Shown here piece after piece: positions 1 through 64,000 of a DNA stretch of 64,000 bases. The translations under genes and the position numbers were made by a program. The DNA lies in the NCBI GenBank assembly GCA_018649885.1, contig JABIHA010000094.1, positions 1 to 64,000 of the forward strand, written 5' to 3'. A model generated the notes under the pieces. It searched no databases. It worked only from the letters and a program-made list of their open reading frames with translations, and was not told the origin of the DNA. The number at the start of each line of letters is the position of its first letter. The stretch's first letter is position 1. The DNA comes from Bacteriovoracaceae bacterium. Lineage in GTDB: Bacteria > Bdellovibrionota > Bacteriovoracia > Bacteriovoracales > Bacteriovoracaceae.

Positions 1-139
1 AACTCTTCTTCTCTCCGCCCGATAGCTCTGAAAGCACCATCGTTATCGCTGCTGTCAAAGTCGTTTTACCATGATCTACGTGACCAATCGTTCCGATGTT
101 TACGTGTGGTTTACTTCTATCAAATTTTTCTTTTGCCAT
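1..139 (-). CDS. tuf: Elongation factor Tu, N-terminal part (runs off the window)
   Basis: Only the first 46 codons are present. They read [20 protein letters not shown] and continue with [13 protein letters not shown], the EF-Tu N terminus including the GHVDHGKT nucleotide-binding P-loop. EF-Tu is the GTPase that delivers aminoacyl-tRNA to the ribosome. The ATG lies behind an AGGAGA Shine-Dalgarno sequence. The gene reads away from the tRNA cluster at 2182-2535 on the same strand. In many bacteria these tRNAs directly precede tufB, but here three other genes intervene and tuf has its own promoter. Confidence 0.97.
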
Positions 140-193
140 GAGATTGTCTCCTGAACAGCAATATTAAGGTTTTAAGGCTAATTAGACGCATGA

Positions 194-221
194 GTATTAT
201 ACGAAAACTTCGTATAGTCAA
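194..221 (-). promoter_or_regulatory. Putative tuf promoter containing a 19-bp palindrome
   Basis: On the minus strand TTGACT (216-221) and TAATAC (194-199) are 16 bp apart, with TATAAT overlapping at 196-201. The inverted repeat TATACGAAAACTTCGTATA (198-216) fills the space between the two boxes. About 55 bases of leader follow before the tuf ATG. The palindrome could be an operator or a leader-RNA hairpin; no regulator is implied by the sequence. Confidence 0.55.
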
Positions 222-294
222 AGAGGAAAAATACTATAGGATATCAATAAACTTTAACCGAGCTGCTATATACGCCTTGACCTAGGGTATAAAA

Positions 295-657
295 TTGAAA
301 AAAATTTTGCATTTGTCAGTGTTTCTCTTGTTTTCTGCCTCATGTACAAGTCAACTCGCAACCTATCGCCGCAAAGCCGAAATTATTCTCGCTCACCATG
401 TTGAAAAATTTGGAAAATGTTATTTGGACGAATTCCCTCAACATCCTTACTTTAGCGGAACCCTAGTACTCAACATTGAAGTCTCAAAGCTGGGGGACAT
501 CAAAAATATTTCAACCACAAAAATATTTCACCCCAAAGTAGATAAATGCGTCATTGAACTCATAAGGCCAATTAAACTTCCAGCTCACCAAAAAGAAAAG
601 CTGAGCTACCAGCAGCCCCTTCACTTTTATAATGAGCAAGAAAAATTATATCTCTAG
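295..657 (+). CDS. Small lipoprotein with AgmX/TonB-like C-terminal pattern
   Basis: A 120-residue protein of unknown function, predicted lipoprotein: a hydrophobic N terminus (MKKILHLSVFLLF) ends in the lipobox SASC at about residue 17. The rest resembles the small C-terminal fold seen in AgmX/PglI- and TonB-type proteins: a Cys near the start (GKCY), a GTLVLNIEVSKLGDI strand pair, and a second Cys (DKCV). It starts with TTG behind an AGGG sequence; there is no competing ATG. A second protein of the same architecture is encoded at 1824-2177, so the two are probably paralogues. The gene ends 4 bp inside the convergent esterase-like gene. Confidence 0.75.
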   Translation: MKKILHLSVFLLFSASCTSQLATYRRKAEIILAHHVEKFGKCYLDEFPQHPYFSGTLVLNIEVSKLGDIKNISTTKIFHPKVDKCVIELIRPIKLPAHQKEKLSYQQPLHFYNEQEKLYL

Positions 658-1673
658 CGATAGTTTTTGCTTTTAATTCCGTCCATCACATCAAAAACAT
701 ACTCACTAGCGCTCTTAGTTCCAGCAAAAATACTTCTCGTGGTTTGGGATATCGTAAAAAAGGTGTGCATCTCACTTTTGGGTATCCATGCGCTGCAATT
801 GTCACCACCAGCTAAAGTGGACTGGTACAACCCCCCTGCGCCAAATATAAGTTTCTCGTGCTCTTTTCTATTAATTTCACCAAAAACTTCTGACATGACA
901 ATGTCTCGGCTTCCCTGAAGGACACCTACCTGCCAATCACTCAAAATAGAACATAATTTTGGAATTAGACCGGAAACGTTACCGTTGTTTACTTTTCTTT
1001 CAAAACTTCCAATCCCAAGAGCAGCATCAATATCTTTCAAATACCTCTTGGGGAATTTTTTCCAAAAGGATTTACCAAAGTGCAAGCCTGGGGCATCGGC
1101 TATCAGCGTTTTTCTGGCGTGTTTTGGAATTATCTTGTTCATTTTTGTTGCATGATAGATTGCACCGATAGCACCCGCAGAATATCCATAGATAAAGAAA
1201 TCGTTAATTTTATCAATTGAAATAGCACCATCTCTTTTAAAATATTCAAGAGCACTATTAAAGTTAAGAGCACCCACATGATAAGCCTTTCTCAGCCCAT
1301 ACTTTGCAACATGGGTTCCTACATGAACATCTCCTGTGCAGTAAGGAAAGAAAACACTCGTATGCTTAGTTATAGGCGAAAATTCAGGATTGCTTGAAGT
1401 CATTCCCCCAAAATTCGTCATTATTGGTATTGGATGCATCCAGGCCCTTCGGTTTAAACCAAAACATGTAGAGTGATTCCAGCAGGCACCTCCCCCCATG
1501 AAAACAAAAGCCAGTTTTTTTGGATCTCCTCTTTTGATGTAGACGAAATAATCTCGACCATCACCACAGCGAGCACCAGGAATGTAGTGTTTTTTCCATT
1601 TTGCTAATAGGGGAAAAGAGAACGTTATTAAAATTAAAAATGAGAACATTCTCATCAATTTGATTCCATCCAT
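654..1673 (-). CDS. Pectinacetylesterase/Notum-like secreted hydrolase
   Basis: A 339-residue protein with an N-terminal hydrophobic segment (signal peptide or membrane anchor). Motifs match the pectinacetylesterase/Notum family of alpha/beta hydrolases: FVFMGGGACW (oxyanion region, about residue 60), GYSAGAIG (nucleophile serine elbow) and a C-terminal MHTFF histidine. The family removes acyl groups from polysaccharides or lipidated proteins; the substrate here is unknown. The start is the ATG at 1673, six bases after GGAGG; the open frame extends five codons further to a TTG that lacks such a site. It is convergent with the lipoprotein gene 295-657 and lies inside the tRNA-tuf interval. Confidence 0.78.
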   Translation of the reverse strand: MDGIKLMRMFSFLILITFSFPLLAKWKKHYIPGARCGDGRDYFVYIKRGDPKKLAFVFMGGGACWNHSTCFGLNRRAWMHPIPIMTNFGGMTSSNPEFSPITKHTSVFFPYCTGDVHVGTHVAKYGLRKAYHVGALNFNSALEYFKRDGAISIDKINDFFIYGYSAGAIGAIYHATKMNKIIPKHARKTLIADAPGLHFGKSFWKKFPKRYLKDIDAALGIGSFERKVNNGNVSGLIPKLCSILSDWQVGVLQGSRDIVMSEVFGEINRKEHEKLIFGAGGLYQSTLAGGDNCSAWIPKSEMHTFFTISQTTRSIFAGTKSASEYVFDVMDGIKSKNYR

Positions 1674-1687
1674 AGAAAACCTCCGCA

Positions 1688-1715
1688 ATTATAAACCGAT
1701 TTTAGCTAAGTAAAA
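1688..1715 (-). promoter_or_regulatory. Putative promoter of the esterase-like gene
   Basis: On the minus strand a consensus -10 box TATAAT (1688-1693) follows TTTTAC (1710-1715) with a 16-bp spacer. The -10 box is only about 14 bases upstream of the ATG at 1673, so the leader would be very short and contain little beyond the GGAGG site. The -35 box is weak. Confidence 0.4.
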
Positions 1716-1823
1716 TCATAGAGTCACTATAGATTAGTACTTCCTGGTGAATGATCGAAAAGATAATGTAAATTTGCGAATATTCTCTTGAAAAAAATCC
1801 GAACTTAATCAACAATAGTAAAG

Positions 1824-2177
1824 ATGAAACATCTAGTATTAATGATCATTCTTTTATCTCTCACAGGTTGTGCTCAGAACCAGCTTAACCGGGACAACGC
1901 CCAACAAAAAATACAAGAGCAAATTGCTCTCATTAGTGGTGATATAGAAAATTGTTATGATGAAAAATCATTAAAAGCTGAAGTTAATTTTTCTATACTA
2001 TTTAACATTCAAGCAAACGGTGAGATTTCAGGGGCCAATATTATACCATCACAAGGTTCACAGAAAGATCAGTGTATTAATGAGGCAACAAAGAAAATTA
2101 GCCTACCACCCACAAAAGACAACGCAACTTTCTCAATCAAACAGCCAATTAAAATTAAAGTGAGCACAAAAAAATAG
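1824..2177 (+). CDS. Small lipoprotein, probable paralogue of the 295-657 product
   Basis: A 117-residue protein with a lipoprotein signal (LLSLTGC, lipidated Cys about residue 16). After it come ENCY, the stretch FSILFNIQANGEISGANI and DQCI, the same spacing of two cysteines around a strand-turn-strand as in the protein at 295-657 and in AgmX/PglI-type C-terminal domains. No specific function can be assigned. The Shine-Dalgarno sequence before the ATG is weak. The gene ends four bases before the CCA end of tRNA-Thr(GGT), which is transcribed towards it. Confidence 0.72.
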   Translation: MKHLVLMIILLSLTGCAQNQLNRDNAQQKIQEQIALISGDIENCYDEKSLKAEVNFSILFNIQANGEISGANIIPSQGSQKDQCINEATKKISLPPTKDNATFSIKQPIKIKVSTKK

Positions 2178-2181
2178 AAAA

Positions 2182-2256
<75 letters not shown>

Positions 2257-2272
2257 AAACATTGTATCGAAA

Positions 2273-2348
2273 TGGAGCGGATGAAGAGACTCGAACCCTC
2301 AACCCCCAGCTTGGAAGGCTGGTGCTCTACCAATTGAGCTACATCCGC
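2273..2348 (-). tRNA. tRNA-Gly (anticodon TCC)
   Basis: The cloverleaf is on the minus strand and CCA is encoded. The acceptor stem pairs GCGGATG with CATCCGC. The anticodon stem CCAGC/GCTGG encloses CTTCCAA, giving anticodon TCC. Third gene of the tRNA operon. Confidence 0.95.
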
Positions 2349-2356
2349 TTTAAAAA

Positions 2357-2442
2357 TGGTGGCGTGAGATGGATTCGAACCATCGAAGGAATACTCCGGC
2401 AGATTTACAGTCTGCTCCCTTTAGCCACTCGGGAACCACGCC
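2357..2442 (-). tRNA. tRNA-Tyr (anticodon GTA)
   Basis: A class II tRNA of 86 bases with a long variable arm on the minus strand. The anticodon loop reads CTGTAAA, giving anticodon GTA. The acceptor stem pairs GGCGTGG with the end CTCACGCC, and CCA is encoded. Second gene of the tRNA operon. Confidence 0.95.
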
Positions 2443-2459
2443 AATTTCTAGGGTTTTAA

Positions 2460-2535
2460 TGGAGCTGACAATAGGATTTGAACCTACGACCGGCGGTTTA
2501 CAAAACCGCTGCTCTACCAACTGAGCTATGTCAGC
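2460..2535 (-). tRNA. tRNA-Thr (anticodon TGT)
   Basis: The cloverleaf is on the minus strand and CCA is encoded. The anticodon stem GCGGT/ACCGC encloses TTTGTAA, giving anticodon TGT. The acceptor stem pairs GCTGACA with TGTCAGC. First gene of the operon. The order Thr(TGT)-Tyr-Gly-Thr(GGT) is the same as the thrU-tyrU-glyT-thrT group that precedes tufB in Escherichia coli. Confidence 0.95.
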
Positions 2536-2556
2536 ACAACTAAAATCCGTCGTAAG

Positions 2557-2585
2557 GTTATAAATTTAGAGGATCACTTAGACAA
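2557..2585 (-). promoter_or_regulatory. Promoter of the four-tRNA operon
   Basis: On the minus strand TTGTCT (2580-2585) and TATAAC (2557-2562) are separated by exactly 17 bp. Predicted transcription begins about 15 bases before tRNA-Thr(TGT). It lies right behind the end of rlmB. Confidence 0.65.
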
Positions 2586-2592
2586 GTAAATT

Positions 2593-3336
2593 CTAACTGA
2601 ATAGTCGCTCCATAGAAATTGCCGCTGCCACTGAAACATTGAGTGACTTTATATTACCGCGCGGCTCTATAGCAAAGAGGTGACTCAAATTTCTAGAGAC
2701 CGCGTTAGACAGCCCCTTATCTTCAGAACCCAGCACTAAAACCTTTGGTCCCTGGATAGCAATTTCAAGCAGCTCACTATCAGCATGCTCAGATAGACCG
2801 ATAATAGGAACACCTATTTTGACTAACTTACCCAGTAGTTTTGGTAAGCTAGAGGTTCGCACTATTTTAACATGCTCTGCAGCTCCCGATGAAATTCTAT
2901 AAAAACTGGGGCTGCTTCCGAAAGTGCTTCTTGAAGGTAAAATTATATAGTTAACGCCATAAAAAGCAGCCGTTCTCAAAATTGCTGCTGCATTATGAGC
3001 GTCGGTCACACCGTCTAAGGCCAAAACCTTTACGATCTCTCGACTTCTCATTTCAGAATAAAATAGATCCATATCTGGATCTTCGATCTTGTCTGCTAGT
3101 AAAAAAACGCCATTTGGTACTCTGACATAATTGAACTCTAATTTTTTACAAAGCTCTTTGGCCCTCTCTTGGAGATCATGAGAGGTTAGGCATGTCACTT
3201 TCAGGGTTTCACCCAGCTTAACAACTTTTTTAAGTTCTTTTAATCCTTCATCAGTGGCAAACAACTGCAACTCAGATCTTGACTCATTTTGAAGGGCCTC
3301 AGCAATACTGTGTATACCAATTATCAAATCTCTCAT
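2593..3336 (-). CDS. rlmB: 23S rRNA (guanosine-2'-O)-methyltransferase, RlmB/TrmH family
   Basis: A 247-residue SPOUT-class methyltransferase. The N-terminal IGIHSIAEAL region is the substrate-binding domain typical of RlmB. The C-terminal domain has the three TrmH motifs: LDGVTDAHNAAAILRTAAFYG, VLGSEDKGLS and IEPRGNIKSLNVSVAAAI, which form the knotted S-adenosylmethionine site. RlmB methylates the peptidyl-transferase region of 23S rRNA (G2251 in E. coli numbering); the exact target base here is inferred from family. It lies 32 bp downstream of proS on the same strand and is probably co-transcribed with it. Confidence 0.88.
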   Translation of the reverse strand: MRDLIIGIHSIAEALQNESRSELQLFATDEGLKELKKVVKLGETLKVTCLTSHDLQERAKELCKKLEFNYVRVPNGVFLLADKIEDPDMDLFYSEMRSREIVKVLALDGVTDAHNAAAILRTAAFYGVNYIILPSRSTFGSSPSFYRISSGAAEHVKIVRTSSLPKLLGKLVKIGVPIIGLSEHADSELLEIAIQGPKVLVLGSEDKGLSNAVSRNLSHLFAIEPRGNIKSLNVSVAAAISMERLFS

Positions 3337-3368
3337 TTTCTTTTATCTTTATTTAGGTAAAGGAGTTT

Positions 3369-5087
3369 CTATATCTCTTTCCAAGTTTTTACTACATGAT
3401 CTACAAGGCTATCTAATGCTACTTTACAACGCTCACCATTTTTTCTGACTCTGATTTCAACTTCACCAGTTTTAACAAAGTCGCGCTCACCAAAGACAAC
3501 GGCAAGTGGAAGCCCTAAAAGCTCAGCATCTTTCATCATCGCCCCAAAGCCAAGGCCTCTATCATCAAATAAAACTTCAAACCCAGCTTTTTTTAGATCG
3601 CAATAAATCTTTTCACCGATTTCTTTGTTTTCATCTTTTTTGGCCATCATGGCCAAGTAGATATGAAAAGGAGCTATTTCTTTTGGCCAAATAATGCCAT
3701 TTTCATCATGGTTTTGCTCAATTGCCGAAGCTGCCAGCCTGGTTACACCAATACCATAACAACCCATAACAGGAGCGATCGCTTTCCCATTAACATTGAG
3801 AACTGTAGCATTCATAGACTTGGTGTATTTGTCACCCAGTTGAAAAATATGACCTACTTCAATTCCTTTTTTCTCAACTACGTCTTTTCCACATTCACAA
3901 CAACTATCACCGTTTCTAGAAAGTCGCAGATCAACTTGCTCGAAATTTTTTCCATCTCTTTGAAATACATACCCTTTTAAATGAAAATCAACTTTTCCAG
4001 CTCCTACTACATAGGATTTCTCAACATCAACTTCACTATCTACAAGGGTTTTTAAGTCTTTAACATCGTTTGGACCGATAAATCCCTTCACTAACCCAAG
4101 TGTCTCAATAGCCTCGTCAGTTGCAGCAGCAAGGTGATTGCTTCCCAAGAAGTTTTTTAGCTTCACTTCATTCACTTCATCATCGCCAAGCAAAACCACA
4201 AGCACATGCTGCTCTTCTTCACCGGTAACAGATGTATAAACTAAATTTTTAAGAGTTTGATGTTCTGGTATGTTTAAAAAGTTGGCTACATCAGAAATGG
4301 TACTTTTATTAGGAGTGGGCACCTCTTCTAATTGCGATATTTCTCCAAAATCCAAACTTGATCTTCCAGTTTGTGCTCGTTCATTATTGGCAGCGTAGCC
4401 ACACCCTTCACACAAGATAACATTGTCCTCACCTGAGTCTGCAATAACCTGGAATTCATGTGTTTGAGCTTCCCCTGAGGCCATAGCCCCTGCATCAGCT
4501 TGAACTGCGAGGTAATTAAGTCCAATTTTTTCGATGATTCTGCTATAAACGTCGTACATAACCTGATAGCCACGATCGAGGCAATCTTTATCAACATGAA
4601 AACTATATGCGTCTTTCATGCTAAATTCACGTCCTCTCATTAGCCCATATCTCGGTCTTATTTCGTCTCTAAATTTTGTCCCTATTTGGTATAGCGTAAC
4701 TGGCAATTGCTTATATGACGTAACTGATTTTCTAAAACAATCTGTTATGGCCTCTTCATTGGTTGGACTTATACAGAGATCTCTTCCGGCTCGATCTTGA
4801 AACCTAAGCATTTCGCTTCCAAAATCATCCCATCTTCCAGTTTCTCGCCAAAGCTCTCCAGGGGTCACGACACTCATGGAAACTTCCATGCATCCGACAT
4901 CATTGTGCTCATCTCGGATGATTTTTTCTACTTTTTGAAAAACTCGGAGGCCAAAAGGGAGATAGGTGTAAATTCCACTACCTGATTTTTGAATCAGTCC
5001 TGCTCTCAACATTAATCTATGAGAAGGAATGACAGCGTCCGCTGGTACTTCTCTAAGTGTATGCCAAAATGCTTTTGATAGTTTCAT
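3369..5087 (-). CDS. proS: Prolyl-tRNA synthetase (bacterial type, with editing domain)
   Basis: A 572-residue class II aminoacyl-tRNA synthetase that charges tRNA-Pro. The N terminus MKLSKAFWHTLREVPADAVI with SHRLMLRAGLI is diagnostic for bacterial ProRS. Class II motif 2 is around FRDEIRPRYGLMRGREFSMKD. A YbaK-like editing insertion lies at about residues 225-380, and motif 3 (CYGIGVTRL) follows. The open frame continues 27 codons upstream, but the ATG at 5087 is preceded by AGGGGAG at proper spacing and matches family length. rlmB follows closely. Confidence 0.96.
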   Translation of the reverse strand: MKLSKAFWHTLREVPADAVIPSHRLMLRAGLIQKSGSGIYTYLPFGLRVFQKVEKIIRDEHNDVGCMEVSMSVVTPGELWRETGRWDDFGSEMLRFQDRAGRDLCISPTNEEAITDCFRKSVTSYKQLPVTLYQIGTKFRDEIRPRYGLMRGREFSMKDAYSFHVDKDCLDRGYQVMYDVYSRIIEKIGLNYLAVQADAGAMASGEAQTHEFQVIADSGEDNVILCEGCGYAANNERAQTGRSSLDFGEISQLEEVPTPNKSTISDVANFLNIPEHQTLKNLVYTSVTGEEEQHVLVVLLGDDEVNEVKLKNFLGSNHLAAATDEAIETLGLVKGFIGPNDVKDLKTLVDSEVDVEKSYVVGAGKVDFHLKGYVFQRDGKNFEQVDLRLSRNGDSCCECGKDVVEKKGIEVGHIFQLGDKYTKSMNATVLNVNGKAIAPVMGCYGIGVTRLAASAIEQNHDENGIIWPKEIAPFHIYLAMMAKKDENKEIGEKIYCDLKKAGFEVLFDDRGLGFGAMMKDAELLGLPLAVVFGERDFVKTGEVEIRVRKNGERCKVALDSLVDHVVKTWKEI

Positions 5088-5154
5088 AATACTCCCCTTT
5101 AAGGACGAACCTACTTTATACCGCTTTGAGCAATAAAAGGGAAGGGCCCAAATG

Positions 5155-5187
5155 AAAAAAGCTCCCACATTAATAAGAGGGAGCTTT
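5155..5187 (-). terminator. Rho-independent terminator of the porin gene
   Basis: On the minus strand AAAGCTCCC, a loop of about 12 bases and GGGAGCTTTTTT form a stem followed by a U-run. It lies between the end of the porin gene and the start of proS, so proS must have its own promoter within about 65 bp. Confidence 0.85.
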
Positions 5188-5228
5188 GCAAAATTCTTGA
5201 AGGAATATTTTATTATTAGTCAGAGCTT

Positions 5229-6302
5229 CTAGAAGCCCAAAGTAATACCTGTTAAAATGATATGAGATTTGTTGTCAGTTCTCGTACTAAATAATTTTCC
5301 AGAATTAACCTTTGTTACATGATTTCCGTATAACAGTCTTGTAGAAACATGCTTGTTAAACGAGTAGAGAATACCTGTTGAAATTCTTGTTTGTTCTCCA
5401 CCTTTTGATCCAGTGGCACCAATGACTTCATCGCCATCAAATTTTGCCTCGGCATATGTAAGGCCTGCAGTGAAATCACCAAACTTATAGCTGAAAGCAC
5501 CTAAGTAATAATCTCTTTCAACTCTTGCACCTGAAACTCTATCAAGTTTTCTCTTCATATAATTGAGGCCAAAAGTTGCACCTAAGTAACCAAGCTTTGC
5601 GCCCGTGTCCCAAAATTTATTGGCGTCCTTACTGTCTGTATTTCTTTGATCCTCGAGGTTGTAGGAACCGTGAAGTCTAAGTTTTAATACTCCAAACTCT
5701 TTGCTGTAAGTTAAGAGATTTGAATACCAAGTAGCTGTAGAGCTTGTTTTGGCCATTGCTGTGTTGTCTCTATCAATTGTAAGCGTGTAGTTAAAGCCTG
5801 CAAAGTTTGGAGTTTTGTAGCCTACTAGATCTTGCCGACTACGGTCGTAGAAAGAGCATGTAGTTGCCACTCTACCTTGAATGTCATCAAGATCACAACC
5901 TGCTGACAGTCCGGAGTGATCAAATGGATCCATCCCCTTTATTTCTTTTCTATAGGGAACATCTGTTTGACCAAATATAAAGTCTCCGTAATTAGATTTC
6001 AAAACAACATTTGCTTGCCTTATTCTAATGGTATCTGTTCCCCCAGCATCTTTAAATGAGTTGAATCCTGCCTCTAATTTATAAGCGGCATCAAAGGAGC
6101 CACTTAGTTCATGTGAGCCTTTGAACCCAAATCTTGTTTCTGTATCATCTACACCTGTAATACCTGAAAGTTTTTGATATTTAGCTTCTGTTTTTTGATC
6201 AATGTATCTAAATTCTTTATTTACTTTCCCGTAAAGAGTGGGCCCTGCTGCGCTAACAGAACTAGCAGCCAAAATAAAACTCATTAACATAATTTTTTTC
6301 AT
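5229..6302 (-). CDS. Outer-membrane porin (Gram-negative general porin type)
   Basis: A 357-residue protein with a signal peptide (MKKIMLMSFILAASSVSAAG). The mature part begins TLYGKVNKEF, and aromatic/glycine-rich amphipathic strands such as ETRFGFKGSHEL, LKSNYGDFIFGQTD and VGYKTPNFAGFNYTL are typical of trimeric general porins. The C terminus ends in Phe (ITLGF), the outer-membrane insertion signal. The start is the ATG at 6302, six bases after GGAG. It forms a passive diffusion channel; its selectivity is unknown. Transcribed divergently from the alginate-export-like channel gene at 6541. Confidence 0.88.
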   Translation of the reverse strand: MKKIMLMSFILAASSVSAAGPTLYGKVNKEFRYIDQKTEAKYQKLSGITGVDDTETRFGFKGSHELSGSFDAAYKLEAGFNSFKDAGGTDTIRIRQANVVLKSNYGDFIFGQTDVPYRKEIKGMDPFDHSGLSAGCDLDDIQGRVATTCSFYDRSRQDLVGYKTPNFAGFNYTLTIDRDNTAMAKTSSTATWYSNLLTYSKEFGVLKLRLHGSYNLEDQRNTDSKDANKFWDTGAKLGYLGATFGLNYMKRKLDRVSGARVERDYYLGAFSYKFGDFTAGLTYAEAKFDGDEVIGATGSKGGEQTRISTGILYSFNKHVSTRLLYGNHVTKVNSGKLFSTRTDNKSHIILTGITLGF

Positions 6303-6451
6303 CTTTTTCTCCGGCATGGTAACTTTCGTTTTTCAAATTATACAAAATTTATCACCCATAAATAAAGTTCAGATTGTGTAAGGAAGGTTAAATTTTTATT
6401 TGAATGTTGTTAGCAATTCCTCAAAAAATGCTTCAAAATTTAAGATTTTTT

Positions 6452-6467
6452 AATGACATAGATCACT
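6452..6467 (+). promoter_or_regulatory. Candidate CRP/FNR-family binding site
   Basis: AATGACATAGATCACT has the TGA-N6-TCA core of CRP/FNR-family sites. It lies about 75 bp before the start of the channel gene at 6541 in the divergent region between two outer-membrane channel genes. The outer bases fit the CRP consensus only in part. Confidence 0.35.
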
Positions 6468-6540
6468 AACATTCAATATCATTGGCTATAGCATAACTTT
6501 GTTATTGATTAATTTTGTATTTTCTTGAAGAGGAGTTCAG

Positions 6541-7764
6541 ATGAGAAAACTAGTTCTAATTCTATTAGCAATAAGCATGCTAATACCATCGGCATTTGCA
6601 GTCGACCTTTCAGGCCAAGGTCTGATGCGACATGAAAATAAAAACAATTCAGATTTCACCGACACTGTAAGAGACGACGTTAGCTTCACGGCGTCTAGAT
6701 TCCGTCTTAATGTGAAAGCTGCTCCAGAAGGAGCAAAGTGGGACTTATTTTTTCAACCTCAGTTTACTAAAGTTTGGGGTCAACAAGTTTCAGGATCCAA
6801 CACAAGTGGTGCCCTTAACGATACAACAAATGATATTCACCAAGCCTATGTAAATTGGAATATATTAGAAAAACTATCACTAAAAGCTGGTAGACAAGAA
6901 CTTGCCTACGGTGACCAGTTAGTTATTGGCTCAGTTGGCTGGAGTGTACAAGCTAGAAGTTTTGATGGTGCTAGACTAAGATCCACTTTTTTTGGACGCT
7001 TTACTGACATGTTCTGGACCAAAGTTAAAGACAATGATGTTTCAGCTGCTGCCATTGGTGATGATGAATTCTACGGACTCTATCATTCACATGACTTTGG
7101 TGAGTATCTTAAATTCCTAGATCTATATACCTTTAACAAAGCGTACCACACAGGTGGGACAGCTGGAGAAACATCTCTTTGGACATTTGGTACAAGATTA
7201 AAATCAAGCTTTCATGGCTTTGATTACAGGGTTGAGCTTACTAGCCAAACCGGTAAAGGGATGACAAAGAACTCTACTCTTGCCACAAAGCAATCTGGCA
7301 ACCAAGCTGATTTAGAATTTGGTTACAGCCCGAACTTTCTTGGCATGAGAATATCTCTTGAATACTTACAAGCATCAAAAGACTACGACCAACTATATCC
7401 TACTGGTCACAAATTCTTAGGTTTTGCTGATCAATTTTCAAGACGAAACGTAAGAAGTTATGTTGCTCACCTTAAGCTTGCTCCAATTGACAAACTATTG
7501 GTTAAAGTTGACTACCACATGATTGAAAGGCTTAAAGATAATAAGCCAAACTACAATTTTGGTGGTGGAGCCAGAGGTGCTACTTCAACATCTAAAAAAG
7601 AAGATGTGGCAACTGAACTAGACCTAACTGTTAAGTATACCCTTGATAAAGGATTATTCGCTCAGGTAGGCCATTCAATGGTAACAGCTGAAGGATATTT
7701 AAAAGCACTTTCAACCAAAGATAGTACGTCTTGGTCATATGTAATGTTAGTCGCAAACTTTTAA
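6541..7764 (+). CDS. Alginate-export-like outer-membrane beta-barrel channel
   Basis: A 407-residue protein with a clear signal peptide (MRKLVLILLAISMLIPSAFA). The mature N terminus DLSGQGLMRHEN, the FTASRFRLNVKAAPE segment and the GRQELAYGDQLVIG motif followed by RSFDGARLR are characteristic of the AlgE/alginate-export porin family, and the final residue is Phe. Such barrels occur in many predatory and marine bacteria as general channels and are not evidence of alginate synthesis, for which there are no other genes here. It starts behind an AGAGGAG sequence and ends before a strong hairpin. Confidence 0.8.
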   Translation: MRKLVLILLAISMLIPSAFAVDLSGQGLMRHENKNNSDFTDTVRDDVSFTASRFRLNVKAAPEGAKWDLFFQPQFTKVWGQQVSGSNTSGALNDTTNDIHQAYVNWNILEKLSLKAGRQELAYGDQLVIGSVGWSVQARSFDGARLRSTFFGRFTDMFWTKVKDNDVSAAAIGDDEFYGLYHSHDFGEYLKFLDLYTFNKAYHTGGTAGETSLWTFGTRLKSSFHGFDYRVELTSQTGKGMTKNSTLATKQSGNQADLEFGYSPNFLGMRISLEYLQASKDYDQLYPTGHKFLGFADQFSRRNVRSYVAHLKLAPIDKLLVKVDYHMIERLKDNKPNYNFGGGARGATSTSKKEDVATELDLTVKYTLDKGLFAQVGHSMVTAEGYLKALSTKDSTSWSYVMLVANF

Positions 7765-7795
7765 ACCAGACGATTTTTCTACTTCTCTAAAGTCT

Positions 7796-7827
7796 GTGGG
7801 GAGATTTCTGATCTCCTCACATCTTTT
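7796..7827 (+). terminator. Terminator of the beta-barrel channel gene
   Basis: GTGGGGAGAT (7796-7805), loop TTCTG and ATCTCCTCAC (7811-7820) form a 10-bp stem followed by ATCTTTT. It lies between the convergent channel gene and lpxC. Confidence 0.75.
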
Positions 7828-7842
7828 GTAATATAAAAAAAA

Positions 7843-8760
7843 TTAGTGAAATGTATTAATTGCGAGCGGAAGCTCGAAGGCTTTAGTTGTCTCTTCATGT
7901 AATGATGAAGCTGAAACAATTTGATAGGCTGATGTTTGCTCTAGAATTTTTTTGCACAGTAAATTGTGTAAATTATGACCCGATTTAAATGTCGTAACTT
8001 TACCAGCTATTTCATGACCTAGAAGTGATAGGTCACCTAAAGTATCAAGAATTTTATGTCTTACTAATTCATTTTGAAATCTAAGGCCTTCAGCGTTCAT
8101 CACATTGAAGTCATCCAAAACAACAGCATTATCAAGTGAGCCACCTTTAATAAGACCTCTACGTTTTAACATATCCACGTCACGTAAAAGACAGAATGTC
8201 CTAGCTCGACTAATATCATTGATAAAGTTTTCACAAGAAAAATCAAAAATTTCTCTTTGAGTTTTAATCTTTGGATGAGGAAAAACAATTGTTGAATCAA
8301 TTATCAGCTTCTGTGAAGGCTCAATCATGGCCCACTTATCTTCAAGCTCAACTCTAATCGGCTCGAGAATCACCATAAACTTTTTTGTTTTATTTAGATT
8401 TTTTACACCTGTTTCTTTAAGTATAAAAACAAAAGAAGCACCTGATCCGTCCATAATGGGAACTTCAGGGCCATCAACTTCACAAAGAACATTATTTATT
8501 CCAAACCCGTAAAGAGTTGCCAGTAAGTGTTCAACTGTATGAATACAATTTTCGCCCTGACCTAAAGTTGTATTGTTTTCTGTCGCCCCAACATTTTCTG
8601 TTGTTGCGCTCAAAATTGGTGCATTTTTGATATCAACTCTTCTAAACTGAATACCATAATCTGCAGGAGCAGGACTTAAAGTCAGCATAACTTTGCGACC
8701 CGAGTGAAGTCCAATCCCGGTGATCTCTACTTTTTTTGAAATCGTTCTTTGAAATAACAT
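7843..8760 (-). CDS. lpxC: UDP-3-O-acyl-N-acetylglucosamine deacetylase
   Basis: A 305-residue enzyme of the first committed step of lipid A synthesis, a cytoplasmic zinc amidase. Catalytic and zinc motifs are present: HTVEHLLATLYGFGI (zinc His), MDGSGASF, HKILDTLGDLSLLG (zinc His and Asp) and GHNLHNLL (general acid His). The open frame begins 14 codons upstream, but MLFQRTISK matches the family N terminus and follows GGTGGG. It establishes a lipid A-containing outer membrane. It is convergent with the channel gene and followed by a 266-base upstream gap before ruvB. Confidence 0.96.
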   Translation of the reverse strand: MLFQRTISKKVEITGIGLHSGRKVMLTLSPAPADYGIQFRRVDIKNAPILSATTENVGATENNTTLGQGENCIHTVEHLLATLYGFGINNVLCEVDGPEVPIMDGSGASFVFILKETGVKNLNKTKKFMVILEPIRVELEDKWAMIEPSQKLIIDSTIVFPHPKIKTQREIFDFSCENFINDISRARTFCLLRDVDMLKRRGLIKGGSLDNAVVLDDFNVMNAEGLRFQNELVRHKILDTLGDLSLLGHEIAGKVTTFKSGHNLHNLLCKKILEQTSAYQIVSASSLHEETTKAFELPLAINTFH

Positions 8761-9026
8761 ATATATGCCCACCGTATATTTAGCTCTCGGCAAGCTCCTC
8801 AACTACCCAATATTATTCAACCACGGACTCTAGTATAAACGAATTTCCAGAAAAAAAACCTAGAAAATTCGTCCGGGTTAAATTATTCATTGCCGGATTC
8901 TAAATTTAACTACCTTTCGACTTAAATAAAAATTCATTTAAAAAAAAAGGTGAGCGCACAGGTATAACCCTTGAAAATTATTCCATCAAGCCCCCAGGGT
9001 AAAATATATAAGAAATTTACTCAGAT

Positions 9027-10037
9027 TTATAACTTATTTGAATCTATATGTTTTTGAGCTTTCTCTGAAATCATCCTTCCACGGGGCGTCCTCAGAATAA
9101 AGCCCTCTTTAAGCAAAAAAGGCTCATAAACATCTTCTATTGTCCCTCGATCTTCACCAAGAGTAGCGCAGAGGGCATCGATTCCAACCGGCCCTCCTCC
9201 GTAATAATCGCTAATTATAGACAAAATTCTCCGGTCCATTGCATCCAGACCCATTTGATCAATATCTAGAAGTTCCAGTGGTCTTTTAATATCTTCAAGT
9301 TGGACCACATCCTTGTCATATACAACAGCAAAGTCCCTAACTCTCCTCAAAACTCGGTTGGCCATTCGAGGGGTTCCACGTGAACGCCTTGCAATTTGGT
9401 GTGTTGCCTCTTTGCTCACCTTCAGTTTTATTTTGGGACAGTTATTAGTGATAATCTTCTCTAGTTCATCATTTGAATAAAAGCCAAAATGAAGATGAGC
9501 CATGAATCTATCTCTCAATGGATTAGACAATAAGCCCGATCTTGTTGTGGCTCCAATCAGTGTAAATGGAGGTAGATTAATTTCCATCGTCCTAGCGGCT
9601 GCCCCTTGGCCAATGAGAATATCTAATCTAAAATCTTCCATTGCAGAGTAAAGCATTTCCTCAACTGCAATATGCATCCTATGAATCTCATCAATGAATA
9701 GTACGTCTTTAGGATTTAAATTTGTTAATACCGCAGCTAGGTCTCCCTTTCTCTCAATGGCTGGACCAGAAATAACATGTAACTCACTTTTAAGCTCTTC
9801 AGCTATGATCATCGCAAGCGAGGTTTTTCCTAGCCCGGGAGGACCCGACAAAAGAACATGGTCCATGTGGGCATTTCTTTTGGTGGCAGACTTCACCATC
9901 ACTTCGATATTATCGATAACTTTTCTCTGACCAACATATTCTGAGAAATTTTTCGGACGAAGCCCTTCCTCGACAATTTTCTCACTGGTATTTTCCACTT
10001 GGGGAGAAAAAAGCCTATCTAAATTTTCCATTTCCAT
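9027..10037 (-). CDS. ruvB: Holliday junction branch-migration helicase RuvB
   Basis: A 336-residue AAA+ ATPase. Walker A is GPPGLGKTSLA, Walker B is FIDEIHR, the sensor 1/arginine-finger region contains GATTRSGLLSNPLRDRF, and the C-terminal winged helix includes GGGPVGIDALCATLGEDRGTIE. Two RuvB hexameric rings drive branch migration at RuvA-bound junctions. It starts behind AGGGA, 10 bp after ruvA. Last gene of ruvC-ruvA-ruvB. Confidence 0.97.
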   Translation of the reverse strand: MEMENLDRLFSPQVENTSEKIVEEGLRPKNFSEYVGQRKVIDNIEVMVKSATKRNAHMDHVLLSGPPGLGKTSLAMIIAEELKSELHVISGPAIERKGDLAAVLTNLNPKDVLFIDEIHRMHIAVEEMLYSAMEDFRLDILIGQGAAARTMEINLPPFTLIGATTRSGLLSNPLRDRFMAHLHFGFYSNDELEKIITNNCPKIKLKVSKEATHQIARRSRGTPRMANRVLRRVRDFAVVYDKDVVQLEDIKRPLELLDIDQMGLDAMDRRILSIISDYYGGGPVGIDALCATLGEDRGTIEDVYEPFLLKEGFILRTPRGRMISEKAQKHIDSNKL

Positions 10038-10047
10038 AATTTTATCC

Positions 10048-10680
10048 CTACTGCGATCTATCTTTTAATATAAGTTGAACCAACTCTTCAGCTCCACCAA
10101 CACTGTGGTCCTTTAAAAGTTTTTGGGCCACAGGAACAATCTCACTTTCTTTAAACCCTAGTTCCTTACATGCCATAATGGTGTCATTTAAAACGCTGCT
10201 TTGGCCTTCAAAAGCTATTTGATCTAGTGAGCTGGCCTTATCACCAGCAACAGATAGTGTGGGGTAGTCAAAGCAATTTGAATAAAGATTTATTTCATCC
10301 AGCTTGTCTTTCATGTCCAGAATAATTTGTGCAGCTGCCTTTTTTCCAATTCCAGGAGCCTTTTGTAATACTTTTACATCTTCGAGAAGTATTGCCTTTG
10401 AAGTTTCTAGCACTCCAATACTGCTTACAAGAGAATATGCAGACTTTGGCCCAACACCTTTCACTTTCAAAAGCAATTCGAATATCTTTTTATCTTTTAA
10501 TGTAGAAAAGCCAAAGAACCTTTGATCATTCTCTCTGATAATATGAGAAATAAATAATGAAACATCACTTCCTTCTCGGAGTAACTTCGAGTATGAAACT
10601 TCATAACCTACTCCTGAAGCCAAAATGATAGAATCACTTCCATCACTAAAAATAACTTCACCTTTTAAATATCCAATCAT
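10048..10680 (-). CDS. ruvA: Holliday junction-binding protein RuvA
   Basis: A 210-residue protein. The N-terminal OB-fold begins MIGYLKGEVIF. Two helix-hairpin-helix motifs follow (LLKVKGVGPKSAYSLVSSIG and LQKAPGIGKKAAAQIILDMK), then the C-terminal domain III that contacts RuvB. RuvA holds the junction in open square form. Its ATG overlaps the ruvC stop by four bases, so translation is probably coupled. Confidence 0.96.
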   Translation of the reverse strand: MIGYLKGEVIFSDGSDSIILASGVGYEVSYSKLLREGSDVSLFISHIIRENDQRFFGFSTLKDKKIFELLLKVKGVGPKSAYSLVSSIGVLETSKAILLEDVKVLQKAPGIGKKAAAQIILDMKDKLDEINLYSNCFDYPTLSVAGDKASSLDQIAFEGQSSVLNDTIMACKELGFKESEIVPVAQKLLKDHSVGGAEELVQLILKDRSQ

Positions 10681-11228
10681 ATTTCTTTCCTAATTGCATG
10701 GGCGAGGGATTTAGACATTCCCCTCCCCTTGCCTTTCACGCGAATTGCTTCACCCTTATCGCTTCTACTTAGCGCATGACAAACAGCAACCGCTAGTGCA
10801 TCACTTTCATCAAATGTTTCAAATGAATCTTTATTTACAAGTAGCTTTAAAAACTTTTGAATGCTTTCTTTGCTAGCATGACCATGTCCAACCGCAGTGG
10901 ATTTAACTAAGTTTGGTGAGTATTCAAAAATTCTACCAGCGTGGGTTTTTGAAAAGGCTGCACACAAGCTTCCTCTTGCTTGAGCTAGCTTTATCAAAGC
11001 TGTGGGACTCTTTACATAAATAAGAGATTCAAGCGCAATTTCATCAGGCTGATATTTTTCTACAAGAGAAATTGATTCATTGTAAATTGGACCTATCCTA
11101 TCCAGGAAGTTACCAAACTTTGAAAATTTTAAAGTTCCAGAGGCAAGATATTTAATTTTCTTCTTATTCCACTCTAGTACCGCAAACCCTGTTTGCAATG
11201 ACCCTGGATCAACCCCTAATATAATCAA
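10677..11228 (-). CDS. ruvC: Holliday junction resolvase RuvC
   Basis: A 183-residue endonuclease that cuts Holliday junctions symmetrically. The acidic catalytic tetrad is visible: Asp in GVDPGSLQTGF, Glu in IALESLIY, and two Asp residues in FDESDALAVAVCHA. First gene of the ruvCAB operon. The C-terminal tail is basic (RVKGKGRGMSKSL). Confidence 0.95.
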   Translation of the reverse strand: MIILGVDPGSLQTGFAVLEWNKKKIKYLASGTLKFSKFGNFLDRIGPIYNESISLVEKYQPDEIALESLIYVKSPTALIKLAQARGSLCAAFSKTHAGRIFEYSPNLVKSTAVGHGHASKESIQKFLKLLVNKDSFETFDESDALAVAVCHALSRSDKGEAIRVKGKGRGMSKSLAHAIRKEI

Positions 11229-11344
11229 CCTTCATCCCACTTGCGTACGCTTTACGTTCACTTTCATCATAGCAGTTGAATTACACGGGTGCCAAGGGAA
11301 GCTTGTGAGGAAAAACAGGAGGTGCGCAGCGAAATTCGTTTGTG

Positions 11345-11530
11345 CTAGCTGGACCGGCTTCTGAGAAATTGCCCTAAATAAAAAATAGAGCCACCGCCAA
11401 TAAATTGAACCAATTCAATTCTACCGTAATCTCCATTTTTAAGCCCTGCAAAAAAACACAAACCAACTGATGCTAATCCAAATAGTTGGCACGCTAAACC
11501 TAGATAAAAAATGGTGGTCTTATAATTCAT
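11345..11530 (-). CDS. Small membrane protein of unknown function
   Basis: A 61-residue protein starting at the ATG behind AAGG (the frame extends 11 codons further upstream without support). Two hydrophobic segments are visible: IFYLGLACQLFGLASVGLCFF, and after the polar loop AGLKNGDYGRIE a second one, FIGGGSIFYLGQFL. I do not recognise a family. It lies between the YghO-like gene and ruvC on the same strand, with 60 bp and 116 bp spacers. Confidence 0.5.
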   Translation of the reverse strand: MNYKTTIFYLGLACQLFGLASVGLCFFAGLKNGDYGRIELVQFIGGGSIFYLGQFLRSRSS

Positions 11531-11591
11531 GACCTTTATTACAACGCGAGATCCACTTTGCAAAGACTACAAACAAAATGTGAATATTCTA

Positions 11592-12644
11592 CTAAGCGAT
11601 CTCTTTGGCGAACAATTCATATGATTCAACAACTTGCTGACTCTTTAAGCCAGTAGCATCATTCCATAGAATTGGGATATCTTGCTTGATTTGATACTGA
11701 CTCATTGTTCCGAGCAAACTATTAATGAGTGATAATTGTATTTGATCCTTATGAGTACTATCTAAAACCATAAAGTCTCTTATTTTCACTGAGCTCACAT
11801 CAAATAGAGAACTATTAAAAAGTCGCTTTATTACCCTAAGGGGTGCTGCATTTTTATCATGCCCTAACTCTGCAAATAAACATCCCACTGGACTCTTTCT
11901 AAAGTAGGCAATTTTAATAAATTCTAGTGAGCTAATATTTTTTATTTTTAATACTTCTTTTTCAAATTCTGACTCGGAATAAGTTACTTCGCTAAAACTT
12001 AATTTATTACATTGGTTTTTTACCACTAGAAAATCATTAATTAGCTCGGACCACTTAGAGGTTGAAAATGATTTTACTTCAATTTGGCTTAAGCCAACTT
12101 CTGCTGTGATTTTCTTTAAGAGTGAGTCTCTATATTGAACAAGCCCAACATTACAATAATTTGTTTCATTGAAATTACAAAAACCTGATTCTCGATATAT
12201 CTTTTTTATGTAATTCGATCTTCTGTTGGATGAAAGCTCAGACATTACCCGGACTTTTAAACCTGCTTCCTTGCAAATGGAAAAGGGAACTGGTCCATAC
12301 ACTTTTTCAACGCCTCTTACTTTTAAAAATCCTACAGCCTTCATAAGAAGTGCATGGGCCATTTCAGAATCTTCACAGCAATCAAAGTGCGAAATAAATC
12401 CCATTTTTTCATCATTTAAACTGGTTTGAAAGTTGTCATCAATAAAGGCTGCAACCTTTCCCATGCACTCTCCGAAGGACATGGCTATCCAGATCCTATA
12501 TTGATAGCGGCTGTTTAATTTTTTATCGCCCTTCAATAGATCCATTAGGATGTAATCATCTTTTACACCCTCACCATTTTGTTTAAAATTAACAAACCTA
12601 TTCACTAACTTTTTACTATCAGCGACATAAATTTCAAAAGACAT
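11592..12644 (-). CDS. YghO-like protein with GNAT-type acyltransferase fold
   Basis: A 350-residue cytoplasmic protein. The segment GKVAAFIDDNFQ, DEKMGFISHFDCCEDSEMAH, LLMKAVGFLKVRGVEKVYGP resembles the N-terminal signature of the YghO family, GNAT-like proteins of unknown substrate. Unlike typical members it lacks an obvious complete pantetheine-binding R/Q-x-x-G-x-G/A loop. The ATG at 12644 gives the best family fit, although an in-frame GTG lies three codons earlier. Transcribed divergently from folD. Confidence 0.55.
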   Translation of the reverse strand: MSFEIYVADSKKLVNRFVNFKQNGEGVKDDYILMDLLKGDKKLNSRYQYRIWIAMSFGECMGKVAAFIDDNFQTSLNDEKMGFISHFDCCEDSEMAHALLMKAVGFLKVRGVEKVYGPVPFSICKEAGLKVRVMSELSSNRRSNYIKKIYRESGFCNFNETNYCNVGLVQYRDSLLKKITAEVGLSQIEVKSFSTSKWSELINDFLVVKNQCNKLSFSEVTYSESEFEKEVLKIKNISSLEFIKIAYFRKSPVGCLFAELGHDKNAAPLRVIKRLFNSSLFDVSSVKIRDFMVLDSTHKDQIQLSLINSLLGTMSQYQIKQDIPILWNDATGLKSQQVVESYELFAKEIA

Positions 12645-12777
12645 CTCACACACCCACAGTTGCAGTCAAAAGGACCACATTTTAATTATACCCCTGGCCA
12701 AAAAAAGCCAGCTGAGATAACTATTTACGGCAAATAATATCTACTTGACTCGCTGATCTAGTGAGAGAGGACATAAA

Positions 12778-13635
12778 GTGGCAAAACTTCTCTTAGCCAA
12801 ACCCCTTGTTGAAAAAACCACTGAAAATCTAAAAAAAAGATGTGAGAAATTAAAAGAGGGCGGTATTACTCCTTGTATTAAGGTCATTCTTGTTGGAGAG
12901 GACCCAGCCAGTAAAGTCTATACCAGAAGCAAAAAACGCCTCGGTGAAAAGATTGGGGCAGATGCTGAAATTGTAAACTTACCTGATGATGTAAGTGTGG
13001 AAGAATTTACCACTACAATCGCAAAACACAATAGTGATAAAAATGTCCACGGACTAATGGTCCAACTTCCAGTACCAAGTCAACTTAGTGGTGTTGATAT
13101 TCAAAGTCTCATCTCTCCTGAAAAAGATGTAGATGGAGCAACTGAGCATAGCCTTGCAAGTATCATTCTCGGTAGCAAAGGTGAAAACTCCCTACTACCT
13201 TGTACGCCTAGTGGAATTATCTCCCTTCTAAAATTTTACAACATTGAGCTAGTTGGAAAAAATGTTGTTATTATTGGCAGAAGTCTGATTGTGGGAAAAC
13301 CACTGGCAATGCTAATGACAAACTACAATGCAACGGTAACATTATGTCATTCCAGAACAAGTAACTTAATGGAACACACACAAAATGCAGATATCATTGT
13401 TACTGCAATTGGACAGAATTCCTTTCTAAAGGCCTGCCACATTAAAGAGGGCCAAACAATTATAGATGTTGGAATTAATCGAAATAGTGAAGGTAAGCTT
13501 TGTGGAGATGTTGATTTCGATGCAGTTGAACCAATTGTATCTGCCATTACTCCAGTTCCGGGAGGCGTTGGCCCCCTAACAGTGTTATCACTTGCACAAA
13601 ATTTAATAGAAACGACTGAAAAAAACTTTTCATAA
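12778..13635 (+). CDS. folD: Methylenetetrahydrofolate dehydrogenase/cyclohydrolase
   Basis: A 285-residue bifunctional enzyme interconverting 5,10-methylene- and 10-formyl-tetrahydrofolate with NADP. The family motifs are present: ASKVYTRSKKR (catalytic Tyr/Lys region), GLMVQLPVPSQL, PEKDVDGAT, GRSLIVGKPLAMLM (nucleotide binding) and ITPVPGGVGPLTV. It starts with GTG behind AGAGAGG. It precedes gcvT and gcvH, so the cluster links one-carbon transfer to glycine cleavage. Confidence 0.96.
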   Translation: MAKLLLAKPLVEKTTENLKKRCEKLKEGGITPCIKVILVGEDPASKVYTRSKKRLGEKIGADAEIVNLPDDVSVEEFTTTIAKHNSDKNVHGLMVQLPVPSQLSGVDIQSLISPEKDVDGATEHSLASIILGSKGENSLLPCTPSGIISLLKFYNIELVGKNVVIIGRSLIVGKPLAMLMTNYNATVTLCHSRTSNLMEHTQNADIIVTAIGQNSFLKACHIKEGQTIIDVGINRNSEGKLCGDVDFDAVEPIVSAITPVPGGVGPLTVLSLAQNLIETTEKNFS

Positions 13636-13650
13636 AACTTGGAATTAAAA

Positions 13651-14733
13651 ATGACAGAGCTAAAAAATACACACCTTAGCGACATACATCGAAAGCTGGG
13701 GGCAAAGATGATGCCTTTTGCAGGTTTTGATATGCCCGTTCAATACTCCTCCATTATTGAAGAGGTGAAAGCAGTAAGACAGCACGTTGGTGTATTTGAT
13801 GTTTCTCATATGGGTGAATTTTTTGTCGAAGGGCCAGATACTTATAATTTTATAGACTTCATTGTCTCGAATGATGTGAAAAATGTAGAAATAGGAAAAG
13901 CTGTTTACTCTCCACTGTGCAGAGAAGACGGAAGCGTTGTGGACGATCTCATTGTTTACAAGTTAGAGGAGGCAAAAGCTTTAATTTGTGTAAATGCATC
14001 TAATATTGAAAAAGATTGGGACCACATACAAAAATACACAAATGATTTTGACGTAACAATGCGAAATGCCTCAGACGATTATTCTTTATTGGCGTTGCAG
14101 GGGCCTGACGCAGAAAAAACCTTGTCGTGCTTAGGATTTGAAAAAGAATTAGAAAATTTTGAATACTACAGCGCCAAAAAAATTAAAATCAGTGATTTTG
14201 AATTTATCTTGGCAAGGACTGGTTATACAGGCGAAGACGGATTTGAAATTTTTGGGTGCCACGCAGGAATTGAATGGGCCTGGGAAAAACTAATGACTGC
14301 AGGAGTCACTCCATGCGGTCTTGCGTCAAGAGATGTCCTCAGACTTGAGGTGGCATATCCTCTCTACGGACATGAAATTCATGACGAGGTGACACCGCTA
14401 GACAGTGCTCTTAAATGGACCGTTAAACTTACAAAGGATAACTTTGTTGGACTCGAAGCCCTGAGATCCTACGAGCCCAAATTTAGGCTTGTGAAGCTCT
14501 CTATTGAAAAAGGTGTTCCAAGACAAGGGTACACAGTTGAAAATGAACAAGGCGTTGTTATTGGGAAGATAACATCTGGCAGCCACTCCGTTGCTACTGG
14601 TCGGGGGATTTGCTTAGCACATGTTGAGAAAATAAACTTTCCTAGTGATAAAAAATTCTTTATAAATATCAGAAATCGTAGATTTGAAGCAACCTATCAT
14701 GCCAAAGCTTTCGTCCAGGGGGGACATAAGTAA
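13651..14733 (+). CDS. gcvT: Glycine cleavage system T protein (aminomethyltransferase)
   Basis: A 360-residue protein that moves the aminomethyl carbon from lipoyl-GcvH to tetrahydrofolate. Family motifs: HRKLGAKMMPFAGFDMPVQY, FDVSHMGE, DDLIVYK, ARTGYTGEDGFEI (folate-site Asp) and GLASRDVLRLEVAYPLYGHEI. The ATG at 13651 is chosen over an in-frame TTG four codons upstream because it matches the family N terminus. It sits 15 bp behind folD, and its stop overlaps the gcvH start by one base. Confidence 0.96.
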   Translation: MTELKNTHLSDIHRKLGAKMMPFAGFDMPVQYSSIIEEVKAVRQHVGVFDVSHMGEFFVEGPDTYNFIDFIVSNDVKNVEIGKAVYSPLCREDGSVVDDLIVYKLEEAKALICVNASNIEKDWDHIQKYTNDFDVTMRNASDDYSLLALQGPDAEKTLSCLGFEKELENFEYYSAKKIKISDFEFILARTGYTGEDGFEIFGCHAGIEWAWEKLMTAGVTPCGLASRDVLRLEVAYPLYGHEIHDEVTPLDSALKWTVKLTKDNFVGLEALRSYEPKFRLVKLSIEKGVPRQGYTVENEQGVVIGKITSGSHSVATGRGICLAHVEKINFPSDKKFFINIRNRRFEATYHAKAFVQGGHK

Positions 14734-15113
14734 TGAGCTTAATTAAAGAGAATTTAAAATATTCAAAAGATCATGAATGGATTTTAGTTGAAGGGGAATG
14801 CGTAACTATTGGCATCACTGATTTTGCCCAATCAGCTTTAGGAGACATTGTATTTGTCGAGCTGCCCGAAGTCGGTAGAACAATTGAAAAAGGAACAGCT
14901 TTCGGTGTTGTTGAGTCAATAAAATCTGTCAGTGATTTATATGCACCTGTTTCAGGAGAAGTGGTTGAGTCGAACACTGACTTAGAAGCCAGCCCTGAGT
15001 CCATTAATGAATCTCCCTATGAATCTTGGATGATAAAAATCAAACTTTCTAATGAGACAGATTTGAGTGAACTGCTTAGCTCAGATGTATATCAAGACGT
15101 GTGCAACTCATAA
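14733..15113 (+). CDS. gcvH: Glycine cleavage system H protein
   Basis: A 126-residue lipoyl carrier protein. The lipoylated lysine lies in FGVVESIKSVSDLYAPVSGE, and the KDHEWI and ITDFAQSALGDIVFVELPE segments are canonical. It shuttles the aminomethyl intermediate between GcvP and GcvT. Translation is coupled to gcvT through a TAATG overlap. No gcvP follows, so the decarboxylase must be encoded elsewhere. Confidence 0.96.
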   Translation: MSLIKENLKYSKDHEWILVEGECVTIGITDFAQSALGDIVFVELPEVGRTIEKGTAFGVVESIKSVSDLYAPVSGEVVESNTDLEASPESINESPYESWMIKIKLSNETDLSELLSSDVYQDVCNS

Positions 15114-15188
15114 AATAATTACATCAAAAATGTTTGCATATTTTTCAAAAAAATTCATCTTTGAATGTCAACGCAAAGTTGAATTGAT

Positions 15189-15209
15189 CTTAACATTTTA
15201 AATGTCAAG
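15189..15209. repeat. 21-bp imperfect palindrome in the gap after gcvH
   Basis: CTTAACATTT and AAATGTCAAG form two 10-base arms around a central T with one mismatch. It lies in the 263-bp gap between gcvH and a small unknown gene, about 70 bp ahead of the latter's candidate promoter. It may be an operator, or a weak hairpin at the end of the folD-gcvTH transcript. Confidence 0.35.
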
Positions 15210-15275
15210 TTTTCTTTTACCCCTTACCTGGCGGCATTTCGAGCACTTCTGGCTGTTCTAAAAATCAAAAATAAA

Positions 15276-15304
15276 TTGTGAAGTTTGTGTGAAAAATATA
15301 TTTA
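15276..15304 (+). promoter_or_regulatory. Possible promoter of the small gene at 15377
   Basis: TTGTGA (15276-15281) and TATTTA (15299-15304) are separated by 17 bp. The leader would be about 65 bases. The boxes are only moderate matches. Confidence 0.3.
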
Positions 15305-15376
15305 CGAGATGTTTTTTTATGGGCATACTGCCAGTCCTGTAAGGGACATATTAGCCATTCAAATAAAAAAAGTTTT

Positions 15377-15661
15377 ATGGAAAATCTAGACTCAGTTCAA
15401 TTATTAAATACTGCAATTATAAAGAGCAAAGAAAAAGAAATTGATCAAACTTACGAAGAGAGATTGAAGACTGTTTGCTCGACCCCAGTATTTGGTGCAC
15501 TTAACAAGGCCATTGCGAGCCTCTCTGAAAGTCAAAAAATTTCGAGAGACGAAGCGGCTATAAAAATTGTTGAGACTATTCGAGAGCTCGATACTATCTG
15601 GAATGATTACGTCATGATGGAAGGTATCGACAGACTTAAAACTCTTCTAAAAAAACAATAA
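15377..15661 (+). CDS. Small cytoplasmic protein of unknown function
   Basis: A 94-residue mostly helical, charged protein without signal peptide or membrane segment. Helical stretches run EKEIDQTYEERLKTVCSTPV, then KAIASLSESQKISRDEAAIK, then ETIRELDTIWNDYV. No family recognised. No Shine-Dalgarno sequence precedes the ATG, so initiation may be weak or the leader structured. It is convergent with the TonB-like gene. Confidence 0.6.
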   Translation: MENLDSVQLLNTAIIKSKEKEIDQTYEERLKTVCSTPVFGALNKAIASLSESQKISRDEAAIKIVETIRELDTIWNDYVMMEGIDRLKTLLKKQ

Positions 15662-15715
15662 CAAAATTTTAAGTGAGTGAATGACGAAGAACGTGTAGCA
15701 CACTCCAATCCAGTA

Positions 15716-16708
15716 TTAGCTTTTTACTACGAAGCCCCACTCAATATCTGCACTACCATTTTTAAGTAAGCCTTTTGGTGGGTTTGGAAAAGGGCCGGCC
15801 TTGTTGAAAGATTCAACAGCAGCCTCATCTAATTCTCTTATACCACTCCTACCGAGTACCTTGACTCTCGTGATCTCACCTCTATGATCAATAGTAATCC
15901 TTAGGCTTGTAATGAAGTTTTCATTTGCAGGCATACGTCTACCACCTGCATAGTACCTCTTAGCTTTCTCTCTAAGAGTGTTTCCCCAATGCTGCTCAAG
16001 TTTTTGCCTAATACGGTGATAAAATCCGTAGTACTTAAACTCAATAGTATTAAGGTTTGTGACATCCCCCAGCGGAACATCTTCTATGAAATCATTATTT
16101 CTTGCGTCGCCTATGGAATTTGCGTCCCCTCTTTTGAGTCCACGCTTTTTATAACCATTTACAAGCTTTGTTTTCTTGGTAGGTGAATTAACCTTCACGT
16201 TTCCTAGTGATAAATCTGATAATTTGAATATCTTTTTTTGATTGTGCTGTTTTTCTAACTGTCCCTTTCCTTTATCCTTGTTTTTATTCTTATCAGCATT
16301 GCCGTCTTGTGTTCCAATTCCAGCTTTTTTGAAAATACCTATATCCTTAGCGATAGTCTGCCTATCATAAGACTGATTTTTTTCACCCAAAAATCTTGTA
16401 TCCTTTGTTTTCTCTTCCCTACCCGTTGCTTCATTATTTACTATTTGGCGGCTGACAGCGCGGGCCCTCTTTTTATTTTGCTTTTTCACCCGCTCAATAA
16501 TTTGCTTCGCTACAGATGGATCCATTAAAGTAATTTTGTTTAAATTATTCGGTGTGATCTTTTTATGAGAATCACTGCTAAGAAACGAAAAGTAATCCCA
16601 TTTAACTAAGAAAAATATCAAGTGAAGAACAATTGAGGCAAGAAGAAACCAAGCTAATCTTCGATTGCTTTTATCTGAGTCCATGAAAAAGTATTCAAAA
16701 TTTGTCAT
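15716..16708 (-). CDS. TonB-family C-terminal domain protein, membrane-anchored
   Basis: A 330-residue protein with one N-terminal transmembrane segment (LAWFLLASIVLHLIFFLVKW), a long basic Lys/Gln/Asn-rich linker at about residues 50-210, and a C-terminal TonB/AgmX-like domain (residues about 225-330) containing YHRIRQKLEQHW, LRITIDHRGEITRVKVLGRSG, DEAAVESFNKAGPFPNPP. This architecture spans the periplasm to energise or link outer-membrane components. No exbB/exbD are nearby. It lies 97 bp after the PBP1A-type gene. The start codon is uncertain: GGAGG lies 13 bases before the ATG at 16708, and another in-frame ATG is at 16684. Confidence 0.8.
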   Translation of the reverse strand: MTNFEYFFMDSDKSNRRLAWFLLASIVLHLIFFLVKWDYFSFLSSDSHKKITPNNLNKITLMDPSVAKQIIERVKKQNKKRARAVSRQIVNNEATGREEKTKDTRFLGEKNQSYDRQTIAKDIGIFKKAGIGTQDGNADKNKNKDKGKGQLEKQHNQKKIFKLSDLSLGNVKVNSPTKKTKLVNGYKKRGLKRGDANSIGDARNNDFIEDVPLGDVTNLNTIEFKYYGFYHRIRQKLEQHWGNTLREKAKRYYAGGRRMPANENFITSLRITIDHRGEITRVKVLGRSGIRELDEAAVESFNKAGPFPNPPKGLLKNGSADIEWGFVVKS

Positions 16709-16805
16709 CGAAACTGTCTATCCTCCAGCATGTACAATGATTTCGGATCGGCAGTGAAAAATATGATGTATAGGATATAAAGGGGAACTGAGACGAATTA
16801 TTTTC

Positions 16806-19511
16806 CTATTGTTGAGTGTAATAGTCGTCTTCTTCTAAGTCTGAAGGCTCTGTTTGGTCCTTTTTAAAGTTATACTTCTCGTCACTGGAAACACCTGGTT
16901 CAGTTCCCTGCACGAAAGATTCCATATGGGTTACAAGAGAATCGTCATCTGCAAGCTTTCCTGTTGCAGAATCAATAAGAACATTTATTACTCCACTAGG
17001 CATAACGAAGTCATGTTCCCCATATCTCTTAAGACCTTTTTCCATTAAACCGGCCCAAATCGGCATTGCAGACTTTGCTCCTGTCTCGCCAAAACCTAGT
17101 GTTCGGTTATTATCAAACCCCGTCCAAACACCCGTGATTATATTGGAAGAGAACCCCATGAAAAGTGCATCAACATAAGAGTTAGTCGTTCCTGTTTTCC
17201 CCCCAATAAATTGAGAAATATGCTTTATCGCCCTTCCCGTGCCGTTTTGAACAACTCCGCGAAGTAAATTGACCATCAAATAGGATAATCTTTTATCGTA
17301 TACCTGATTTTCATCTAGAGTTAGTAGGAATGGGTTTTCTTCCTCTTCCAAGGTTCCATCACCGGAGGTAATTTGCGCATCTATTATAGAAGGCTCAAGT
17401 GAAGCTTGCTCCTCAAGATATTCATCCTTTGGATCCTTATACCCAAGCTCAATACGATTAAAATCAACTGCATTTCCTTCACCATCAGTGATGGTCGTAA
17501 TCGAAGTTAAATTTAATTTTTTCCCCATATTCGGAAAAAGAGAATAGCTGGCGACAAGGTCTATCAGCTTTACTCCAATAGATCCTAGTGAAATGCTTAA
17601 GTCATCTGGCAACTTGGCCTTGAATCCTATTCTTTTAAGAAAGCCTTTTAAATCTTTTACTCCAAGCTCTGCTGCTAACTTAACAGTCGGGACATTTCGA
17701 CTATCTTGAAGCGATTTTCTAAGTGTTATAGGGCCCTTAAATTTACCATCATAATTTCGAGGCTTCCAATTGAGTGAGTCGTCTACACCTCCCAAAGCCT
17801 CAGGGGAATCGTTAATTAGACTGGCAGGAGTGAATCCTTTTTCTAGCGCGAGAGCATAGACAAATGGCTTGAATGAAGAGCCTGGTTGCCTATTAGATTG
17901 AAGCACTCTGTTGAATTGAGATTTTGAAAAGTCCTTACCTCCAACCATTGAAATGATATGACCATTTTTTGAATTTATGGATACAAGGGCGCCCTCCACT
18001 TCTGGATATTGATCTAGCCCGCAAATCATATATTTTTCTTTCTTAATCTCTTTCACTAAACTTTCATTTTTTAAATTTTTTCTGTATACCTTCCAGAGAT
18101 GTCTCCAAACTCCACTTAGTTTTTTTGTTTTAATATCTACTAATACTATATCTCCAGCTTTTAAAATTTTTGATGGCCTATCAGCATAGGGCCTCCAAGT
18201 TGGCTCTGGGTTTATTAATCTCTCCCTGGCCCACCGAAAATTCTCATGAGGAATAGCACATTTAACTCCGCCAACAGTAACGTAAACCATCCTTTGCTTA
18301 TCACTAACTTTCCTAACGATCGCATTATATGATTCGCCCTCCATTAAAAAATTTGCAAACGAATCACTGCTTAGATGGCCTACCTCGAAATCCAAGTTTT
18401 TAACTTCCTTATTTCTTTCAGCCCAATAACTTACTAATTGGTCGTATTCATCCTCATCAAAGTTGAGTTCATAAACCTTTGTACCATCTGGATTCAACGT
18501 GAAGTGAAGTGATTTTTTACTATAGATTTCTTGACGAAATTTTTTCTCAAAGCCAATCATCTCTTCTCTTGTGAGCAGGCTTCCCTTTGAGCCTTTGTAT
18601 CCCTGTCTTTTATCAATCTCTTTAGCACCCTTATTTACTTGTTTCTCTGCAATATTTTGTAATTCTAAATCAAGGGTTGTTGAAACCTTATATCCTTTAG
18701 TTAAAAAGTTTTCCTCACCAACAAGAGCAATAACTCTTTGTCTTACCCAATCTGTGAAATGCCCTGCCTTTGATATTGATGGTTTTCTAATTCTAAACCT
18801 AATTTTCTCTATTAATGCCTCTTCATATTGATCTTTATCAATAGAGTTTGTCTCAAGCATTCTTCTAAGCACATATTTCTGACGAATCTTTGCATACTTT
18901 GGGTTCCGGTATGGAGAATACTTACTTGGAGCAACAGGAAGTCCTGCAATCAAAGCACTCTCTGCCACTGTTGCCTCTGATAAGTCTTTATCAAAATATC
19001 CTCTAAAGGCAGCCTTAACTCCATGGTAGCTACCACCTAGGTAGATGTGATTCAAATAAAAAAACAAAATTTCTTTTTTTGAATATATCTGCTCAATTTT
19101 CACAGCAAGAAGAATATCTTTAATTTTTCTTATAAAGGATTTCTCTCTTGAAAGTAGTATTTGCTTGGCAACCTGCTGAGTAATAGTACTTCCGCCTTGA
19201 ACAAGTCCCCCTGCTCTTATATCTGCAAGCAATGCCCTTAGCATTCCTTGAAAATCCACACCATGGTGGATATAAAATCTATCATCCTCTGCAGATACAA
19301 ACGCATTAATCAAATTTTCTGGCAATTCATCAAAGCTTGCAATTTCCCTTGTTTCTTTACCTATTTCTAAAAGGACACTACCGTCTTTGGACAAAATTTG
19401 AGATGGAACTGGTGGGCTATAGTCTTCTAGCTTATCAATTGGTGGAAGATCCATTGAAATAATAAATACCACGGCACCCGCAAAGAGAGCTCCCGCAAAG
19501 CTCAACCCCAA
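16806..19511 (-). CDS. Penicillin-binding protein 1A-type transglycosylase/transpeptidase
   Basis: A class A PBP of about 900 residues that polymerises and cross-links peptidoglycan at the inner membrane. The GT51 glycosyltransferase domain (about residues 50-220) has VSAEDDRFYIHHGVD and QGGSTITQQVAKQ. The OB-like insertion is residues about 300-500. The transpeptidase domain has the nucleophile motif SSFKPF, the SRN motif (DSRNVPTV) and KTGTT. The acidic C-terminal tail is low complexity. The annotated start is TTG, but the in-frame sequence upstream encodes KLFKKLTIAFLG, a typical basic membrane-anchor start with no ATG, GTG or TTG; the real initiation codon may be ATT, ATA or ATC near 19548. 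Confidence 0.9.
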   Translation of the reverse strand: MGLSFAGALFAGAVVFIISMDLPPIDKLEDYSPPVPSQILSKDGSVLLEIGKETREIASFDELPENLINAFVSAEDDRFYIHHGVDFQGMLRALLADIRAGGLVQGGSTITQQVAKQILLSREKSFIRKIKDILLAVKIEQIYSKKEILFFYLNHIYLGGSYHGVKAAFRGYFDKDLSEATVAESALIAGLPVAPSKYSPYRNPKYAKIRQKYVLRRMLETNSIDKDQYEEALIEKIRFRIRKPSISKAGHFTDWVRQRVIALVGEENFLTKGYKVSTTLDLELQNIAEKQVNKGAKEIDKRQGYKGSKGSLLTREEMIGFEKKFRQEIYSKKSLHFTLNPDGTKVYELNFDEDEYDQLVSYWAERNKEVKNLDFEVGHLSSDSFANFLMEGESYNAIVRKVSDKQRMVYVTVGGVKCAIPHENFRWARERLINPEPTWRPYADRPSKILKAGDIVLVDIKTKKLSGVWRHLWKVYRKNLKNESLVKEIKKEKYMICGLDQYPEVEGALVSINSKNGHIISMVGGKDFSKSQFNRVLQSNRQPGSSFKPFVYALALEKGFTPASLINDSPEALGGVDDSLNWKPRNYDGKFKGPITLRKSLQDSRNVPTVKLAAELGVKDLKGFLKRIGFKAKLPDDLSISLGSIGVKLIDLVASYSLFPNMGKKLNLTSITTITDGEGNAVDFNRIELGYKDPKDEYLEEQASLEPSIIDAQITSGDGTLEEEENPFLLTLDENQVYDKRLSYLMVNLLRGVVQNGTGRAIKHISQFIGGKTGTTNSYVDALFMGFSSNIITGVWTGFDNNRTLGFGETGAKSAMPIWAGLMEKGLKRYGEHDFVMPSGVINVLIDSATGKLADDDSLVTHMESFVQGTEPGVSSDEKYNFKKDQTEPSDLEEDDYYTQQ

Positions 19512-19557
19512 AAATGCTATAGTAAGTTTTTTAAATAATTTGATAATTATCTCATTT

Positions 19558-20544
19558 TTATCGATGGTTTTCTTTCCATAGTTTTATACCATCATTCAGT
19601 TCACTGATTAAGAGCCTTCCTCTTTTTTCACCTAGTTTGATAAATTCAGAAACAGACCCTAGGTTATCTATACTATCAGAAGGCTCGGTTATTTCTACTT
19701 TTATGTCGAAATTCATTTTCCCAGAGTCAAGTACCCCTTTTATTTTATTATAAATTCCTAAGACGTGACCACCACTAGTGTCTACATTTACTCTATTTCC
19801 CATACTATCAATAAAAATAAGAATATCTGCACCTAAATCCTTAATAGATGACAAATTGAATTCACTACTCAGCATCGCGTTGCAATATCGCTGACTACAT
19901 GTTGACTTAGAAAGACCTACTAATGAGCTAAGGAGCTCTTTAAATTTTCCCCGGCGAATATAACTCAATTTCATTTTCTTGTCCCTCTTGAGGGCCGGAA
20001 ATAAAAAGGTAAGTTCAGTAGTTTCGAGTTTTATATCTCCATATCTGTTGGAAAAATATTCAACAAAAATCTTCTTCCAGTTTTTTGAATAGGGGGTAAC
20101 GCGCTTAACCTTTCGATAAAAATTAAATAACTCCCATTCTAAAATTTCAGCATTTTTCGATTTAGCATAAATAAAGCTAACTACTGCTCCCATGCCAAAC
20201 CCCGTAATAATGTGAGGTCTAATATTTGCTTTTTCGAGTTCCTTCAAGATGCCAACGGCAATAGAAGTTCGATATAGCCCTGGTCCCAAAACAATTCCAA
20301 TGACAGGCTCACGGACTTTAATAGATTGGTAATCACTATTTTGATTTAAGTCAGGACCATAAGCATCGGGGTTATCGTCTGCACTTATATTTATGCTCTT
20401 CTTGCTACGATCTGCTTCATTTTCACTTAAACTCACACCCTCATAGTCTTCTGGTAAATTTTCAGTTTTAGTACTTGAGCACCCACTTAACACAATTAGA
20501 AAAGCTATGGTTTTAATTGATGAAAAAATTAGATCCTTACTCAA
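19558..20544 (-). CDS. Patatin-like lipoprotein lacking the catalytic serine
   Basis: A 328-residue predicted lipoprotein (lipobox LSGC, Cys about residue 22) with an acidic linker and then a patatin/RssA-like alpha-beta fold: IGIVLGPGLYRTSIAVGIL corresponds to the oxyanion loop and first helix, and TGFGMGAVVSFIYA to the nucleophile elbow. The canonical GxSxG reads GFGMG here, so the nucleophile Ser is Gly, and the expected D-G/A dyad is not clear. It is probably a non-catalytic derivative. It starts with TTG, overlapping the end of xseB by eight bases, and is followed directly by the PBP1A gene. Confidence 0.72.
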   Translation of the reverse strand: MSKDLIFSSIKTIAFLIVLSGCSSTKTENLPEDYEGVSLSENEADRSKKSINISADDNPDAYGPDLNQNSDYQSIKVREPVIGIVLGPGLYRTSIAVGILKELEKANIRPHIITGFGMGAVVSFIYAKSKNAEILEWELFNFYRKVKRVTPYSKNWKKIFVEYFSNRYGDIKLETTELTFLFPALKRDKKMKLSYIRRGKFKELLSSLVGLSKSTCSQRYCNAMLSSEFNLSSIKDLGADILIFIDSMGNRVNVDTSGGHVLGIYNKIKGVLDSGKMNFDIKVEITEPSDSIDNLGSVSEFIKLGEKRGRLLISELNDGIKLWKENHR

Positions 20545-20752
20545 AGTCCTGTTCCTGTAAGTCCTCAGTTAAAACTTTGACCTTCTTTTCAATTTTCACT
20601 AGAGATTTTTTACATTTTTTATACAAAGCCACCCCGTCCTCGAATTTTTTTAAGCTTGATTCCAGGTCTAATTCTCCATTTTCTAACAACTCTACAACTT
20701 CTTCTAGTTTTTCGAGTTGGTCTTCAAGTTTTTCTGAACTTTTTCCCGCCAT
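20537..20752 (-). CDS. xseB: Exodeoxyribonuclease VII small subunit
   Basis: A 71-residue protein, the usual XseB length. The sequence EDQLEKLEEVVELLENGELD, then LESSLKKFEDGVALYKKCKK is the family signature of two helices that bind the XseA large subunit. Exonuclease VII degrades single-stranded DNA. It starts behind AGGAAG. xseA is not in the window. The downstream patatin-like gene begins inside its last codons. Confidence 0.93.
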   Translation of the reverse strand: MAGKSSEKLEDQLEKLEEVVELLENGELDLESSLKKFEDGVALYKKCKKSLVKIEKKVKVLTEDLQEQDFE

Positions 20753-20993
20753 GGTATTCTTCCTAGATGTCCGACTGATTTGGTTGGTTTAATAAGTAAT
20801 ATTTTCCACATTATACCCTAAGTTCAATAAAAATTGACTACTTTACTGTCAAATTTCGAACGTTCCCTACGAAAAATAGGATAGTTAGATATACGGACTT
20901 TTTTTCCCGCGTAGAGAATTTGGCACCTGGGGCCTATAGTTTTAGTAGGAAATAGGGATATTCCCTGTGCCTATTGCCCCTGATGGAGGTGTA

Positions 20994-21833
20994 TTGAAAA
21001 ATATTTGGGTCCCACTCTCTGCTGCTATTTCCCAACAAAGGAATGTCGACACAATCGCCAACAATGTCGCCAATGCAAACACGCCAGGATTTAAAAAGGA
21101 TCAACTTGTTTTCAAAGAATATCTAACGACCCTTGATAAGGGTCACTATGAAATTGACCAACCACATCGTGAGTGGAAGCCGGGTGATTTCTATAGGTCA
21201 TATGGAGCTGAAAACTCGTATGTTCAGGTAGACGGTAGCTTTACGAATTTTAAACAAGGTCAGCTCACTCCTACTAGAAATCCATTTGATATAGCTGTCC
21301 AAGGAAAAGGGTTTTTTGAAATCCTCACTCCAAACGGTATTAGATATTCCCGAAAAGGAAGTTTTAGTCTATCTAGAGAAGGAGAGCTGGTAACAGACCA
21401 GGGATACAAAGTTTTGGGAAAATTAAATCCCAAGCAACTCGAAGAAAAGGTAGACCCCGGCAAACCACCAATATCGCCAGCAGATCGTGTAATAAAATTC
21501 GAAACTTCAGGAAGGCCAACTGTAAACCTACAAGGTGAGGTTTATGTTAGGGGCCAAAAAATTGCAGACCTTTCAGTTGTAGAGTTTAAAGATCCACATG
21601 CGCTCTATAAAGAGGGCAACTCAATGTATATAAATAAGGGCAATGAAAATATATCTACTAGGCCCAATCAATCAGCGATCTACCAAGGATTTGTGGAAGA
21701 ATCAAATGTAAATGCAGTAGCAGAAATGTCAAATCTCATAAAGGCCCATAGACATTTTGAATCAATTCAAAAAGCAATAAAAACTTACGATACAATTTCA
21801 GGTCGTGGTGTAAATGATATAGCAAAGTTTTAA
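20994..21833 (+). CDS. flgF: Flagellar proximal rod protein FlgF
   Basis: A 279-residue rod protein. The N terminus IWVPLSAAISQQRNVDTIANNVANANTPGF contains the rod/hook family ANNxANxxTxGF signature, and the C terminus has the matching helical motif VNAVAEMSNLIKAHRHFE. The FlgF/FlgG central domain NPFDIAVQGKGFFEI is present. I place the start at TTG 20994, four bases after GGAGG, because the protein then begins at the family N terminus; the frame is open back to a GTG at 20967. First gene of a long flagellar operon. Confidence 0.88.
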   Translation: MKNIWVPLSAAISQQRNVDTIANNVANANTPGFKKDQLVFKEYLTTLDKGHYEIDQPHREWKPGDFYRSYGAENSYVQVDGSFTNFKQGQLTPTRNPFDIAVQGKGFFEILTPNGIRYSRKGSFSLSREGELVTDQGYKVLGKLNPKQLEEKVDPGKPPISPADRVIKFETSGRPTVNLQGEVYVRGQKIADLSVVEFKDPHALYKEGNSMYINKGNENISTRPNQSAIYQGFVEESNVNAVAEMSNLIKAHRHFESIQKAIKTYDTISGRGVNDIAKF

Positions 21834-21858
21834 ATGATGTTTCCAGGAGGGAAGCAAG

Positions 21859-22644
21859 ATGAGAGCTCTTAATACAGCAGCAACAGGAATGGCAGCTCAA
21901 GAAGCAAATGTCAGCACAATTTCCAACAATATTGCCAACGTCAATACTACTGGCTTTAAAAAAGCTAGAACTGAGTTTGAAGATCTTCTCTACCAAACAA
22001 TTCAAGAATCAGGATCGAGATCATCTGCTAATACGCAATACAACGTAGGTACACAACTTGGAGCTGGAGCAAAAGTTTCTGCTACTAGAAAAGTTTTTGA
22101 GCAAGGCAGTCCACAAATTACCAAAAATCCATTTGATGTAATGGTAAGTGGTGGAGAGGGACTCTTTGGAATTATTACTCCTAACAATCAAGTTCGCTAT
22201 ACAAGAGATGGTGCATTTAATGTAGACGCAGCTGGAAACTTGGTTACAAAAACGGGATTTAGGGTTTTCCCTGGAATCACCATGCCCCCAGGAACCGTCA
22301 GCGTAAATATTACACCAGAAGGAAAAGTTGATACCTATCAAAAAGATAGTGTCGAGCCTAACAATATCGGGAGCATCCCTCTATTCACTTTTGTAAATCC
22401 TGTAGGACTTAGGTCTGAGGGCGGGAATATGTATCGTGCCACAACTGCCAGTGGAGCACCTATTCAAACGGTTGCTGGTGAGAGTAACTCTGGGAGTATT
22501 CAACAGGGAATGCTTGAATCATCTAATGTAAGCATAATGAATGAAATGACAAGTATGATAAAGGCTCAAAGAGCTTATGAAATGAACTCAAAAGTTATGG
22601 GTGTAGCAGACCAAATGTTACAAACCGCAAATAATGTAAGGTAA
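21859..22644 (+). CDS. flgG: Flagellar distal rod protein FlgG
   Basis: A 261-residue protein, the standard FlgG length. It begins MRALNTAATGMAAQEANVST and continues ISNNIANVNTTGFKK; the centre contains KNPFDVMVSGGEGLFGI and the C terminus SNVSIMNEMTSMIKAQRAYE with NSKVM. FlgG forms the distal rod linking rod to hook. It is preceded by AGGAGG and follows flgF by 25 bp. Confidence 0.96.
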   Translation: MRALNTAATGMAAQEANVSTISNNIANVNTTGFKKARTEFEDLLYQTIQESGSRSSANTQYNVGTQLGAGAKVSATRKVFEQGSPQITKNPFDVMVSGGEGLFGIITPNNQVRYTRDGAFNVDAAGNLVTKTGFRVFPGITMPPGTVSVNITPEGKVDTYQKDSVEPNNIGSIPLFTFVNPVGLRSEGGNMYRATTASGAPIQTVAGESNSGSIQQGMLESSNVSIMNEMTSMIKAQRAYEMNSKVMGVADQMLQTANNVR

Positions 22645-22649
22645 GCTAG

Positions 22650-23549
22650 ATGGTAAAAAATATTCTACTCATAAGTATTTTGGTTTTAATCTCTCATGCA
22701 CTTGGAGCAAGTCAGTGCCAAATTAAAGCTCATGATAATTATGGAATTATTGGTGATGGCCTTAAAAAGGCTAAGTTATCTAGTCTAGTAAAATTCAGTA
22801 ACTGCGACAAATCCATTCTTGAGCGCTTCCGGTCAATTCTAGTTAATGTAAGGGGCAAAATAAATGCTCAGCAAGTAAGCGATAATTTTATTGGTCATGA
22901 AGAGCTTACATTAACTCCTGATAATATAAATGTTTACCAGGCTGAAGACCTAATATCTAAGAAACTAAAATTGAGAGCAGATCAAAAATTATTTGATCTA
23001 AAGTTGATAGCTGCTAACAAAGTATTATTCTGGAGCAATAGCGATTCTGTTACATTATATTGCAATGATTGTCAGGGCCCTGGAAACAGATATTTAACAA
23101 TCTCATTTCGCAATCCCATTACCCTAGTTAAAATTCGCTATAACCTAGAAGCAACTCTTAAGGTGAAAATCAAGGTTCTCAAAGCAACCAATACTATTTC
23201 CATCCTCTCTCGAGATGAATTTAGACACAATATGAAGGAATCATTCATCTATACTGATACTCCTTCAAACTATTTTTTTGACGTAGATAAATTGTCATTT
23301 TACAGACTTAATAAAAATTTCCCTCAAGGTAAAGCACTTGAAACAGTAGACCTTGCAGCAAAATATCTTGTCAAAATTGGAAGCTCTACTGGAGTCACCT
23401 TTAATAGTGGAACTCTAAAGTTGACTACAAAGGCAATTGCTAAGAAAGCCGGGAAATTTGGAGAAGTCATAGATTTATATAATCCAACAACTAAAAAAAA
23501 TATAGTCGGAAAAGTTATAGGTTTTAACAAGGTTGCAGTTGAGCTATGA
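22650..23549 (+). CDS. flgA: Flagellar P-ring assembly chaperone FlgA
   Basis: A 299-residue periplasmic protein with signal peptide (ILLISILVLISHALG). The C-terminal SAF-like domain (about residues 215-299) has GVTFNSGTLKLTTKAIAKKA and DLYNPTTKKNIVGKVIGFN, typical of FlgA, which assists FlgI ring assembly. It lies five bases after flgG and overlaps flgH by four bases. The N-terminal half diverges from enterobacterial FlgA. Confidence 0.85.
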   Translation: MVKNILLISILVLISHALGASQCQIKAHDNYGIIGDGLKKAKLSSLVKFSNCDKSILERFRSILVNVRGKINAQQVSDNFIGHEELTLTPDNINVYQAEDLISKKLKLRADQKLFDLKLIAANKVLFWSNSDSVTLYCNDCQGPGNRYLTISFRNPITLVKIRYNLEATLKVKIKVLKATNTISILSRDEFRHNMKESFIYTDTPSNYFFDVDKLSFYRLNKNFPQGKALETVDLAAKYLVKIGSSTGVTFNSGTLKLTTKAIAKKAGKFGEVIDLYNPTTKKNIVGKVIGFNKVAVEL

Positions 23550-24364
23550 AAATGAAATCACTACGTCTTTTAATTATTTTATTTAGTATTAATTTTACCT
23601 TCACCTCTTGCGGTGTTGTAGATGGTTATCACAATAAATTTGATAAAGAAAAAAGACAGCAATATGATCAGCAAAGTGGCCGCTATAAATATAATAAAGA
23701 TCGATTTGAACAATTTCGGCAAAAGGGCAATGGTTTTGCTGGTAATAATATGAGGTCGCTGCAAAATAATGCAAATGCCAAAATCAATAGTGTCTCATCT
23801 GCCAATGTCGGAAATTTCAAACCTGGAGTTCAAAGACTATACAACAAACAAAAGAAACCTCGTCTTAAAGCACAAGATCTTTACGACAATGGAAATACTG
23901 CAAGTCTGTGGGGAACACAAGACCTAGACTCGTTCTTATTTACAAAAACAAATTATAAAAAGCTTGGGGATATAATTGTTATAAAAGTTGTAAAAGGTCT
24001 TAAAGACGAAATTGGCCTAGAACTAAATCGAAGATTTCCAGCCATGAAAAAAGAAGAAGAAGAGGATGAGGCAAAAGACGGTAAAGACGCCGATGGAAAA
24101 AAAGATGAAAAGAAGACTGCGGAGAAAAAAGATGCTCCAGCTCCAGCTGCAGATCCCAAGAAGATCTATGACAAGATCTCTGGTCTTGTCGTTGAAGAAA
24201 TTAATAAGGGCCATATCCTTATAAGAGGAAGAAAAGATGTTCTTTATAGAAATAGAAAGCGTCTAATTGAGATACAGGCACTCGTTAATCGTAAAGATGT
24301 CACAGATGACGACAGTGTCACATCAAATAAAATACTTGAATCAACCGTAACTATAATTAGGTAA
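23546..24364 (+). CDS. flgH: Flagellar L-ring lipoprotein FlgH with a charged insertion
   Basis: A 272-residue outer-membrane ring protein. The lipobox TSC is at about residue 22. The FlgH core is visible in SLWGTQDLDSFLFT, KLGDIIVIKVVKGLKDEIG and, near the C terminus, INKGHILIRGRKDVLYR with the final strand STVTIIR. The region at about residues 163-205, after RRFPAMKKEEEE, is a Lys/Glu/Asp/Ala-rich low-complexity stretch where other FlgH proteins have structured sequence. Its 5' end overlaps flgA, and flgI follows after three bases. Confidence 0.88.
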   Translation: MKMKSLRLLIILFSINFTFTSCGVVDGYHNKFDKEKRQQYDQQSGRYKYNKDRFEQFRQKGNGFAGNNMRSLQNNANAKINSVSSANVGNFKPGVQRLYNKQKKPRLKAQDLYDNGNTASLWGTQDLDSFLFTKTNYKKLGDIIVIKVVKGLKDEIGLELNRRFPAMKKEEEEDEAKDGKDADGKKDEKKTAEKKDAPAPAADPKKIYDKISGLVVEEINKGHILIRGRKDVLYRNRKRLIEIQALVNRKDVTDDDSVTSNKILESTVTIIR

Positions 24365-24367
24365 GAT

Positions 24368-25381
24368 ATGAAACCTACAAAAATTGCAATTTTAATACTA
24401 CTCACTTTGGCTGGAAACCTTTACGGTGCTAAAACACGTCTTAAAGATATACTCACTGTTAAAGGTGTAAGGGAAAATCCTCTTATAGGATATGGACTTG
24501 TTATAGGTCTTAATGGAACTGGTGATGGAGGTGGAGAGATTACGACTTCCTCACTTCTTAGAATGTTTAATAAATTAGGCTTGAATCCTCAGCAGGAAAT
24601 TAGCTCAAAAAATGTCGCTGCAGTTATTGTCACAGCTAAGCTCCCCCCATTCTCCAGAATAGGTCAAAAAATTGATATCAGCGTTTCATCTATTGGAGAT
24701 GCCGGCTCTCTTGCTGGTGGAGTTTTACTTGTGACTCCTCTCAAATCAGGTGATGAAAAAATATATGCAGTTGCTTCTGGAAATATTTCCATTGGTGGCC
24801 TTGAACAAGGGGCACATTTTGCCACCACAGCAAGAATTCCAAATGGTGCTGTTGTGGAAGAAGAGCTAGAGCTTAACTTTTCTGATAAAAAAAGCTTGAG
24901 GCTAAACCTCAAGATATCCGATTTCACTACTGCTGCTCGAGTTGAAAGAGTAATAAATGAGGAGTTGGGTGGAAAATTTGCAATTGCTAGAGATGCCACA
25001 ACTATTGACCTAATTGTCCCTACTCACTACCAAAAAAAGGTAGTTCCATTGATGGCGATTATCGAAAATTTCACAGTCAACACAGATACTGTTGCCAAAA
25101 TAGTAATTAATGAAAGAACTGGCACAGTTGTCGCCGGTGGTGATGTTAGGCTTAAGCCTGTGGCCATCAGTCATAACGAATTGACTATTCAAATCAAGGG
25201 TGGAGATGGTGGTGAGGAAGGCGCAAAACCGAGTTCACTGTATATGCTTGACAAGGGTACTACACTAAATGACCTCGTTTCGGCCCTCAATGCCTTGGGT
25301 GTAAAGCCTGAGGATTTAATTTCAATATTCCAAGCACTCAAAGTAAATGGATCCCTTATCGGAGAGCTCGAGTTTATGTAA
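24368..25381 (+). CDS. flgI: Flagellar P-ring protein FlgI
   Basis: A 337-residue protein with signal peptide (ILILLTLAGNLYG). The mature start RLKDILTVKGVRENPLIGYG, then LVIGLNGTGDG, is diagnostic. Conserved internal motifs are NVAAVIVTAKLPPFSRIGQ, ISVSSIGDAGSLAGGVLL and INERTGTVVAGGDVRL. FlgI forms the periplasmic P ring around the rod. Part of the flgFGAHIJMNKL operon. Confidence 0.97.
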   Translation: MKPTKIAILILLTLAGNLYGAKTRLKDILTVKGVRENPLIGYGLVIGLNGTGDGGGEITTSSLLRMFNKLGLNPQQEISSKNVAAVIVTAKLPPFSRIGQKIDISVSSIGDAGSLAGGVLLVTPLKSGDEKIYAVASGNISIGGLEQGAHFATTARIPNGAVVEEELELNFSDKKSLRLNLKISDFTTAARVERVINEELGGKFAIARDATTIDLIVPTHYQKKVVPLMAIIENFTVNTDTVAKIVINERTGTVVAGGDVRLKPVAISHNELTIQIKGGDGGEEGAKPSSLYMLDKGTTLNDLVSALNALGVKPEDLISIFQALKVNGSLIGELEFM

Positions 25382-25495
25382 AAAATCCCTCTAGAAGGGC
25401 TTTTCGCTGGATCTTTGTTAACAAAGGGTGTTAAAATCAAAGTGAAGTTAGTTAGTCAGGAGGACAACTAATAATAGTAAGCCAGGAAGGTTAAT

Positions 25496-25963
25496 TTGAT
25501 TTCTAAAACAACTCCACCAGGAATTTCCTTAGAAAAAAAGAATAAGCCTACGCCTATTAAAAATAGTCATCCTCGTGATGACACAAGATTTATTCCTGAG
25601 CCCTTTAAAAAAGTGGCGCGGGGTATGGAAGAACAGTTTATAAACTATATGTTGGGACAAATGAATAAATCTGTTGATAAGGCCAAAGATGCAAGTAGTG
25701 CAATGGACTACTATAATTCATTACAAGATAATGAAAGATCAAAAATTTTGGCAAATAAAGACGGTGGTCTCGGACTCCAAAAAGTTATTTTGAATCAAAT
25801 GTATCCAAAGCATCTAAGAAATGAGGCTCAATTCAATGCCCAAATGAATATGTTGAAAGGTAAAAGACCTCCAGCACAGCAAAATGGTGCCATCCAAAAA
25901 TATCGGGACAATGGCCCACAACCGCAAAATGGAATCACTCTAAAAGGAGCAAACCATGAGTAA
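25496..25963 (+). CDS. flgJ: Rod-binding protein, FlgJ N-terminal-type (no muramidase domain)
   Basis: A 155-residue protein matching only the rod-binding half of FlgJ: KKVARGMEEQFINYMLGQMN, then YYNSLQDNERSKILANKDGG and LGLQKVILNQMYPKH. The peptidoglycan-hydrolase domain of enterobacterial FlgJ is absent, as in many non-enteric bacteria. It starts with TTG five bases after AGGAAGG. It overlaps flgM by eight bases. Confidence 0.85.
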   Translation: MISKTTPPGISLEKKNKPTPIKNSHPRDDTRFIPEPFKKVARGMEEQFINYMLGQMNKSVDKAKDASSAMDYYNSLQDNERSKILANKDGGLGLQKVILNQMYPKHLRNEAQFNAQMNMLKGKRPPAQQNGAIQKYRDNGPQPQNGITLKGANHE

Positions 25964-26285
25964 AATCGATCCAAATATTAATCGATCCTCGTTTTTCCCA
26001 AAAGGTAAAAACAATGGTGTTAACAAAGCTAATGGCCCCAGCAAGATTCCACGCAATGGGGTTCAAAGGGCCAAAGAACTAGCTGGTATAACTTCTAAAG
26101 ATGCAAAGGTTGATATTCCAGAGGCCATAAAAGATTTTGCAAAAATAAAGAAGGTTGTGGATAAAGTACCCACCAAGGATAACACTGCCAAAATTGCTAA
26201 ATTGAAAGCTCAGATTAGCCAGGGCACTTATTCAATTAATTATGACAAATTAGCAGATAAAATGCTTGATCAAGAATATATTTAA
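25956..26285 (+). CDS. flgM: Anti-sigma-28 factor FlgM
   Basis: A 109-residue protein. The C-terminal stretch IAKLKAQISQGTYSINYDKL, followed by ADKMLDQE, is the sigma-28-binding signature of FlgM. FlgM holds the flagellar sigma factor inactive until it is exported through the completed hook. The N-terminal half is basic and disordered, as usual. It starts behind AAAGGAG. Its presence predicts a sigma-28 regulon, consistent with the promoter found before csrA. Confidence 0.88.
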   Translation: MSKIDPNINRSSFFPKGKNNGVNKANGPSKIPRNGVQRAKELAGITSKDAKVDIPEAIKDFAKIKKVVDKVPTKDNTAKIAKLKAQISQGTYSINYDKLADKMLDQEYI

Positions 26286-26296
26286 AGGAGTTTTTT

Positions 26297-26800
26297 ATGT
26301 TGCCACCAAGTGAACAGTTGCAACTTCATTATTATCAATCAATAGATATTTGGAAGCGCTTTTGTGAGCATCACAACGAGCTATACACTTATACATGCGA
26401 TGAATATGAAGCCCTCTTAGCTAGCAATTTAAATGAGCTAGATATCATCCTTGCAAAAAAAGAAGAAGTGATTGACAAAATTACTTGCTTAGAACAAATG
26501 AGGTCTGAGCTAATTGACGATATCAATACAAACCTTTCTGATGGAAATAAGCTAGAGAGTGTTTCAGGATTAATTCAATTCATGGAATATTATGAAAATG
26601 GTGAGAAACAACATCTTCTTAGCAAATCTAATACCCTTCTAATTGAAATTATTGAAAGTATAAAAGATCAAAATAAAAAGAATCAACTCTTTATAAATAA
26701 AGCAATCATTTCACTTCGAGATCTAACAGAATCAAGTTCAGAGGGAAAAAATTACAAGCAATATGATTCGCAAGGTGGAGTATCAAAGGGTGTCCGCTAA
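26297..26800 (+). CDS. flgN: FlgN-like flagellar export chaperone
   Basis: A 167-residue helical protein with no signal peptide. Position between flgM and flgK, size and coiled-coil character (LDIILAKKEEVIDKITCLEQ) support FlgN, the chaperone of the hook-filament junction proteins FlgK and FlgL. Sequence identity to FlgN is low by eye, as usual for this family. It starts behind AAAGGAG. Confidence 0.75.
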   Translation: MLPPSEQLQLHYYQSIDIWKRFCEHHNELYTYTCDEYEALLASNLNELDIILAKKEEVIDKITCLEQMRSELIDDINTNLSDGNKLESVSGLIQFMEYYENGEKQHLLSKSNTLLIEIIESIKDQNKKNQLFINKAIISLRDLTESSSEGKNYKQYDSQGGVSKGVR

Positions 26801-26813
26801 AAGGATTTAAGTT

Positions 26814-28280
26814 TTGGGCGTTGACCTATTACAGATAGGAAAGTCAGGCTTAATGGCCTCGAAAAAGTCGTTATCAACGACAGGGCATAATATTGCCAAC
26901 GCCAACACCGAAGGATATTCAAGACAAAGAGTAAATCTACAAACAAATATGCCCATTGGTAGCGGTAACGTGACCATGGGAACAGGTGTTAAGGTTAACT
27001 CTATTAAGAGAATATCAGATGAGTATATTGAAAAAAATGTTAATCAATCAGCCAATACCCATGCCTATTTCAAAGAAAAATCAGGACTTCTCAATCAAGT
27101 TGAAGAGATTTTCAATGAAATAAATAGTGACGGTCTGAACAAAATAATGAACAGATTTTTTAACTCTTTTAGAGAACTTGCAAATCAGCCAGAGAATGAG
27201 ACAGTTCGCTCGGTTGTTAGAGAAAATGCTCGCCTTGTTGTAAAAGATTTTGCAAGAATTTCTGAACACCTTGGAAATGTAACGTCGAGTATGGACAGAA
27301 AGCTTGAGGGCATGGTCATTGATGTTAATCAAATTCTTCATACAATTTCTGATCTCAATATGGAAATTAGACAGCTAGAAAACTCTCATGGGGAAACAGG
27401 CGATTTGAGAGACCAAAGAGATGTGGCCGTTCAAGAACTCTCAAAACTATTGAAAGTGAATACTTATGTTGATGAAAAAGGAAGTTATGTTGTAAATGCT
27501 GCTGGTGTAGGTACCCTCGTTTCAGGAAAACAACTTCAAGAGTTCGCCCCTGGTAATATTGACCATGAAGAAGGCGCCACCAATCACTATGGAATGAGAG
27601 AAATCTATTACAAAAGCAAAAGCTCACGCCCAATCAGTAGCTATATTGAAAAAGGTACAATTGCAGCAGTACTTGAAACTAGAAACAATGAAATGAAGGC
27701 CTTACAAGACCAAATTGATAATGTGGCCTATGAGCTTGCTAACACAGTTAATGCAATCCATAGGAGAGGATACGGAAATTATAGATTACCTGAAGATGAA
27801 AATGGTAATATATACAACCCTGAAGCACACCAAGTCGCAGGCATTAACTTCTTCGCTACCCCTGAAAAGGTTCGTGGAGCAGCTGAAGCCCTAAGCCTAT
27901 CTGATGCGGTAAAGTCTGATCTAAGAAATATTGTTACAGCAATTGAACCAAATAAACCTGGGGATAACAGAATTTCCCTCGCTATATCAAAACTTCAGCA
28001 TGAAAAATTATTTTTAGAAGGATCGACAACAATGGAAGAGTATTACCTACAAAGTGTTGGTAATATCGGACTTTCAACAGCTAAGTCGAACCTCGATCAA
28101 GAGCAAGCAAAGGGAATACTAGCTCAAGCCAGGTCCATTAGAGAAAGACTTTCTGGCGTATCAATCGATGAAGAATCCGCAAATATGGTGAAATTCCAGC
28201 AAGCTTATGACGCATCTGCGAGGGTCATTACAGCATCGGATTCGATGTTTAAATCAGTTTTAGAAATGTGGAGGCCATAA
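26814..28280 (+). CDS. flgK: Flagellar hook-associated protein 1 (FlgK)
   Basis: A 488-residue junction protein. The N terminus LLQIGKSGLMASKKSLSTTG, continuing HNIANANTEGYSRQRVNL, and the C terminus VSIDEESANMVKFQQAYDAS with ARVITASDSMF are the paired helical hook-filament signatures. It starts with TTG behind AAGGA. FlgK and FlgL join hook to filament. It lies 13 bp after flgN. Confidence 0.96.
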   Translation: MGVDLLQIGKSGLMASKKSLSTTGHNIANANTEGYSRQRVNLQTNMPIGSGNVTMGTGVKVNSIKRISDEYIEKNVNQSANTHAYFKEKSGLLNQVEEIFNEINSDGLNKIMNRFFNSFRELANQPENETVRSVVRENARLVVKDFARISEHLGNVTSSMDRKLEGMVIDVNQILHTISDLNMEIRQLENSHGETGDLRDQRDVAVQELSKLLKVNTYVDEKGSYVVNAAGVGTLVSGKQLQEFAPGNIDHEEGATNHYGMREIYYKSKSSRPISSYIEKGTIAAVLETRNNEMKALQDQIDNVAYELANTVNAIHRRGYGNYRLPEDENGNIYNPEAHQVAGINFFATPEKVRGAAEALSLSDAVKSDLRNIVTAIEPNKPGDNRISLAISKLQHEKLFLEGSTTMEEYYLQSVGNIGLSTAKSNLDQEQAKGILAQARSIRERLSGVSIDEESANMVKFQQAYDASARVITASDSMFKSVLEMWRP

Positions 28281-28290
28281 CAGGTAGCAT

Positions 28291-29322
28291 ATGAGTAGAG
28301 TTTCAGAAATGAGCGCCAAACACGCTATCAATTTTTCCATGAGTAAAGCTAAGAGCAAATTAGAAGATTTGCAGATAAAGGGTACCAATTTAAAAAGAAT
28401 GACCAAACCCTCAGATGACCCCATTGGGAATATTGACCTGTTAGCGATCAGATCAAGGATGGTAGATTCTGAACAATTTAGTAGAAATGCAACCTTTGCT
28501 AGTGCACAACTCAATATAACTGAACAAGCCCTTTCAGAAGTTTCTGACATCTTAATGAAGACTAAGGAGCTTGCAATCAGCCAATCGTCAGATTTTTATA
28601 ATAGCAATATAAGAAAATCTGTCGCCAATGAAGTCAAGCAACTTAGAGCGCAGGTTCTTGCCATTTCTAACCGTAGATTGGGCTCCAGATACTTATTTTC
28701 TGGACAAAAAACCCTGACACCAGCCTTCAAAAATAGCGGGAAATACCAAGGGGACGAAGATCAAATTTTTATCGAAGTAGGCAAAGATTTTTTCATACCT
28801 ATTAACTTGAATGGAATTGAAGTTTTCTTTGAAAAACCAAATACATCTCTTCCTCAAAGAAATCCCTTAGAAGGACTTCCTCAAACTAAAGATGAGATTG
28901 ATCTAGCGAGAACTGAAAATTTAGACCCCACTCAAGACATTAAACGGGCCCCTGCCGTTCAGTCTGTTAATAAGGGAGCTGCTGTTGCTAGATCTATATT
29001 TGATATCCTAGACGGTCTAGAAACTGCTCTAAAGAGTAATAACCCAGATGTTATTCAAGATCTTCTTCCTGAAATTGATTCAGCTACAGATAGAGTCATT
29101 TCATTTCGAACTAGAGTTGGATCACTCATTAATTCAATTGAACGCTCTGAGGTTGCGACTGAAGAAGGGAATGTTCGAAATGCCGAGTTAAAAAGTCAGG
29201 TAGAAGACGCCGATGTAGCGGAGCTTTTTTCCGACATCGCCAGGCAGCAGGCAGTGCTGAAAGCCACATATAGAACGGGAAGTGAGCTTATCAATAAAAC
29301 ACTTTTAGATTTTCTAAGATAA
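28291..29322 (+). CDS. flgL: Flagellar hook-associated protein 3 (FlgL)
   Basis: A 343-residue protein with flagellin-like termini: the N-terminal helix contains TKPSDDPIGNIDLLAIRSRM and NITEQALSEVSDILMKTKEL, and the C terminus VEDADVAELFSDIARQQAVL. Last gene of the compact flgFGAHIJMNKL series; csrA follows after 160 bp with its own promoters. It starts seven bases after an AGG. Confidence 0.95.
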   Translation: MSRVSEMSAKHAINFSMSKAKSKLEDLQIKGTNLKRMTKPSDDPIGNIDLLAIRSRMVDSEQFSRNATFASAQLNITEQALSEVSDILMKTKELAISQSSDFYNSNIRKSVANEVKQLRAQVLAISNRRLGSRYLFSGQKTLTPAFKNSGKYQGDEDQIFIEVGKDFFIPINLNGIEVFFEKPNTSLPQRNPLEGLPQTKDEIDLARTENLDPTQDIKRAPAVQSVNKGAAVARSIFDILDGLETALKSNNPDVIQDLLPEIDSATDRVISFRTRVGSLINSIERSEVATEEGNVRNAELKSQVEDADVAELFSDIARQQAVLKATYRTGSELINKTLLDFLR

Positions 29323-29334
29323 TATTTTTTTAAC

Positions 29335-29361
29335 TAAAACTTATTTCACGACAGCCGATAA
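29335..29361 (+). promoter_or_regulatory. Sigma-28 (FliA-type) promoter upstream of csrA
   Basis: TAAA (29335-29338), a spacer of exactly 15 bases and GCCGATAA (29354-29361) match the flagellar sigma-28 consensus TAAA-N15-GCCGATAA at every defined position. It lies just after flgL and about 120 bp before csrA. The upstream operon encodes FlgM, the antagonist of this sigma factor. Confidence 0.75.
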
Positions 29362-29395
29362 ATCACTTAAGAAAAATGTAACACGCGCTTTTTAC

Positions 29396-29424
29396 TTGCC
29401 ATTTCCGCTAGTAAATAATATATG
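29396..29424 (+). promoter_or_regulatory. Second, sigma-70-type promoter of csrA
   Basis: TTGCCA (29396-29401) and TATATG (29419-29424) are separated by 17 bp. The surrounding TACTTGCC-x-TTTCC is repeated before fliW. With the sigma-28 site upstream, csrA would have tandem promoters. Confidence 0.5.
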
Positions 29425-29482
29425 AGTGCGTTACTGGCTATTACAGCACAGGGAAGTTACATTTTATAGTTGAGGATTAACT

Positions 29483-29713
29483 ATGCTCGTCCTGACGAGA
29501 AAATTAGGTGAAAGTATTGCAATTGATGACCACATCAAAATAGTTGTGGTTCAGATTAAGGGCAAACAAGTTCGGTTGGGTATCAAAGCCCCCAAAGAGA
29601 CCAAGATCCATCGAGAGGAGGTCTACCGTGCAATACAAGATCAAAACACTGAGGCATCTCAGGCTAGTCTTGATGATATTTCAAACCTCTCAAGAGAACT
29701 CCATAAAAAATAA
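29483..29713 (+). CDS. csrA: Carbon storage regulator CsrA (RNA-binding)
   Basis: A 76-residue protein. MLVLTRKLGESIAIDDHIKI and VRLGIKAPKETKIHREEVY are the family signature, including the RNA-contact residues near both ends. The C-terminal tail is about 15 residues longer than E. coli CsrA. CsrA binds GGA motifs in mRNA leaders and, in bacteria with fliW, represses flagellin translation. It starts behind GAGGATT. The neighbouring fliW encodes its protein antagonist. Confidence 0.95.
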   Translation: MLVLTRKLGESIAIDDHIKIVVVQIKGKQVRLGIKAPKETKIHREEVYRAIQDQNTEASQASLDDISNLSRELHKK

Positions 29714-30056
29714 TTGCTGCCTATCAGCGATCCAGTAATCTTAAACATGCTTGTGAGTCCTTCTCTATAGCATCTTAGGTGCATCGCAAGAAATATCACA
29801 AAAGAGCTAACTCCCCGATTAAAAACCCCTCTGAAACAATATCACCCTTTCTAGGACCCCTCTTGTGACCCAAGCACGTTAAAATCCAGGAAAATTCAAT
29901 CCCTGGTCACAGCGACAAAAACCAGCCACACCAGGGGCAAATTCACCTCTAAAAGTCCGAAATAAATTCCTACTTGCCCTTTCCTACTAGCTATTGCTAA
30001 CATCGATGGATAGGGGACGCGAGTCACCATGACTAATCAGGTTGGAGGAAAAATCT
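29714..30056 (+). other. csrA-fliW intergenic region (343 bp), possible structured leader
   Basis: No open frame is credible here. The fliW promoter candidate lies at 29974-30003. The upstream part has short complementary segments such as CCAGG and CCTGG around 29887-29910 that could fold. GGA-containing sites (ATGGAT near 30006, TTGGAGG at the Shine-Dalgarno sequence) could be CsrA targets, though this is speculative. Confidence 0.4.
29974..30003 (+). promoter_or_regulatory. Putative fliW promoter with the same upstream box as csrA
   Basis: TTGCCC (29974-29979) and TAACAT (29998-30003) are 18 bp apart. The block TACTTGCCCTTTCC followed by CTAG strongly resembles TACTTGCCATTTCC-x-CTAG before csrA, suggesting shared control. 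Confidence 0.45.
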
Positions 30057-30635
30057 GTGAAAATTAAAACTTCTAGGTTCGGTGAACTTCAAGTTGAAAA
30101 AACCGATATCATTAATTTCCAGGAAGGGATCCTAGGATTTGAACACCTCAAAAAGTTCTTTATTGTAGATCCAGGTGACAGCACATTAATCTTATGGCTT
30201 CAAAGTATCGAGGATGAAAAAGTTGCATTCCCAATGATTGAGCCGAAAATTTTTATGCCAAACTACTCTATTTCATTGCTTCCAATGGAGCTGCAAAGCC
30301 TCGATATGGAAGGCGTGACAGATGCAAAGGTTTACAGCATCCTCACGATTCCCAAGGAAGTAACTCAAATGTCGGCCAACTTGAAGGCTCCAGTTATTAT
30401 AAATCCAATGAAAAGAATCGGAAGGCAGATTGTCCTTCAAGATAGCAAACTTTCAGTGAAATGTGAGATGTACAGAGATCTTAAACAGTATATCGTTAAC
30501 TTTTCATCAGATGATTCTAAAAGAACTACAGTCAATGAGCCAGGGTCTGCAATGGGTGGATCAGAAGCTGAGTCAGCTCCAAGCACTGGAGAACCAGCGA
30601 CAAAGCCTCAGGGGCCAACAGTAGAAGTAAATTAA
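30057..30635 (+). CDS. fliW: Flagellar assembly factor FliW (CsrA antagonist)
   Basis: A 192-residue protein. KTSRFGELQVEKTDIINFQE, then GILGFEHLKKFFIVDP, and the FPMIEPKIF segment are the FliW signature. FliW binds flagellin or CsrA and couples flagellin supply to CsrA repression. The start is GTG 30057, seven bases after GGAGG; an in-frame TTG at 30042 overlaps that GGAGG and is rejected. The last 35 residues are a Ser/Pro/Gly/Glu-rich tail not usual in FliW. Confidence 0.92.
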   Translation: MKIKTSRFGELQVEKTDIINFQEGILGFEHLKKFFIVDPGDSTLILWLQSIEDEKVAFPMIEPKIFMPNYSISLLPMELQSLDMEGVTDAKVYSILTIPKEVTQMSANLKAPVIINPMKRIGRQIVLQDSKLSVKCEMYRDLKQYIVNFSSDDSKRTTVNEPGSAMGGSEAESAPSTGEPATKPQGPTVEVN

Positions 30636-30661
30636 GTTATTTTAAAAATCATGAGTAAATA

Positions 30662-30691
30662 GCCCTTCCTTTATAAGAAGGGTTTTTTTTT
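30662..30691 (+). terminator. Rho-independent terminator after fliW
   Basis: CCCTTC (30663-30668), a short loop and GAAGGG (30677-30682) are followed by nine T residues. It separates the flagellar region from the convergent TPR gene. Confidence 0.88.
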
Positions 30692-30709
30692 GCAAGTTAG
30701 AGTGAAACT

Positions 30710-31450
30710 CTAATTAAAAACGGTGAGATTGGTCTCTGTGGCTGATTTTGAAAGATTTAAGTACATCTTAGCATCGTCATTTTTGGGATCTTTGGCCAAA
30801 ACCATTTGCCACTGAGTTTGTGCCTCTAAGATATTACCCTGGCCATAATAAATAACCCCTAATGAGATTCTTGCAGGTGCAAAAGCTGGGTATTCATTTT
30901 TCAATTTCTTTAACTCTTCGATGGCCTTGGAAGTAAACCCTTTCTTCGAGTAGGCCTTGGCGATTCTAATTCTGGCCTCAAGGTCATCTGGGTTTAAACC
31001 AATTGCCTTCTTATATTCAAACACCGCTTCATCAAATCTATTGTAACTACTGTACAAGTCAGCAAGCTCAAGGTGCTTATGTGAAAATTTTTTATTAACG
31101 TGAGGATCACTAAAAACCTGAGCTCCCGCCTTCTTTTTTACCTTCTCGTTAGCAGACTCAAAAACGGCTTGGCCTCTTTCATACTTGCCAATATCATTAT
31201 AGAGAACTGAGAGAGAGATAGATGCATCAGTGTTGTTAGGATCGAGTTCAAGAACCTTAGTGAAGGCCTTAATCGCTTTTCCAATTTTACCTTGAATATG
31301 AAATATATTTGCTAAGAAAAAAAATGCTTCGGAGTTCCTAGAATTTATTTCAATGACTTCACTGAAAAGTGATAATGACTTCTTATACTCTCTTCGATCA
31401 AAACAATTCTTTGCCTTGTTAAAAATTTCTAATTCTCTTTCATTATCCAT
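30710..31450 (-). CDS. Tetratricopeptide repeat protein
   Basis: A 246-residue cytoplasmic protein built of about five TPR units: residues 9-42 (KNCFDRREYKKSLSLFSEVI), 43-76 (HIQGKIGKAIKAFTKVLELD), one near YSSYNRFDEAVFEYKKAIGL, one near AKAYSKKGFTSKAIEELKKL and one near GVIYYGQGNILEAQTQWQMV. It is a scaffold for protein contacts with no catalytic motif. It starts behind GGAGAGG. Last of a five-gene minus-strand operon, 24 bp after the bamD-like gene. Confidence 0.85.
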   Translation of the reverse strand: MDNERELEIFNKAKNCFDRREYKKSLSLFSEVIEINSRNSEAFFFLANIFHIQGKIGKAIKAFTKVLELDPNNTDASISLSVLYNDIGKYERGQAVFESANEKVKKKAGAQVFSDPHVNKKFSHKHLELADLYSSYNRFDEAVFEYKKAIGLNPDDLEARIRIAKAYSKKGFTSKAIEELKKLKNEYPAFAPARISLGVIYYGQGNILEAQTQWQMVLAKDPKNDDAKMYLNLSKSATETNLTVFN

Positions 31451-31474
31451 GTGATCCTCTCCATAATACTATTC

Positions 31475-32251
31475 TTATTCATCGTCCTTAGGTTTTGAAA
31501 CAAGCTCCAAAAACTTTTTTCGACATTTAACTTCCCAACCCTTGTACTCTTCTACAGAAGAGCCCTTTGAGCCTCTTCCAAAGCTTTGAGAATACCTCAC
31601 ACAATCCGAGAAGCTCTCCATATAAAATGAGCTTTCAACAACCCTAAGCTTTGAATGCTCAATGATTGAATCATTTTTTATATTTTTTAGAATGTCTAAA
31701 TACCTAAACCTTGCAGCATCATAGACACCTGTTTTGAAATAAAAATCTGCAATATATTGCTCTTTTTGCTCAAGCATCAAGCTACATTCAATAATTCGGT
31801 CATTGGATTTTCCGGCATGCTCTGTTCCAGGAAATCTTCGAATAACTTCATTGTAATATTTAACTGCTTCTGATGCTGAAGATAAATCTCTATCATAGGT
31901 AGAGGGTAGCTGGTTGTAATAACTTTCAGCAATTCTCCATGTCACGTATCCAAGCCTCTTGTGCTTGGGGTGAGAGTCCCTAAACAACAAATAAGCTGCA
32001 GCTGCTTCTACAAAATTTCCTTGCTTAAAAAGAATATCAGCCTGCAAAAGCTCGGCGTGAGTTGCAAAAAAACTATAGGGATATTGAGATTTTAGTTGCC
32101 CTAATTTTTCTGTAGCTAGTAAAAATCTACTTCGCTCAAAATAATCCAGCGCCTCTTTATACAAAACCTCGGCTTCAGTCTTTCCAGTAATCTCGTCACT
32201 ACTACAGCCTGCAAAGAGGCCAACTATGCATAATAAAAGTATCAATTTCAT
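31475..32251 (-). CDS. bamD: Outer-membrane assembly lipoprotein BamD
   Basis: A 258-residue lipoprotein (lipobox FAGC, Cys about residue 15). TPR-like helices include EVLYKEALDYFERSRFLLAT, SQYPYSFFATHAELLQADIL and FRDSHPKHKRLGYVTWRIAE, with a YNEVIRRFPGTEHA segment. These match BamD/YfiO, the essential lipoprotein of the BAM complex that inserts outer-membrane barrels. Neighbours are a TPR protein and a PerM-type membrane protein. Confidence 0.87.
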   Translation of the reverse strand: MKLILLLCIVGLFAGCSSDEITGKTEAEVLYKEALDYFERSRFLLATEKLGQLKSQYPYSFFATHAELLQADILFKQGNFVEAAAAYLLFRDSHPKHKRLGYVTWRIAESYYNQLPSTYDRDLSSASEAVKYYNEVIRRFPGTEHAGKSNDRIIECSLMLEQKEQYIADFYFKTGVYDAARFRYLDILKNIKNDSIIEHSKLRVVESSFYMESFSDCVRYSQSFGRGSKGSSVEEYKGWEVKCRKKFLELVSKPKDDE

Positions 32252-32293
32252 AGCACTAATCTACCTCGCACAGGCGGGGGCAGTCAAAGGGAT

Positions 32294-33367
32294 CTACATA
32301 TTTCTTTTCTGGGTAGGACCTGAGGGGTAAATGCTAAAGTAGAACTCTTGAAAAAGCAGTTTAAAGGCTGCAGCAAATGGTATTGAAACCACCATTCCCA
32401 TAATTCCCATCATTTGGGATCCAAGGACAACACTTACCACCACAATAATGGGGTGAAGATCTACAATTTTTGAAACCAAAATAGGAAAAACAAGACCCAG
32501 ATCAATTGCGTTGGCCAAGGAGTACAGCACAATAACTGCACCAAGCTGGGAAGTTAGCCCCCCATATTCAATGAGCCCAATAATAATCGCTGGAACAAAA
32601 CCCAAAATTGGGCCCACATAGGGAATAATATTGGTAATAGCTGCAACGAGTCCAAGAATGATGGCAAATCGTAGATCGATTATTACTAAACCGGTTGTGA
32701 TGATCACTCCCACAATTGTGGCCTCTACGAATTTAGCAAATATGTAATCACCTAGTTGCTTATTGAATTTATGCATTAAGCTGTAAACTCTTTCAAAAAT
32801 AGAATTTGGAACCAACTTAAGAATTGAGTATTTAAAATTCTTCCCGTCTTTAAACAAGAAAAATAAAAATAAGGGCACCAGAAAAAACCACTCCAGTATG
32901 GTGCCTAAAATTGATGGAAGCCCAAGTATTGCGGACTTGAGTCCATCTTTTATTAGATTAATTCCAGAATCAAGGGCCCTATCACCATATTTTTCAAAGC
33001 CAGGAACATTTACCCTCGCTTTAATTTCCGAGAATTTCTTACGTGCGAATTTTTCAAACTTGGGAAGGTAGTACTGAAGGTTATCGGCTTCTTTTTTTAT
33101 AGCAGGAACGGCCATAATTACAGGGTAAACAATCATAACTCCAAAGCTAAGAATAATAATAATGGAGGTAAAGGTTCTATTTATCCCAAACTTAGAAAAA
33201 AATGGAAATGAAGGTTTGGCCAGGAATGAGAGAATATAGGAAAAGCAAAGTGGAAGAACTAGTCTTCTTAGATTCAGAAAAAATAAAAAGCAAACAAGAA
33301 TAATAGACGAAAAGAAAACCATCCTAAGTAAGTTTGAATTTCGTTTTACTTTAGTTTCTTTTATCAT
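32294..33367 (-). CDS. AI-2E/PerM-family membrane transporter
   Basis: A 357-residue integral membrane protein with about seven to eight hydrophobic segments. The family pattern is two N-terminal helices, a periplasmic soluble part (about residues 70-150: KKEADNLQYYLPKFEKFARK), and C-terminal helices with ITNIIPYVGPILGFVPAIII, VDLHPIIVVVSVVLGSQMMG and MVVSIPFAAAFKLLF. Substrates of this family vary (autoinducer-2 export, Na+/H+ exchange) and cannot be chosen here. It overlaps the upstream cyclic-nucleotide-binding gene by 17 bp. Confidence 0.85.
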   Translation of the reverse strand: MIKETKVKRNSNLLRMVFFSSIILVCFLFFLNLRRLVLPLCFSYILSFLAKPSFPFFSKFGINRTFTSIIIILSFGVMIVYPVIMAVPAIKKEADNLQYYLPKFEKFARKKFSEIKARVNVPGFEKYGDRALDSGINLIKDGLKSAILGLPSILGTILEWFFLVPLFLFFLFKDGKNFKYSILKLVPNSIFERVYSLMHKFNKQLGDYIFAKFVEATIVGVIITTGLVIIDLRFAIILGLVAAITNIIPYVGPILGFVPAIIIGLIEYGGLTSQLGAVIVLYSLANAIDLGLVFPILVSKIVDLHPIIVVVSVVLGSQMMGIMGMVVSIPFAAAFKLLFQEFYFSIYPSGPTQKRNM

Positions 33368-34004
33368 TTTGCTCTATTCTAGAAAATTTATATTTAAGTA
33401 ACCTTATTTCATTGCTCATGGCCGTCATTCTATTTGCAAGTATCATAGAGATTGATTGAAGTAGCTTAGCTCCAACGACTGGGAAATGATCAATGAGCTC
33501 CTCCATATCCGGTCGAAAAATTCCAAGAAGTGTACTCGCCCCTCTTGAAATAGCTGACGCTGTTCTAAGGTTTACCTCCTGTAGTAGTGCTAACTCACCG
33601 AAGTAGTCATTTCTTTCAAGCGTTGTGATGTGAACTTTGTCTCCATTTTTGACTACAGCACCGGGCGCCCCTCCTGACTCATTCTCCCCTATTTTAGTTC
33701 CATAAATTTCTACATTTCCTGAAAAAATAAAATAGAATCCGACACCTACTTGATCTTGATTAAAGATTGTTTCTTGATTTTCAAATGACCTTAGATGGAG
33801 GTGATTAGATAAAATGCGAAGTTCATTATCTGAAAAATTTTTCAATACATGAACTGATCTTAAAAATTTCGGTATTATATTATCTTTGGTTCTCGAAAGA
33901 GGGGACGCCTGCCAAAAATATTTTAAAACAGAAATACTTAATCTTTCAGGCAGATCACTATTTTCATCCATTTTGGTTTTTATTTCGTCTTCGTAGCTTC
34001 CCAT
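33351..34004 (-). CDS. Cyclic nucleotide-binding domain protein
   Basis: A 217-residue soluble protein. A cNMP-binding beta-roll spans about residues 50-175: FSDNELRILSNHLHLRSFEN, GVGFYFIFSGNVEIYG, YFGELALLQEVNLRTASAIS. The last contains the phosphate-binding cassette with FGELALL and the Arg of NLRTAS, so nucleotide binding is plausible. There is no DNA-binding domain; the C-terminal helix (MSNEIRLLKYKFSRIEQN) is coiled-coil-like. It starts behind GAGG, seven bases after the upstream gene. Confidence 0.85.
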   Translation of the reverse strand: MGSYEDEIKTKMDENSDLPERLSISVLKYFWQASPLSRTKDNIIPKFLRSVHVLKNFSDNELRILSNHLHLRSFENQETIFNQDQVGVGFYFIFSGNVEIYGTKIGENESGGAPGAVVKNGDKVHITTLERNDYFGELALLQEVNLRTASAISRGASTLLGIFRPDMEELIDHFPVVGAKLLQSISMILANRMTAMSNEIRLLKYKFSRIEQNDKRN

Positions 34005-34011
34005 TAATACC

Positions 34012-34677
34012 TCAGTAAACTCCCAAATCTTTTGATCTCACCCAACCAGCAAGATCTACAGGGGACTTAATATAATACCAACCGTCTTTTGGCTGTTCTA
34101 CTAAAACTTTTAGCCCAGCTGGTAGAGGCCTAGATACTTCAAAAATCTTTGATGGACCTTCTCTAATTTCAGCGTCAACAAGCGAAACGGCATAATTTAA
34201 TTTTTTAACAAAGATAGATGAGAACAATACAGGAATACAGGCCACTGCCAAAATCAAAACCACCCCTGGTACTTTTTTTATTTTTTTTAATGCTACACCT
34301 ACAATCCCGGCTAAAATAATCATCAAACTAAGAGTCATATAAGCTTCAGAGGGAATCTCTTTTGAGCTTCTCCAGAAAAAATCATAGAAATCTTGAGAGC
34401 TCTCAGCTTGAACACCAATTACATTAGTTTTCACTAAATTAATGTTTTTCAAAGCACCCGACTTTGAATAGCCCGCCCAGATTGACTTTTCTAGGTGAAA
34501 CCTAGCAGCACCTATATTCTCAATTTTGAGATATGCTGTTCCTAAGTTGTAATGGAACTGGCCCAGGGGGAAGGAAGCCTTCTCCTTTAGCAAAAGATTG
34601 ATAAAATCATCAAACTTTTGATTAAGGTATAGGTCCTGCAATTTATTTAAGGTTTCGTTTGTGCTAGTATTTGCCAT
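34012..34677 (-). CDS. BatE-like TPR/SH3 membrane protein
   Basis: A 221-residue protein. N-terminal TPR-like helices (LGQFHYNLGTAYLKIENIGA) are followed by two adjacent transmembrane segments (LSLMIILAGIVGVALK and GVVLILAVACIPVLFSSIFV) and a C-terminal SH3b domain (VDAEIREGPSKIF through GWYYIKSPVDLAGWVRSKDLG). This order is that of BatE-type proteins of the Bacteroides aerotolerance group, though no batA-D are here. First gene of the minus-strand operon; no Shine-Dalgarno sequence is visible. Confidence 0.72.
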   Translation of the reverse strand: MANTSTNETLNKLQDLYLNQKFDDFINLLLKEKASFPLGQFHYNLGTAYLKIENIGAARFHLEKSIWAGYSKSGALKNINLVKTNVIGVQAESSQDFYDFFWRSSKEIPSEAYMTLSLMIILAGIVGVALKKIKKVPGVVLILAVACIPVLFSSIFVKKLNYAVSLVDAEIREGPSKIFEVSRPLPAGLKVLVEQPKDGWYYIKSPVDLAGWVRSKDLGVY

Positions 34678-34749
34678 GTTAAGATTATCTCACTCAAACA
34701 ATACTTTTCAAGAATATTACTAATTGTTTTAAATATTTGGGGCTGACTA

Positions 34750-36114
34750 ATGACACTGGGCGCTGGAAACGACGAAATCCAAAAACAAATCGATCACCTA
34801 TTCTCTTCAATTTTAGTTGAGCAGAAGACAATAAACAAAGTTAAAGGGGCTGATCCAGGGAAAGAATCCATGGCGAAAAAGCTTCTTGAAGACTATGGCG
34901 ACAACAGAGGAAGGGGATTTATATTTGATAACCTCTCCACTGGAAGGGGCCATGGCCCTTTTACTGAACATCAGGACGGCTCTGTAAAATTTGACTTGAT
35001 CAATGGTATCGGAATTAACCTGCTGGGTCATTCTCATCCAGTCTATATTAAGTCATGTCTTGAGGCTGCCACCTACGACACTCTCATGTGCGGTAATTTG
35101 CAACCGTATGGCCCAAGTAAAGAACTAACAAAAAGCATAACCGATGCGGTAGATGATTCCAGACTAAAGCATTTTTGGTTTGCAGGCTCCGGCTCATTTG
35201 CCAACGATCTCGCCTTAAAACTTTTATGGCAAAAACAAAGTCCTAAATATGGACTAATTGCATTTAACAATGCCTTCGCCGGAAGAAGTGTAGCAACACA
35301 AGATATTACAACAAACCCTGCCTACAGGGAGGGGATGCCTAGAAATTTAAATGTTTCCTATGCACCTCACTATGACCAGAACAACCCTGATGGTGCCCTT
35401 CAAAATACTCTTGATGCCTTAGATAAAATTTGGAATGAAAACCCAGATTCTTTTTGCGCCATCATGATGGAAATTATCCAAGGAGAAGGCGGTTTTGTAT
35501 TTGGAACAAAAGAGTACTACCAAGGTGTCTTTGACTGGGCAAAAAGCAAAGGCATATATATTTGGATTGATGAAGTTCAAAGCTTTGGAAGAACACACGA
35601 GCTTTTTGCCTTTCAGACTTTCGGTTTACAAGAATATGTCGACATAGTGACTATCGCAAAAACACTTCAAGTGGGGGGCCTTCTCTATACTGAAGAGTTA
35701 AATCCAAAACCTGGTTTAATTGCTGGTACGTTTAATGGCTCTATCCCATCCATCATTGCCGGAAGCAAGGTCGTAAAATTTCTCACTGAAGGAAATTTTT
35801 ATGGTCAAAATGGAAGGATAAAACAAATTGAAGAAACTTTTATAGGTAAGCTTCAGGATTTGATGGCCGGCTCATGCAAAGGGAAAATTAAATACGCAGG
35901 TGGCATTGGAACAATGATAGCCTTTGAAGTTGGCAACTCTGATAAAGAAGACACCTGGAAGTTTATAAGAAAACTATTTGAAAACGGAATTGTCGCTTTT
36001 AGCGCCGGTCGAGGCCCTGTTAGAGTTCGTTTCTTGCTACCAATTTCCCTCAAAGATGAGCATATTGACGAAATTTTTCAAATCTTAGAAAAAACGGTCC
36101 ACGAGGTGTTTTAG
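34750..36114 (+). CDS. Class III aminotransferase, AstC-type (succinylornithine) candidate
   Basis: A 454-residue PLP-dependent fold-type I aminotransferase. The PLP-binding Asp is in IWIDEVQSFGR, the Schiff-base Lys in VTIAKTLQVGG, and the substrate segments are GSFANDLALKLLW and IIQGEGGF. It is about 50 residues longer than E. coli AstC, with an N-terminal extension, so lysine 6-aminotransferase-like specificity is also possible. Its position three bases before astA and then astD strongly suggests the N-succinylornithine to succinylglutamate-semialdehyde step. Divergent from the minus-strand operon. Confidence 0.72.
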   Translation: MTLGAGNDEIQKQIDHLFSSILVEQKTINKVKGADPGKESMAKKLLEDYGDNRGRGFIFDNLSTGRGHGPFTEHQDGSVKFDLINGIGINLLGHSHPVYIKSCLEAATYDTLMCGNLQPYGPSKELTKSITDAVDDSRLKHFWFAGSGSFANDLALKLLWQKQSPKYGLIAFNNAFAGRSVATQDITTNPAYREGMPRNLNVSYAPHYDQNNPDGALQNTLDALDKIWNENPDSFCAIMMEIIQGEGGFVFGTKEYYQGVFDWAKSKGIYIWIDEVQSFGRTHELFAFQTFGLQEYVDIVTIAKTLQVGGLLYTEELNPKPGLIAGTFNGSIPSIIAGSKVVKFLTEGNFYGQNGRIKQIEETFIGKLQDLMAGSCKGKIKYAGGIGTMIAFEVGNSDKEDTWKFIRKLFENGIVAFSAGRGPVRVRFLLPISLKDEHIDEIFQILEKTVHEVF

Positions 36115-36117
36115 TCA

Positions 36118-37143
36118 ATGTTTATAATAAGATCAGTTACGTCAAATGATCTAAATGATGTATATGAGCTAAGCAAATTAGTTCTCTTTATCAATTTGCC
36201 ACCAGATAAAGAGATTGTTCAAAATAAAATTAAAAATTCAATTCAAACATTTCGAAAACCTTTCAAAGACCTTCACAAAAATTATTATATTTTTGTTCTA
36301 GAAGATTTAGAAACTGGAAATGTTATTGGGGTATCTCTCATTCATGCTCGCCATGGAACAGACTCAGAACCTCACTTCTTTCTAAGGGTTGGCCAAGAAC
36401 ATAAGTTCAGCTCCACTATCAATACTGGCTTTATACATGGAACATTAAAGCTGGGATATGACATTGAAGGTCCTTCCGAAATTGGTGGCATCGTAATCAA
36501 CCATGCCTATAGAGGAAACCCTGAAAAACTTGGAAAGCAACTTTCATTTATTCGATTTTTATATATGGGTTTATATCCCGAGAGGTTTTCACCTGTTATT
36601 CACACTGAGCTCATGCCCCCACTAGATAAGGAGGGGAAAAGTCCTCTATGGGAAGCCGTCGGTAGAAAATTTCTAAATATGGATTACCATGAAGCTGATA
36701 TTCTGAGTCGATCAAACAAAGAATTCATTTTAAACCTTTTTCCCAGTGACAATATATATGTAAACCTCCTTCCCGTTGAGGCCAGAGACTCAATTGGTCG
36801 AGTAGGGCCCGATACTCAAGGAGTCAAAAAAATGCTTGAGGGAGTCGGATTTAAATATATAAACGAAGTTGACCCTTTTGATGGAGGACCACACTATCGT
36901 TGCCCTTTAAAAGAGATTTCGTCTGTTAAAAATATGCAACATGGAAGGGTTGAACTGGGCGCAAAATATTTAGAAGACCAAAATGATAAAGTACTAATTC
37001 AAATACCATCGAAAAACCACGATTTTTTGGCCACATCAGCAGATATTAATTTCAAAAATGGTGTTATTTCACTTCCCCAAAACCTCATTCAGGAACTAAA
37101 ATTAGATAAAGACTTCGAGACGTCTTTTATATACTTAGACTGA
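36118..37143 (+). CDS. astA: Arginine/ornithine N-succinyltransferase
   Basis: A 341-residue protein, near the 344 of E. coli AstA. The signature includes FIIRSVTSNDLNDVYEL, EIGGIVINHAYRGNPEKLGK, LSFIRFLYMGLYPERF, HTELMPPLDKEGKSPLWEAV and NLLPVEARDSIGRVGPDT, followed by DPFDGGPHYRC. It transfers succinyl from succinyl-CoA to the alpha-amino group of arginine, and in some bacteria ornithine. Middle gene of a three-gene operon. Confidence 0.93.
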   Translation: MFIIRSVTSNDLNDVYELSKLVLFINLPPDKEIVQNKIKNSIQTFRKPFKDLHKNYYIFVLEDLETGNVIGVSLIHARHGTDSEPHFFLRVGQEHKFSSTINTGFIHGTLKLGYDIEGPSEIGGIVINHAYRGNPEKLGKQLSFIRFLYMGLYPERFSPVIHTELMPPLDKEGKSPLWEAVGRKFLNMDYHEADILSRSNKEFILNLFPSDNIYVNLLPVEARDSIGRVGPDTQGVKKMLEGVGFKYINEVDPFDGGPHYRCPLKEISSVKNMQHGRVELGAKYLEDQNDKVLIQIPSKNHDFLATSADINFKNGVISLPQNLIQELKLDKDFETSFIYLD

Positions 37144-37154
37144 GGGCAAAAAAT

Positions 37155-38684
37155 ATGGCAATTGAACTTAAGGGTGATTACTTCGGTGGTCAATTTCACA
37201 GTAGACTTAATCCATTCACAACGGCTGGGTTAGATTCTGCTGATGAATCCATTAAAAAGTATTGTCCCGCAGATTTAAAAAACCATCTCTGGACCTGTGC
37301 TGTTGATTACCAGCATATTGAAAAGGTCATCACTAGTAGTAATGATGGATACAAGTCTTGGAGAAAGCTCAGCACCCACGACAGAGCAAACTACATTGGT
37401 AAATATAAAGAAATTTTAGAAAAAAGAAAAAATGAAATTGCAGAAGCTATTTCCTATGAGACTGGGCGACCGCTTTGGGAAGCTGAACTTGAAGCCGCAT
37501 GGTTAAGCGCCAAGGTTGATTCCACATTAAATGAATCCTTAAAGCGTGTTGAAACAAAGCACTTTGAAAATATTGCACCAGGGACTCATGGAAGACTTAG
37601 CTTTAAATCAATTGGCCCCGCCTTAGTTATTGGCCCTTTTAATTTCCCATGCCATCTAGCAAATGGACAAATCCTTAGCGCTCTAATTACAGGTAACTCT
37701 ATCATTTTTAAACCGTCTGATAAAACGATCTTCAGTGGTCAACTTTTGATAGAATGCTTTCATGAAGCAGGGTTTCCGAGCGGAGTGATAAATTTTATCA
37801 CGGGAACAGCAGAGACTGGCAGAAGACTCCTAAAGGAAAAATCAATCAAGGGCGTTTATTTTACTGGCTCAATGGAAGTGGGAAAGCAAATACTAAAAAC
37901 GACCCATCAAGACCTCACAAAACTAGTGGCACTTGAACTAGGAGGGAAGAATACAACCATCATCCATAAGGATGCAAAAATAGATCATGCAATGGCCGAA
38001 TTAGTGCGAGCCAGTTTCCTCACGACAGGTCAAAGATGTACCTCTACCTCAATAGTGGCAATACATGATTCTATAAAAGATGAATTCATTGATCGCTTTC
38101 ACAAGCTCGCAAAAAGGCTCGTCATCGATCATCCAATAGAATTCGAAAAAGAGCCTTTCATGGGCCCCCTTATTGATCAAAAGGCCGTTGATAATTACTT
38201 ACTATTTATGGGTATGGGTAAAAGAGAAGGCTACTCTGAAATTATGAGAGGTAAGTGTATACAGAAAAAACATGAAGGATATTATGTTTCTCCTTCAATA
38301 CACTATATTGAAGATCCTTCAAAGAAAAGTGTCTTCTTCTCAAGTGAGCTCTTTGCTCCAAATGTGATTTTTACTCCCTATACTGAAATTGATGATGCAA
38401 TCAATATAAGCAATATGAGTCAGTATGGCCTTGCTGCCTCTGTATTCACAGAAGACAAGGTGCTTTTTAATCAGTGTATTTCCGAGATTGAAACTGGCTT
38501 GATTAATTTAAATAAATCAACAATTGGTGCCAGTTCAAAACTTCCTTTTGGGGGATTTAAAAATTCTGGGAATTATCGATCTGCAGGAATAAGTATGATA
38601 GATCATACTGTTCATACTCAATCTGCTCTTGAAATTGAAGCAGAAGACGATGTTGATTTTGATCAAATCAAAGGAATAAATTAA
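37155..38684 (+). CDS. astD: Succinylglutamate semialdehyde dehydrogenase
   Basis: A 509-residue NAD-dependent aldehyde dehydrogenase. Catalytic Cys is in TTGQRCTSTS, catalytic Glu in ALELGGKN, and the NAD-binding part includes IGPFNFPCHLANGQILSALI and FTGSMEVGKQIL. The start KGDYFGGQF and the family length fit AstD, which oxidises N-succinylglutamate semialdehyde to N-succinylglutamate. It lies 11 bp after astA. Its stop overlaps the convergent small secreted gene by four bases. Confidence 0.9.
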   Translation: MAIELKGDYFGGQFHSRLNPFTTAGLDSADESIKKYCPADLKNHLWTCAVDYQHIEKVITSSNDGYKSWRKLSTHDRANYIGKYKEILEKRKNEIAEAISYETGRPLWEAELEAAWLSAKVDSTLNESLKRVETKHFENIAPGTHGRLSFKSIGPALVIGPFNFPCHLANGQILSALITGNSIIFKPSDKTIFSGQLLIECFHEAGFPSGVINFITGTAETGRRLLKEKSIKGVYFTGSMEVGKQILKTTHQDLTKLVALELGGKNTTIIHKDAKIDHAMAELVRASFLTTGQRCTSTSIVAIHDSIKDEFIDRFHKLAKRLVIDHPIEFEKEPFMGPLIDQKAVDNYLLFMGMGKREGYSEIMRGKCIQKKHEGYYVSPSIHYIEDPSKKSVFFSSELFAPNVIFTPYTEIDDAINISNMSQYGLAASVFTEDKVLFNQCISEIETGLINLNKSTIGASSKLPFGGFKNSGNYRSAGISMIDHTVHTQSALEIEAEDDVDFDQIKGIN

Positions 38685-38992
38685 AAGTACTCAAGCAACT
38701 CACTTAAGTGCCACAGAGTTAATTTTCCAATTTTTTTGAATAATTTATCATCAACTTCGCACGCTGATTTAAATTTCTTAAGCGCCTTATGTTTTGATGG
38801 AATTTGGTTAAGCCTAGACTGTGGTCTTTTATCAAATTTCCCCACCAGGCTTTCAGATTTTTTTAAACAGGTTTTCAGCTTAGAAGCCTCTAGCCCATCC
38901 AGTTGTTTTTTTAATGCTCTTGCGTTCCGATCAAATTGACTAGAGCCAACCACCGGAAACATTAGCAAAACGATTAAACAAAGTTTATTCAC
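38681..38992 (-). CDS. Small secreted protein of unknown function
   Basis: A 103-residue protein starting with GTG four bases after GGGGG; the seven additional upstream codons lack a site. Signal peptide VNKLCLIVLLMFPVVGSS with a predicted cleavage before QFDRN. The mature part is basic and helical (ALKKQLDGLEASKLKTCLKK, KFKSACEVDDKLFKKIGK) with two Cys. No family recognised. It stands between astD and the ArgZ-like gene on the opposite strand. Confidence 0.62.
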   Translation of the reverse strand: MNKLCLIVLLMFPVVGSSQFDRNARALKKQLDGLEASKLKTCLKKSESLVGKFDKRPQSRLNQIPSKHKALKKFKSACEVDDKLFKKIGKLTLWHLSELLEYF

Positions 38993-39121
38993 ATATCCCC
39001 CAGAGCGTTCCACAATAATATCGGATTAATTCTATCAACCTTTAGCTACTGGGCAAAGAAAATGACTAACTACTTATAATTTAATAGTAAATAAAATTTC
39101 GTTAGTGACACAATTTATTTG

Positions 39122-39127
39122 TATAAT
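39122..39127 (+). promoter_or_regulatory. Consensus -10 box immediately before the ArgZ-like gene
   Basis: TATAAT lies eight bases before the preferred ATG at 39135, which places transcription initiation almost at the start codon. The -35 region (TTCGTT at about 39098) is weak. The position argues against using the GTG at 39105 and for a leaderless or near-leaderless message. Confidence 0.45.
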
Positions 39128-39134
39128 GGGCAAT

Positions 39135-40019
39135 ATGATTTATCACTCTACTAAAGATTTTGATCTCAAAAACATTGAAATTGGTGATGTGCCTGCTTAT
39201 ACGCATACACTAATGGTCGCTCCCGAGCACTTTTCCATTGAGTATGAAATCAATCCCTATATGAATGCAGCCGGTGAAAAAATTAATCATGCAAAAGCAT
39301 TTGAGCAGTGGCTGTCTCTCAAAGAAACTTATGTCTCTTTGGGATACGTTGTTCATACGCTGGAAGGAGTAGAAAAATTCCCCGATATGGTATTTGCGGC
39401 CAATCAAAGTCTCCCATTTTGGGATATAGCAAATCAGCAAAAATCTGTCATCCTATCAAGAATGCGCCATCCTGAAAGAGCTGGTGAAGTTTCCTACTTT
39501 AGAGACTTCTTCAAATCACAGGGGTGTAAGATCTATGAATTAGAAAATGGATATTTTGAAGGAAATGGGGATTTGATTCCACTGCCTGGAAAGAACATAT
39601 TTTTTGCAGGATATGGGTTTAGAACATCTAGTGAAAATCTAGAGAATATTTCCAGAATTACAAATTATCATACTTTGGCATTTGAATTAAAAAACCCTAA
39701 TTTTTATCACCTTGATACGTGCCTTAGTATTATTGATCAGAATACTGCACTTTACACACCTAGCGCTTTTACTGACGCAGGGATTGAGCTATTAAAAAAA
39801 TTCTTTCTGAACCTGATCGAAATTAGCGAACCAGACGCTATTAAAAATTTCACGTGTAACTCGCACTGCCCTAATGGAAAAGACCTTATCACTGAAAAAT
39901 CTAACTCCAAATTATTTCCTCTACTCGAGAAAATGGGACTTAAAATACATCCAATTGATACCTCAGAATTTATTAAAGCAGGTGGATCAGTATATTGCAT
40001 GAAGCTAATGTGCTACTGA
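39135..40019 (+). CDS. ArgZ/AgrE-type guanidine dihydrolase (arginine dihydrolase-like)
   Basis: A 294-residue amidinotransferase-superfamily enzyme. The order EINPYMN, FPDMVFAANQS, SRMRHPERAGEVSYFRDFF, GNGDLIPL, FAGYGFRTSSEN, FYHLDTCLS and C-terminal KAGGSVYCMKLMC resembles the cyanobacterial ArgZ/AgrE N-terminal domain, with the His in YHLDTC and the catalytic Cys in SVYC. That family converts arginine to ornithine, CO2 and 2 NH3. It follows aminotransferase-astA-astD, where an AstB dihydrolase would be expected. Specificity for arginine or succinylarginine is inference; a dimethylargininase-like role is the alternative. Start placed at ATG 39135 because a TATAAT box covers the earlier frame. 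Confidence 0.78.
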   Translation: MIYHSTKDFDLKNIEIGDVPAYTHTLMVAPEHFSIEYEINPYMNAAGEKINHAKAFEQWLSLKETYVSLGYVVHTLEGVEKFPDMVFAANQSLPFWDIANQQKSVILSRMRHPERAGEVSYFRDFFKSQGCKIYELENGYFEGNGDLIPLPGKNIFFAGYGFRTSSENLENISRITNYHTLAFELKNPNFYHLDTCLSIIDQNTALYTPSAFTDAGIELLKKFFLNLIEISEPDAIKNFTCNSHCPNGKDLITEKSNSKLFPLLEKMGLKIHPIDTSEFIKAGGSVYCMKLMCY

Positions 40020-40085
40020 GAGATGGAGGCATCCTCCACAACGTTTTAAGAAATTTAAATCGATAATTACCAATTTTGTTTAATG

Positions 40086-40112
40086 GGGGAAGTGATCACT
40101 TCCCCTTTTTTT
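40086..40112 (+). terminator. Strong terminator of the ArgZ-like gene
   Basis: GGGGAAGTGATCACTTCCCC is a perfect 20-bp palindrome followed by seven T residues. It overlaps the stop codon (TGA, 40096-40098) of the convergent MFS gene. Confidence 0.9.
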
Positions 40113-41232
40113 CTTTCAATTGATAGATAAAGACAAATACAAAGGCAAAAAGAATATATTCAATATAAAATGCTTTCGATACCCCGAAACTGTCTGATAG
40201 AAATCCAAAAAATCCGTGAACAAGAAAAAGTGATATCCCAATTCCCGTCATTATCCAGCCAACAACGATCCCCGATTTTTCACCAAATTCACATGTTACC
40301 CAATCCATTCCAAAAGGAAAAAAATACGACATTGAAAGCCCACACAAGCTAAAAGCAATTGGAAGCCTAAACCATTCACCTATCACAAACAAACAGAAAG
40401 TTGTGGCTGTGGAAAGATATAACATCAATTTGTTGCTAACTTTGATACTCAAAAAGCTAAATAATATTCTTCCTGAAAATAGAAAAAAGAAAAATCCACT
40501 CAGATAATTATTTGCTAATTTGGTAGCAAGTCCAAACTCTTCCACTAGAAGGATGACAAGCCTAGATGATAATAAAATTTCAGAAGAAACGTAAAAAGAA
40601 AATAGCATCACAAATGGCATGCACTTTTTAAATGATAATTGAAAGTCTTTCTTATCGGAGCTTATTTCAAGTTTTTTCTCTGTTATTAAAAATGATAAGA
40701 AAAAACCTAAAATTGGTAAAATTCCTGTCGAAACAGAAAACCATCTCCAATCTGCTCCTTTTTCTAAAAACAAATTAAACAAAAAAGGCGATAGAAAAGA
40801 AGAAATCCCATACATCGAATGTAAACCCGAGAACGCCCTCTTTCGATATTCAATGGTAGAAGATTGTGCGGCCAAGATATTCATTACTAGCCCTATTCCA
40901 CCCAGTCCCAAGCCGAGTACCAAGGAATTAAAAATGATTACCCCTAAGCCACTAAAATAAATACTTGAGAAACCAAGTTGGATAGGAGCTAAACCTAGAA
41001 CTAAGAGGAATACTCTCATCCAATAAAGTGAGCTTTTCTTATTTATCCAAAACGGAGCAGTGATGTTTGCGACTAAAGAGCTTAAGCTTGCAAGTGAGAA
41101 AAATAGAGATGCCTCGAACTTAGTTAGGTGAAAAAAATTAATTATAAATGGGTATATCGGCCCTCTACCGTTGTCTATTATGCCTAAGGCAAACAAACTA
41201 AAGTAAGCCAAAATTAAGTGAGTCCAGATCAT
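40096..41232 (-). CDS. Major facilitator superfamily transporter
   Basis: A 378-residue integral membrane protein with about 12 hydrophobic segments (for example LILAYFSLFALGII, FFLFSGRILFSFLSI, LFLVHGFFGFLSDSFG). The start NGRGPIYPFIINFFHLTKFE with its loop and the GIGLVMNILAAQSSTIEYRK segment fit sugar/organic-solute MFS permeases, but the substrate is not predictable. The stop codon sits inside the terminator palindrome of the convergent gene. No clear Shine-Dalgarno sequence. Confidence 0.82.
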   Translation of the reverse strand: MIWTHLILAYFSLFALGIIDNGRGPIYPFIINFFHLTKFEASLFFSLASLSSLVANITAPFWINKKSSLYWMRVFLLVLGLAPIQLGFSSIYFSGLGVIIFNSLVLGLGLGGIGLVMNILAAQSSTIEYRKRAFSGLHSMYGISSFLSPFLFNLFLEKGADWRWFSVSTGILPILGFFLSFLITEKKLEISSDKKDFQLSFKKCMPFVMLFSFYVSSEILLSSRLVILLVEEFGLATKLANNYLSGFFFFLFSGRILFSFLSIKVSNKLMLYLSTATTFCLFVIGEWFRLPIAFSLCGLSMSYFFPFGMDWVTCEFGEKSGIVVGWIMTGIGISLFLVHGFFGFLSDSFGVSKAFYIEYILFAFVFVFIYQLKEKKGK

Positions 41233-41306
41233 TTAACGTACTTATTTAACCTTTCTTAATATCTAAGAAAATAAAAAAACTCCGAAAACAGTGTAAGGGA
41301 ATTTAA

Positions 41307-42713
41307 ATGGATAAAAAAGTACTCATAGCAGCTCCAGTTTCATTAGTAAAGCTTGAAAGCTTTCTCGTAGGTAAATCACTAGATACATGCCATGTGGCCA
41401 CTGGAAAGGGAGCTCAACTCGAAATTAGCAATGGCGACTATAGTGCAATTATTATAGCGGACGATATAGAAAATCATCCCCTTGGTACTGTACTTAGTTA
41501 CATAAACACAAAATTTCCAGATGTACCTACTGTTGTCCTTAGTGATGATCAGGAAATTTTTGAAAACTTTGATTTCAAAAGAATTAAGTACATCACAAGA
41601 AGTAGAAATGATGCTCCCCCTAAGCATATTCTTAGTCTACTTTCACTTGAGTCCAATCAGTTTGAAAACTCTGAGCCTCTCACCAAAACAGTCTCTGATG
41701 AGGAGAGCATTGTTGAAGATGATGATAAATTCTCGAGAATAAGAATTAAAGATTTTATTTCTGGAAAAGTTGTTCAGTTCGACGTATTCGTCAAACTTGC
41801 AGGAGGGAGATATGTAAAGATCCTTCATACCGGTGACTCTTTTTCAAAAAGTCGAATTAGCAAGTATGCTAAAAAAACTGACTTTCTTTATATTTTAGAA
41901 AAAGACCGTGGTCAGTATATTGAGTTTTCAAATTATCTTCTTGATAAGTTAGCTGACAAACAAGTTCCAGCTAAAACAAAACTTTCCCTGGCCAAAAATG
42001 CTATGGAGAAATTCACTGAATCTCTATATGAAGAAGGTTTCGAGCCGAAAATCATTCTAAAAGGGAAGAAAATTTGTAACTCCATCCATAAACTCATTTC
42101 TTCAGATGACACTCTTTATAAATCGTTTAATTGCTTGTACGAAATAAATCCTGATATATATACACACGCCTATTTAACAGCACTCTTTTCAAGTATGATT
42201 GCATTTAACAGTGATATAAAGTCTGCAGCTTCCATTGAAACCATGACTATGGCAGCTATGTTGCACGATATAGGGCTTACAGAGATACCAGAAGAAATCG
42301 CCCAGAAAAAACCTTCTGACATGGATCCCGAAGAACTCAAAATTTATCAGACACACCCTGCCCGAGGAGCCAAACTTATTGAAGAGTCAAAACTTCTAAG
42401 TAATACAATCCCACAGGTAGTTATGCAACATCATGAAGCAAGCGATGGATCAGGTTTTCCAAGAGGTCTTAAAGACATAAGACTTCAAATGCTTTCTAAA
42501 ATTGTATTTCTGGCAGATTCATTTTCGTGCTATATCATTGAAAATGACCTTAGACCATATGAAGGTCTCAAGGAAATGGTTTTAGACCAAGATATTAGAG
42601 AAAAATTTAATCAAAATGTATTAAGAAATTTCATCAAACTATTTATTGACCCAGAAAAACGCGACGCTTTAGGATCAGCATATTCTAAAAATTCAAAAGT
42701 TAAATCTGCATAA
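41307..42713 (+). CDS. HD-GYP domain protein, probable cyclic-di-GMP phosphodiesterase
   Basis: A 468-residue protein. Residues about 1-115 form a receiver-like alpha/beta domain (KKVLIAAPV, YSAIIIADD, VPTVVLSDDQE), possibly a pseudo-receiver. The middle is a helical linker. The C-terminal HD-GYP domain (about 285-440) has MLHDIG, TIPQVVMQHHEASDGSGFPR and KIVFLADSF; the GYP triad reads GFP. The metal-binding HD and HHE motifs are intact, so hydrolysis of c-di-GMP is plausible. Starts behind AAGGGA with its own promoter region. Confidence 0.87.
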   Translation: MDKKVLIAAPVSLVKLESFLVGKSLDTCHVATGKGAQLEISNGDYSAIIIADDIENHPLGTVLSYINTKFPDVPTVVLSDDQEIFENFDFKRIKYITRSRNDAPPKHILSLLSLESNQFENSEPLTKTVSDEESIVEDDDKFSRIRIKDFISGKVVQFDVFVKLAGGRYVKILHTGDSFSKSRISKYAKKTDFLYILEKDRGQYIEFSNYLLDKLADKQVPAKTKLSLAKNAMEKFTESLYEEGFEPKIILKGKKICNSIHKLISSDDTLYKSFNCLYEINPDIYTHAYLTALFSSMIAFNSDIKSAASIETMTMAAMLHDIGLTEIPEEIAQKKPSDMDPEELKIYQTHPARGAKLIEESKLLSNTIPQVVMQHHEASDGSGFPRGLKDIRLQMLSKIVFLADSFSCYIIENDLRPYEGLKEMVLDQDIREKFNQNVLRNFIKLFIDPEKRDALGSAYSKNSKVKSA

Positions 42714-42714
42714 A

Positions 42715-43413
42715 TTAATATTGTTTTTTATTTATCAGGATGCCTGTTTGCGAGGATCTGGTTAGGTCTTCATTTTCAACTCTCTCTTGCTCAACATTTA
42801 CCGAAGCTTCATCTTCATAAAGTTTCATGACTTCAATTTTCTTTAAATTATTTCTAACCTCTTTCAGCTTTTCTTTTTGCTCTATTATAAATACTGAAGT
42901 CGATACAGACTCTTCACTTTCTCTTCTTAAATCTTGCTCATGTTGCTCCATTAAAGATGTGCGTGAAGCAATCCCCAGTTTCTCTAGCTTCTCTTCTTCC
43001 TGAGTCATCTCTAGGCTGGAATGCCGAGACCGCAGGCCTTGATTTCTTTTTGGGCCCTTCTTTTTCTTCTCACCCTTGGCCACAATCTTAGGCTTTGATG
43101 AAGGATTAGTATTGCCCTTCGCCTTCGACTTGCCTTTTTCTTCATCAGGATCTTCTTCCCCACCTTGGTTTTCTTCTATATTTTTATTAAAAGGGATCAC
43201 TTTGCCAGTCAACGAATCTGTTGTTGTAGCGTGAGCACTTAGCTCAGCCTCAGGAGTTGCAACAGCAGAGGCGCCAGAGCTTGCTCTAAGCTTCAGCTTC
43301 TTCTTTTCTAAGTCTTTATTTACAATTGAATCTTCTGTCAGACGTGTGATCTCAAGAGGCGTGAGCGTCTTCATAACAGTCATAACATTAGCTGCAAACA
43401 TCCCTAGAGGCAT
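42715..43413 (-). CDS. Charged, mostly disordered protein of unknown function
   Basis: A 232-residue protein with a short hydrophobic start (MPLGMFAANVMTVM), then low-complexity charged sequence: DPDEEKGKSKAKGNT, KGEKKKKGPKRNQG and helical coiled-coil-like regions (EQKEKLKEVRNNLKKIEVMK). No family recognised. It starts behind GGAG. It ends one base after the convergent HD-GYP gene. Confidence 0.65.
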   Translation of the reverse strand: MPLGMFAANVMTVMKTLTPLEITRLTEDSIVNKDLEKKKLKLRASSGASAVATPEAELSAHATTTDSLTGKVIPFNKNIEENQGGEEDPDEEKGKSKAKGNTNPSSKPKIVAKGEKKKKGPKRNQGLRSRHSSLEMTQEEEKLEKLGIASRTSLMEQHEQDLRRESEESVSTSVFIIEQKEKLKEVRNNLKKIEVMKLYEDEASVNVEQERVENEDLTRSSQTGILINKKQY

Positions 43414-43570
43414 TTACCGTCTCCTGGTTAAAAATTACCTCAAGTAATCTTCTCGGTTATTTTAACTTAAAACCTGAGTGCTTTTATCAACTAAATCCCT
43501 TATTTCCTCGAAAAAACCATAATTCCAGCCGCTTGCATGGAGTCTTCCCCCCCCCATGACACAAAGCCCG

Positions 43571-43599
43571 TGGACAAAAAGCCTTAAAATCACTATAAA
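43571..43599 (+). promoter_or_regulatory. tRNA-Asn promoter
   Basis: TGGACA (43571-43576) and TATAAA (43594-43599) are separated by 17 bp; the tRNA begins 33 bases after the -10 box. Confidence 0.6.
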
Positions 43600-43631
43600 T
43601 GTGCCCTACTCTATGAGTAATGAGTGTCAAC

Positions 43632-43708
43632 TGAGGTGTAGCGCAGTTGGTTAGCGCAGTAGACTGTTAATCTATTGGTCGTGGGTTCGAGTCCCACCTC
43701 CTCAGCCA
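43632..43708 (+). tRNA. tRNA-Asn (anticodon GTT)
   Basis: A 77-base cloverleaf with encoded CCA. Acceptor TGAGGTG pairs with CTCCTCA apart from one T-T mismatch. Anticodon loop CTGTTAA lies in the stem TAGA/TCTA, giving GTT. T-arm GTGGGTTCGAGTCCCAC. It is immediately followed by the hairpin head of the repeat family. Confidence 0.96.
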
Positions 43709-43754
43709 CCTCTCGCAAAAAAACATGCCAGCGGCATGTTTTTGTGCGAAGAGG
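43709..43754 (+). terminator. Long hairpin after tRNA-Asn (also the head of repeat copy A)
   Basis: CCTCTCGC-A-rich-ACATGCC, loop AGC, GGCATGT-T-rich-GTGCGAAGAGG form a stem of about 20 bp with a T-run on the descending arm. It can serve as a terminator for the tRNA. The same type of hairpin heads repeat copy C near 50.09 kb. Confidence 0.75.
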
Positions 43755-43890
43755 TAAGTGACCAAGGGAGACTCCCCAGTCTCCCGAGAATCAAGCAATA
43801 AAACTCCAAGCCCCTTTAACCCAAGAATTTTTTAAAAACCCTAACCCTACTCGGTGTCCGCCCATCACAAGCCTATGCAGGGAAGTGCCA
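43751..43890 (+). repeat. Intergenic repeat, copy A
   Basis: The unit runs from GAGGTAAGTGACCAAGGGAG through AGTCTCCCG, GAATCAAGCAA, CCAAGCCCCTTTAACCCAAG, AACCCTAACCCTACTC and GTGTCCGCCC to CCTATGCAGGGAAGTGCC. GGGAGACT-CCCC-AGTCTCCC inside it is a small hairpin. It is about 85% identical by eye to copy B, which follows in tandem. No coding frame. Confidence 0.85.
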
Positions 43891-43900
43891 GCAGATCGGT

Positions 43901-44045
43901 AAACCAAAGGAGACTCCTCCACAGTGGAACCCCAGTCTCCCGTGAATCAAGCAACTAAACACCAAGCCCCTTTAACCCAAGAATCCGAAAAAACCCTAAC
44001 CCTACTCAGTGTCCGCCCTTCACAAGCCTATGCAGGGAAGTGCCA
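43901..44045 (+). repeat. Intergenic repeat, copy B (tandem to A)
   Basis: It repeats copy A in order, with CCACAGTGGAAC inserted in the loop between GGAGACT and AGTCTCC, then GAATCAAGCAA, CCAAGCCCCTTTAACCCAAG, AACCCTAACCCTACTC and CCTATGCAGGGAAGTGCC. It lacks the long hairpin head of A. Start-to-start distance is about 142-150 bp. The 80 bp after it, to the Fic gene end, hold nothing recognisable. Confidence 0.85.
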
Positions 44046-44125
44046 CATTTCTTTATTAATTTACTTGATTTTAAATAGTCGATAGATAACTTCACTAGGA
44101 CAAAACAGAACACATTATAAACCTT

Positions 44126-45277
44126 CTATTCCGTTCCTCTTTTTAAAATAGACAAATACTCTGTAAGCTTTACCACTTTACCTGAAGGTGCAAGACTATA
44201 GTTAACTATCCCACGACGCTCAAATTCATCTAAAGTTCTTTGAACCGTTGGGTAATTAATATTGAATTCCTTTGAAAGCCTTGTAACAGATATAACAGGG
44301 TGCTCAATTAAAATGCTATAGATCGTATGAGCATAGGAAAGTTTTTTGATTTCTTTTGAAATTAATTCTCTTTGCGCTTCTACCAAATTAATTAATTCTC
44401 TAGCAGTTTTTGCTGCTTCAAAGGACGTGTTTCTAACGCCTCTTAAGAAAAATTTTATCCAGCCCTCCCAGTCACCCTTCAACCTAACATCCATGAGCAA
44501 TTTATAATATTCTGACTTATGCTCCTTAAAAAATAGACTCAAATATAACAACGGTTTATCTAAAATTTTTCTTTCACATAAAAGAAATGTTATTAGTAAA
44601 CGTCCAAGCCTTCCATTTCCATCTGAGAATGGGTGGATTGTCTCAAAATGTGAATGTAAAATTGCTGCTTTTATCAGAGGTGGTAATTTTGAATCTTGGT
44701 GATAATAGCTTTCTAGATCTCCCATATATTCCATAGTTATATTCGGGGGAGTCGGTATGAATGTTGCTTCTTGCAGAGTGCATCCTGCAGGCCCAATCCA
44801 ATTTTGGTATCGTTTGAATTCACCCGGTGATTTTTCTTGCCCTCTTACATCAGAAAGTAAAATTTTATGAATTTCCTTCATCAATCTTTGCGAAAATGGA
44901 ATATCCTCTAAGGATTTCAATCCTAAATTCATTGCTTCTATGTAGTTTACTACTTCAGCGACAGGCTTAACTTCACTCGTTTTTTCATTTACTTGAAGTA
45001 CCTCATCTAATGAACATTCCGTCCCCTCTATTTGGGAACTTAACAGAGCTTCTTTCTTCACATAGAAGGCAATAAACAAATCCGGATTTTTTAGGATTTT
45101 TGTTATTCCGTTTAATTCACCCAAAGCCCTATCTGCTTCAGATACTAAGTTAATCAACTCTACGTCATAGGCTAGACCCTCAGGGCCCCCAGGAAATAAC
45201 TTCTTTGGCACATACGCCAAGTAGCCAGTTGGTTGTTTAATTGTTGATCCAACATTATTCATAGCAACAGCTTTCAT
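44126..45277 (-). CDS. Class II Fic-domain protein (AMP-transferase) with C-terminal winged helix
   Basis: A 383-residue protein. N-terminal Fic_N part carries the inhibitory helix motif SSQIEG (residues 80-85, class II [S/T]xxxE[G/N]). The Fic core has HPFSDGNGRLGR (about 215-226) with catalytic His and the phosphate-binding NGR intact. The C terminus (about 310-375) is a winged helix: ISVTRLSKEFNINYPTVQRT and LDEFERRGIVNY. Such proteins, e.g. the Shewanella Fic, AMPylate proteins using ATP. Here the DNA-binding domain and the palindrome array upstream suggest autoregulation. The ATG at 45277 directly abuts AGGA; MNNVG at 45262 is a possible alternative start. Confidence 0.9.
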   Translation of the reverse strand: MKAVAMNNVGSTIKQPTGYLAYVPKKLFPGGPEGLAYDVELINLVSEADRALGELNGITKILKNPDLFIAFYVKKEALLSSQIEGTECSLDEVLQVNEKTSEVKPVAEVVNYIEAMNLGLKSLEDIPFSQRLMKEIHKILLSDVRGQEKSPGEFKRYQNWIGPAGCTLQEATFIPTPPNITMEYMGDLESYYHQDSKLPPLIKAAILHSHFETIHPFSDGNGRLGRLLITFLLCERKILDKPLLYLSLFFKEHKSEYYKLLMDVRLKGDWEGWIKFFLRGVRNTSFEAAKTARELINLVEAQRELISKEIKKLSYAHTIYSILIEHPVISVTRLSKEFNINYPTVQRTLDEFERRGIVNYSLAPSGKVVKLTEYLSILKRGTE

Positions 45278-45302
45278 TCCTTAGCCTTCTCCATATCACT
45301 TT

Positions 45303-45585
45303 TTAACATTTGAACCTCTAGATGTTAATATATTTGAACAACTTGAACATTTCAAGGTGTAAACGTTAAAATGTATACCCTAGCATTAACGTTCGGGTTC
45401 ATCGAGACCCTATATTTTAACATCTGTACATCTAAACGTTAATTCCCTAATGCCGCCCAAGTCTCTATCTACCTGATTACACAAATATTAACATTTAGGA
45501 CCCTAAACGTTAATAAGGTCTTCCGCGATTAATGCCTACGTTAATAGTCGTGAACCATATTAACGTTTGGGCCTTCAAACCGAAA
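45303..45585. repeat. Array of iterated 26-bp palindromes upstream of the Fic gene
   Basis: Consensus TTAAC[A/G]TTT-N8-AAACGTTAA. Complete copies: 45303-45328 (right arm AGATGTTAA), 45344-45369 (left arm TGAACATTT), 45417-45442 and 45488-45513. Degenerate copies or half-sites: 45386-45394 (TTAACGTTC), 45538-45544 (ACGTTAA) and 45560-45585. The eight-base centre differs in each copy, while arm length and spacing are constant, which is what a dimeric DNA-binding protein selects for. Confidence 0.85.
45327..45355 (-). promoter_or_regulatory. Fic gene promoter overlapped by two palindromes
   Basis: On the minus strand TTGAAA (45350-45355) and TATATT (45327-45332) are separated by exactly 17 bp. 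The palindrome at 45344-45369 covers the -35 box and that at 45303-45328 covers the -10 edge and start site. This is the layout of an autorepressed promoter. Confidence 0.7.
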
Positions 45586-45829
45586 TATTTTGAATTTAAA
45601 ACACTCCACTAGCCACCTCAAAAAGCAGGATCTCCACAGGATACCCTCAGCCATCTCGAACTATCAAAGTTGTCACTGCTTACCTCTGTTAATCGATTCC
45701 AGATACACAATTGCTTCCCTCGCCGAAAGAATCAAACCTGATTTCCCATAAACCATAATTATTAAAACCCCCCTAAATTTTTTACTATTTAACTTCCCCA
45801 AAATCCCCCTCCGTTATAGTATCCCCCCC
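45586..45829. other. Gene-free pyrimidine-rich spacer before the propeller-like gene
   Basis: No credible open frame on either strand. The final 60 bases of the plus strand are C/T-rich with several C-runs and hold TATAGT (45815-45820) nine bases before the ATG at 45830. No Shine-Dalgarno sequence is present (the ATG is preceded by seven C residues), so this message may be leaderless. No convincing -35 box. Confidence 0.5.
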
Positions 45830-46792
45830 ATGAAGATCACAAGCATACTCTCCATTCTCCTAATACTTACCGCTTCCCAAGCCCTAGCCTGCAAATGGCA
45901 ACCAGCAACCACTTGGGGATCTCTAAAGAAAAAATACATAAGAGAAGCCAGCGGAGTTGCCTCATCAAAAGCAAAACCAGGATTCCTCTACCACATCAAC
46001 GACCACGGAGACGGCAACAAAGTTTTCATCACAAACCAAAAAGGCAAAAAAACAAAAGTCATAAATATTTCTGGAAAAAATTTTAAGGACCAAGAAGACC
46101 TAGCAACTGGCCCTTGCCCAGGAGGCTCTTGTTTATTTATTGCAGATACAGGAAATAATGCACTCAAAAGAAAAGTCCTGAATATCATTATCCTCAAAGA
46201 AACCAGCGAGCTAGTTGATTTAAAAAAAGACTCTGAAACAGTAGCTCCACTTGGAGTTATTAAATTCAAATACCCTAAAAAAGGTAGACACGACTCAGAA
46301 ACACTTATGGTTCATCCAAATGGTGACATCTACATTGTTACTAAAGTTGAAAATGCAAAAAGGACTTACTTACCAAGCCAAATTTATCGAATCAAAAAAA
46401 AGGTATGGCATGACTATATTGCCAAAGCTCCTGCTACAGCAAAAAAGAAGAAGAAGAAAATTAAACCTGAATTAGTTGGTTATGTTAATCTACCTGAGTT
46501 TTATAATCCGAAAAAACCCAGAAACCACCTAATCACCTCCGGTGACATTTCTCCAGACGGAAAGAAGGTATTACTTCTTACCTATGGCTTTGTTATAGAG
46601 ATAAATTTGGATTTATCCAAGGCCACCCAAATTAAAATCGACAAAAATAATCGCAAATTATTCAACATCATCAACATCAAAGCTCTTCGACACCAAGAAG
46701 CAATCACTTTTTCTGAAAACGGTTCATCATTTTTGTATAATACAGAAGCCGGGAAGAAAAAAGCACGTATAATGAAAGTGACCTGCAAGTAA
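45830..46792 (+). CDS. Secreted beta-propeller-like protein of unknown function
   Basis: A 320-residue protein with signal peptide (ILSILLILTASQALA, mature start CKWQP). Repeated beta-rich segments such as GFLYHINDHGDGNKVFITN, KDQEDLATGPCPGGSCLFIA, DTGNNALKRKVLNIIILKE, DSETLMVHPNGDIYIVTKV and ITSGDISPDGKKVLLLTYGF resemble NHL/esterase-like propeller blades. A Lys-rich run (AKKKKKKIK, about residue 205) interrupts the fold. Catalytic residues are not evident. ATG without Shine-Dalgarno sequence. Confidence 0.68.
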   Translation: MKITSILSILLILTASQALACKWQPATTWGSLKKKYIREASGVASSKAKPGFLYHINDHGDGNKVFITNQKGKKTKVINISGKNFKDQEDLATGPCPGGSCLFIADTGNNALKRKVLNIIILKETSELVDLKKDSETVAPLGVIKFKYPKKGRHDSETLMVHPNGDIYIVTKVENAKRTYLPSQIYRIKKKVWHDYIAKAPATAKKKKKKIKPELVGYVNLPEFYNPKKPRNHLITSGDISPDGKKVLLLTYGFVIEINLDLSKATQIKIDKNNRKLFNIINIKALRHQEAITFSENGSSFLYNTEAGKKKARIMKVTCK

Positions 46793-46840
46793 CTTAACTG
46801 ACTCCAAAGCTCAGAATTGCCATTGTCGAAGGGGAACACA

Positions 46841-48232
46841 TTGGAAGATGATCCAAGATCTTCTAAATTCAGAAGTTCAAAACTATCCAGACTTTTAAAG
46901 ATTGGGGGTACCATTGCAAAGGCCTCGTCTCAAATCGCAATGGACAAGGTTAAAAGATCAACTCAAGATGCAATAAAAATTGCTGAAAACGTAGGTGAGA
47001 CCACCGCAAAAATAAAAGCTGCTAGAGAAATTATTAAAAGTATGGGCGAGCTTAAAGGCGGGCTCATGAAAGTTGGGCAAATGATTTCCATGACAGAAGA
47101 TCTTCTTCTTCCCAAAGAAATCACTGCCCTATTCGCAAGTCTTCAAAACACAGCCCCGGCGATGGAAGCATCTCAGGTCGATAAAATATTTCTGCGAAAC
47201 TTCGGGAAAAAACCAGAAGAAATGTTTGATTCGTTCAACAGAAAACCTATTGCTGCTGCCTCCATTGGACAAGTTCACGAGGCCTTTATAGGCAAAGACC
47301 AGAAAGTGGCAATTAAAATTCAATACCCCAAAATTGTCGACGCAATAAAAAATGATTTATCGAGCATTGATATGCTTGATAATCTATTTTCACTATTTAT
47401 TCCCGGCAAACCCCAAATAAGAAGCATGCTAGAGGAAACTAGAAATGTTTTACTTGAGGAGTGTGATTACCAAAACGAGCTAAACAATATTCAGTTTTTT
47501 AAAGAAAAACTAGAAGGTGAATTTAAAAATCGAGTTCACGTTCCAACACCTTTTCCAGAATACTCCTCAAATGAAATTTTGACCTTAGAATATGTTTATG
47601 GAGACAGCTTTGATGAAACTCTGTCATACAATCAAAGAACAAAAGATGAGTTGGGAGAACTCTCCTATCATATATTCATGTATAGCTTCTTTAATCTCGG
47701 AAAAATTCATACGGATCCACAGCATGGAAATTTCTTTTATAACCAGTCCAAGATAACTATCCTAGATTTTGGTTCAACTAAAAAATTCTCTGAAATGTTT
47801 ATGGATCACTACACAGGACTTTTAATATCGGTCGAAAGATCTGATATTGAGCTTTTTAAAATATCCGCCATAAAACTTGAAATGATTAGGGAGAATGACC
47901 CACTCGAATATATTGAGAAGCAATTTGATCTTATTAAAACTATTTATGGCCCATTCTTAAAACCTGGTATCTACCCCATAGAGGAAATAAATCCATTTCA
48001 ACTCGTTAAGGAATTTTTTAACTCTATTAATTTAAAGGGCAAAAAGGCTCCCAATGAGGAGTTTTTGCTTCTCGATCGTGCAAATATCGGCCTATTTTCT
48101 AAGGCCAAAGCGTGGAACTCTTATGTAGACTGGGAAGAGGGAAGAAAGTTGTATAGATACCCATATTCAATAGGTGCTATAAAAAGAATTGTGGATCAAA
48201 ACCAAGGATTTAATCCAAGATATGAGTACTGA
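46841..48232 (+). CDS. ABC1/AarF/UbiB-family atypical kinase
   Basis: A 463-residue protein. Family motifs are present: GGLMKVGQMISM (KxGQ motif), AAASIGQVHEAFIGKDQKVA with the ATP-binding Lys in VAIKIQYP, and HTDPQHGNFFY plus LDFGSTKKF (catalytic loop and metal-binding DFG). Bacterial members act in ubiquinone synthesis or lipid-associated ATPase functions; the substrate here is unknown. I place the start at TTG 46841, five bases after GGGGA. The frame is open to TTG 46817. It overlaps the glutaredoxin gene by 11 bp. Confidence 0.85.
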   Translation: MEDDPRSSKFRSSKLSRLLKIGGTIAKASSQIAMDKVKRSTQDAIKIAENVGETTAKIKAAREIIKSMGELKGGLMKVGQMISMTEDLLLPKEITALFASLQNTAPAMEASQVDKIFLRNFGKKPEEMFDSFNRKPIAAASIGQVHEAFIGKDQKVAIKIQYPKIVDAIKNDLSSIDMLDNLFSLFIPGKPQIRSMLEETRNVLLEECDYQNELNNIQFFKEKLEGEFKNRVHVPTPFPEYSSNEILTLEYVYGDSFDETLSYNQRTKDELGELSYHIFMYSFFNLGKIHTDPQHGNFFYNQSKITILDFGSTKKFSEMFMDHYTGLLISVERSDIELFKISAIKLEMIRENDPLEYIEKQFDLIKTIYGPFLKPGIYPIEEINPFQLVKEFFNSINLKGKKAPNEEFLLLDRANIGLFSKAKAWNSYVDWEEGRKLYRYPYSIGAIKRIVDQNQGFNPRYEY

Positions 48233-48881
48233 ACCAACCCTTTATCATTATGTTCACTGCCCTTATTGTGTCAGGGTTCGACTTGCCTTAGGATTTCTCT
48301 CTATAAAATTCAATTCAGTCGTCTTACCTTATGATGATGAAAAAACGCCTATCTCACTTGCAGACGCAAAAATGTTACCCATATTTAAATTTGATGAGAG
48401 TCATGTTTCAAATGAAAGTCTGGATATTATTGCAATACTAGATACAGAAAATAGGCTTGGCACTAGGAGCCTTTTAGACAATTCTGAGAAACTTGGTGAA
48501 ATCAATACCCTCCTCTCAGAAATTTCAAAACCTGTTCACAATATGGCCATGCCTTACTGGATCTATACTCCTGAATTTGATGACAATTCAAGAAAGTACT
48601 TTAAAGATAAGAAAGAAGTGAAAAGAGGACCTCTTAAACGTTTAATTCCAAGAAGGCCCGAGTTTGAACAGCAGCTCTCAAAAGTGTTAGATGGTCTTGA
48701 ATTACAAATTGATAAATTCTTTCAATCGGAAGCCTTCACCATTGCTGACATCATGATTGCTTCCCACCTATGGGGAATGTATGTCGTCCCTGAGTATCAG
48801 TTTCCAGCTAAAATTCACGAATATCTGCAAAATATAAAACGTATATGCGAGTTTGATTACCACAAAGATTTCTGGAGTTAA
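48222..48881 (+). CDS. Glutaredoxin 2-type protein (GrxB-like)
   Basis: A 219-residue protein. The N-terminal thioredoxin-like half has the redox motif HCPYCVRVRLALGF and the cis-Pro segment AKMLPIFKFD followed by SLDIIAIL; the C-terminal half is GST-like helical (PHNM-like region SKPVHNMAMPYWIY, FTIADIMIASHLWGM). Glutaredoxin 2 reduces protein disulfides with glutathione. The ATG at 48222 begins at the natural fold start; an upstream in-frame TTG at 48189 has no support. Overlaps the kinase gene. Confidence 0.85.
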   Translation: MSTEPTLYHYVHCPYCVRVRLALGFLSIKFNSVVLPYDDEKTPISLADAKMLPIFKFDESHVSNESLDIIAILDTENRLGTRSLLDNSEKLGEINTLLSEISKPVHNMAMPYWIYTPEFDDNSRKYFKDKKEVKRGPLKRLIPRRPEFEQQLSKVLDGLELQIDKFFQSEAFTIADIMIASHLWGMYVVPEYQFPAKIHEYLQNIKRICEFDYHKDFWS

Positions 48882-48884
48882 GAT

Positions 48885-49214
48885 TTGGCCCTAGGTTTAG
48901 TTATCTCCGAAAATGGAGTCATTTTTAAAGTAAAGTTCATTAAGGACTCAATGACTATTGGAAGGTCTAACTCAGCAGATATCAACCTTGAAGATTCCTT
49001 TTCATCAGGGGTTCATTGCATTCTCTATAAAGATGATGGAAAAATTATTTTAGAAGATCTCGAATCAACCAATGGGACGTTCTTAAATAATCAAAAAGTT
49101 GATAAAAGCCCTTTCTACATTGATGACTTGCTTAGAATAGGTGACGTATTTATTAAGCTTGATGAATCGAAGTTGAATAAGGGAGAAAAAGAATTGTATA
49201 AAAAACCAACGTAA
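48885..49214 (+). CDS. Stand-alone FHA domain protein
   Basis: A 109-residue protein that is essentially one forkhead-associated domain: MTIGRSNSADINLEDSFSSG, VHCILYKDDGKIILEDLEST, NGTFLNNQKV. The phosphothreonine-binding Arg, Ser, His and Asn-Gly-Thr positions are kept. It starts with TTG seven bases after GGAG. No Ser/Thr kinase gene is in the window apart from the ABC1-type kinase two genes upstream. Confidence 0.9.
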   Translation: MALGLVISENGVIFKVKFIKDSMTIGRSNSADINLEDSFSSGVHCILYKDDGKIILEDLESTNGTFLNNQKVDKSPFYIDDLLRIGDVFIKLDESKLNKGEKELYKKPT

Positions 49215-49335
49215 TTTATTTGCTCCAGTGTAATTACCACGATGTACATGCATAACTATCTAAAATCATGGAAATAAATTCTTTTTAACCCGATCTATTA
49301 ACTCCATGAAATCAATAAGAAATCGTATTTTCTAG

Positions 49336-49362
49336 TCAACTAATTCAATACCTGACCGATAA
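49336..49362 (+). promoter_or_regulatory. Sigma-28-like promoter before the secreted Cys-rich gene
   Basis: TCAA (49336-49339), 15 bases and ACCGATAA (49355-49362) match the flagellar sigma-28 pattern TAAA-N15-GCCGATAA at 10 of 12 defined positions with correct spacing. It lies about 45 bp before the ATG at 49408. Confidence 0.5.
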
Positions 49363-49407
49363 TTTCTCTACAAAACAACTGACTCAACTATAAGCTGGAG
49401 GTATGCG

Positions 49408-49902
49408 ATGTTGAAGAGAATTTTTACCTTTGTAGCTTTGGGCCTCCTCTTTGTTCCAACATATGATTTGAGAGCAGAAGAGGGAAGCCAAGACTACAGG
49501 AAACGTTTTAGATTAACTTGCCGTGGAAGATCTGTGGCGAGTGATGGACTTCCAACATCATTTGACCTTGTAAAAACAAGAAGCAAAAATCCAAATGTTC
49601 TAGATAGCAAAATTTGTAGATCATCTAGAAAAATTGCTTCTACCAGTACTGTTCATCCAGTATGTCCGGATGGCATGAGACTACAAGTTGATTTGAACCA
49701 CGGTACGATGGTTGACAGGTGTTTTAAAAACCATCTCATTACAAGAAACCCAAAGTGTCCTGGAAATGGTGGCATTATTCATCAGCCGGGTAGAGATACT
49801 TGTGAGAGTGCTCACTTCGTATACAAGAAGCCTGGTATGATTAGAATGAAGAAAATCGTTAGATACCAGTATGTTTATGAGGATGAAGAAGAAGATTTTT
49901 AG
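49408..49902 (+). CDS. Secreted cysteine-containing basic protein of unknown function
   Basis: A 164-residue protein with signal peptide (IFTFVALGLLFVPTYDLRA). The mature part holds six cysteines (LTCRG, SKICR, HPVCP, DRCF, PKCPG, DTCE), compatible with three disulfides, and ends in an acidic tail (YEDEEEDF). No family recognised. It starts six bases after GGAGG. It is preceded by the sigma-28-like site and followed by a strong terminator, so it is transcribed alone. Confidence 0.72.
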   Translation: MLKRIFTFVALGLLFVPTYDLRAEEGSQDYRKRFRLTCRGRSVASDGLPTSFDLVKTRSKNPNVLDSKICRSSRKIASTSTVHPVCPDGMRLQVDLNHGTMVDRCFKNHLITRNPKCPGNGGIIHQPGRDTCESAHFVYKKPGMIRMKKIVRYQYVYEDEEEDF

Positions 49903-49929
49903 AATTAAATAAAATTTAGTTATAAAAAG

Positions 49930-49959
49930 GGGCCTCTATTATATAGAGGCCCTTTTTTT
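49930..49959 (+). terminator. Rho-independent terminator
   Basis: GGGCCTCTAT (49930-49939), a three-base loop and ATAGAGGCCC (49943-49952) form a perfect 10-bp stem followed by seven T residues. It ends the secreted Cys-containing gene. Confidence 0.92.
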
Positions 49960-49969
49960 GGTTTGAGGA

Positions 49970-50108
49970 AGTCTTAAATTCTGGGTCTAATGCTATGGCT
50001 GTGTTTTCATTGCTATTTAGCCGGCAGACTGCAGTTCCACTGTGGGGGGCTCCACCTCTGTCACATACCTCATTGCACGAAAATGTGCTGCCAGCACATT
50101 TTCGTGCA
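49970..50108 (-). repeat. Intergenic repeat, copy C (inverted relative to A and B)
   Basis: Read on the minus strand, a perfect 17-bp-stem hairpin (50074-50108, arms beginning TGCACGAAAATGTGCTG) leads into GAGGTATGTGAC, CCACAGTGGAAC, CAGTCTGCCG, TAGCAATGAAAACAC and GACCCAGAATTT. These match, in order, GAGGTAAGTGAC of copy A, CCACAGTGGAAC of copy B, AGTCTCCCG, AAGCAA-TAAA and AACCCAAGAATT. It is more diverged than A is from B. It lies in the 399-bp gap before the sigma-54 gene. Confidence 0.7.
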
Positions 50109-50239
50109 TAAGGTGTATAAAAAGTTACCAATTGTCACAAAACTGTCTTTTCTTTAGTCACTCAAATTGAAGCACTTTCAGAAATTCAAGGGGATAGCTC
50201 CCTTTTTCGTCTAATATCTTGGCACCTAGAGAGTATTTG

Positions 50240-50256
50240 TTGGCACTGTACTTGCT
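50240..50256 (+). promoter_or_regulatory. Sigma-54 (RpoN) promoter
   Basis: TTGGCACTGTACTTGCT matches the sigma-54 consensus TGGCAC-N5-TTGC at every defined base, with the invariant GG and GC ten bases apart. It lies about 47 bp before the ATG of the acidic secreted-protein gene. A partial TTGGCAC at 50219-50225 precedes it. Confidence 0.85.
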
Positions 50257-50301
50257 TATTTAACTACATAAGAAAGAAACAGGTGAAAAGAGGATGAGAC
50301 T

Positions 50302-51468
50302 ATGAGAAATCTCGCCAAAGCCGGCGTGATATTGGCAATCGGTACAGCCCTGGTGATAAACAATCATGATCAAGCGATCTACGACGATAGCTCATGGTAT
50401 TCATCAGAGGAAGTCACAAGGTCACGCTTTGATGACGAAAATGATCGAACACTTGCTTCAAATTCCCCTGAGGACTCAACCTCCCTTGCAGGAGACTGGA
50501 CATCACTAGCTGAAGCTGATGACAGCACTCCCCTCACACAAGATACAGAAACTGTAGAAGCAGAAGAGCCTGCTGAGGAAATAGTAACTCTTAAAAACAC
50601 TGAAGAGATCTTTAAATTATATGAAGCTACTTTTCCTCTACCTAGTACTGGTGATAAAAAGAAAAAGTCCTCAATTGTTACAGCAAATCCATATCGAAGT
50701 ATTGGTGATTTAGATATTAATGGATCACTAAAATACAATAATGATCAGTGCGAAGATGGTGATGGTGACCCACCAATGAAGATATCTTGCTTTGCGCTTA
50801 TAGATGTACAAATTGGGGATACGACTATCCATATTGATGAAGTCCTTCTCTCTGGTGGAATGAATGCCTATTATTATGATTACGCGGAAGACTCTACCAA
50901 AACAAGACATCGCGTAGAGGTACGGTCAAAAAAAGGTGTAAGAACAATCACCTTTATTGATGGTCCATTTAATAGATATGAGCTAACTTTTTGTATTGAC
51001 CCCTATGAATGTCAACAAGAAGATGAAGAGGTAGCACAGAGACAAGCAGACCTTAAAGCACAAGCTGAGAATATTCCAAGCGATCTCGAAACTCTCGATA
51101 TTGCAGATCAAATCAGGCAATCTGAAGTTGAACAAGATGAGCCTGAAGAATTTGAACAAGAAGAAGAAGAAGAATTTTTTGATGATGAAAACTTTGAAGA
51201 AGAAGAGCAGTTCCCTGTTGAGGAATCTGAAGAATCTCAAGCATCATTTGAAGCCAGAGAAGATTTAATGGAACGAACTGATGAGGAAGGAGATTTTGAG
51301 GAACTTTTAGATGAAAAAATGCTACGAAAAGAAGAGGCTGAAGAAGAAGAAGTTCAAGATGGATATGTAAGCAAAATAACAAGCCCAACACAAGAGATGC
51401 TTGAAAACCCGGTGGCCTACAACTCTGAGCAAATTAAAGAAGATTCAAAACATCGATTTTCATTCTAA
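50302..51468 (+). CDS. Large acidic exported protein of unknown function, sigma-54 controlled
   Basis: A 388-residue protein with a hydrophobic N-terminal segment (AKAGVILAIGTALVI) without a lipobox. A Ser/Asp/Glu-rich linker (about 20-95) precedes a central domain (about 100-235) with four Cys (NNDQCEDGDG, KISCFALID, LTFCID, YECQQ). The C-terminal third is extremely acidic with Glu/Asp runs. No family recognised. It starts behind AGAGGATG spacing. The sigma-54 promoter is the only nearby upstream promoter signal. Confidence 0.7.
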   Translation: MRNLAKAGVILAIGTALVINNHDQAIYDDSSWYSSEEVTRSRFDDENDRTLASNSPEDSTSLAGDWTSLAEADDSTPLTQDTETVEAEEPAEEIVTLKNTEEIFKLYEATFPLPSTGDKKKKSSIVTANPYRSIGDLDINGSLKYNNDQCEDGDGDPPMKISCFALIDVQIGDTTIHIDEVLLSGGMNAYYYDYAEDSTKTRHRVEVRSKKGVRTITFIDGPFNRYELTFCIDPYECQQEDEEVAQRQADLKAQAENIPSDLETLDIADQIRQSEVEQDEPEEFEQEEEEEFFDDENFEEEEQFPVEESEESQASFEAREDLMERTDEEGDFEELLDEKMLRKEEAEEEEVQDGYVSKITSPTQEMLENPVAYNSEQIKEDSKHRFSF

Positions 51469-51470
51469 TA

Positions 51471-51501
51471 ATGGGACTCACTTAAAAAAAGTAAGTCCCA
51501 T
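51471..51501. other. Hairpin between convergent genes, no U-run
   Basis: ATGGGACT-x-ACTT and AGT-x-AGTCCCAT pair as an 11-bp interrupted stem. It lies between the convergent acidic-protein and etfA genes and probably limits readthrough, but neither strand has a T-tract directly after the stem. Confidence 0.5.
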
Positions 51502-51511
51502 AAAAACCATA

Positions 51512-52471
51512 CTAATTCATTAATTTTTTAAGCTCTTCTGTTAGAACAGGTACTACCTTAAATAGATCTCCAACAATTCCATAATCAGCTTTCTGAAAAA
51601 TAGGTGCATCAGGGTCAGTGTTGATCGCTACGATTACTTTAGAAGTTCTCATACCTGCCAAATGTTGAATTGCACCTGAAATTCCACAAGCAATATACAG
51701 AGTTGGTGCAACAGTTTTTCCTGTCTGCCCAACTTGCATTGAGTGATCCGCATAACCTGAGTCAACAGCAGCTCTTGAAGCTCCTACTGTGGCCCCAAGA
51801 ACGTCGGCCATTTCGTGAAGTATTTTAAAATTGTCACTATTTTTCATGGCCCTGCCACCAGAGACAATAATACTTGCTTCAGTTAAATCCAATTTCTCAG
51901 AAGCGCCCTTGATGATCTCATTAACAACAGCTCGGATACTTCCGGCATTTCCTGTGACATCAACAACATTTGCACTTCCACCAGCAGCACTATCTGGCAT
52001 CCCAATAGAGTTTGGTCTTACAGTAACAAAATGTGGTTTTGGCCCATCAAGCTCAACTGTAGCAAGCACTTTGCCAGCAAATAGTGGTCTTGTGCCCTTA
52101 AAGGTTTCACCATCAAAATTGATTTCAACAACTTCAGAGATCATCCCAGCATCAAACATACCTGCAACTCTTGGAAACAAGTCTTTGCCCAGAGATGTTG
52201 ATCCTGCAAATACATAGTCATAAGATCCAGAACTAATCACCTCTTTAAGTGCATTTGCATACCCTTCTGGTGAATAAGTATCAAGGCCTTCACCTTTAAT
52301 CTTATGAATTGTAGTTGCGCCGTGCTTTCCAAGCTCAGCTACTCCATCATCAGAAAGACCATCAAAAGCTACAACTTCTAGTGTATGTGATGATAGTTTT
52401 CCTAATATTTCAAATGTAACGCCTTTAACGGTTCCTGAATTATGTTCCGCGAAGACTAGAATCTTAGCCAT
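51512..52471 (-). CDS. etfA: Electron transfer flavoprotein alpha subunit
   Basis: A 319-residue FAD-binding subunit. The C-terminal FAD domain shows SIIVSGGRAMKNSDNFKILH, GATVGASRAAVDSGY, QVGQTGKTVAPTLYIACGIS, AIQHLAGM and IVAINTDPDAPIF, all canonical. ETF accepts electrons from acyl-CoA dehydrogenases and passes them to the quinone pool. It follows etfB by 16 bp and ends the operon. Confidence 0.97.
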   Translation of the reverse strand: MAKILVFAEHNSGTVKGVTFEILGKLSSHTLEVVAFDGLSDDGVAELGKHGATTIHKIKGEGLDTYSPEGYANALKEVISSGSYDYVFAGSTSLGKDLFPRVAGMFDAGMISEVVEINFDGETFKGTRPLFAGKVLATVELDGPKPHFVTVRPNSIGMPDSAAGGSANVVDVTGNAGSIRAVVNEIIKGASEKLDLTEASIIVSGGRAMKNSDNFKILHEMADVLGATVGASRAAVDSGYADHSMQVGQTGKTVAPTLYIACGISGAIQHLAGMRTSKVIVAINTDPDAPIFQKADYGIVGDLFKVVPVLTEELKKLMN

Positions 52472-52487
52472 TTTATTTTCCTTTTTT

Positions 52488-53276
52488 TTAAATTACTTTT
52501 GCTTCATTTCTCAAAAGTCCTACAACTTCACTGACTACTCCAGCAACTGCATCTTCATCCATGGCCTCAAACTTTTTGCCAGGAGGTTTCTCTGGAGGAA
52601 GATTGAAACTGGAATACTTCACTCTTCTGTCTCCATCAGTTACTCCAACATCTGCAAGTGAGTGTTGTGCTAGTGGCTTTCTTTTGGCCTTCATAATTCC
52701 AGGAAGAGAAGCGTATCTAGGAGTGTTGAGCCCTTTGTTACAAGCAACTACTGCAGGGGTTTTAAGAGAGTAAACTTCAATGCTACCGCCTTCAATTTCC
52801 CGTCTTAACTTGAGATCCTCTCCAGTTTGCTCAAACCCAACAACCATACTAACAGATGGAAGCTCCATCATTTGGCTAAGTAGCTGAGGAACTTGTAAAC
52901 AATCATCATCAATGGCTTGCTTACCGCAAAGAATGAGATCAGGAGTTTTCCCAGATTTCTCTATTCCGCCTTTAATGGCCTTAGCAATACAATAAGAGTC
53001 CAAATTGTCTTCAGCCTCAACAAGTATTGATTCATCAGCACCCATGGCCATCGCTGTTCTTAAAGCTTCTGTGTCTCTTACACTTCCAACTCGTACAACC
53101 GTTACCGTTGATTCGCTTTGAGCGGCTTTAATTTGAAGCGCTTGCTCAACAGCAAATTCATCATATGGATTCATAATCCACTTGATGCTATCAAGGTTAA
53201 TAAAACTACCGTCACTATTAGGAGTGACTTTGGTTTCTGTGTCTGGAACTTGTTTGACACATACAAAAATATTCAT
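52488..53276 (-). CDS. etfB: Electron transfer flavoprotein beta subunit
   Basis: A 262-residue AMP-binding subunit. It begins FVCVKQVPDTETKVTPN, then has WIMNPYDEFAVEQALQIK, DLILCGKQAIDDDCLQVP and VVACNKGLNTPRYASLPGIM with KAKRKPL, the etfB signature. It pairs with EtfA. It starts behind GGGAG, 15 bp after the acyl-CoA dehydrogenase gene, whose product probably reduces it. Confidence 0.97.
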   Translation of the reverse strand: MNIFVCVKQVPDTETKVTPNSDGSFINLDSIKWIMNPYDEFAVEQALQIKAAQSESTVTVVRVGSVRDTEALRTAMAMGADESILVEAEDNLDSYCIAKAIKGGIEKSGKTPDLILCGKQAIDDDCLQVPQLLSQMMELPSVSMVVGFEQTGEDLKLRREIEGGSIEVYSLKTPAVVACNKGLNTPRYASLPGIMKAKRKPLAQHSLADVGVTDGDRRVKYSSFNLPPEKPPGKKFEAMDEDAVAGVVSEVVGLLRNEAKVI

Positions 53277-53291
53277 TGTGTTCTCCCGGAA

Positions 53292-54437
53292 TTAATATTC
53301 TTTAAATATTTCTCTTGAAATGACTAGACGTTGAATTTGTGAGGTGCCTTCATAAATTTGGATCAGCTTGGCATCCCTCATTAACTTCTCGACAGGGTAT
53401 TCCTTACTATAGCCATAACCACCATAAACTTGTACCGCATCCGTCGTTATTTGCATACAGGAGTCCGCAGCAAAAGCCTTGGCCATGGAAGCTACTTTGG
53501 TATTGGGAAGGCCCTGATCCAGAAGCCATGCAGCTTTTGAAACTAAAAGCCTCGAAGCCTCAACTTTTATTCCCATATCTGCAATTATGGTTTGAATAGC
53601 TTGATGTTTAGCAATGGGAACTCCAAATTGAACGCGCTCCTTAGCGTACTGACTAGCACATTCAAGTGCCCTGACTGCACCGCCAAGTGCACATGATGCA
53701 ACCAAAGGCCTTGAATGATCAAGTGTCTTCATCGCTATCATCCACCCCTCTCCAGGGGCTCCTAGCATATTTTCTTTTGGAACTTTTACACCATTAAAAT
53801 TTAGCGATCTTGTATCTGAGCATCTGTGGCCCATCTTATCTTCAGCTTTGCCAATTTCAATACCTTCGCTAGACGCATCTATCACAATACAAGAAATGCC
53901 TTTGTGCTTTAATGCAGGATCAATAGTTCCGTAGACAACAAAAAGATCAGCGTGCCCTGCATTGGTAATCCACATCTTATTTCCAGTGACCACGTAGTGA
54001 TCACCATTATCTTTGATAGTCGTCTTTAGGCCGGCTGCATCGGAGCCATTGCCTGGCTCTGTTAAGCAAAAGCTGGCAAATTTAAATTCATTGGTAAAAG
54101 GGGTTAACCATCTTTTCTTTTGTTCATCCGAGCCCCCAATAATAATGGGAAGAAGTGCCAAGTCATTTGCCATCATGGAAGTGGTCATTCCCATACAGCC
54201 ATAGGCCAAACATTCTGTAATTAAAACGGAGTCAGAAGCAGTAAAACCAGAGCCACCATATTCGGTGGGAATAGATGTATTCATCAAACCAAGCTCCCAG
54301 GCCTTAGCTAGCACATCGCCTGGAAATTTCTTATTATCATCGTACTCTTGAGCTTTGGGATGCATTTCATTGCGTGCAAACTTAAGAGACAATTCTTTGA
54401 TTTCTTTTTGCTCAGAGGTATATTCAAAATTTAGCAT
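53292..54437 (-). CDS. Acyl-CoA dehydrogenase
   Basis: A 381-residue flavoenzyme. FASFCLTEPGNGSDAAGLKT and YVVTGNKMWITNAGHADLFV are FAD/substrate-binding signatures, and the catalytic Glu lies in IQIYEGTSQIQRLVISR. KERVQFGVPIAKHQAIQ is also canonical. It fits medium- to short-chain acyl-CoA dehydrogenases; chain length is not predictable. It starts behind GGGGAG and is co-transcribed with etfB and etfA, which would take its electrons. Confidence 0.94.
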   Translation of the reverse strand: MLNFEYTSEQKEIKELSLKFARNEMHPKAQEYDDNKKFPGDVLAKAWELGLMNTSIPTEYGGSGFTASDSVLITECLAYGCMGMTTSMMANDLALLPIIIGGSDEQKKRWLTPFTNEFKFASFCLTEPGNGSDAAGLKTTIKDNGDHYVVTGNKMWITNAGHADLFVVYGTIDPALKHKGISCIVIDASSEGIEIGKAEDKMGHRCSDTRSLNFNGVKVPKENMLGAPGEGWMIAMKTLDHSRPLVASCALGGAVRALECASQYAKERVQFGVPIAKHQAIQTIIADMGIKVEASRLLVSKAAWLLDQGLPNTKVASMAKAFAADSCMQITTDAVQVYGGYGYSKEYPVEKLMRDAKLIQIYEGTSQIQRLVISREIFKEY

Positions 54438-54455
54438 ACCATTCTCCCCTTATAC

Positions 54456-54923
54456 TTATTCTGGTGAATAGATTTGTGACCCTTTTTCAAAGGACTTTGG
54501 AACGTCAACCATTCTAGCAAGATTACTATAAAAAGGAAGCTCTTTCAGAGGGAGAACAACAAAACTCCTCTCTCTCCACCGTGGATGTGGAACTTTTAGA
54601 CGAGGCAAATCAATAGTTAGATCATCAAGAAATATAATATCTATATCAATAGTTCTGGGGCCCTTATCGATCTGCCTTTGCCTTCCCAACTTATTTTCAA
54701 TGGCATTAACCATATCCAGAACCTGCTCTGGATCATAATTTGGCAATTTAAATTCTGCAACACAGTTGAGAAATAGTGGTTGATCTAAATAATCCACAGG
54801 CACAGATTCATAAATAGAGCTGACTTTTATAAGGTCAAAATCCTTAGATAGCTCGAGCATTGCATTTTTCAGGTTCTGCATGCGATCGCCCAAATTTGAA
54901 CCAAGGGCCAGAACTAAACTCAT
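54456..54923 (-). CDS. folK: 6-hydroxymethyl-7,8-dihydropterin pyrophosphokinase
   Basis: A 155-residue folate-synthesis enzyme. LALGSNLGDRMQNL, SIYESVPVDYLDQPLFLNCV, IENKLGR, GPRTIDIDIIFLDDL and PHPRWRERSFVVLPL are all canonical FolK motifs, including the Asp pair that binds magnesium. Its ATG overlaps the stop of the small lipoprotein gene (ATGA), indicating translational coupling. The acyl-CoA dehydrogenase gene follows after 18 bp. Confidence 0.95.
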   Translation of the reverse strand: MSLVLALGSNLGDRMQNLKNAMLELSKDFDLIKVSSIYESVPVDYLDQPLFLNCVAEFKLPNYDPEQVLDMVNAIENKLGRQRQIDKGPRTIDIDIIFLDDLTIDLPRLKVPHPRWRERSFVVLPLKELPFYSNLARMVDVPKSFEKGSQIYSPE

Positions 54924-55087
54924 TTGTCTTTGCTCTCACTTGGTGTGGGAGTAACAATAGGATTTAGAAATTCACTTTCCCAAGAAGGGATTTCTGTCCC
55001 AGGGGGAGGTGTTGGATCATTTTTAACACCACAACTTGATATCAATAGAGCAATTAAAAATAAAAATGAGGCTTTTTTAAAATTCAA
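54920..55087 (-). CDS. Small lipoprotein (55 residues), possibly LptM-like
   Basis: A short frame starting at TTG 55087. It reads MNFKKASFLFLIALLISSCG and continues VKNDPTPPPGTEIPSWESEF. A basic start, hydrophobic core and lipobox ISSC (Cys 19) are followed by a short Pro-rich mature part. The CGxK...P arrangement just after the lipid Cys recalls LptM/YifL-type small lipoproteins. Evidence for coding: GGGA about eight bases before the start, 11-bp overlap with the upstream gene, and a four-base ATGA overlap with folK. No stop codon interrupts it. Confidence 0.72.
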   Translation of the reverse strand: MNFKKASFLFLIALLISSCGVKNDPTPPPGTEIPSWESEFLNPIVTPTPSESKDK

Positions 55088-56060
55088 CAGTGATTCCCAG
55101 ATTTAAAACATCTGTACCGAGGTCAAGTCTTGCAAACCAGCCTGGAACAAGTCTTTTTAACACCGTCACACCAAAAATAAAAGCACCCTTCTTTTCAAGT
55201 GCTTCTACGTCGGAAATCTCTTTTGTAAGTGCAGCTTCACCCTTAGATGTATCACTGCCATCCCCTGCTGAGGGACTTTTAGCTGTTAGGAAAAGTACTC
55301 CTCCATAGGGCTTTATAAAAATATCGAAAGGTCCTGCAAAGGTATACTTCGCTCTAATTGTAAAACCTGTCAGCGTTGTATCTAAACTTTCATCGGGATA
55401 GCCTCTAAGCACTGATTGGCCAATTGCAACCTCGGCCCAAAGATCATCCCACATCTGATACGCCCATGAACCGCCCCAATAGGTATATCTAACAGTTTCA
55501 CCATCTATATCTGGTGCAGAAATTTTCCCATAGGTAAAAGATAGTAAGTTATCAGTTTTTATTTTTCTCTTGTCATGGTCTTCAAGATCTAAGTTTTCAT
55601 TTAGTATTGCCTCATCATTATACAGATCATCTTCAGAGCCAATCACACCTCCAGACTTATCTTCTTTTTTATCCTGAAGAGCAACAAGACCTGAATCATC
55701 CCCTCTAAAGATTTGCACTTTTAGCTCGCTATCAATTGCGCCCCACAATTTTAGTGAATAAATTTTTAGAATTTTTATACCCGCTTTATCATTTATAATT
55801 TTTGCAGTGACTGCCCTGGCTATAGGCTGTTTTTTATACAGAATTGTTATGAAGTCACCTTTGTCCATTGCCTTGTTGTCATTGGTGAGAATGAGGACTC
55901 TTTTCGTGGGAGAAATTTTTTCAATTGTCTCTTCGAATAACTCAATTTCTCCAAGGGTTGCTTTTGAACTAGAAATTGTATCTACAGCGCTGGCTGCGAA
56001 GCTGGGCAGCATATAAATAGTTAGCCATAGAGCGAAAAGAAATTTTATTAGTCTCAGCAT
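55077..56060 (-). CDS. Exported outer-membrane beta-barrel-like protein
   Basis: A 327-residue protein with signal peptide (FLFALWLTIYMLPSFAASA). An N-terminal domain (about 25-125: TKRVLILTNDNKAMDKGDFI and ILYKKQPIARAVTAKI) precedes an acidic linker. The C-terminal half has alternating aromatic strands (VRYTYWGGSWAYQMWDDLWA, FTIRAKYTFAGPFDIFIKPY) and ends in VEF with terminal Phe. No specific family recognised. The ATG at 56060 begins a proper signal peptide; the frame extends 12 codons further. First gene of the operon ending in etfA. Confidence 0.68.
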   Translation of the reverse strand: MLRLIKFLFALWLTIYMLPSFAASAVDTISSSKATLGEIELFEETIEKISPTKRVLILTNDNKAMDKGDFITILYKKQPIARAVTAKIINDKAGIKILKIYSLKLWGAIDSELKVQIFRGDDSGLVALQDKKEDKSGGVIGSEDDLYNDEAILNENLDLEDHDKRKIKTDNLLSFTYGKISAPDIDGETVRYTYWGGSWAYQMWDDLWAEVAIGQSVLRGYPDESLDTTLTGFTIRAKYTFAGPFDIFIKPYGGVLFLTAKSPSAGDGSDTSKGEAALTKEISDVEALEKKGAFIFGVTVLKRLVPGWFARLDLGTDVLNLGITVEF

Positions 56061-56268
56061 AGAGATAATTTTATATCTTAATGTCACGCAGAGCAATTAG
56101 TTCTGTAGACGATTGTTTAAGAGATTAATAAATATAGAAAATCTACTTTTTTGCAACAAGTCTGAGCTAGAGAATAGTTGACCATAAAGTCTCACCTTTG
56201 ATAGAAATTCTATGTCGAATTCCATTCACGTGTCTTTTTACTAAGACTCTAATTTTTTTATTAGATAT

Positions 56269-56976
56269 GTGGAGAAATTTGCAATTCACGGAGGGATGAT
56301 GCTGGGTGCTGATGCTTTAAACAAACTGACTTGTGCTGATAATAAACATTTTGTTGTTATTGCTGGAAACATAGGCAGTGGTAAGACTACGCTTACTAAA
56401 AAGATTTCGGAAAGATTAGGCTGGAAGCCCCATTTTGAATCAGTTCAAGACAATCCCTATCTTTCAGACTTCTACGACGACATGTCTAGGTGGTCTTTTA
56501 ACCTACAAGTCTATTTTTTAAATCATCGTTTCATGACCCATAGAGACATAGAGGTTTCTGCTAGCAGTTCTATCCAGGACCGCTCTATATATGAAGATGC
56601 TCACATCTTCGCCAGAGCATTGTTCGAGCAAGGTAATTTGTCACCGCGCGACTACGAAAATTACCAAAGGCTCTACCAATCTATGACTCAATTTTTACAA
56701 CCACCATCACTGATGATCTCTCTAAGACGTTCTGTCCCCAAGTTGCTAGAGCGTATTAAGCTTAGGGGCCGAGACTACGAGCAGGCCATACCTGTGGACT
56801 ACCTGACCAGATTAAATCAGTACTATGAAGAATGGTATAGTGCCTACAATATAGGCAAAGCACTTATAGTTGATACAGATGACCTCGATTTCTTAGACAA
56901 TGAGGATCATTTCAATAAATTAGTACACAAAATTAGCGAATCCTTTGATCAGCAAGATCTGTTTTTGCAATATTAG
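56269..56976 (+). CDS. Deoxynucleoside kinase
   Basis: A 235-residue protein of the dCK/dGK family. P-loop GNIGSGKTTLTKKIS, the substrate-base segment FNLQVYFLNHRFM, the catalytic DRSIYEDAHIFA (DRS motif) and the lid LLERIKLRGRDYEQ are all present. It phosphorylates deoxynucleosides for salvage, a useful step when prey DNA is consumed. Start uncertain: GTG 56269 has no Shine-Dalgarno sequence, while ATG 56299 lies four bases after GGAGG. Confidence 0.9.
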   Translation: MEKFAIHGGMMLGADALNKLTCADNKHFVVIAGNIGSGKTTLTKKISERLGWKPHFESVQDNPYLSDFYDDMSRWSFNLQVYFLNHRFMTHRDIEVSASSSIQDRSIYEDAHIFARALFEQGNLSPRDYENYQRLYQSMTQFLQPPSLMISLRRSVPKLLERIKLRGRDYEQAIPVDYLTRLNQYYEEWYSAYNIGKALIVDTDDLDFLDNEDHFNKLVHKISESFDQQDLFLQY

Positions 56977-57139
56977 ACTAAAATATTTCCATCAAGAAAA
57001 CCTAGGCAAATTTGTCCACTTATTCTCCTATTAAGAGATAAAAACTCTCACACCTTCAAGTTTAAAAAAACCTCGTCCGATAGATTATCCAAGAGAGTTA
57101 TTACTTTTACGGAACTGTGCGAAAAGTTAGGAGAGAATT

Positions 57140-57775
57140 ATGTCTTTATTAAAATTATTAGCAATACTAGGATTACTTAGTATGGTTGCATGTTCAACAC
57201 ACGAAGATGAAGCCACAAGCGAAAATGATGATGGAATTGAACTTGTTGAAGAGGATGAGGAACTAGATGGTTCTGAAATTGTCCTTGACGATGATTTAGT
57301 TGAAGAAGGAGAGGTACAAGAAATCTCCGACGCTGATTTAGAAGAAATTTCTGAAAGTGTTGATGACATGTCTATTGTCCACAACAATGCAGAAGGAAAA
57401 GGATTCGCCACATACAATATACAAAAGGGTGACACCCTTATGTGGATCGCATTCAAAATATATGGAGACTATACTAAGTGGAGACACTTAGCTCATGTTA
57501 ATACAGACAGTATTAGTAATGCCCACAGAGTTATGCCTGGGGCCGTTATTAAATATATGCCACCAGTACAAGAATTTGATTGGAACCCCACAGGGAACCC
57601 TTATCTAGTTAAAAGAGGTGATACTCTTGGGACTGTTTCAAAAGATGTTTACGGAGTGATGAGTAGATGGAAAGAGATTTATGAGCACAATAGACCGCTT
57701 ATAAGAAACCCGAATCTAATCTTCGCTGGCTTTACAATTTACTACATGGCTGATGATTCAGTAGCAATGAAGTAA
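57140..57775 (+). CDS. Lipoprotein with two LysM-like modules
   Basis: A 211-residue lipoprotein (lipobox MVAC, Cys 18). An acidic linker (residues about 20-75, Asp/Glu-rich) leads to two LysM-type units: YNIQKGDTLMWIAFKIYGDY to GAVIKYMPP and YLVKRGDTLGTVSKDVYG to GFTIYYM. LysM units bind peptidoglycan GlcNAc residues, so it likely tethers the outer membrane to the wall. It starts behind GGAGAG and is followed by a hairpin. Confidence 0.87.
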   Translation: MSLLKLLAILGLLSMVACSTHEDEATSENDDGIELVEEDEELDGSEIVLDDDLVEEGEVQEISDADLEEISESVDDMSIVHNNAEGKGFATYNIQKGDTLMWIAFKIYGDYTKWRHLAHVNTDSISNAHRVMPGAVIKYMPPVQEFDWNPTGNPYLVKRGDTLGTVSKDVYGVMSRWKEIYEHNRPLIRNPNLIFAGFTIYYMADDSVAMK

Positions 57776-57806
57776 AAAAAGACTTTTCTTTCTTAAACAA
57801 ATAATC

Positions 57807-57834
57807 AAAGGGTCATGCTACGCATGGCCTTTTG
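57807..57834 (+). terminator. Terminator of the LysM gene
   Basis: AAGGGTCATGC, loop TAC and GCATGGCCTTT pair over 11 positions with two G-U wobbles, followed by a short T-run. Confidence 0.6.
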
Positions 57835-57862
57835 GCGTTATGAGTCTGGATAGGTAATTTCC

Positions 57863-57891
57863 TTCAAATCACCCTCTTTCACTGCTACTAT
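57863..57891 (+). promoter_or_regulatory. Promoter placing the start site at the ATG of the M48-like gene
   Basis: TTCAAA (57863-57868) and TACTAT (57886-57891) are separated by 17 bp. Six bases then precede the ATG at 57898, so transcription should begin about at the A of ATG. No Shine-Dalgarno sequence is present. A leaderless mRNA is predicted. Confidence 0.5.
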
Positions 57892-57897
57892 CTTAAA

Positions 57898-58671
57898 ATG
57901 AGAACTCTTCCACTTCTTTTAATGATCATTTTTTTGCTGCAATCCTGCGCATTTTTATTAGGAGATAATGAGCAAAATATCTCCGCAAAAACTGAGTGGA
58001 AAAATGAAGATTATTCTGATCAACTAAACTGGATTGGAAATGTTTTTATTAACTCAAGCCAAAAAGGTACAATAAAAATCTCTAAGAAAAGTAAGAAGTA
58101 CCTTGGTGAGGTGATCCTCAATCTTTCAAATAATAATTCTCTCGTATTGAAGAAAAAGCTTAGCTACGAAATCATCATAATAAAGCATTCAACTCCATTT
58201 TATTTTTCACTCCCAAATGGAAAAATCATTTTATCAAGTCAAATAATCTCAAAGTATATCGAACATGAAGGTCACCTATTGGCCATCCTCAGCACAGAAA
58301 TCCTCAGAAGCAATAAAATGGCTTATGTAAAAACAAAACTTATTCCAACTGAGTTTATACCCCTCGAAAAAATGATGTTCATTCTGCGACTGCCTATTTC
58401 TATAAAATCAGAGCTGAACAAGTGGGCCTATTACTGCATGAGAAGATCTGGTTACAATGGAATGCATATTCTGAGTTGGATACAAAGACAAAATAAGAAG
58501 ATGCACGATTTTGTTCTTATGCTTGGAGATGCTAAGTCAATTGCTCTCGAGGAAACAATCTTTAAAACATTTATAATCGACAAGAAAAGTAGAGAGTCTT
58601 CTCTTAAAAAGAGATCTAACTCCTCGAAAAAATTCTATAAATTCATTGGGGAGATTAAAAAACACTCATGA
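57898..58671 (+). CDS. Lipoprotein resembling an M48 metallopeptidase without its active site
   Basis: A 257-residue lipoprotein (lipobox LQSC, Cys 17). The segment PFYFSLPNGKIILSSQIISK, then YIEHEGHLLAILSTEILRSN, parallels the M48/BepA pattern of N-A-x-SLPGG-x-I-x-x-x-x-G-L then the HEIGH helix, but HExxH reads STEIL. The two zinc His are therefore missing, as is a clear downstream Glu ligand. It may be a non-catalytic scaffold. It overlaps the amgK-like gene by four bases, implying a shared role. No Shine-Dalgarno sequence. Confidence 0.62.
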   Translation: MRTLPLLLMIIFLLQSCAFLLGDNEQNISAKTEWKNEDYSDQLNWIGNVFINSSQKGTIKISKKSKKYLGEVILNLSNNNSLVLKKKLSYEIIIIKHSTPFYFSLPNGKIILSSQIISKYIEHEGHLLAILSTEILRSNKMAYVKTKLIPTEFIPLEKMMFILRLPISIKSELNKWAYYCMRRSGYNGMHILSWIQRQNKKMHDFVLMLGDAKSIALEETIFKTFIIDKKSRESSLKKRSNSSKKFYKFIGEIKKHS

Positions 58672-59687
58672 TAAAACTAGAACAATCTGAAACACTACTT
58701 GTTAAAGAGTTAGTAAAAAAATCGATAGAAGAAGAGCGAGTAAGCTTTGGAACTATCCAAAATATTTCAAGGCTTACAGGAGATGCTTCCACAAGGAGAT
58801 ATTACAGAGTTCAAAATTGTAATAACTCACTGGTTGTATGTTTTGACACTCCTGCTGAGCATAAGGAAAATTGCACCTTTACAGAGGTACATCAATTTTT
58901 GGAGCAAAACCAAGTTAGAGTCCCTAAAATATACGACAGCGACTACAATGCTGGGTATTTTCTCGAAGAAGATCTTGGTAACCTTACATTACTTCATAAA
59001 CTTTCATCAATAAACTCTAGCGGTGATGAATATCAACTATATGAAAAGGCAATCGATTTAGTAATCGCAATGCACTCTATTCCAATCGAAAAATACAAGA
59101 ATTTAAATTTTTACAATTTATCTTTTAATGAAGACAAGCTTATGTCAGAGGTTGATTTCACCAACCAACATTTTATAAATAACTATCTAAACTATAGTGT
59201 AACAGATGAGGAGTCTAATTTTATTAGATCGTCATTTGTCGAAATTTGCAGACTTATTGTTGGGGAAAAAATGATCTTCACTCACCGTGATTATCATTCA
59301 AGAAATTTAATGAGCGTAGATGATGAACTTGTTGTCATTGATTTTCAAGATGCACGAATGGGAGCACCTCAATATGATCTCGTTTCACTATTAGAAGATT
59401 GCTATTACCAATTAAGTGAAAGAAATAAAGAAAAATTACTTTTAAAATATATAGAATCATTTCCCACTTTGGACTTTGAGCGTTTTCATTTTATATATGA
59501 TCTAATGGCAATACAGCGAATTTACAAAGCTGTAGGAAGCTTCTCTTATATTTATTTTACAAAATCTGATAAGAGGTATCTTAAGTACATTGGGTATGGC
59601 ATGGAAAAAATAAAATCAATATTAATGAAATATCCCGAGTACAGCGAGCTTAGAAAAACCATATTCAATATTTATTATGGGAATTGA
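58668..59687 (+). CDS. AmgK-like sugar kinase (N-acetylmuramate/N-acetylglucosamine anomeric kinase)
   Basis: A 339-residue aminoglycoside-phosphotransferase-fold protein. The N-terminal SRLTGDASTRRYYRV is the AmgK-type nucleotide loop; the catalytic loop is FTHRDYHSRNLM and the metal-binding motif is VIDFQDARMGAPQYDLVSLL. AmgK phosphorylates free MurNAc at C1 in the recycling route that bypasses de novo MurNAc synthesis. The following nucleotidyltransferase overlaps it by 11 bp, the usual AmgK-MurU arrangement. Substrate identity is by family and context. Confidence 0.85.
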   Translation: MIKLEQSETLLVKELVKKSIEEERVSFGTIQNISRLTGDASTRRYYRVQNCNNSLVVCFDTPAEHKENCTFTEVHQFLEQNQVRVPKIYDSDYNAGYFLEEDLGNLTLLHKLSSINSSGDEYQLYEKAIDLVIAMHSIPIEKYKNLNFYNLSFNEDKLMSEVDFTNQHFINNYLNYSVTDEESNFIRSSFVEICRLIVGEKMIFTHRDYHSRNLMSVDDELVVIDFQDARMGAPQYDLVSLLEDCYYQLSERNKEKLLLKYIESFPTLDFERFHFIYDLMAIQRIYKAVGSFSYIYFTKSDKRYLKYIGYGMEKIKSILMKYPEYSELRKTIFNIYYGN

Positions 59688-60612
59688 TTACGTTTATATT
59701 TTAGGTGCTGGATTTGGTACCAGGATGGGTAAGCTTGGCACTGTTATTCCAAAAATTCTTTGGCCAGTATTTGAAAAGTCTATCCTAGAACTCCAAATTC
59801 AAATGGCAAAATCATTTTCTCCAAAAAAAATCTTTCTTAATACACATTTTTCACACCAAAAGATAGAGTCTTTTATAAAATCTCATTCCCTTGAAACACA
59901 AATCGAGGTCCTTTTTGAACCGCAAATTTTAGATATTGGTGGTGCAATTCACAATCTTGGCCGAAAATTGAGTTATAAGGGAAAAGTCTTGGTTCTTAAT
60001 GGAGATCAATTTTATTTTTTTGGTGAAGATGACTATAAAGATATCGTCAACCTAACTGAGGAAAACCGTAAGCACTTATTGATCGGTACAAAAGTTAAAT
60101 GGAGTGCTGGCTACAATCAACTATGTGAAGATCAAGACCAAAAATTAACGGGTATTAACCAAAATACTACTCCCGAAAAAGCTGGTTCAATGTGGACTTA
60201 CAGCGGTTGTTCAATGATCAATCTAGATTTACTGACGCCACATGATGGTGAAAGTAAGTTCTTTGATTCAGTTGCGATTCCTTCAAGGGATACTTATGTG
60301 CACCACCCAAAGGAAATTGAATATTGGGATTTTGGAACCTCAAGAAGGTATTACGACTCAATATTTAGAACCCTGAAAAAGCTCAAAGCAAATGAAAAGT
60401 CTAAGTTTTTAAATTTTCTCAATCAAAATGGTGGAATAGATTCAGATTTATTAAATGAAACTAGCTATAACTCAAAAGGCAAAAATAATATCAATTTTTC
60501 ATCTTTTAATATGGACCACCTATCCAACTCCATCATCATTGAAAGTGGTAGTGAAAATCTAACCAATTGTGGTCCTGGCATTTATCTAAATGAATACTTC
60601 GAGAAAATTTAG
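59677..60612 (+). CDS. MurU-like sugar-1-phosphate nucleotidyltransferase
   Basis: A 311-residue Rossmann nucleotidyltransferase. LGAGFGTRMGKLGTVIPKIL, then WPVF, is the activating GxGxRM...PK motif; KVLVLNGDQFYFF holds the metal-binding Asp, and EPQILDIGGAIHNLG the sugar-phosphate region. MurU makes UDP-MurNAc from MurNAc-1-phosphate. It directly overlaps the amgK-like gene. The C-terminal 60 residues do not match known MurU by eye. Convergent with the ferredoxin gene. Confidence 0.83.
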   Translation: MGIDYVYILGAGFGTRMGKLGTVIPKILWPVFEKSILELQIQMAKSFSPKKIFLNTHFSHQKIESFIKSHSLETQIEVLFEPQILDIGGAIHNLGRKLSYKGKVLVLNGDQFYFFGEDDYKDIVNLTEENRKHLLIGTKVKWSAGYNQLCEDQDQKLTGINQNTTPEKAGSMWTYSGCSMINLDLLTPHDGESKFFDSVAIPSRDTYVHHPKEIEYWDFGTSRRYYDSIFRTLKKLKANEKSKFLNFLNQNGGIDSDLLNETSYNSKGKNNINFSSFNMDHLSNSIIIESGSENLTNCGPGIYLNEYFEKI

Positions 60613-60809
60613 GACGTTTCTTTTAAAGCTGACTCATTGAGAACAATAGCCGTTGTTGGACAGACCTGCACACAGTACTGACACATGGTGCAACTCCATG
60701 TTTCGATATTATAATTTAATCCATCGGTTAAAATTGATGATTCGGGGCAGATAAGCCTACAATTATCACAAGATATACATCTCGAATTTATTTCCAAATA
60801 TGGATACAT
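60609..60809 (-). CDS. Ferredoxin, 2[4Fe-4S] type
   Basis: A 66-residue protein with two complete cluster motifs, CISCDNCRLICPE and CTMCQYCVQVCPT, each CxxCxxCxxxCP. It transfers single low-potential electrons in the cytoplasm. The four-base overlap with the convergent MurU gene is tight. No partner oxidoreductase is nearby. Confidence 0.93.
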   Translation of the reverse strand: MYPYLEINSRCISCDNCRLICPESSILTDGLNYNIETWSCTMCQYCVQVCPTTAIVLNESALKETS

Positions 60810-60866
60810 GGTAATAATATTAACAGTAAACCAGGCAACGTTTGTTAGGAAAAAAAGGCCGATTGC

Positions 60867-61595
60867 GTGAAAATCTATAAAAGAGAAGCAATTGTTTGGA
60901 ATAATATAGCTTTTGTCTTTCTCAGCTACCTATTTCTCTACGTCGTTGAATCTATCGGCGATCAAAAGTCAGCATATAGCCTGTCTATTTTCTACAACTT
61001 TTTTGAAGCCAACAAAGTGACCATGGTTTCAGGTGCCATCACTGTCGCTTCAATTTTTTTTATTAAGAGAATATCTAAAATATTTATGTCCATATTTTTT
61101 CTATTAGTCCTAATACAAACTGTTAAAACCTCTCTCCCTCAAATTGATAAATACCTATTATTTCTCGTATTTTGTTACCTGTGTTTCGCCCTTACCTTTA
61201 TCATAATGTGGGGCCAGGAACTAAAGAGGGCCTATTACCTGAGCAATATTTCCCTCTCTTCATTAAACTTCACGCCAAAAATAAATATTCCAGTCACTTT
61301 AGTTAGTATCCCCGAAAATACTGAGTATGAGGGTTACCTTACCAATTGGGATTCAAATGGTTGTTTTATAAGACTTTCAAGCAAGCCAAGAAGACTTGGA
61401 AGAAATGCCATTTTACAAATAAAGTTTGGGGGGAGAGATTTTGAAACAAAAGGGTCAATTATTACCTCAAAAGACTCATCTCTAGGCATTGGAGTTAGAA
61501 TAAAAGATGATTCCAGCAAAAATTGTGTATTTAATTGGAATAAATTTTATACAACCTTGAGTGATCTCGGTTATCATCCTAAAATGATTATATAA
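60867..61595 (+). CDS. Membrane protein with degenerate PilZ-like domain
   Basis: A 242-residue protein. The N-terminal half has four hydrophobic segments (NIAFVFLSYLFLYVV, MVSGAITVASIFFI, MSIFFLLVLIQTV and FLVFCYLCFALTFIIMWG). The C-terminal domain (about 145-235) is PilZ-like: NWDSNGCFIRLSS corresponds to D/NxSxxG, but the Ser is Asp and the upstream RxxxR c-di-GMP motif is missing, so ligand binding is doubtful. It starts with GTG eight bases after AAAGG. Confidence 0.68.
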   Translation: MKIYKREAIVWNNIAFVFLSYLFLYVVESIGDQKSAYSLSIFYNFFEANKVTMVSGAITVASIFFIKRISKIFMSIFFLLVLIQTVKTSLPQIDKYLLFLVFCYLCFALTFIIMWGQELKRAYYLSNISLSSLNFTPKINIPVTLVSIPENTEYEGYLTNWDSNGCFIRLSSKPRRLGRNAILQIKFGGRDFETKGSIITSKDSSLGIGVRIKDDSSKNCVFNWNKFYTTLSDLGYHPKMII

Positions 61596-61604
61596 GAGAG
61601 AAAA

Positions 61605-62042
61605 ATGATAAAAAAAATTGCATTCATTACTCTAGCTATTTTAATTTCAAGTTGCTCTAAGGACCAAAGTCCAAAAGGCGCTTTGAAATCCTTTATTAAA
61701 CTAAGGTTTCAAAGTGGAACCTCTAGAGGTGAACTGCTCGATCGCAGTACGGGACAGCTTTACTCAACTATTGAAGATTTAAACCAAGACGAACTCGATA
61801 AGTTCCTCGATTTGAAAAATTTTAAACTCAAAAATTTCAAAGTACTCTCCAGGAGATGTACTGAAGTAAAATGTGTCATCAACTATCTCATTTCGTACAG
61901 TGAGACCAAGAGCCAGACTACTGTGGTTACTGAAGTAAAAAAGTCGGCTATACTAGTAAGAGAAGAAGACAGCTGGAAGCTTTCTGATGTTACCAATATC
62001 AAAACATATCATGACTCTCAAACTCCCCTTCAGGTAAATTGA
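61605..62042 (+). CDS. Small lipoprotein, possibly NTF2-like
   Basis: A 145-residue lipoprotein (lipobox ISSC, Cys 17). The mature part KGALKSFIKLRFQSG, then VINYLISYSETKSQTTVVTE and EDSWKLSDVTNIKTY resembles an NTF2-like cone fold that binds peptides or sugars, but no catalytic residues are evident. It starts behind GAGAG, nine bases after the PilZ-like gene, and is probably co-transcribed with it. Confidence 0.7.
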   Translation: MIKKIAFITLAILISSCSKDQSPKGALKSFIKLRFQSGTSRGELLDRSTGQLYSTIEDLNQDELDKFLDLKNFKLKNFKVLSRRCTEVKCVINYLISYSETKSQTTVVTEVKKSAILVREEDSWKLSDVTNIKTYHDSQTPLQVN

Positions 62043-62114
62043 CTAGTACTACCCTCTTAAGATTCATCTAAAAAATTCCGATAATTCTCATAGGTTTTGT
62101 AACCTTGAGGTACC

Positions 62115-62639
62115 ATGGCAGACAGTGATGACTACATCTCAAACATGTTATGCGAGACAGTTGTGAATAGCTCACAAGAGGTATCAGAGCATGTTGAAAC
62201 CGACCTTGGTGAGTACTTTGAAACAAAGCTAACCCTAGTTAAAAACCAAGAAAGTATGGAAAATCAGCAATCATTTGATATTTCTCAAACCCTAAAGATG
62301 CTAGACTCCTACCAAATTCCTACATACCTGGCAGAGTTTATTGATGGCATAGGATGTTACCGTTATATATTATTTGGAAATAGACTCGACTTTCCAAAAA
62401 ACTGGCTTTTTTTTGAAAATGCTTCGGAGTATTCAACAGTTTTAAAACATTATTCAAAAGAAGATGACCCCTTCTACTTAGTAGATGCGCTAAAAAGTAT
62501 CAAAGATGGCCTTGCAGATATACTCTTCATTAAGTCAGATGAAAAAATATATATTTGTCTTTTCAATTTAGGCGAAAGGCAAATTCTCACCAATTTATTG
62601 GGCAAAAAAAAGGCAGCACTCGAAAAAAAGGCTGCCTAA
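62115..62639 (+). CDS. Cytoplasmic protein of unknown function
   Basis: A 174-residue soluble protein without signal peptide. Acidic N-terminal helices (SDDYISNMLCETVVNSSQEV) precede a mixed alpha/beta part (YRYILFGNRLDFPKNWLFFE, ILFIKSDEKIYICLFNLGER) and a Lys/Ala-rich end (KKKAALEKKAA). No family recognised. It starts four bases after GAGG. Its 3' end forms part of a terminator hairpin. Confidence 0.6.
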   Translation: MADSDDYISNMLCETVVNSSQEVSEHVETDLGEYFETKLTLVKNQESMENQQSFDISQTLKMLDSYQIPTYLAEFIDGIGCYRYILFGNRLDFPKNWLFFENASEYSTVLKHYSKEDDPFYLVDALKSIKDGLADILFIKSDEKIYICLFNLGERQILTNLLGKKKAALEKKAA

Positions 62640-62646
62640 TATTTTT
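62612..62646 (+). terminator. Terminator at the end of the 62115 gene
   Basis: GGCAGC (62612-62617) and GCTGCC (62631-62636) pair around a purine-rich loop of 13 bases, followed by TAATATTTTT. The left arm lies in the coding sequence. Confidence 0.55.
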
Positions 62647-62666
62647 ATTAAAATCGTATTTGTTTC

Positions 62667-63503
62667 TTAATGTAGCGTCATATAATAATCTTTTAACATC
62701 ATCGCATCTTTTTCAAGATTAGGACTGTTACAGATTATATAACCCTTACAACCTCTGCCCTTTAGAGAATTTAAAAGACCTTTCCAATTAAAGCTTGAGC
62801 TCTCAAGGTTGAGATGTTTTAAATCTCCCTTTGAGTTTGAACTGATTCCTGAAATATGAATGTGCATATTATCGAGACAGTTGTTACCAAGTTCCCCATT
62901 TAAGCGATCAAGCAATGTATTGAATTCTTCTTCGGTATTATATTCACCAGTTCTTGCGTAAAGATGAGAAAAATCTAAGCAAGGTTGGCATGAATTTACA
63001 TTTTTAGTAAGACTGATAAGTTCTTCAAGGGAGCCAAATTGACTCGTCTTGCCAGTCAACTCAGGTCTTAATTCAATTTCAATATCAAGTCTAGACAGTC
63101 TTTCTTCGATAACATTCATTGATTTTTCAACCAAGTCGAATACATCATAAGGCGAATCTTTCATGTAGAAAGCTGCGTGAAAAGTCATAGATTCAGCCCC
63201 ACAAAGATCAGAGATTTTTGCAGTCTGAATGATTCTCTCAACCGAGGAATCGATCTTATCTTGTTCCCTAGCATTTAAATTAATGTAGTAAGGACCATGT
63301 GATGTAAGTGGGATATTAAGTTCGTAAGAAATTCTTCTGAGCGCTGAAGACACCTCGTCTTTCATCCTAACCCCATGAGCAAATTCAAGCTGCATGCAGT
63401 CCAGGCCCAATTGTTGAATCATCTTAACGCCTTCAACTGGGTTATTCTTTTTTAAGGTGCAGTTTGGAACACCTGCTGTTCCAAATAACAGACGGTTTGG
63501 CAT
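62667..63503 (-). CDS. Endonuclease IV-family TIM barrel with one substituted metal ligand
   Basis: A 278-residue protein of the AP endonuclease 2 family. Metal-site segments in order: LTSHGPYYINL, MTFHAAFY, IELRPELTGK, CLDFSHLYAR, MHIHISG, GDLKHLNL. The last site, usually ESP with a zinc-binding Glu, reads YIICNSPNLEKDA with Asn in its place, so the third metal may be absent or weakly bound. Family enzymes cut DNA 5' to abasic sites. It starts behind GGGGAG. Catalytic competence is unclear. Confidence 0.8.
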   Translation of the reverse strand: MPNRLLFGTAGVPNCTLKKNNPVEGVKMIQQLGLDCMQLEFAHGVRMKDEVSSALRRISYELNIPLTSHGPYYINLNAREQDKIDSSVERIIQTAKISDLCGAESMTFHAAFYMKDSPYDVFDLVEKSMNVIEERLSRLDIEIELRPELTGKTSQFGSLEELISLTKNVNSCQPCLDFSHLYARTGEYNTEEEFNTLLDRLNGELGNNCLDNMHIHISGISSNSKGDLKHLNLESSSFNWKGLLNSLKGRGCKGYIICNSPNLEKDAMMLKDYYMTLH

Positions 63504-63852
63504 AATGTCTCTCTCCCCAATAATGGCGCTCCCCAGCGCTGGTCAAATAGTCTCTCCATCAAATTGGCATGGCCATTTTGATAACTATTTCATTTTACTT
63601 AAAACTTGCGAATATCAGTCGCTCTCTCTTAAAATCGATATATTCACATGCTGATGAAAACGAGGGGGCCTTTAAACTCTCTAAGCATCCAGGTTTTCAA
63701 TTGCCTTTGCAGGCTAACGGCCAAGTCATTGTAATGATTTGCTAAATAGTGGTGGACTAGCCGTTAATTGTTGTCTTTATAGCCTGAGACTGAGTTTTTG
63801 TCCATCAAATGGTGGCCAAGTGTGAAATATTGAAAGCATTGGGAGTGACTTT
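63504..63852. other. Gene-free spacer (349 bp)
   Basis: No credible frame on either strand. GCGCT-CCCC-AGCGC (63526-63539) is a small hairpin in the leader of the endonuclease IV-type gene. I see no convincing promoter for the downstream membrane-protein gene. GGGAG at 63841-63845 is its Shine-Dalgarno sequence. Confidence 0.4.
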
Positions 63853-64000
63853 TTGAGATTATTGCGCTTAGTACTCATACTTTTCCTTTTATACCTACCG
63901 ATTTTGGGAATTTTTTCCACTATATTCGGTCAAAGAGGTGCAGCCGTAGGCCTTTTCTTCTTTGTGCCACTGATTATCTTTGTCTTCACTCTCGGTGACA
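63853..64000 (+). CDS. Membrane protein, N-terminal fragment (runs off the window)
   Basis: Starts with TTG seven bases after GGGAG and stays open to the window edge (49 codons). It reads MRLLRLVLILFLLYLPILGI and then STIFGQRGAAVGLFFFVPLI with IFVFTLGD, i.e. a signal-anchor-like helix, a short loop with Gly-Gln-Arg, and a second hydrophobic helix. The family cannot be decided from this part. Confidence 0.6.
   Translation, partial: MRLLRLVLILFLLYLPILGIFSTIFGQRGAAVGLFFFVPLIIFVFTLGD

Follow-up and report, generated by a model that had tools for sequence, protein, structure and literature searches.

A probable multi-site operator array at the promoter of a SoFic-type Fic gene, and a phased spacing of upstream repeats that suggests self-repression in the family

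In Phd-Doc, a type II toxin-antitoxin system, a toxin of the Fic/Doc fold is restrained by promoter autorepression. The Fic-HTH protein CccR (YPK_0951) of Yersinia pseudotuberculosis (PDB 7XUX) is an autorepressor of its own promoter; its HTH half binds AGATAATCAT-N26-ATGATAATCT near the -35 and -10 elements, and its toxicity and repression are separable (PMC9755527). CbFic2 of Coxiella burnetii (PDB 8cil) bound random DNA and a host histone target was proposed for it, and the same paper treats DNA binding by SoFic as still to be shown (PMC10628234). A 47-aa antitoxin gene lies downstream of EcSofic (PMC12249575). The SoFic family is widespread, and no role has been demonstrated for its winged helix. 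The locus described here lies in a 64,000-nucleotide stretch of a Bacteriovoracaceae genome (GCA_018649885.1, contig JABIHA010000094.1, positions 1 to 64,000), referred to below as the window.

The fic gene (44126-45277, minus strand) encodes a SoFic-type class II Fic protein of 383 aa with a C-terminal winged helix, assigned with Pfam, PADLOC and AlphaFold. Pfam recognized Fic_N, Fic and wHTH domains, with HTH matches at residues 315-361. The catalytic motif HPFSDGNGRLGR (residues 215-226; 44600-44635, minus strand) was located by translation and alignment, and the inhibitory motif SSQIEG (residues 80-85, S80-SQI-E84-G85; 45023-45040, minus strand) from invariant alignment columns. Both the inhibitory motif and the catalytic core HPFSDGNGR are intact, and both are invariant or nearly so in 11 orthologues. 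The protein thus has the class II arrangement, in which an inhibitory helix of the form [ST]xxxE[GN] lies N-terminal to HPFx[DE]GN[GK]R. The winged helix domain was delimited at residues 316-378 (44144-44332, minus strand) from the Pfam HTH matches and the predicted helices and wing strands, and the AlphaFold model places the predicted recognition helix, with Arg347, at residues 342-354 (44216-44254, minus strand). The original prediction of an intact AMP-transferase motif, inhibitory motif and C-terminal winged helix is therefore upheld by translation, alignment, Pfam and the model. Mean pLDDT of the model was 83 and pTM 0.85; the closest fold was that of Shewanella SoFic (3zcn, TM 0.80), and the next matches included CccR (7XUX) and CbFic2 (8cil).

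The PADLOC SoFic profile was matched with 371 bits (E 2e-111) over residues 19-380 of the protein and 6-360 of the 361 profile positions. Its sequence thus places the protein, over its full length, in the SoFic family of PADLOC, and on the ground of this membership a role in anti-phage defence may be suggested. The score against the SoFic equivalog NF046030 of NCBIfam was 158 bits, below the curated cut-off of 550, which makes the protein a relative and not an equivalog of Shewanella SoFic. The separate antitoxin of class I Fic systems has no convincing small-gene candidate beside fic, the inhibitory motif here being intramolecular, and no recognizable AS1-like antitoxin gene was found at the locus. 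Five more distant Fic genes or fragments are present in the same genome (C73, C44, C20, C118 and C132).

Upstream of fic, an array at 45303-45585 contains four full 26-bp palindromes and three half-sites or degenerate sites. The consensus of the full sites is TTAAC[A/G]TYT-N8-ARA[C/T]GTTAA. Both strands of the window were searched with TTAACRTTT-N8-AAACGTTAA, allowing up to three mismatches. Ten matches were obtained, corresponding to five sites on both strands, all of them inside 45303-45585. When the window was shuffled 100 times with dinucleotides preserved, the mean was 0.37 matches and ten was never reached, so that the predicted array with its degenerate copies is real. The full palindromes begin at 45303, 45344, 45417 and 45488. 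No strand is assigned to the sites, except O3. O1 (45303-45328), O2 (45344-45369) and O4 (45417-45442) were delimited by the pattern search, O4 also by comparison with the TAAC-type loci described below, and O5 (45488-45513) is the most symmetric copy. The half-sites O3 (TTAACGTTC; 45386-45394, plus strand), at distances of 42 bp to O2 and 31 bp to O4, and O6 (TACGTTAAT; 45537-45545) were recognized in the sequence. In O7 (45560-45585) the right arm is degenerate, with three mismatches to the pattern. The steps within the array are 41, 42, 31, 71 and 72 bp.

When the 5.4-Mb genome was searched with the same pattern, the matches with zero or one mismatch were the four full sites only. Occurrence of the array genome-wide and independently of fic, named beforehand as an outcome that would speak against the proposal, was thus looked for in this genome and not found. 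The array also contains a weak terminator-like hairpin (GGGTTCATCGAGACCC, 45395-45410), which is on the other strand from fic.

The predicted fic promoter, TTGAAA-N17-TATATT, runs on the minus strand from 45355 to 45327 and matches 10 of the 12 consensus bases. In the promoter scan the -35 box TTGAAA (45350-45355, minus strand) falls inside O2, which covers it, and the -10 box TATATT (45327-45332, minus strand) is overlapped by O1, which touches it and covers the start region. The two palindromes thus lie where they had been predicted to lie, over the -35 and the -10/start region, at a distance of 41 bp or four helical turns.

The intergenic region is shared with a divergent gene (45830-46792). 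Its 320-aa product begins with a signal-peptide-like segment and matched nothing in Pfam or NCBIfam; the genome has two more copies of the gene, and homologues are scattered through the family. On the other side of fic, a unit of about 155 bp is duplicated in tandem at 43774-44045, between a tRNA-Asn gene and the end of fic, the blocks being 93-96% identical. An Rfam scan of the window returned tRNAs only. A tRNA gene was found within about 500 bp of fic at 8 of the 36 loci scanned (L010, L012, L013, L015, L120, L123, L131 and L134), and in six of these eight it is directed at the 3' end of fic; this proximity suggests that fic inserts next to tRNA genes. A repeat of the tRNA-Asn 3' end, as at the att-like boundary of an element, was sought in the window and not found.

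For comparison, 111 fic loci were gathered, partly within the same phylum and partly from named bacterial and archaeal genomes, 102 of them with usable upstream DNA; gene starts were assigned by script, and some loci are close kin (e.g., L012 and L122). The best palindrome in the 130 bp preceding the gene start exceeded its shuffles at p ≤ 0.05 in 59 of the 102 loci and all 60 shuffles in 40. Inverted-repeat lengths, pooled from all 102 upstream regions, gave a histogram too broad to be informative, whereas the TAAC-specific and direct-repeat versions were clear. TAAC...GTTA dyads with total lengths of 12 to 45 were counted in the last 200 bp before the start. Dyads of length 24, which form the core of the 26-bp operator, were present before 13 of the 102 orthologues, and every other length occurred at 0 to 3 loci; none of length 24 was found in the coding and downstream control regions. 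The palindrome sought before homologous fic genes is thus present at a subset of them. Among these TAAC-type loci the array in the window is the richest, with four full sites and 10 half-site matches, against one to three full sites in the others.

An arginine at the position of Arg347 was present in all 13 proteins with the dyad, and the dyad was absent from all 66 loci whose protein lacks it (Fisher, 2.5e-7, kinship ignored). When mapped on a catalytic-domain tree, the TAAC-26 operator was distributed over three separate clades, with the arginine in each; a kinship-aware sign test of arginine against dyad had only 0-3 informative pairs. Over all loci, the relation between half-site and recognition helix, given core similarity, was weak (partial Mantel r 0.10, permutation p 0.026). 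Taken as a whole, the orthologue comparison supports binding of the Fic protein to its own operator.

Spacing was analysed by the recurrence of 9-mers, with at most one mismatch, in the last 180 bp before the start of the 102 loci. A lag of 41 bp was found at 30 loci (1.0 expected). Lags of 40 (15 loci), 31 (17), 30 (9) and 51 (9) were also raised, and nearly all remaining direct-repeat lags were close to background. One of the lags 30/31, 40/41 or 51/52 was present at 67 of the 102 loci, against 7.9 in shuffles (maximum 12), a result that was stable to changes in word size, mismatches and dinucleotide shuffling; in control regions (coding, downstream and further upstream) the 41-bp lag occurred at 1 to 4 loci. 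After relatives were collapsed, 26 of 36 clusters under 65% identity retained the signal. Plasmid-borne relatives held out from the finding of the rule (n = 20) followed it in 16 cases, against 1.8 in shuffles, with 31 as the commonest lag. The quantized lags correspond to 3, 4 and 5 helical turns, and since the repeated sequences vary by locus, the conserved feature is a geometry, with three, four or five turns between equivalent half-sites. The steps of 41, 42, 31, 71 and 72 bp in the window follow this rule. Among the plasmid relatives, L153, L160, L161 and L166 have neighbours that look like a defence-island context. The relative on the Synechocystis PCC 6803 plasmid pSYSX, one of those found in laboratory cyanobacteria, adjoins a restriction endonuclease S subunit gene, and those on Thermus and Halosegnis plasmids adjoin DUF1156 and helicase genes.

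What was observed directly is the sites, their phasing, their location over the promoter, their absence from the rest of this genome and the recurrence of the design before relatives. We regard it as highly probable that the window contains the autoregulated promoter of a SoFic-type enzyme whose dimers read the palindromes through their own winged helices. As in CccR, the HTH is C-terminal in the same chain and a palindromic operator lies over its own promoter. Each 26-bp palindrome would be recognized by a Fic dimer through the winged helices at the C termini of its two chains, and occupancy of O1 and O2, four turns apart, would block RNA polymerase and keep a toxic AMP-transferase scarce. 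Distal sites, at whole-turn steps, could add dimers on the same face of the DNA, so that repression becomes tighter or its response steeper. On the basis of the sequence and of published work on CccR and SoFic we infer direct binding, repression, cooperativity, the role of the distal sites and toxicity or defence.

Control of fic by a separate regulator, encoded elsewhere and bound to the array, would fit the finding that some Fic-HTH proteins, such as CbFic2, bind DNA without sequence preference (PMC10628234), so that not every member can be assumed to bind a specific sequence. We nevertheless consider such a regulator improbable, because fic is the sole element common to the loci compared across phyla; moreover, the half-sites vary by locus, the sites are absent elsewhere in this genome, and the recognition-helix arginine common to all TAAC-type loci belongs to Fic itself. 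The position of the array in the intergenic region would also allow control of the divergent gene, or of both genes. However, the array ends 245 bp short of that gene and the 26-bp sites are absent upstream of eight of its homologues (two from the same genome, six from others), and we judge this very improbable. Least credible is an iteron-like, CRISPR-like or structural repeat array with no regulatory role: the repeats are several, similar and regularly spaced, but the palindromes cover a promoter, occur only before fic, and obey a spacing that recurs before orthologues with quite different sequences.

The original prediction went beyond autorepression to a self-regulating AMPylation switch. 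In such a switch, DNA binding by Fic would depend on its AMPylation state, or catalysis would depend on binding to the array. The catalytic and inhibitory motifs of the window protein are intact, and CbFic2 E66G became more than 20-fold more active with DNA (PMC10628234), which makes coupling of binding and catalysis possible in the fold. A catalytic mutant of CccR, however, still represses, and a dimer mutant loses repression and stays toxic (PMC9755527). Self-regulation through the protein's own winged helix is well supported by the comparison and has an experimental precedent in CccR, whereas no sequence feature points to an AMPylation switch, which we regard as an unlikely, if possible, addition to autorepression. 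We give little credence to a further variant in which the array would serve also as a reservoir and sensor: several Fic dimers would be kept inactive on the phased chromosomal sites, and stripping or destruction of the DNA (e.g., on phage takeover) would free both promoter and enzyme for AMPylation.

Phased tandem operators precede most of the SoFic-type genes examined, in many phyla, and self-repression by these proteins is therefore probably the rule. This suggests how cells that have no separate antitoxin tolerate an AMP-transferase that could kill them. The phased operators offer a direct way to predict the DNA read by each SoFic-type protein, and the seven-site array, extreme among the TAAC-type loci compared, should be a good substrate for the measurement of cooperativity.

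Like the window protein, CccR is a class II Fic protein with a C-terminal HTH and a promoter palindrome near -35 and -10. CccR has one operator, with 10-bp arms and a 26-bp spacer, whereas the palindrome in the window is a compact one of 26 bp and has seven sites. CccR is also secreted as a T6SS effector, a role of which the window protein shows no sign, and its fold matches the model more poorly (TM 0.55-0.57) than that of SoFic. SoFic (PADLOC and anti-phage Sofic; Shewanella SO_4266, PDB 3eqx and 3zcn) is the full-length family match and the best fold match. EcSofic has a downstream antitoxin gene, without a convincing counterpart at the window locus. CbFic2 is likewise a class II Fic protein with a winged helix and binds DNA, but the DNA bound was random and no operator is described. 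In Phd-Doc the antitoxin supplies the DNA-binding domain, whereas the window protein combines both functions in one chain. Since CccR is a published Fic-HTH autorepressor acting on a promoter palindrome (PMC9755527), the earlier statement that no description of this arrangement was known was wrong in principle. The open-access literature searched yielded neither the multi-site array nor the rule of phased spacing, and both the expansion of the array and the phased operator architecture seen across the family appear to be new.
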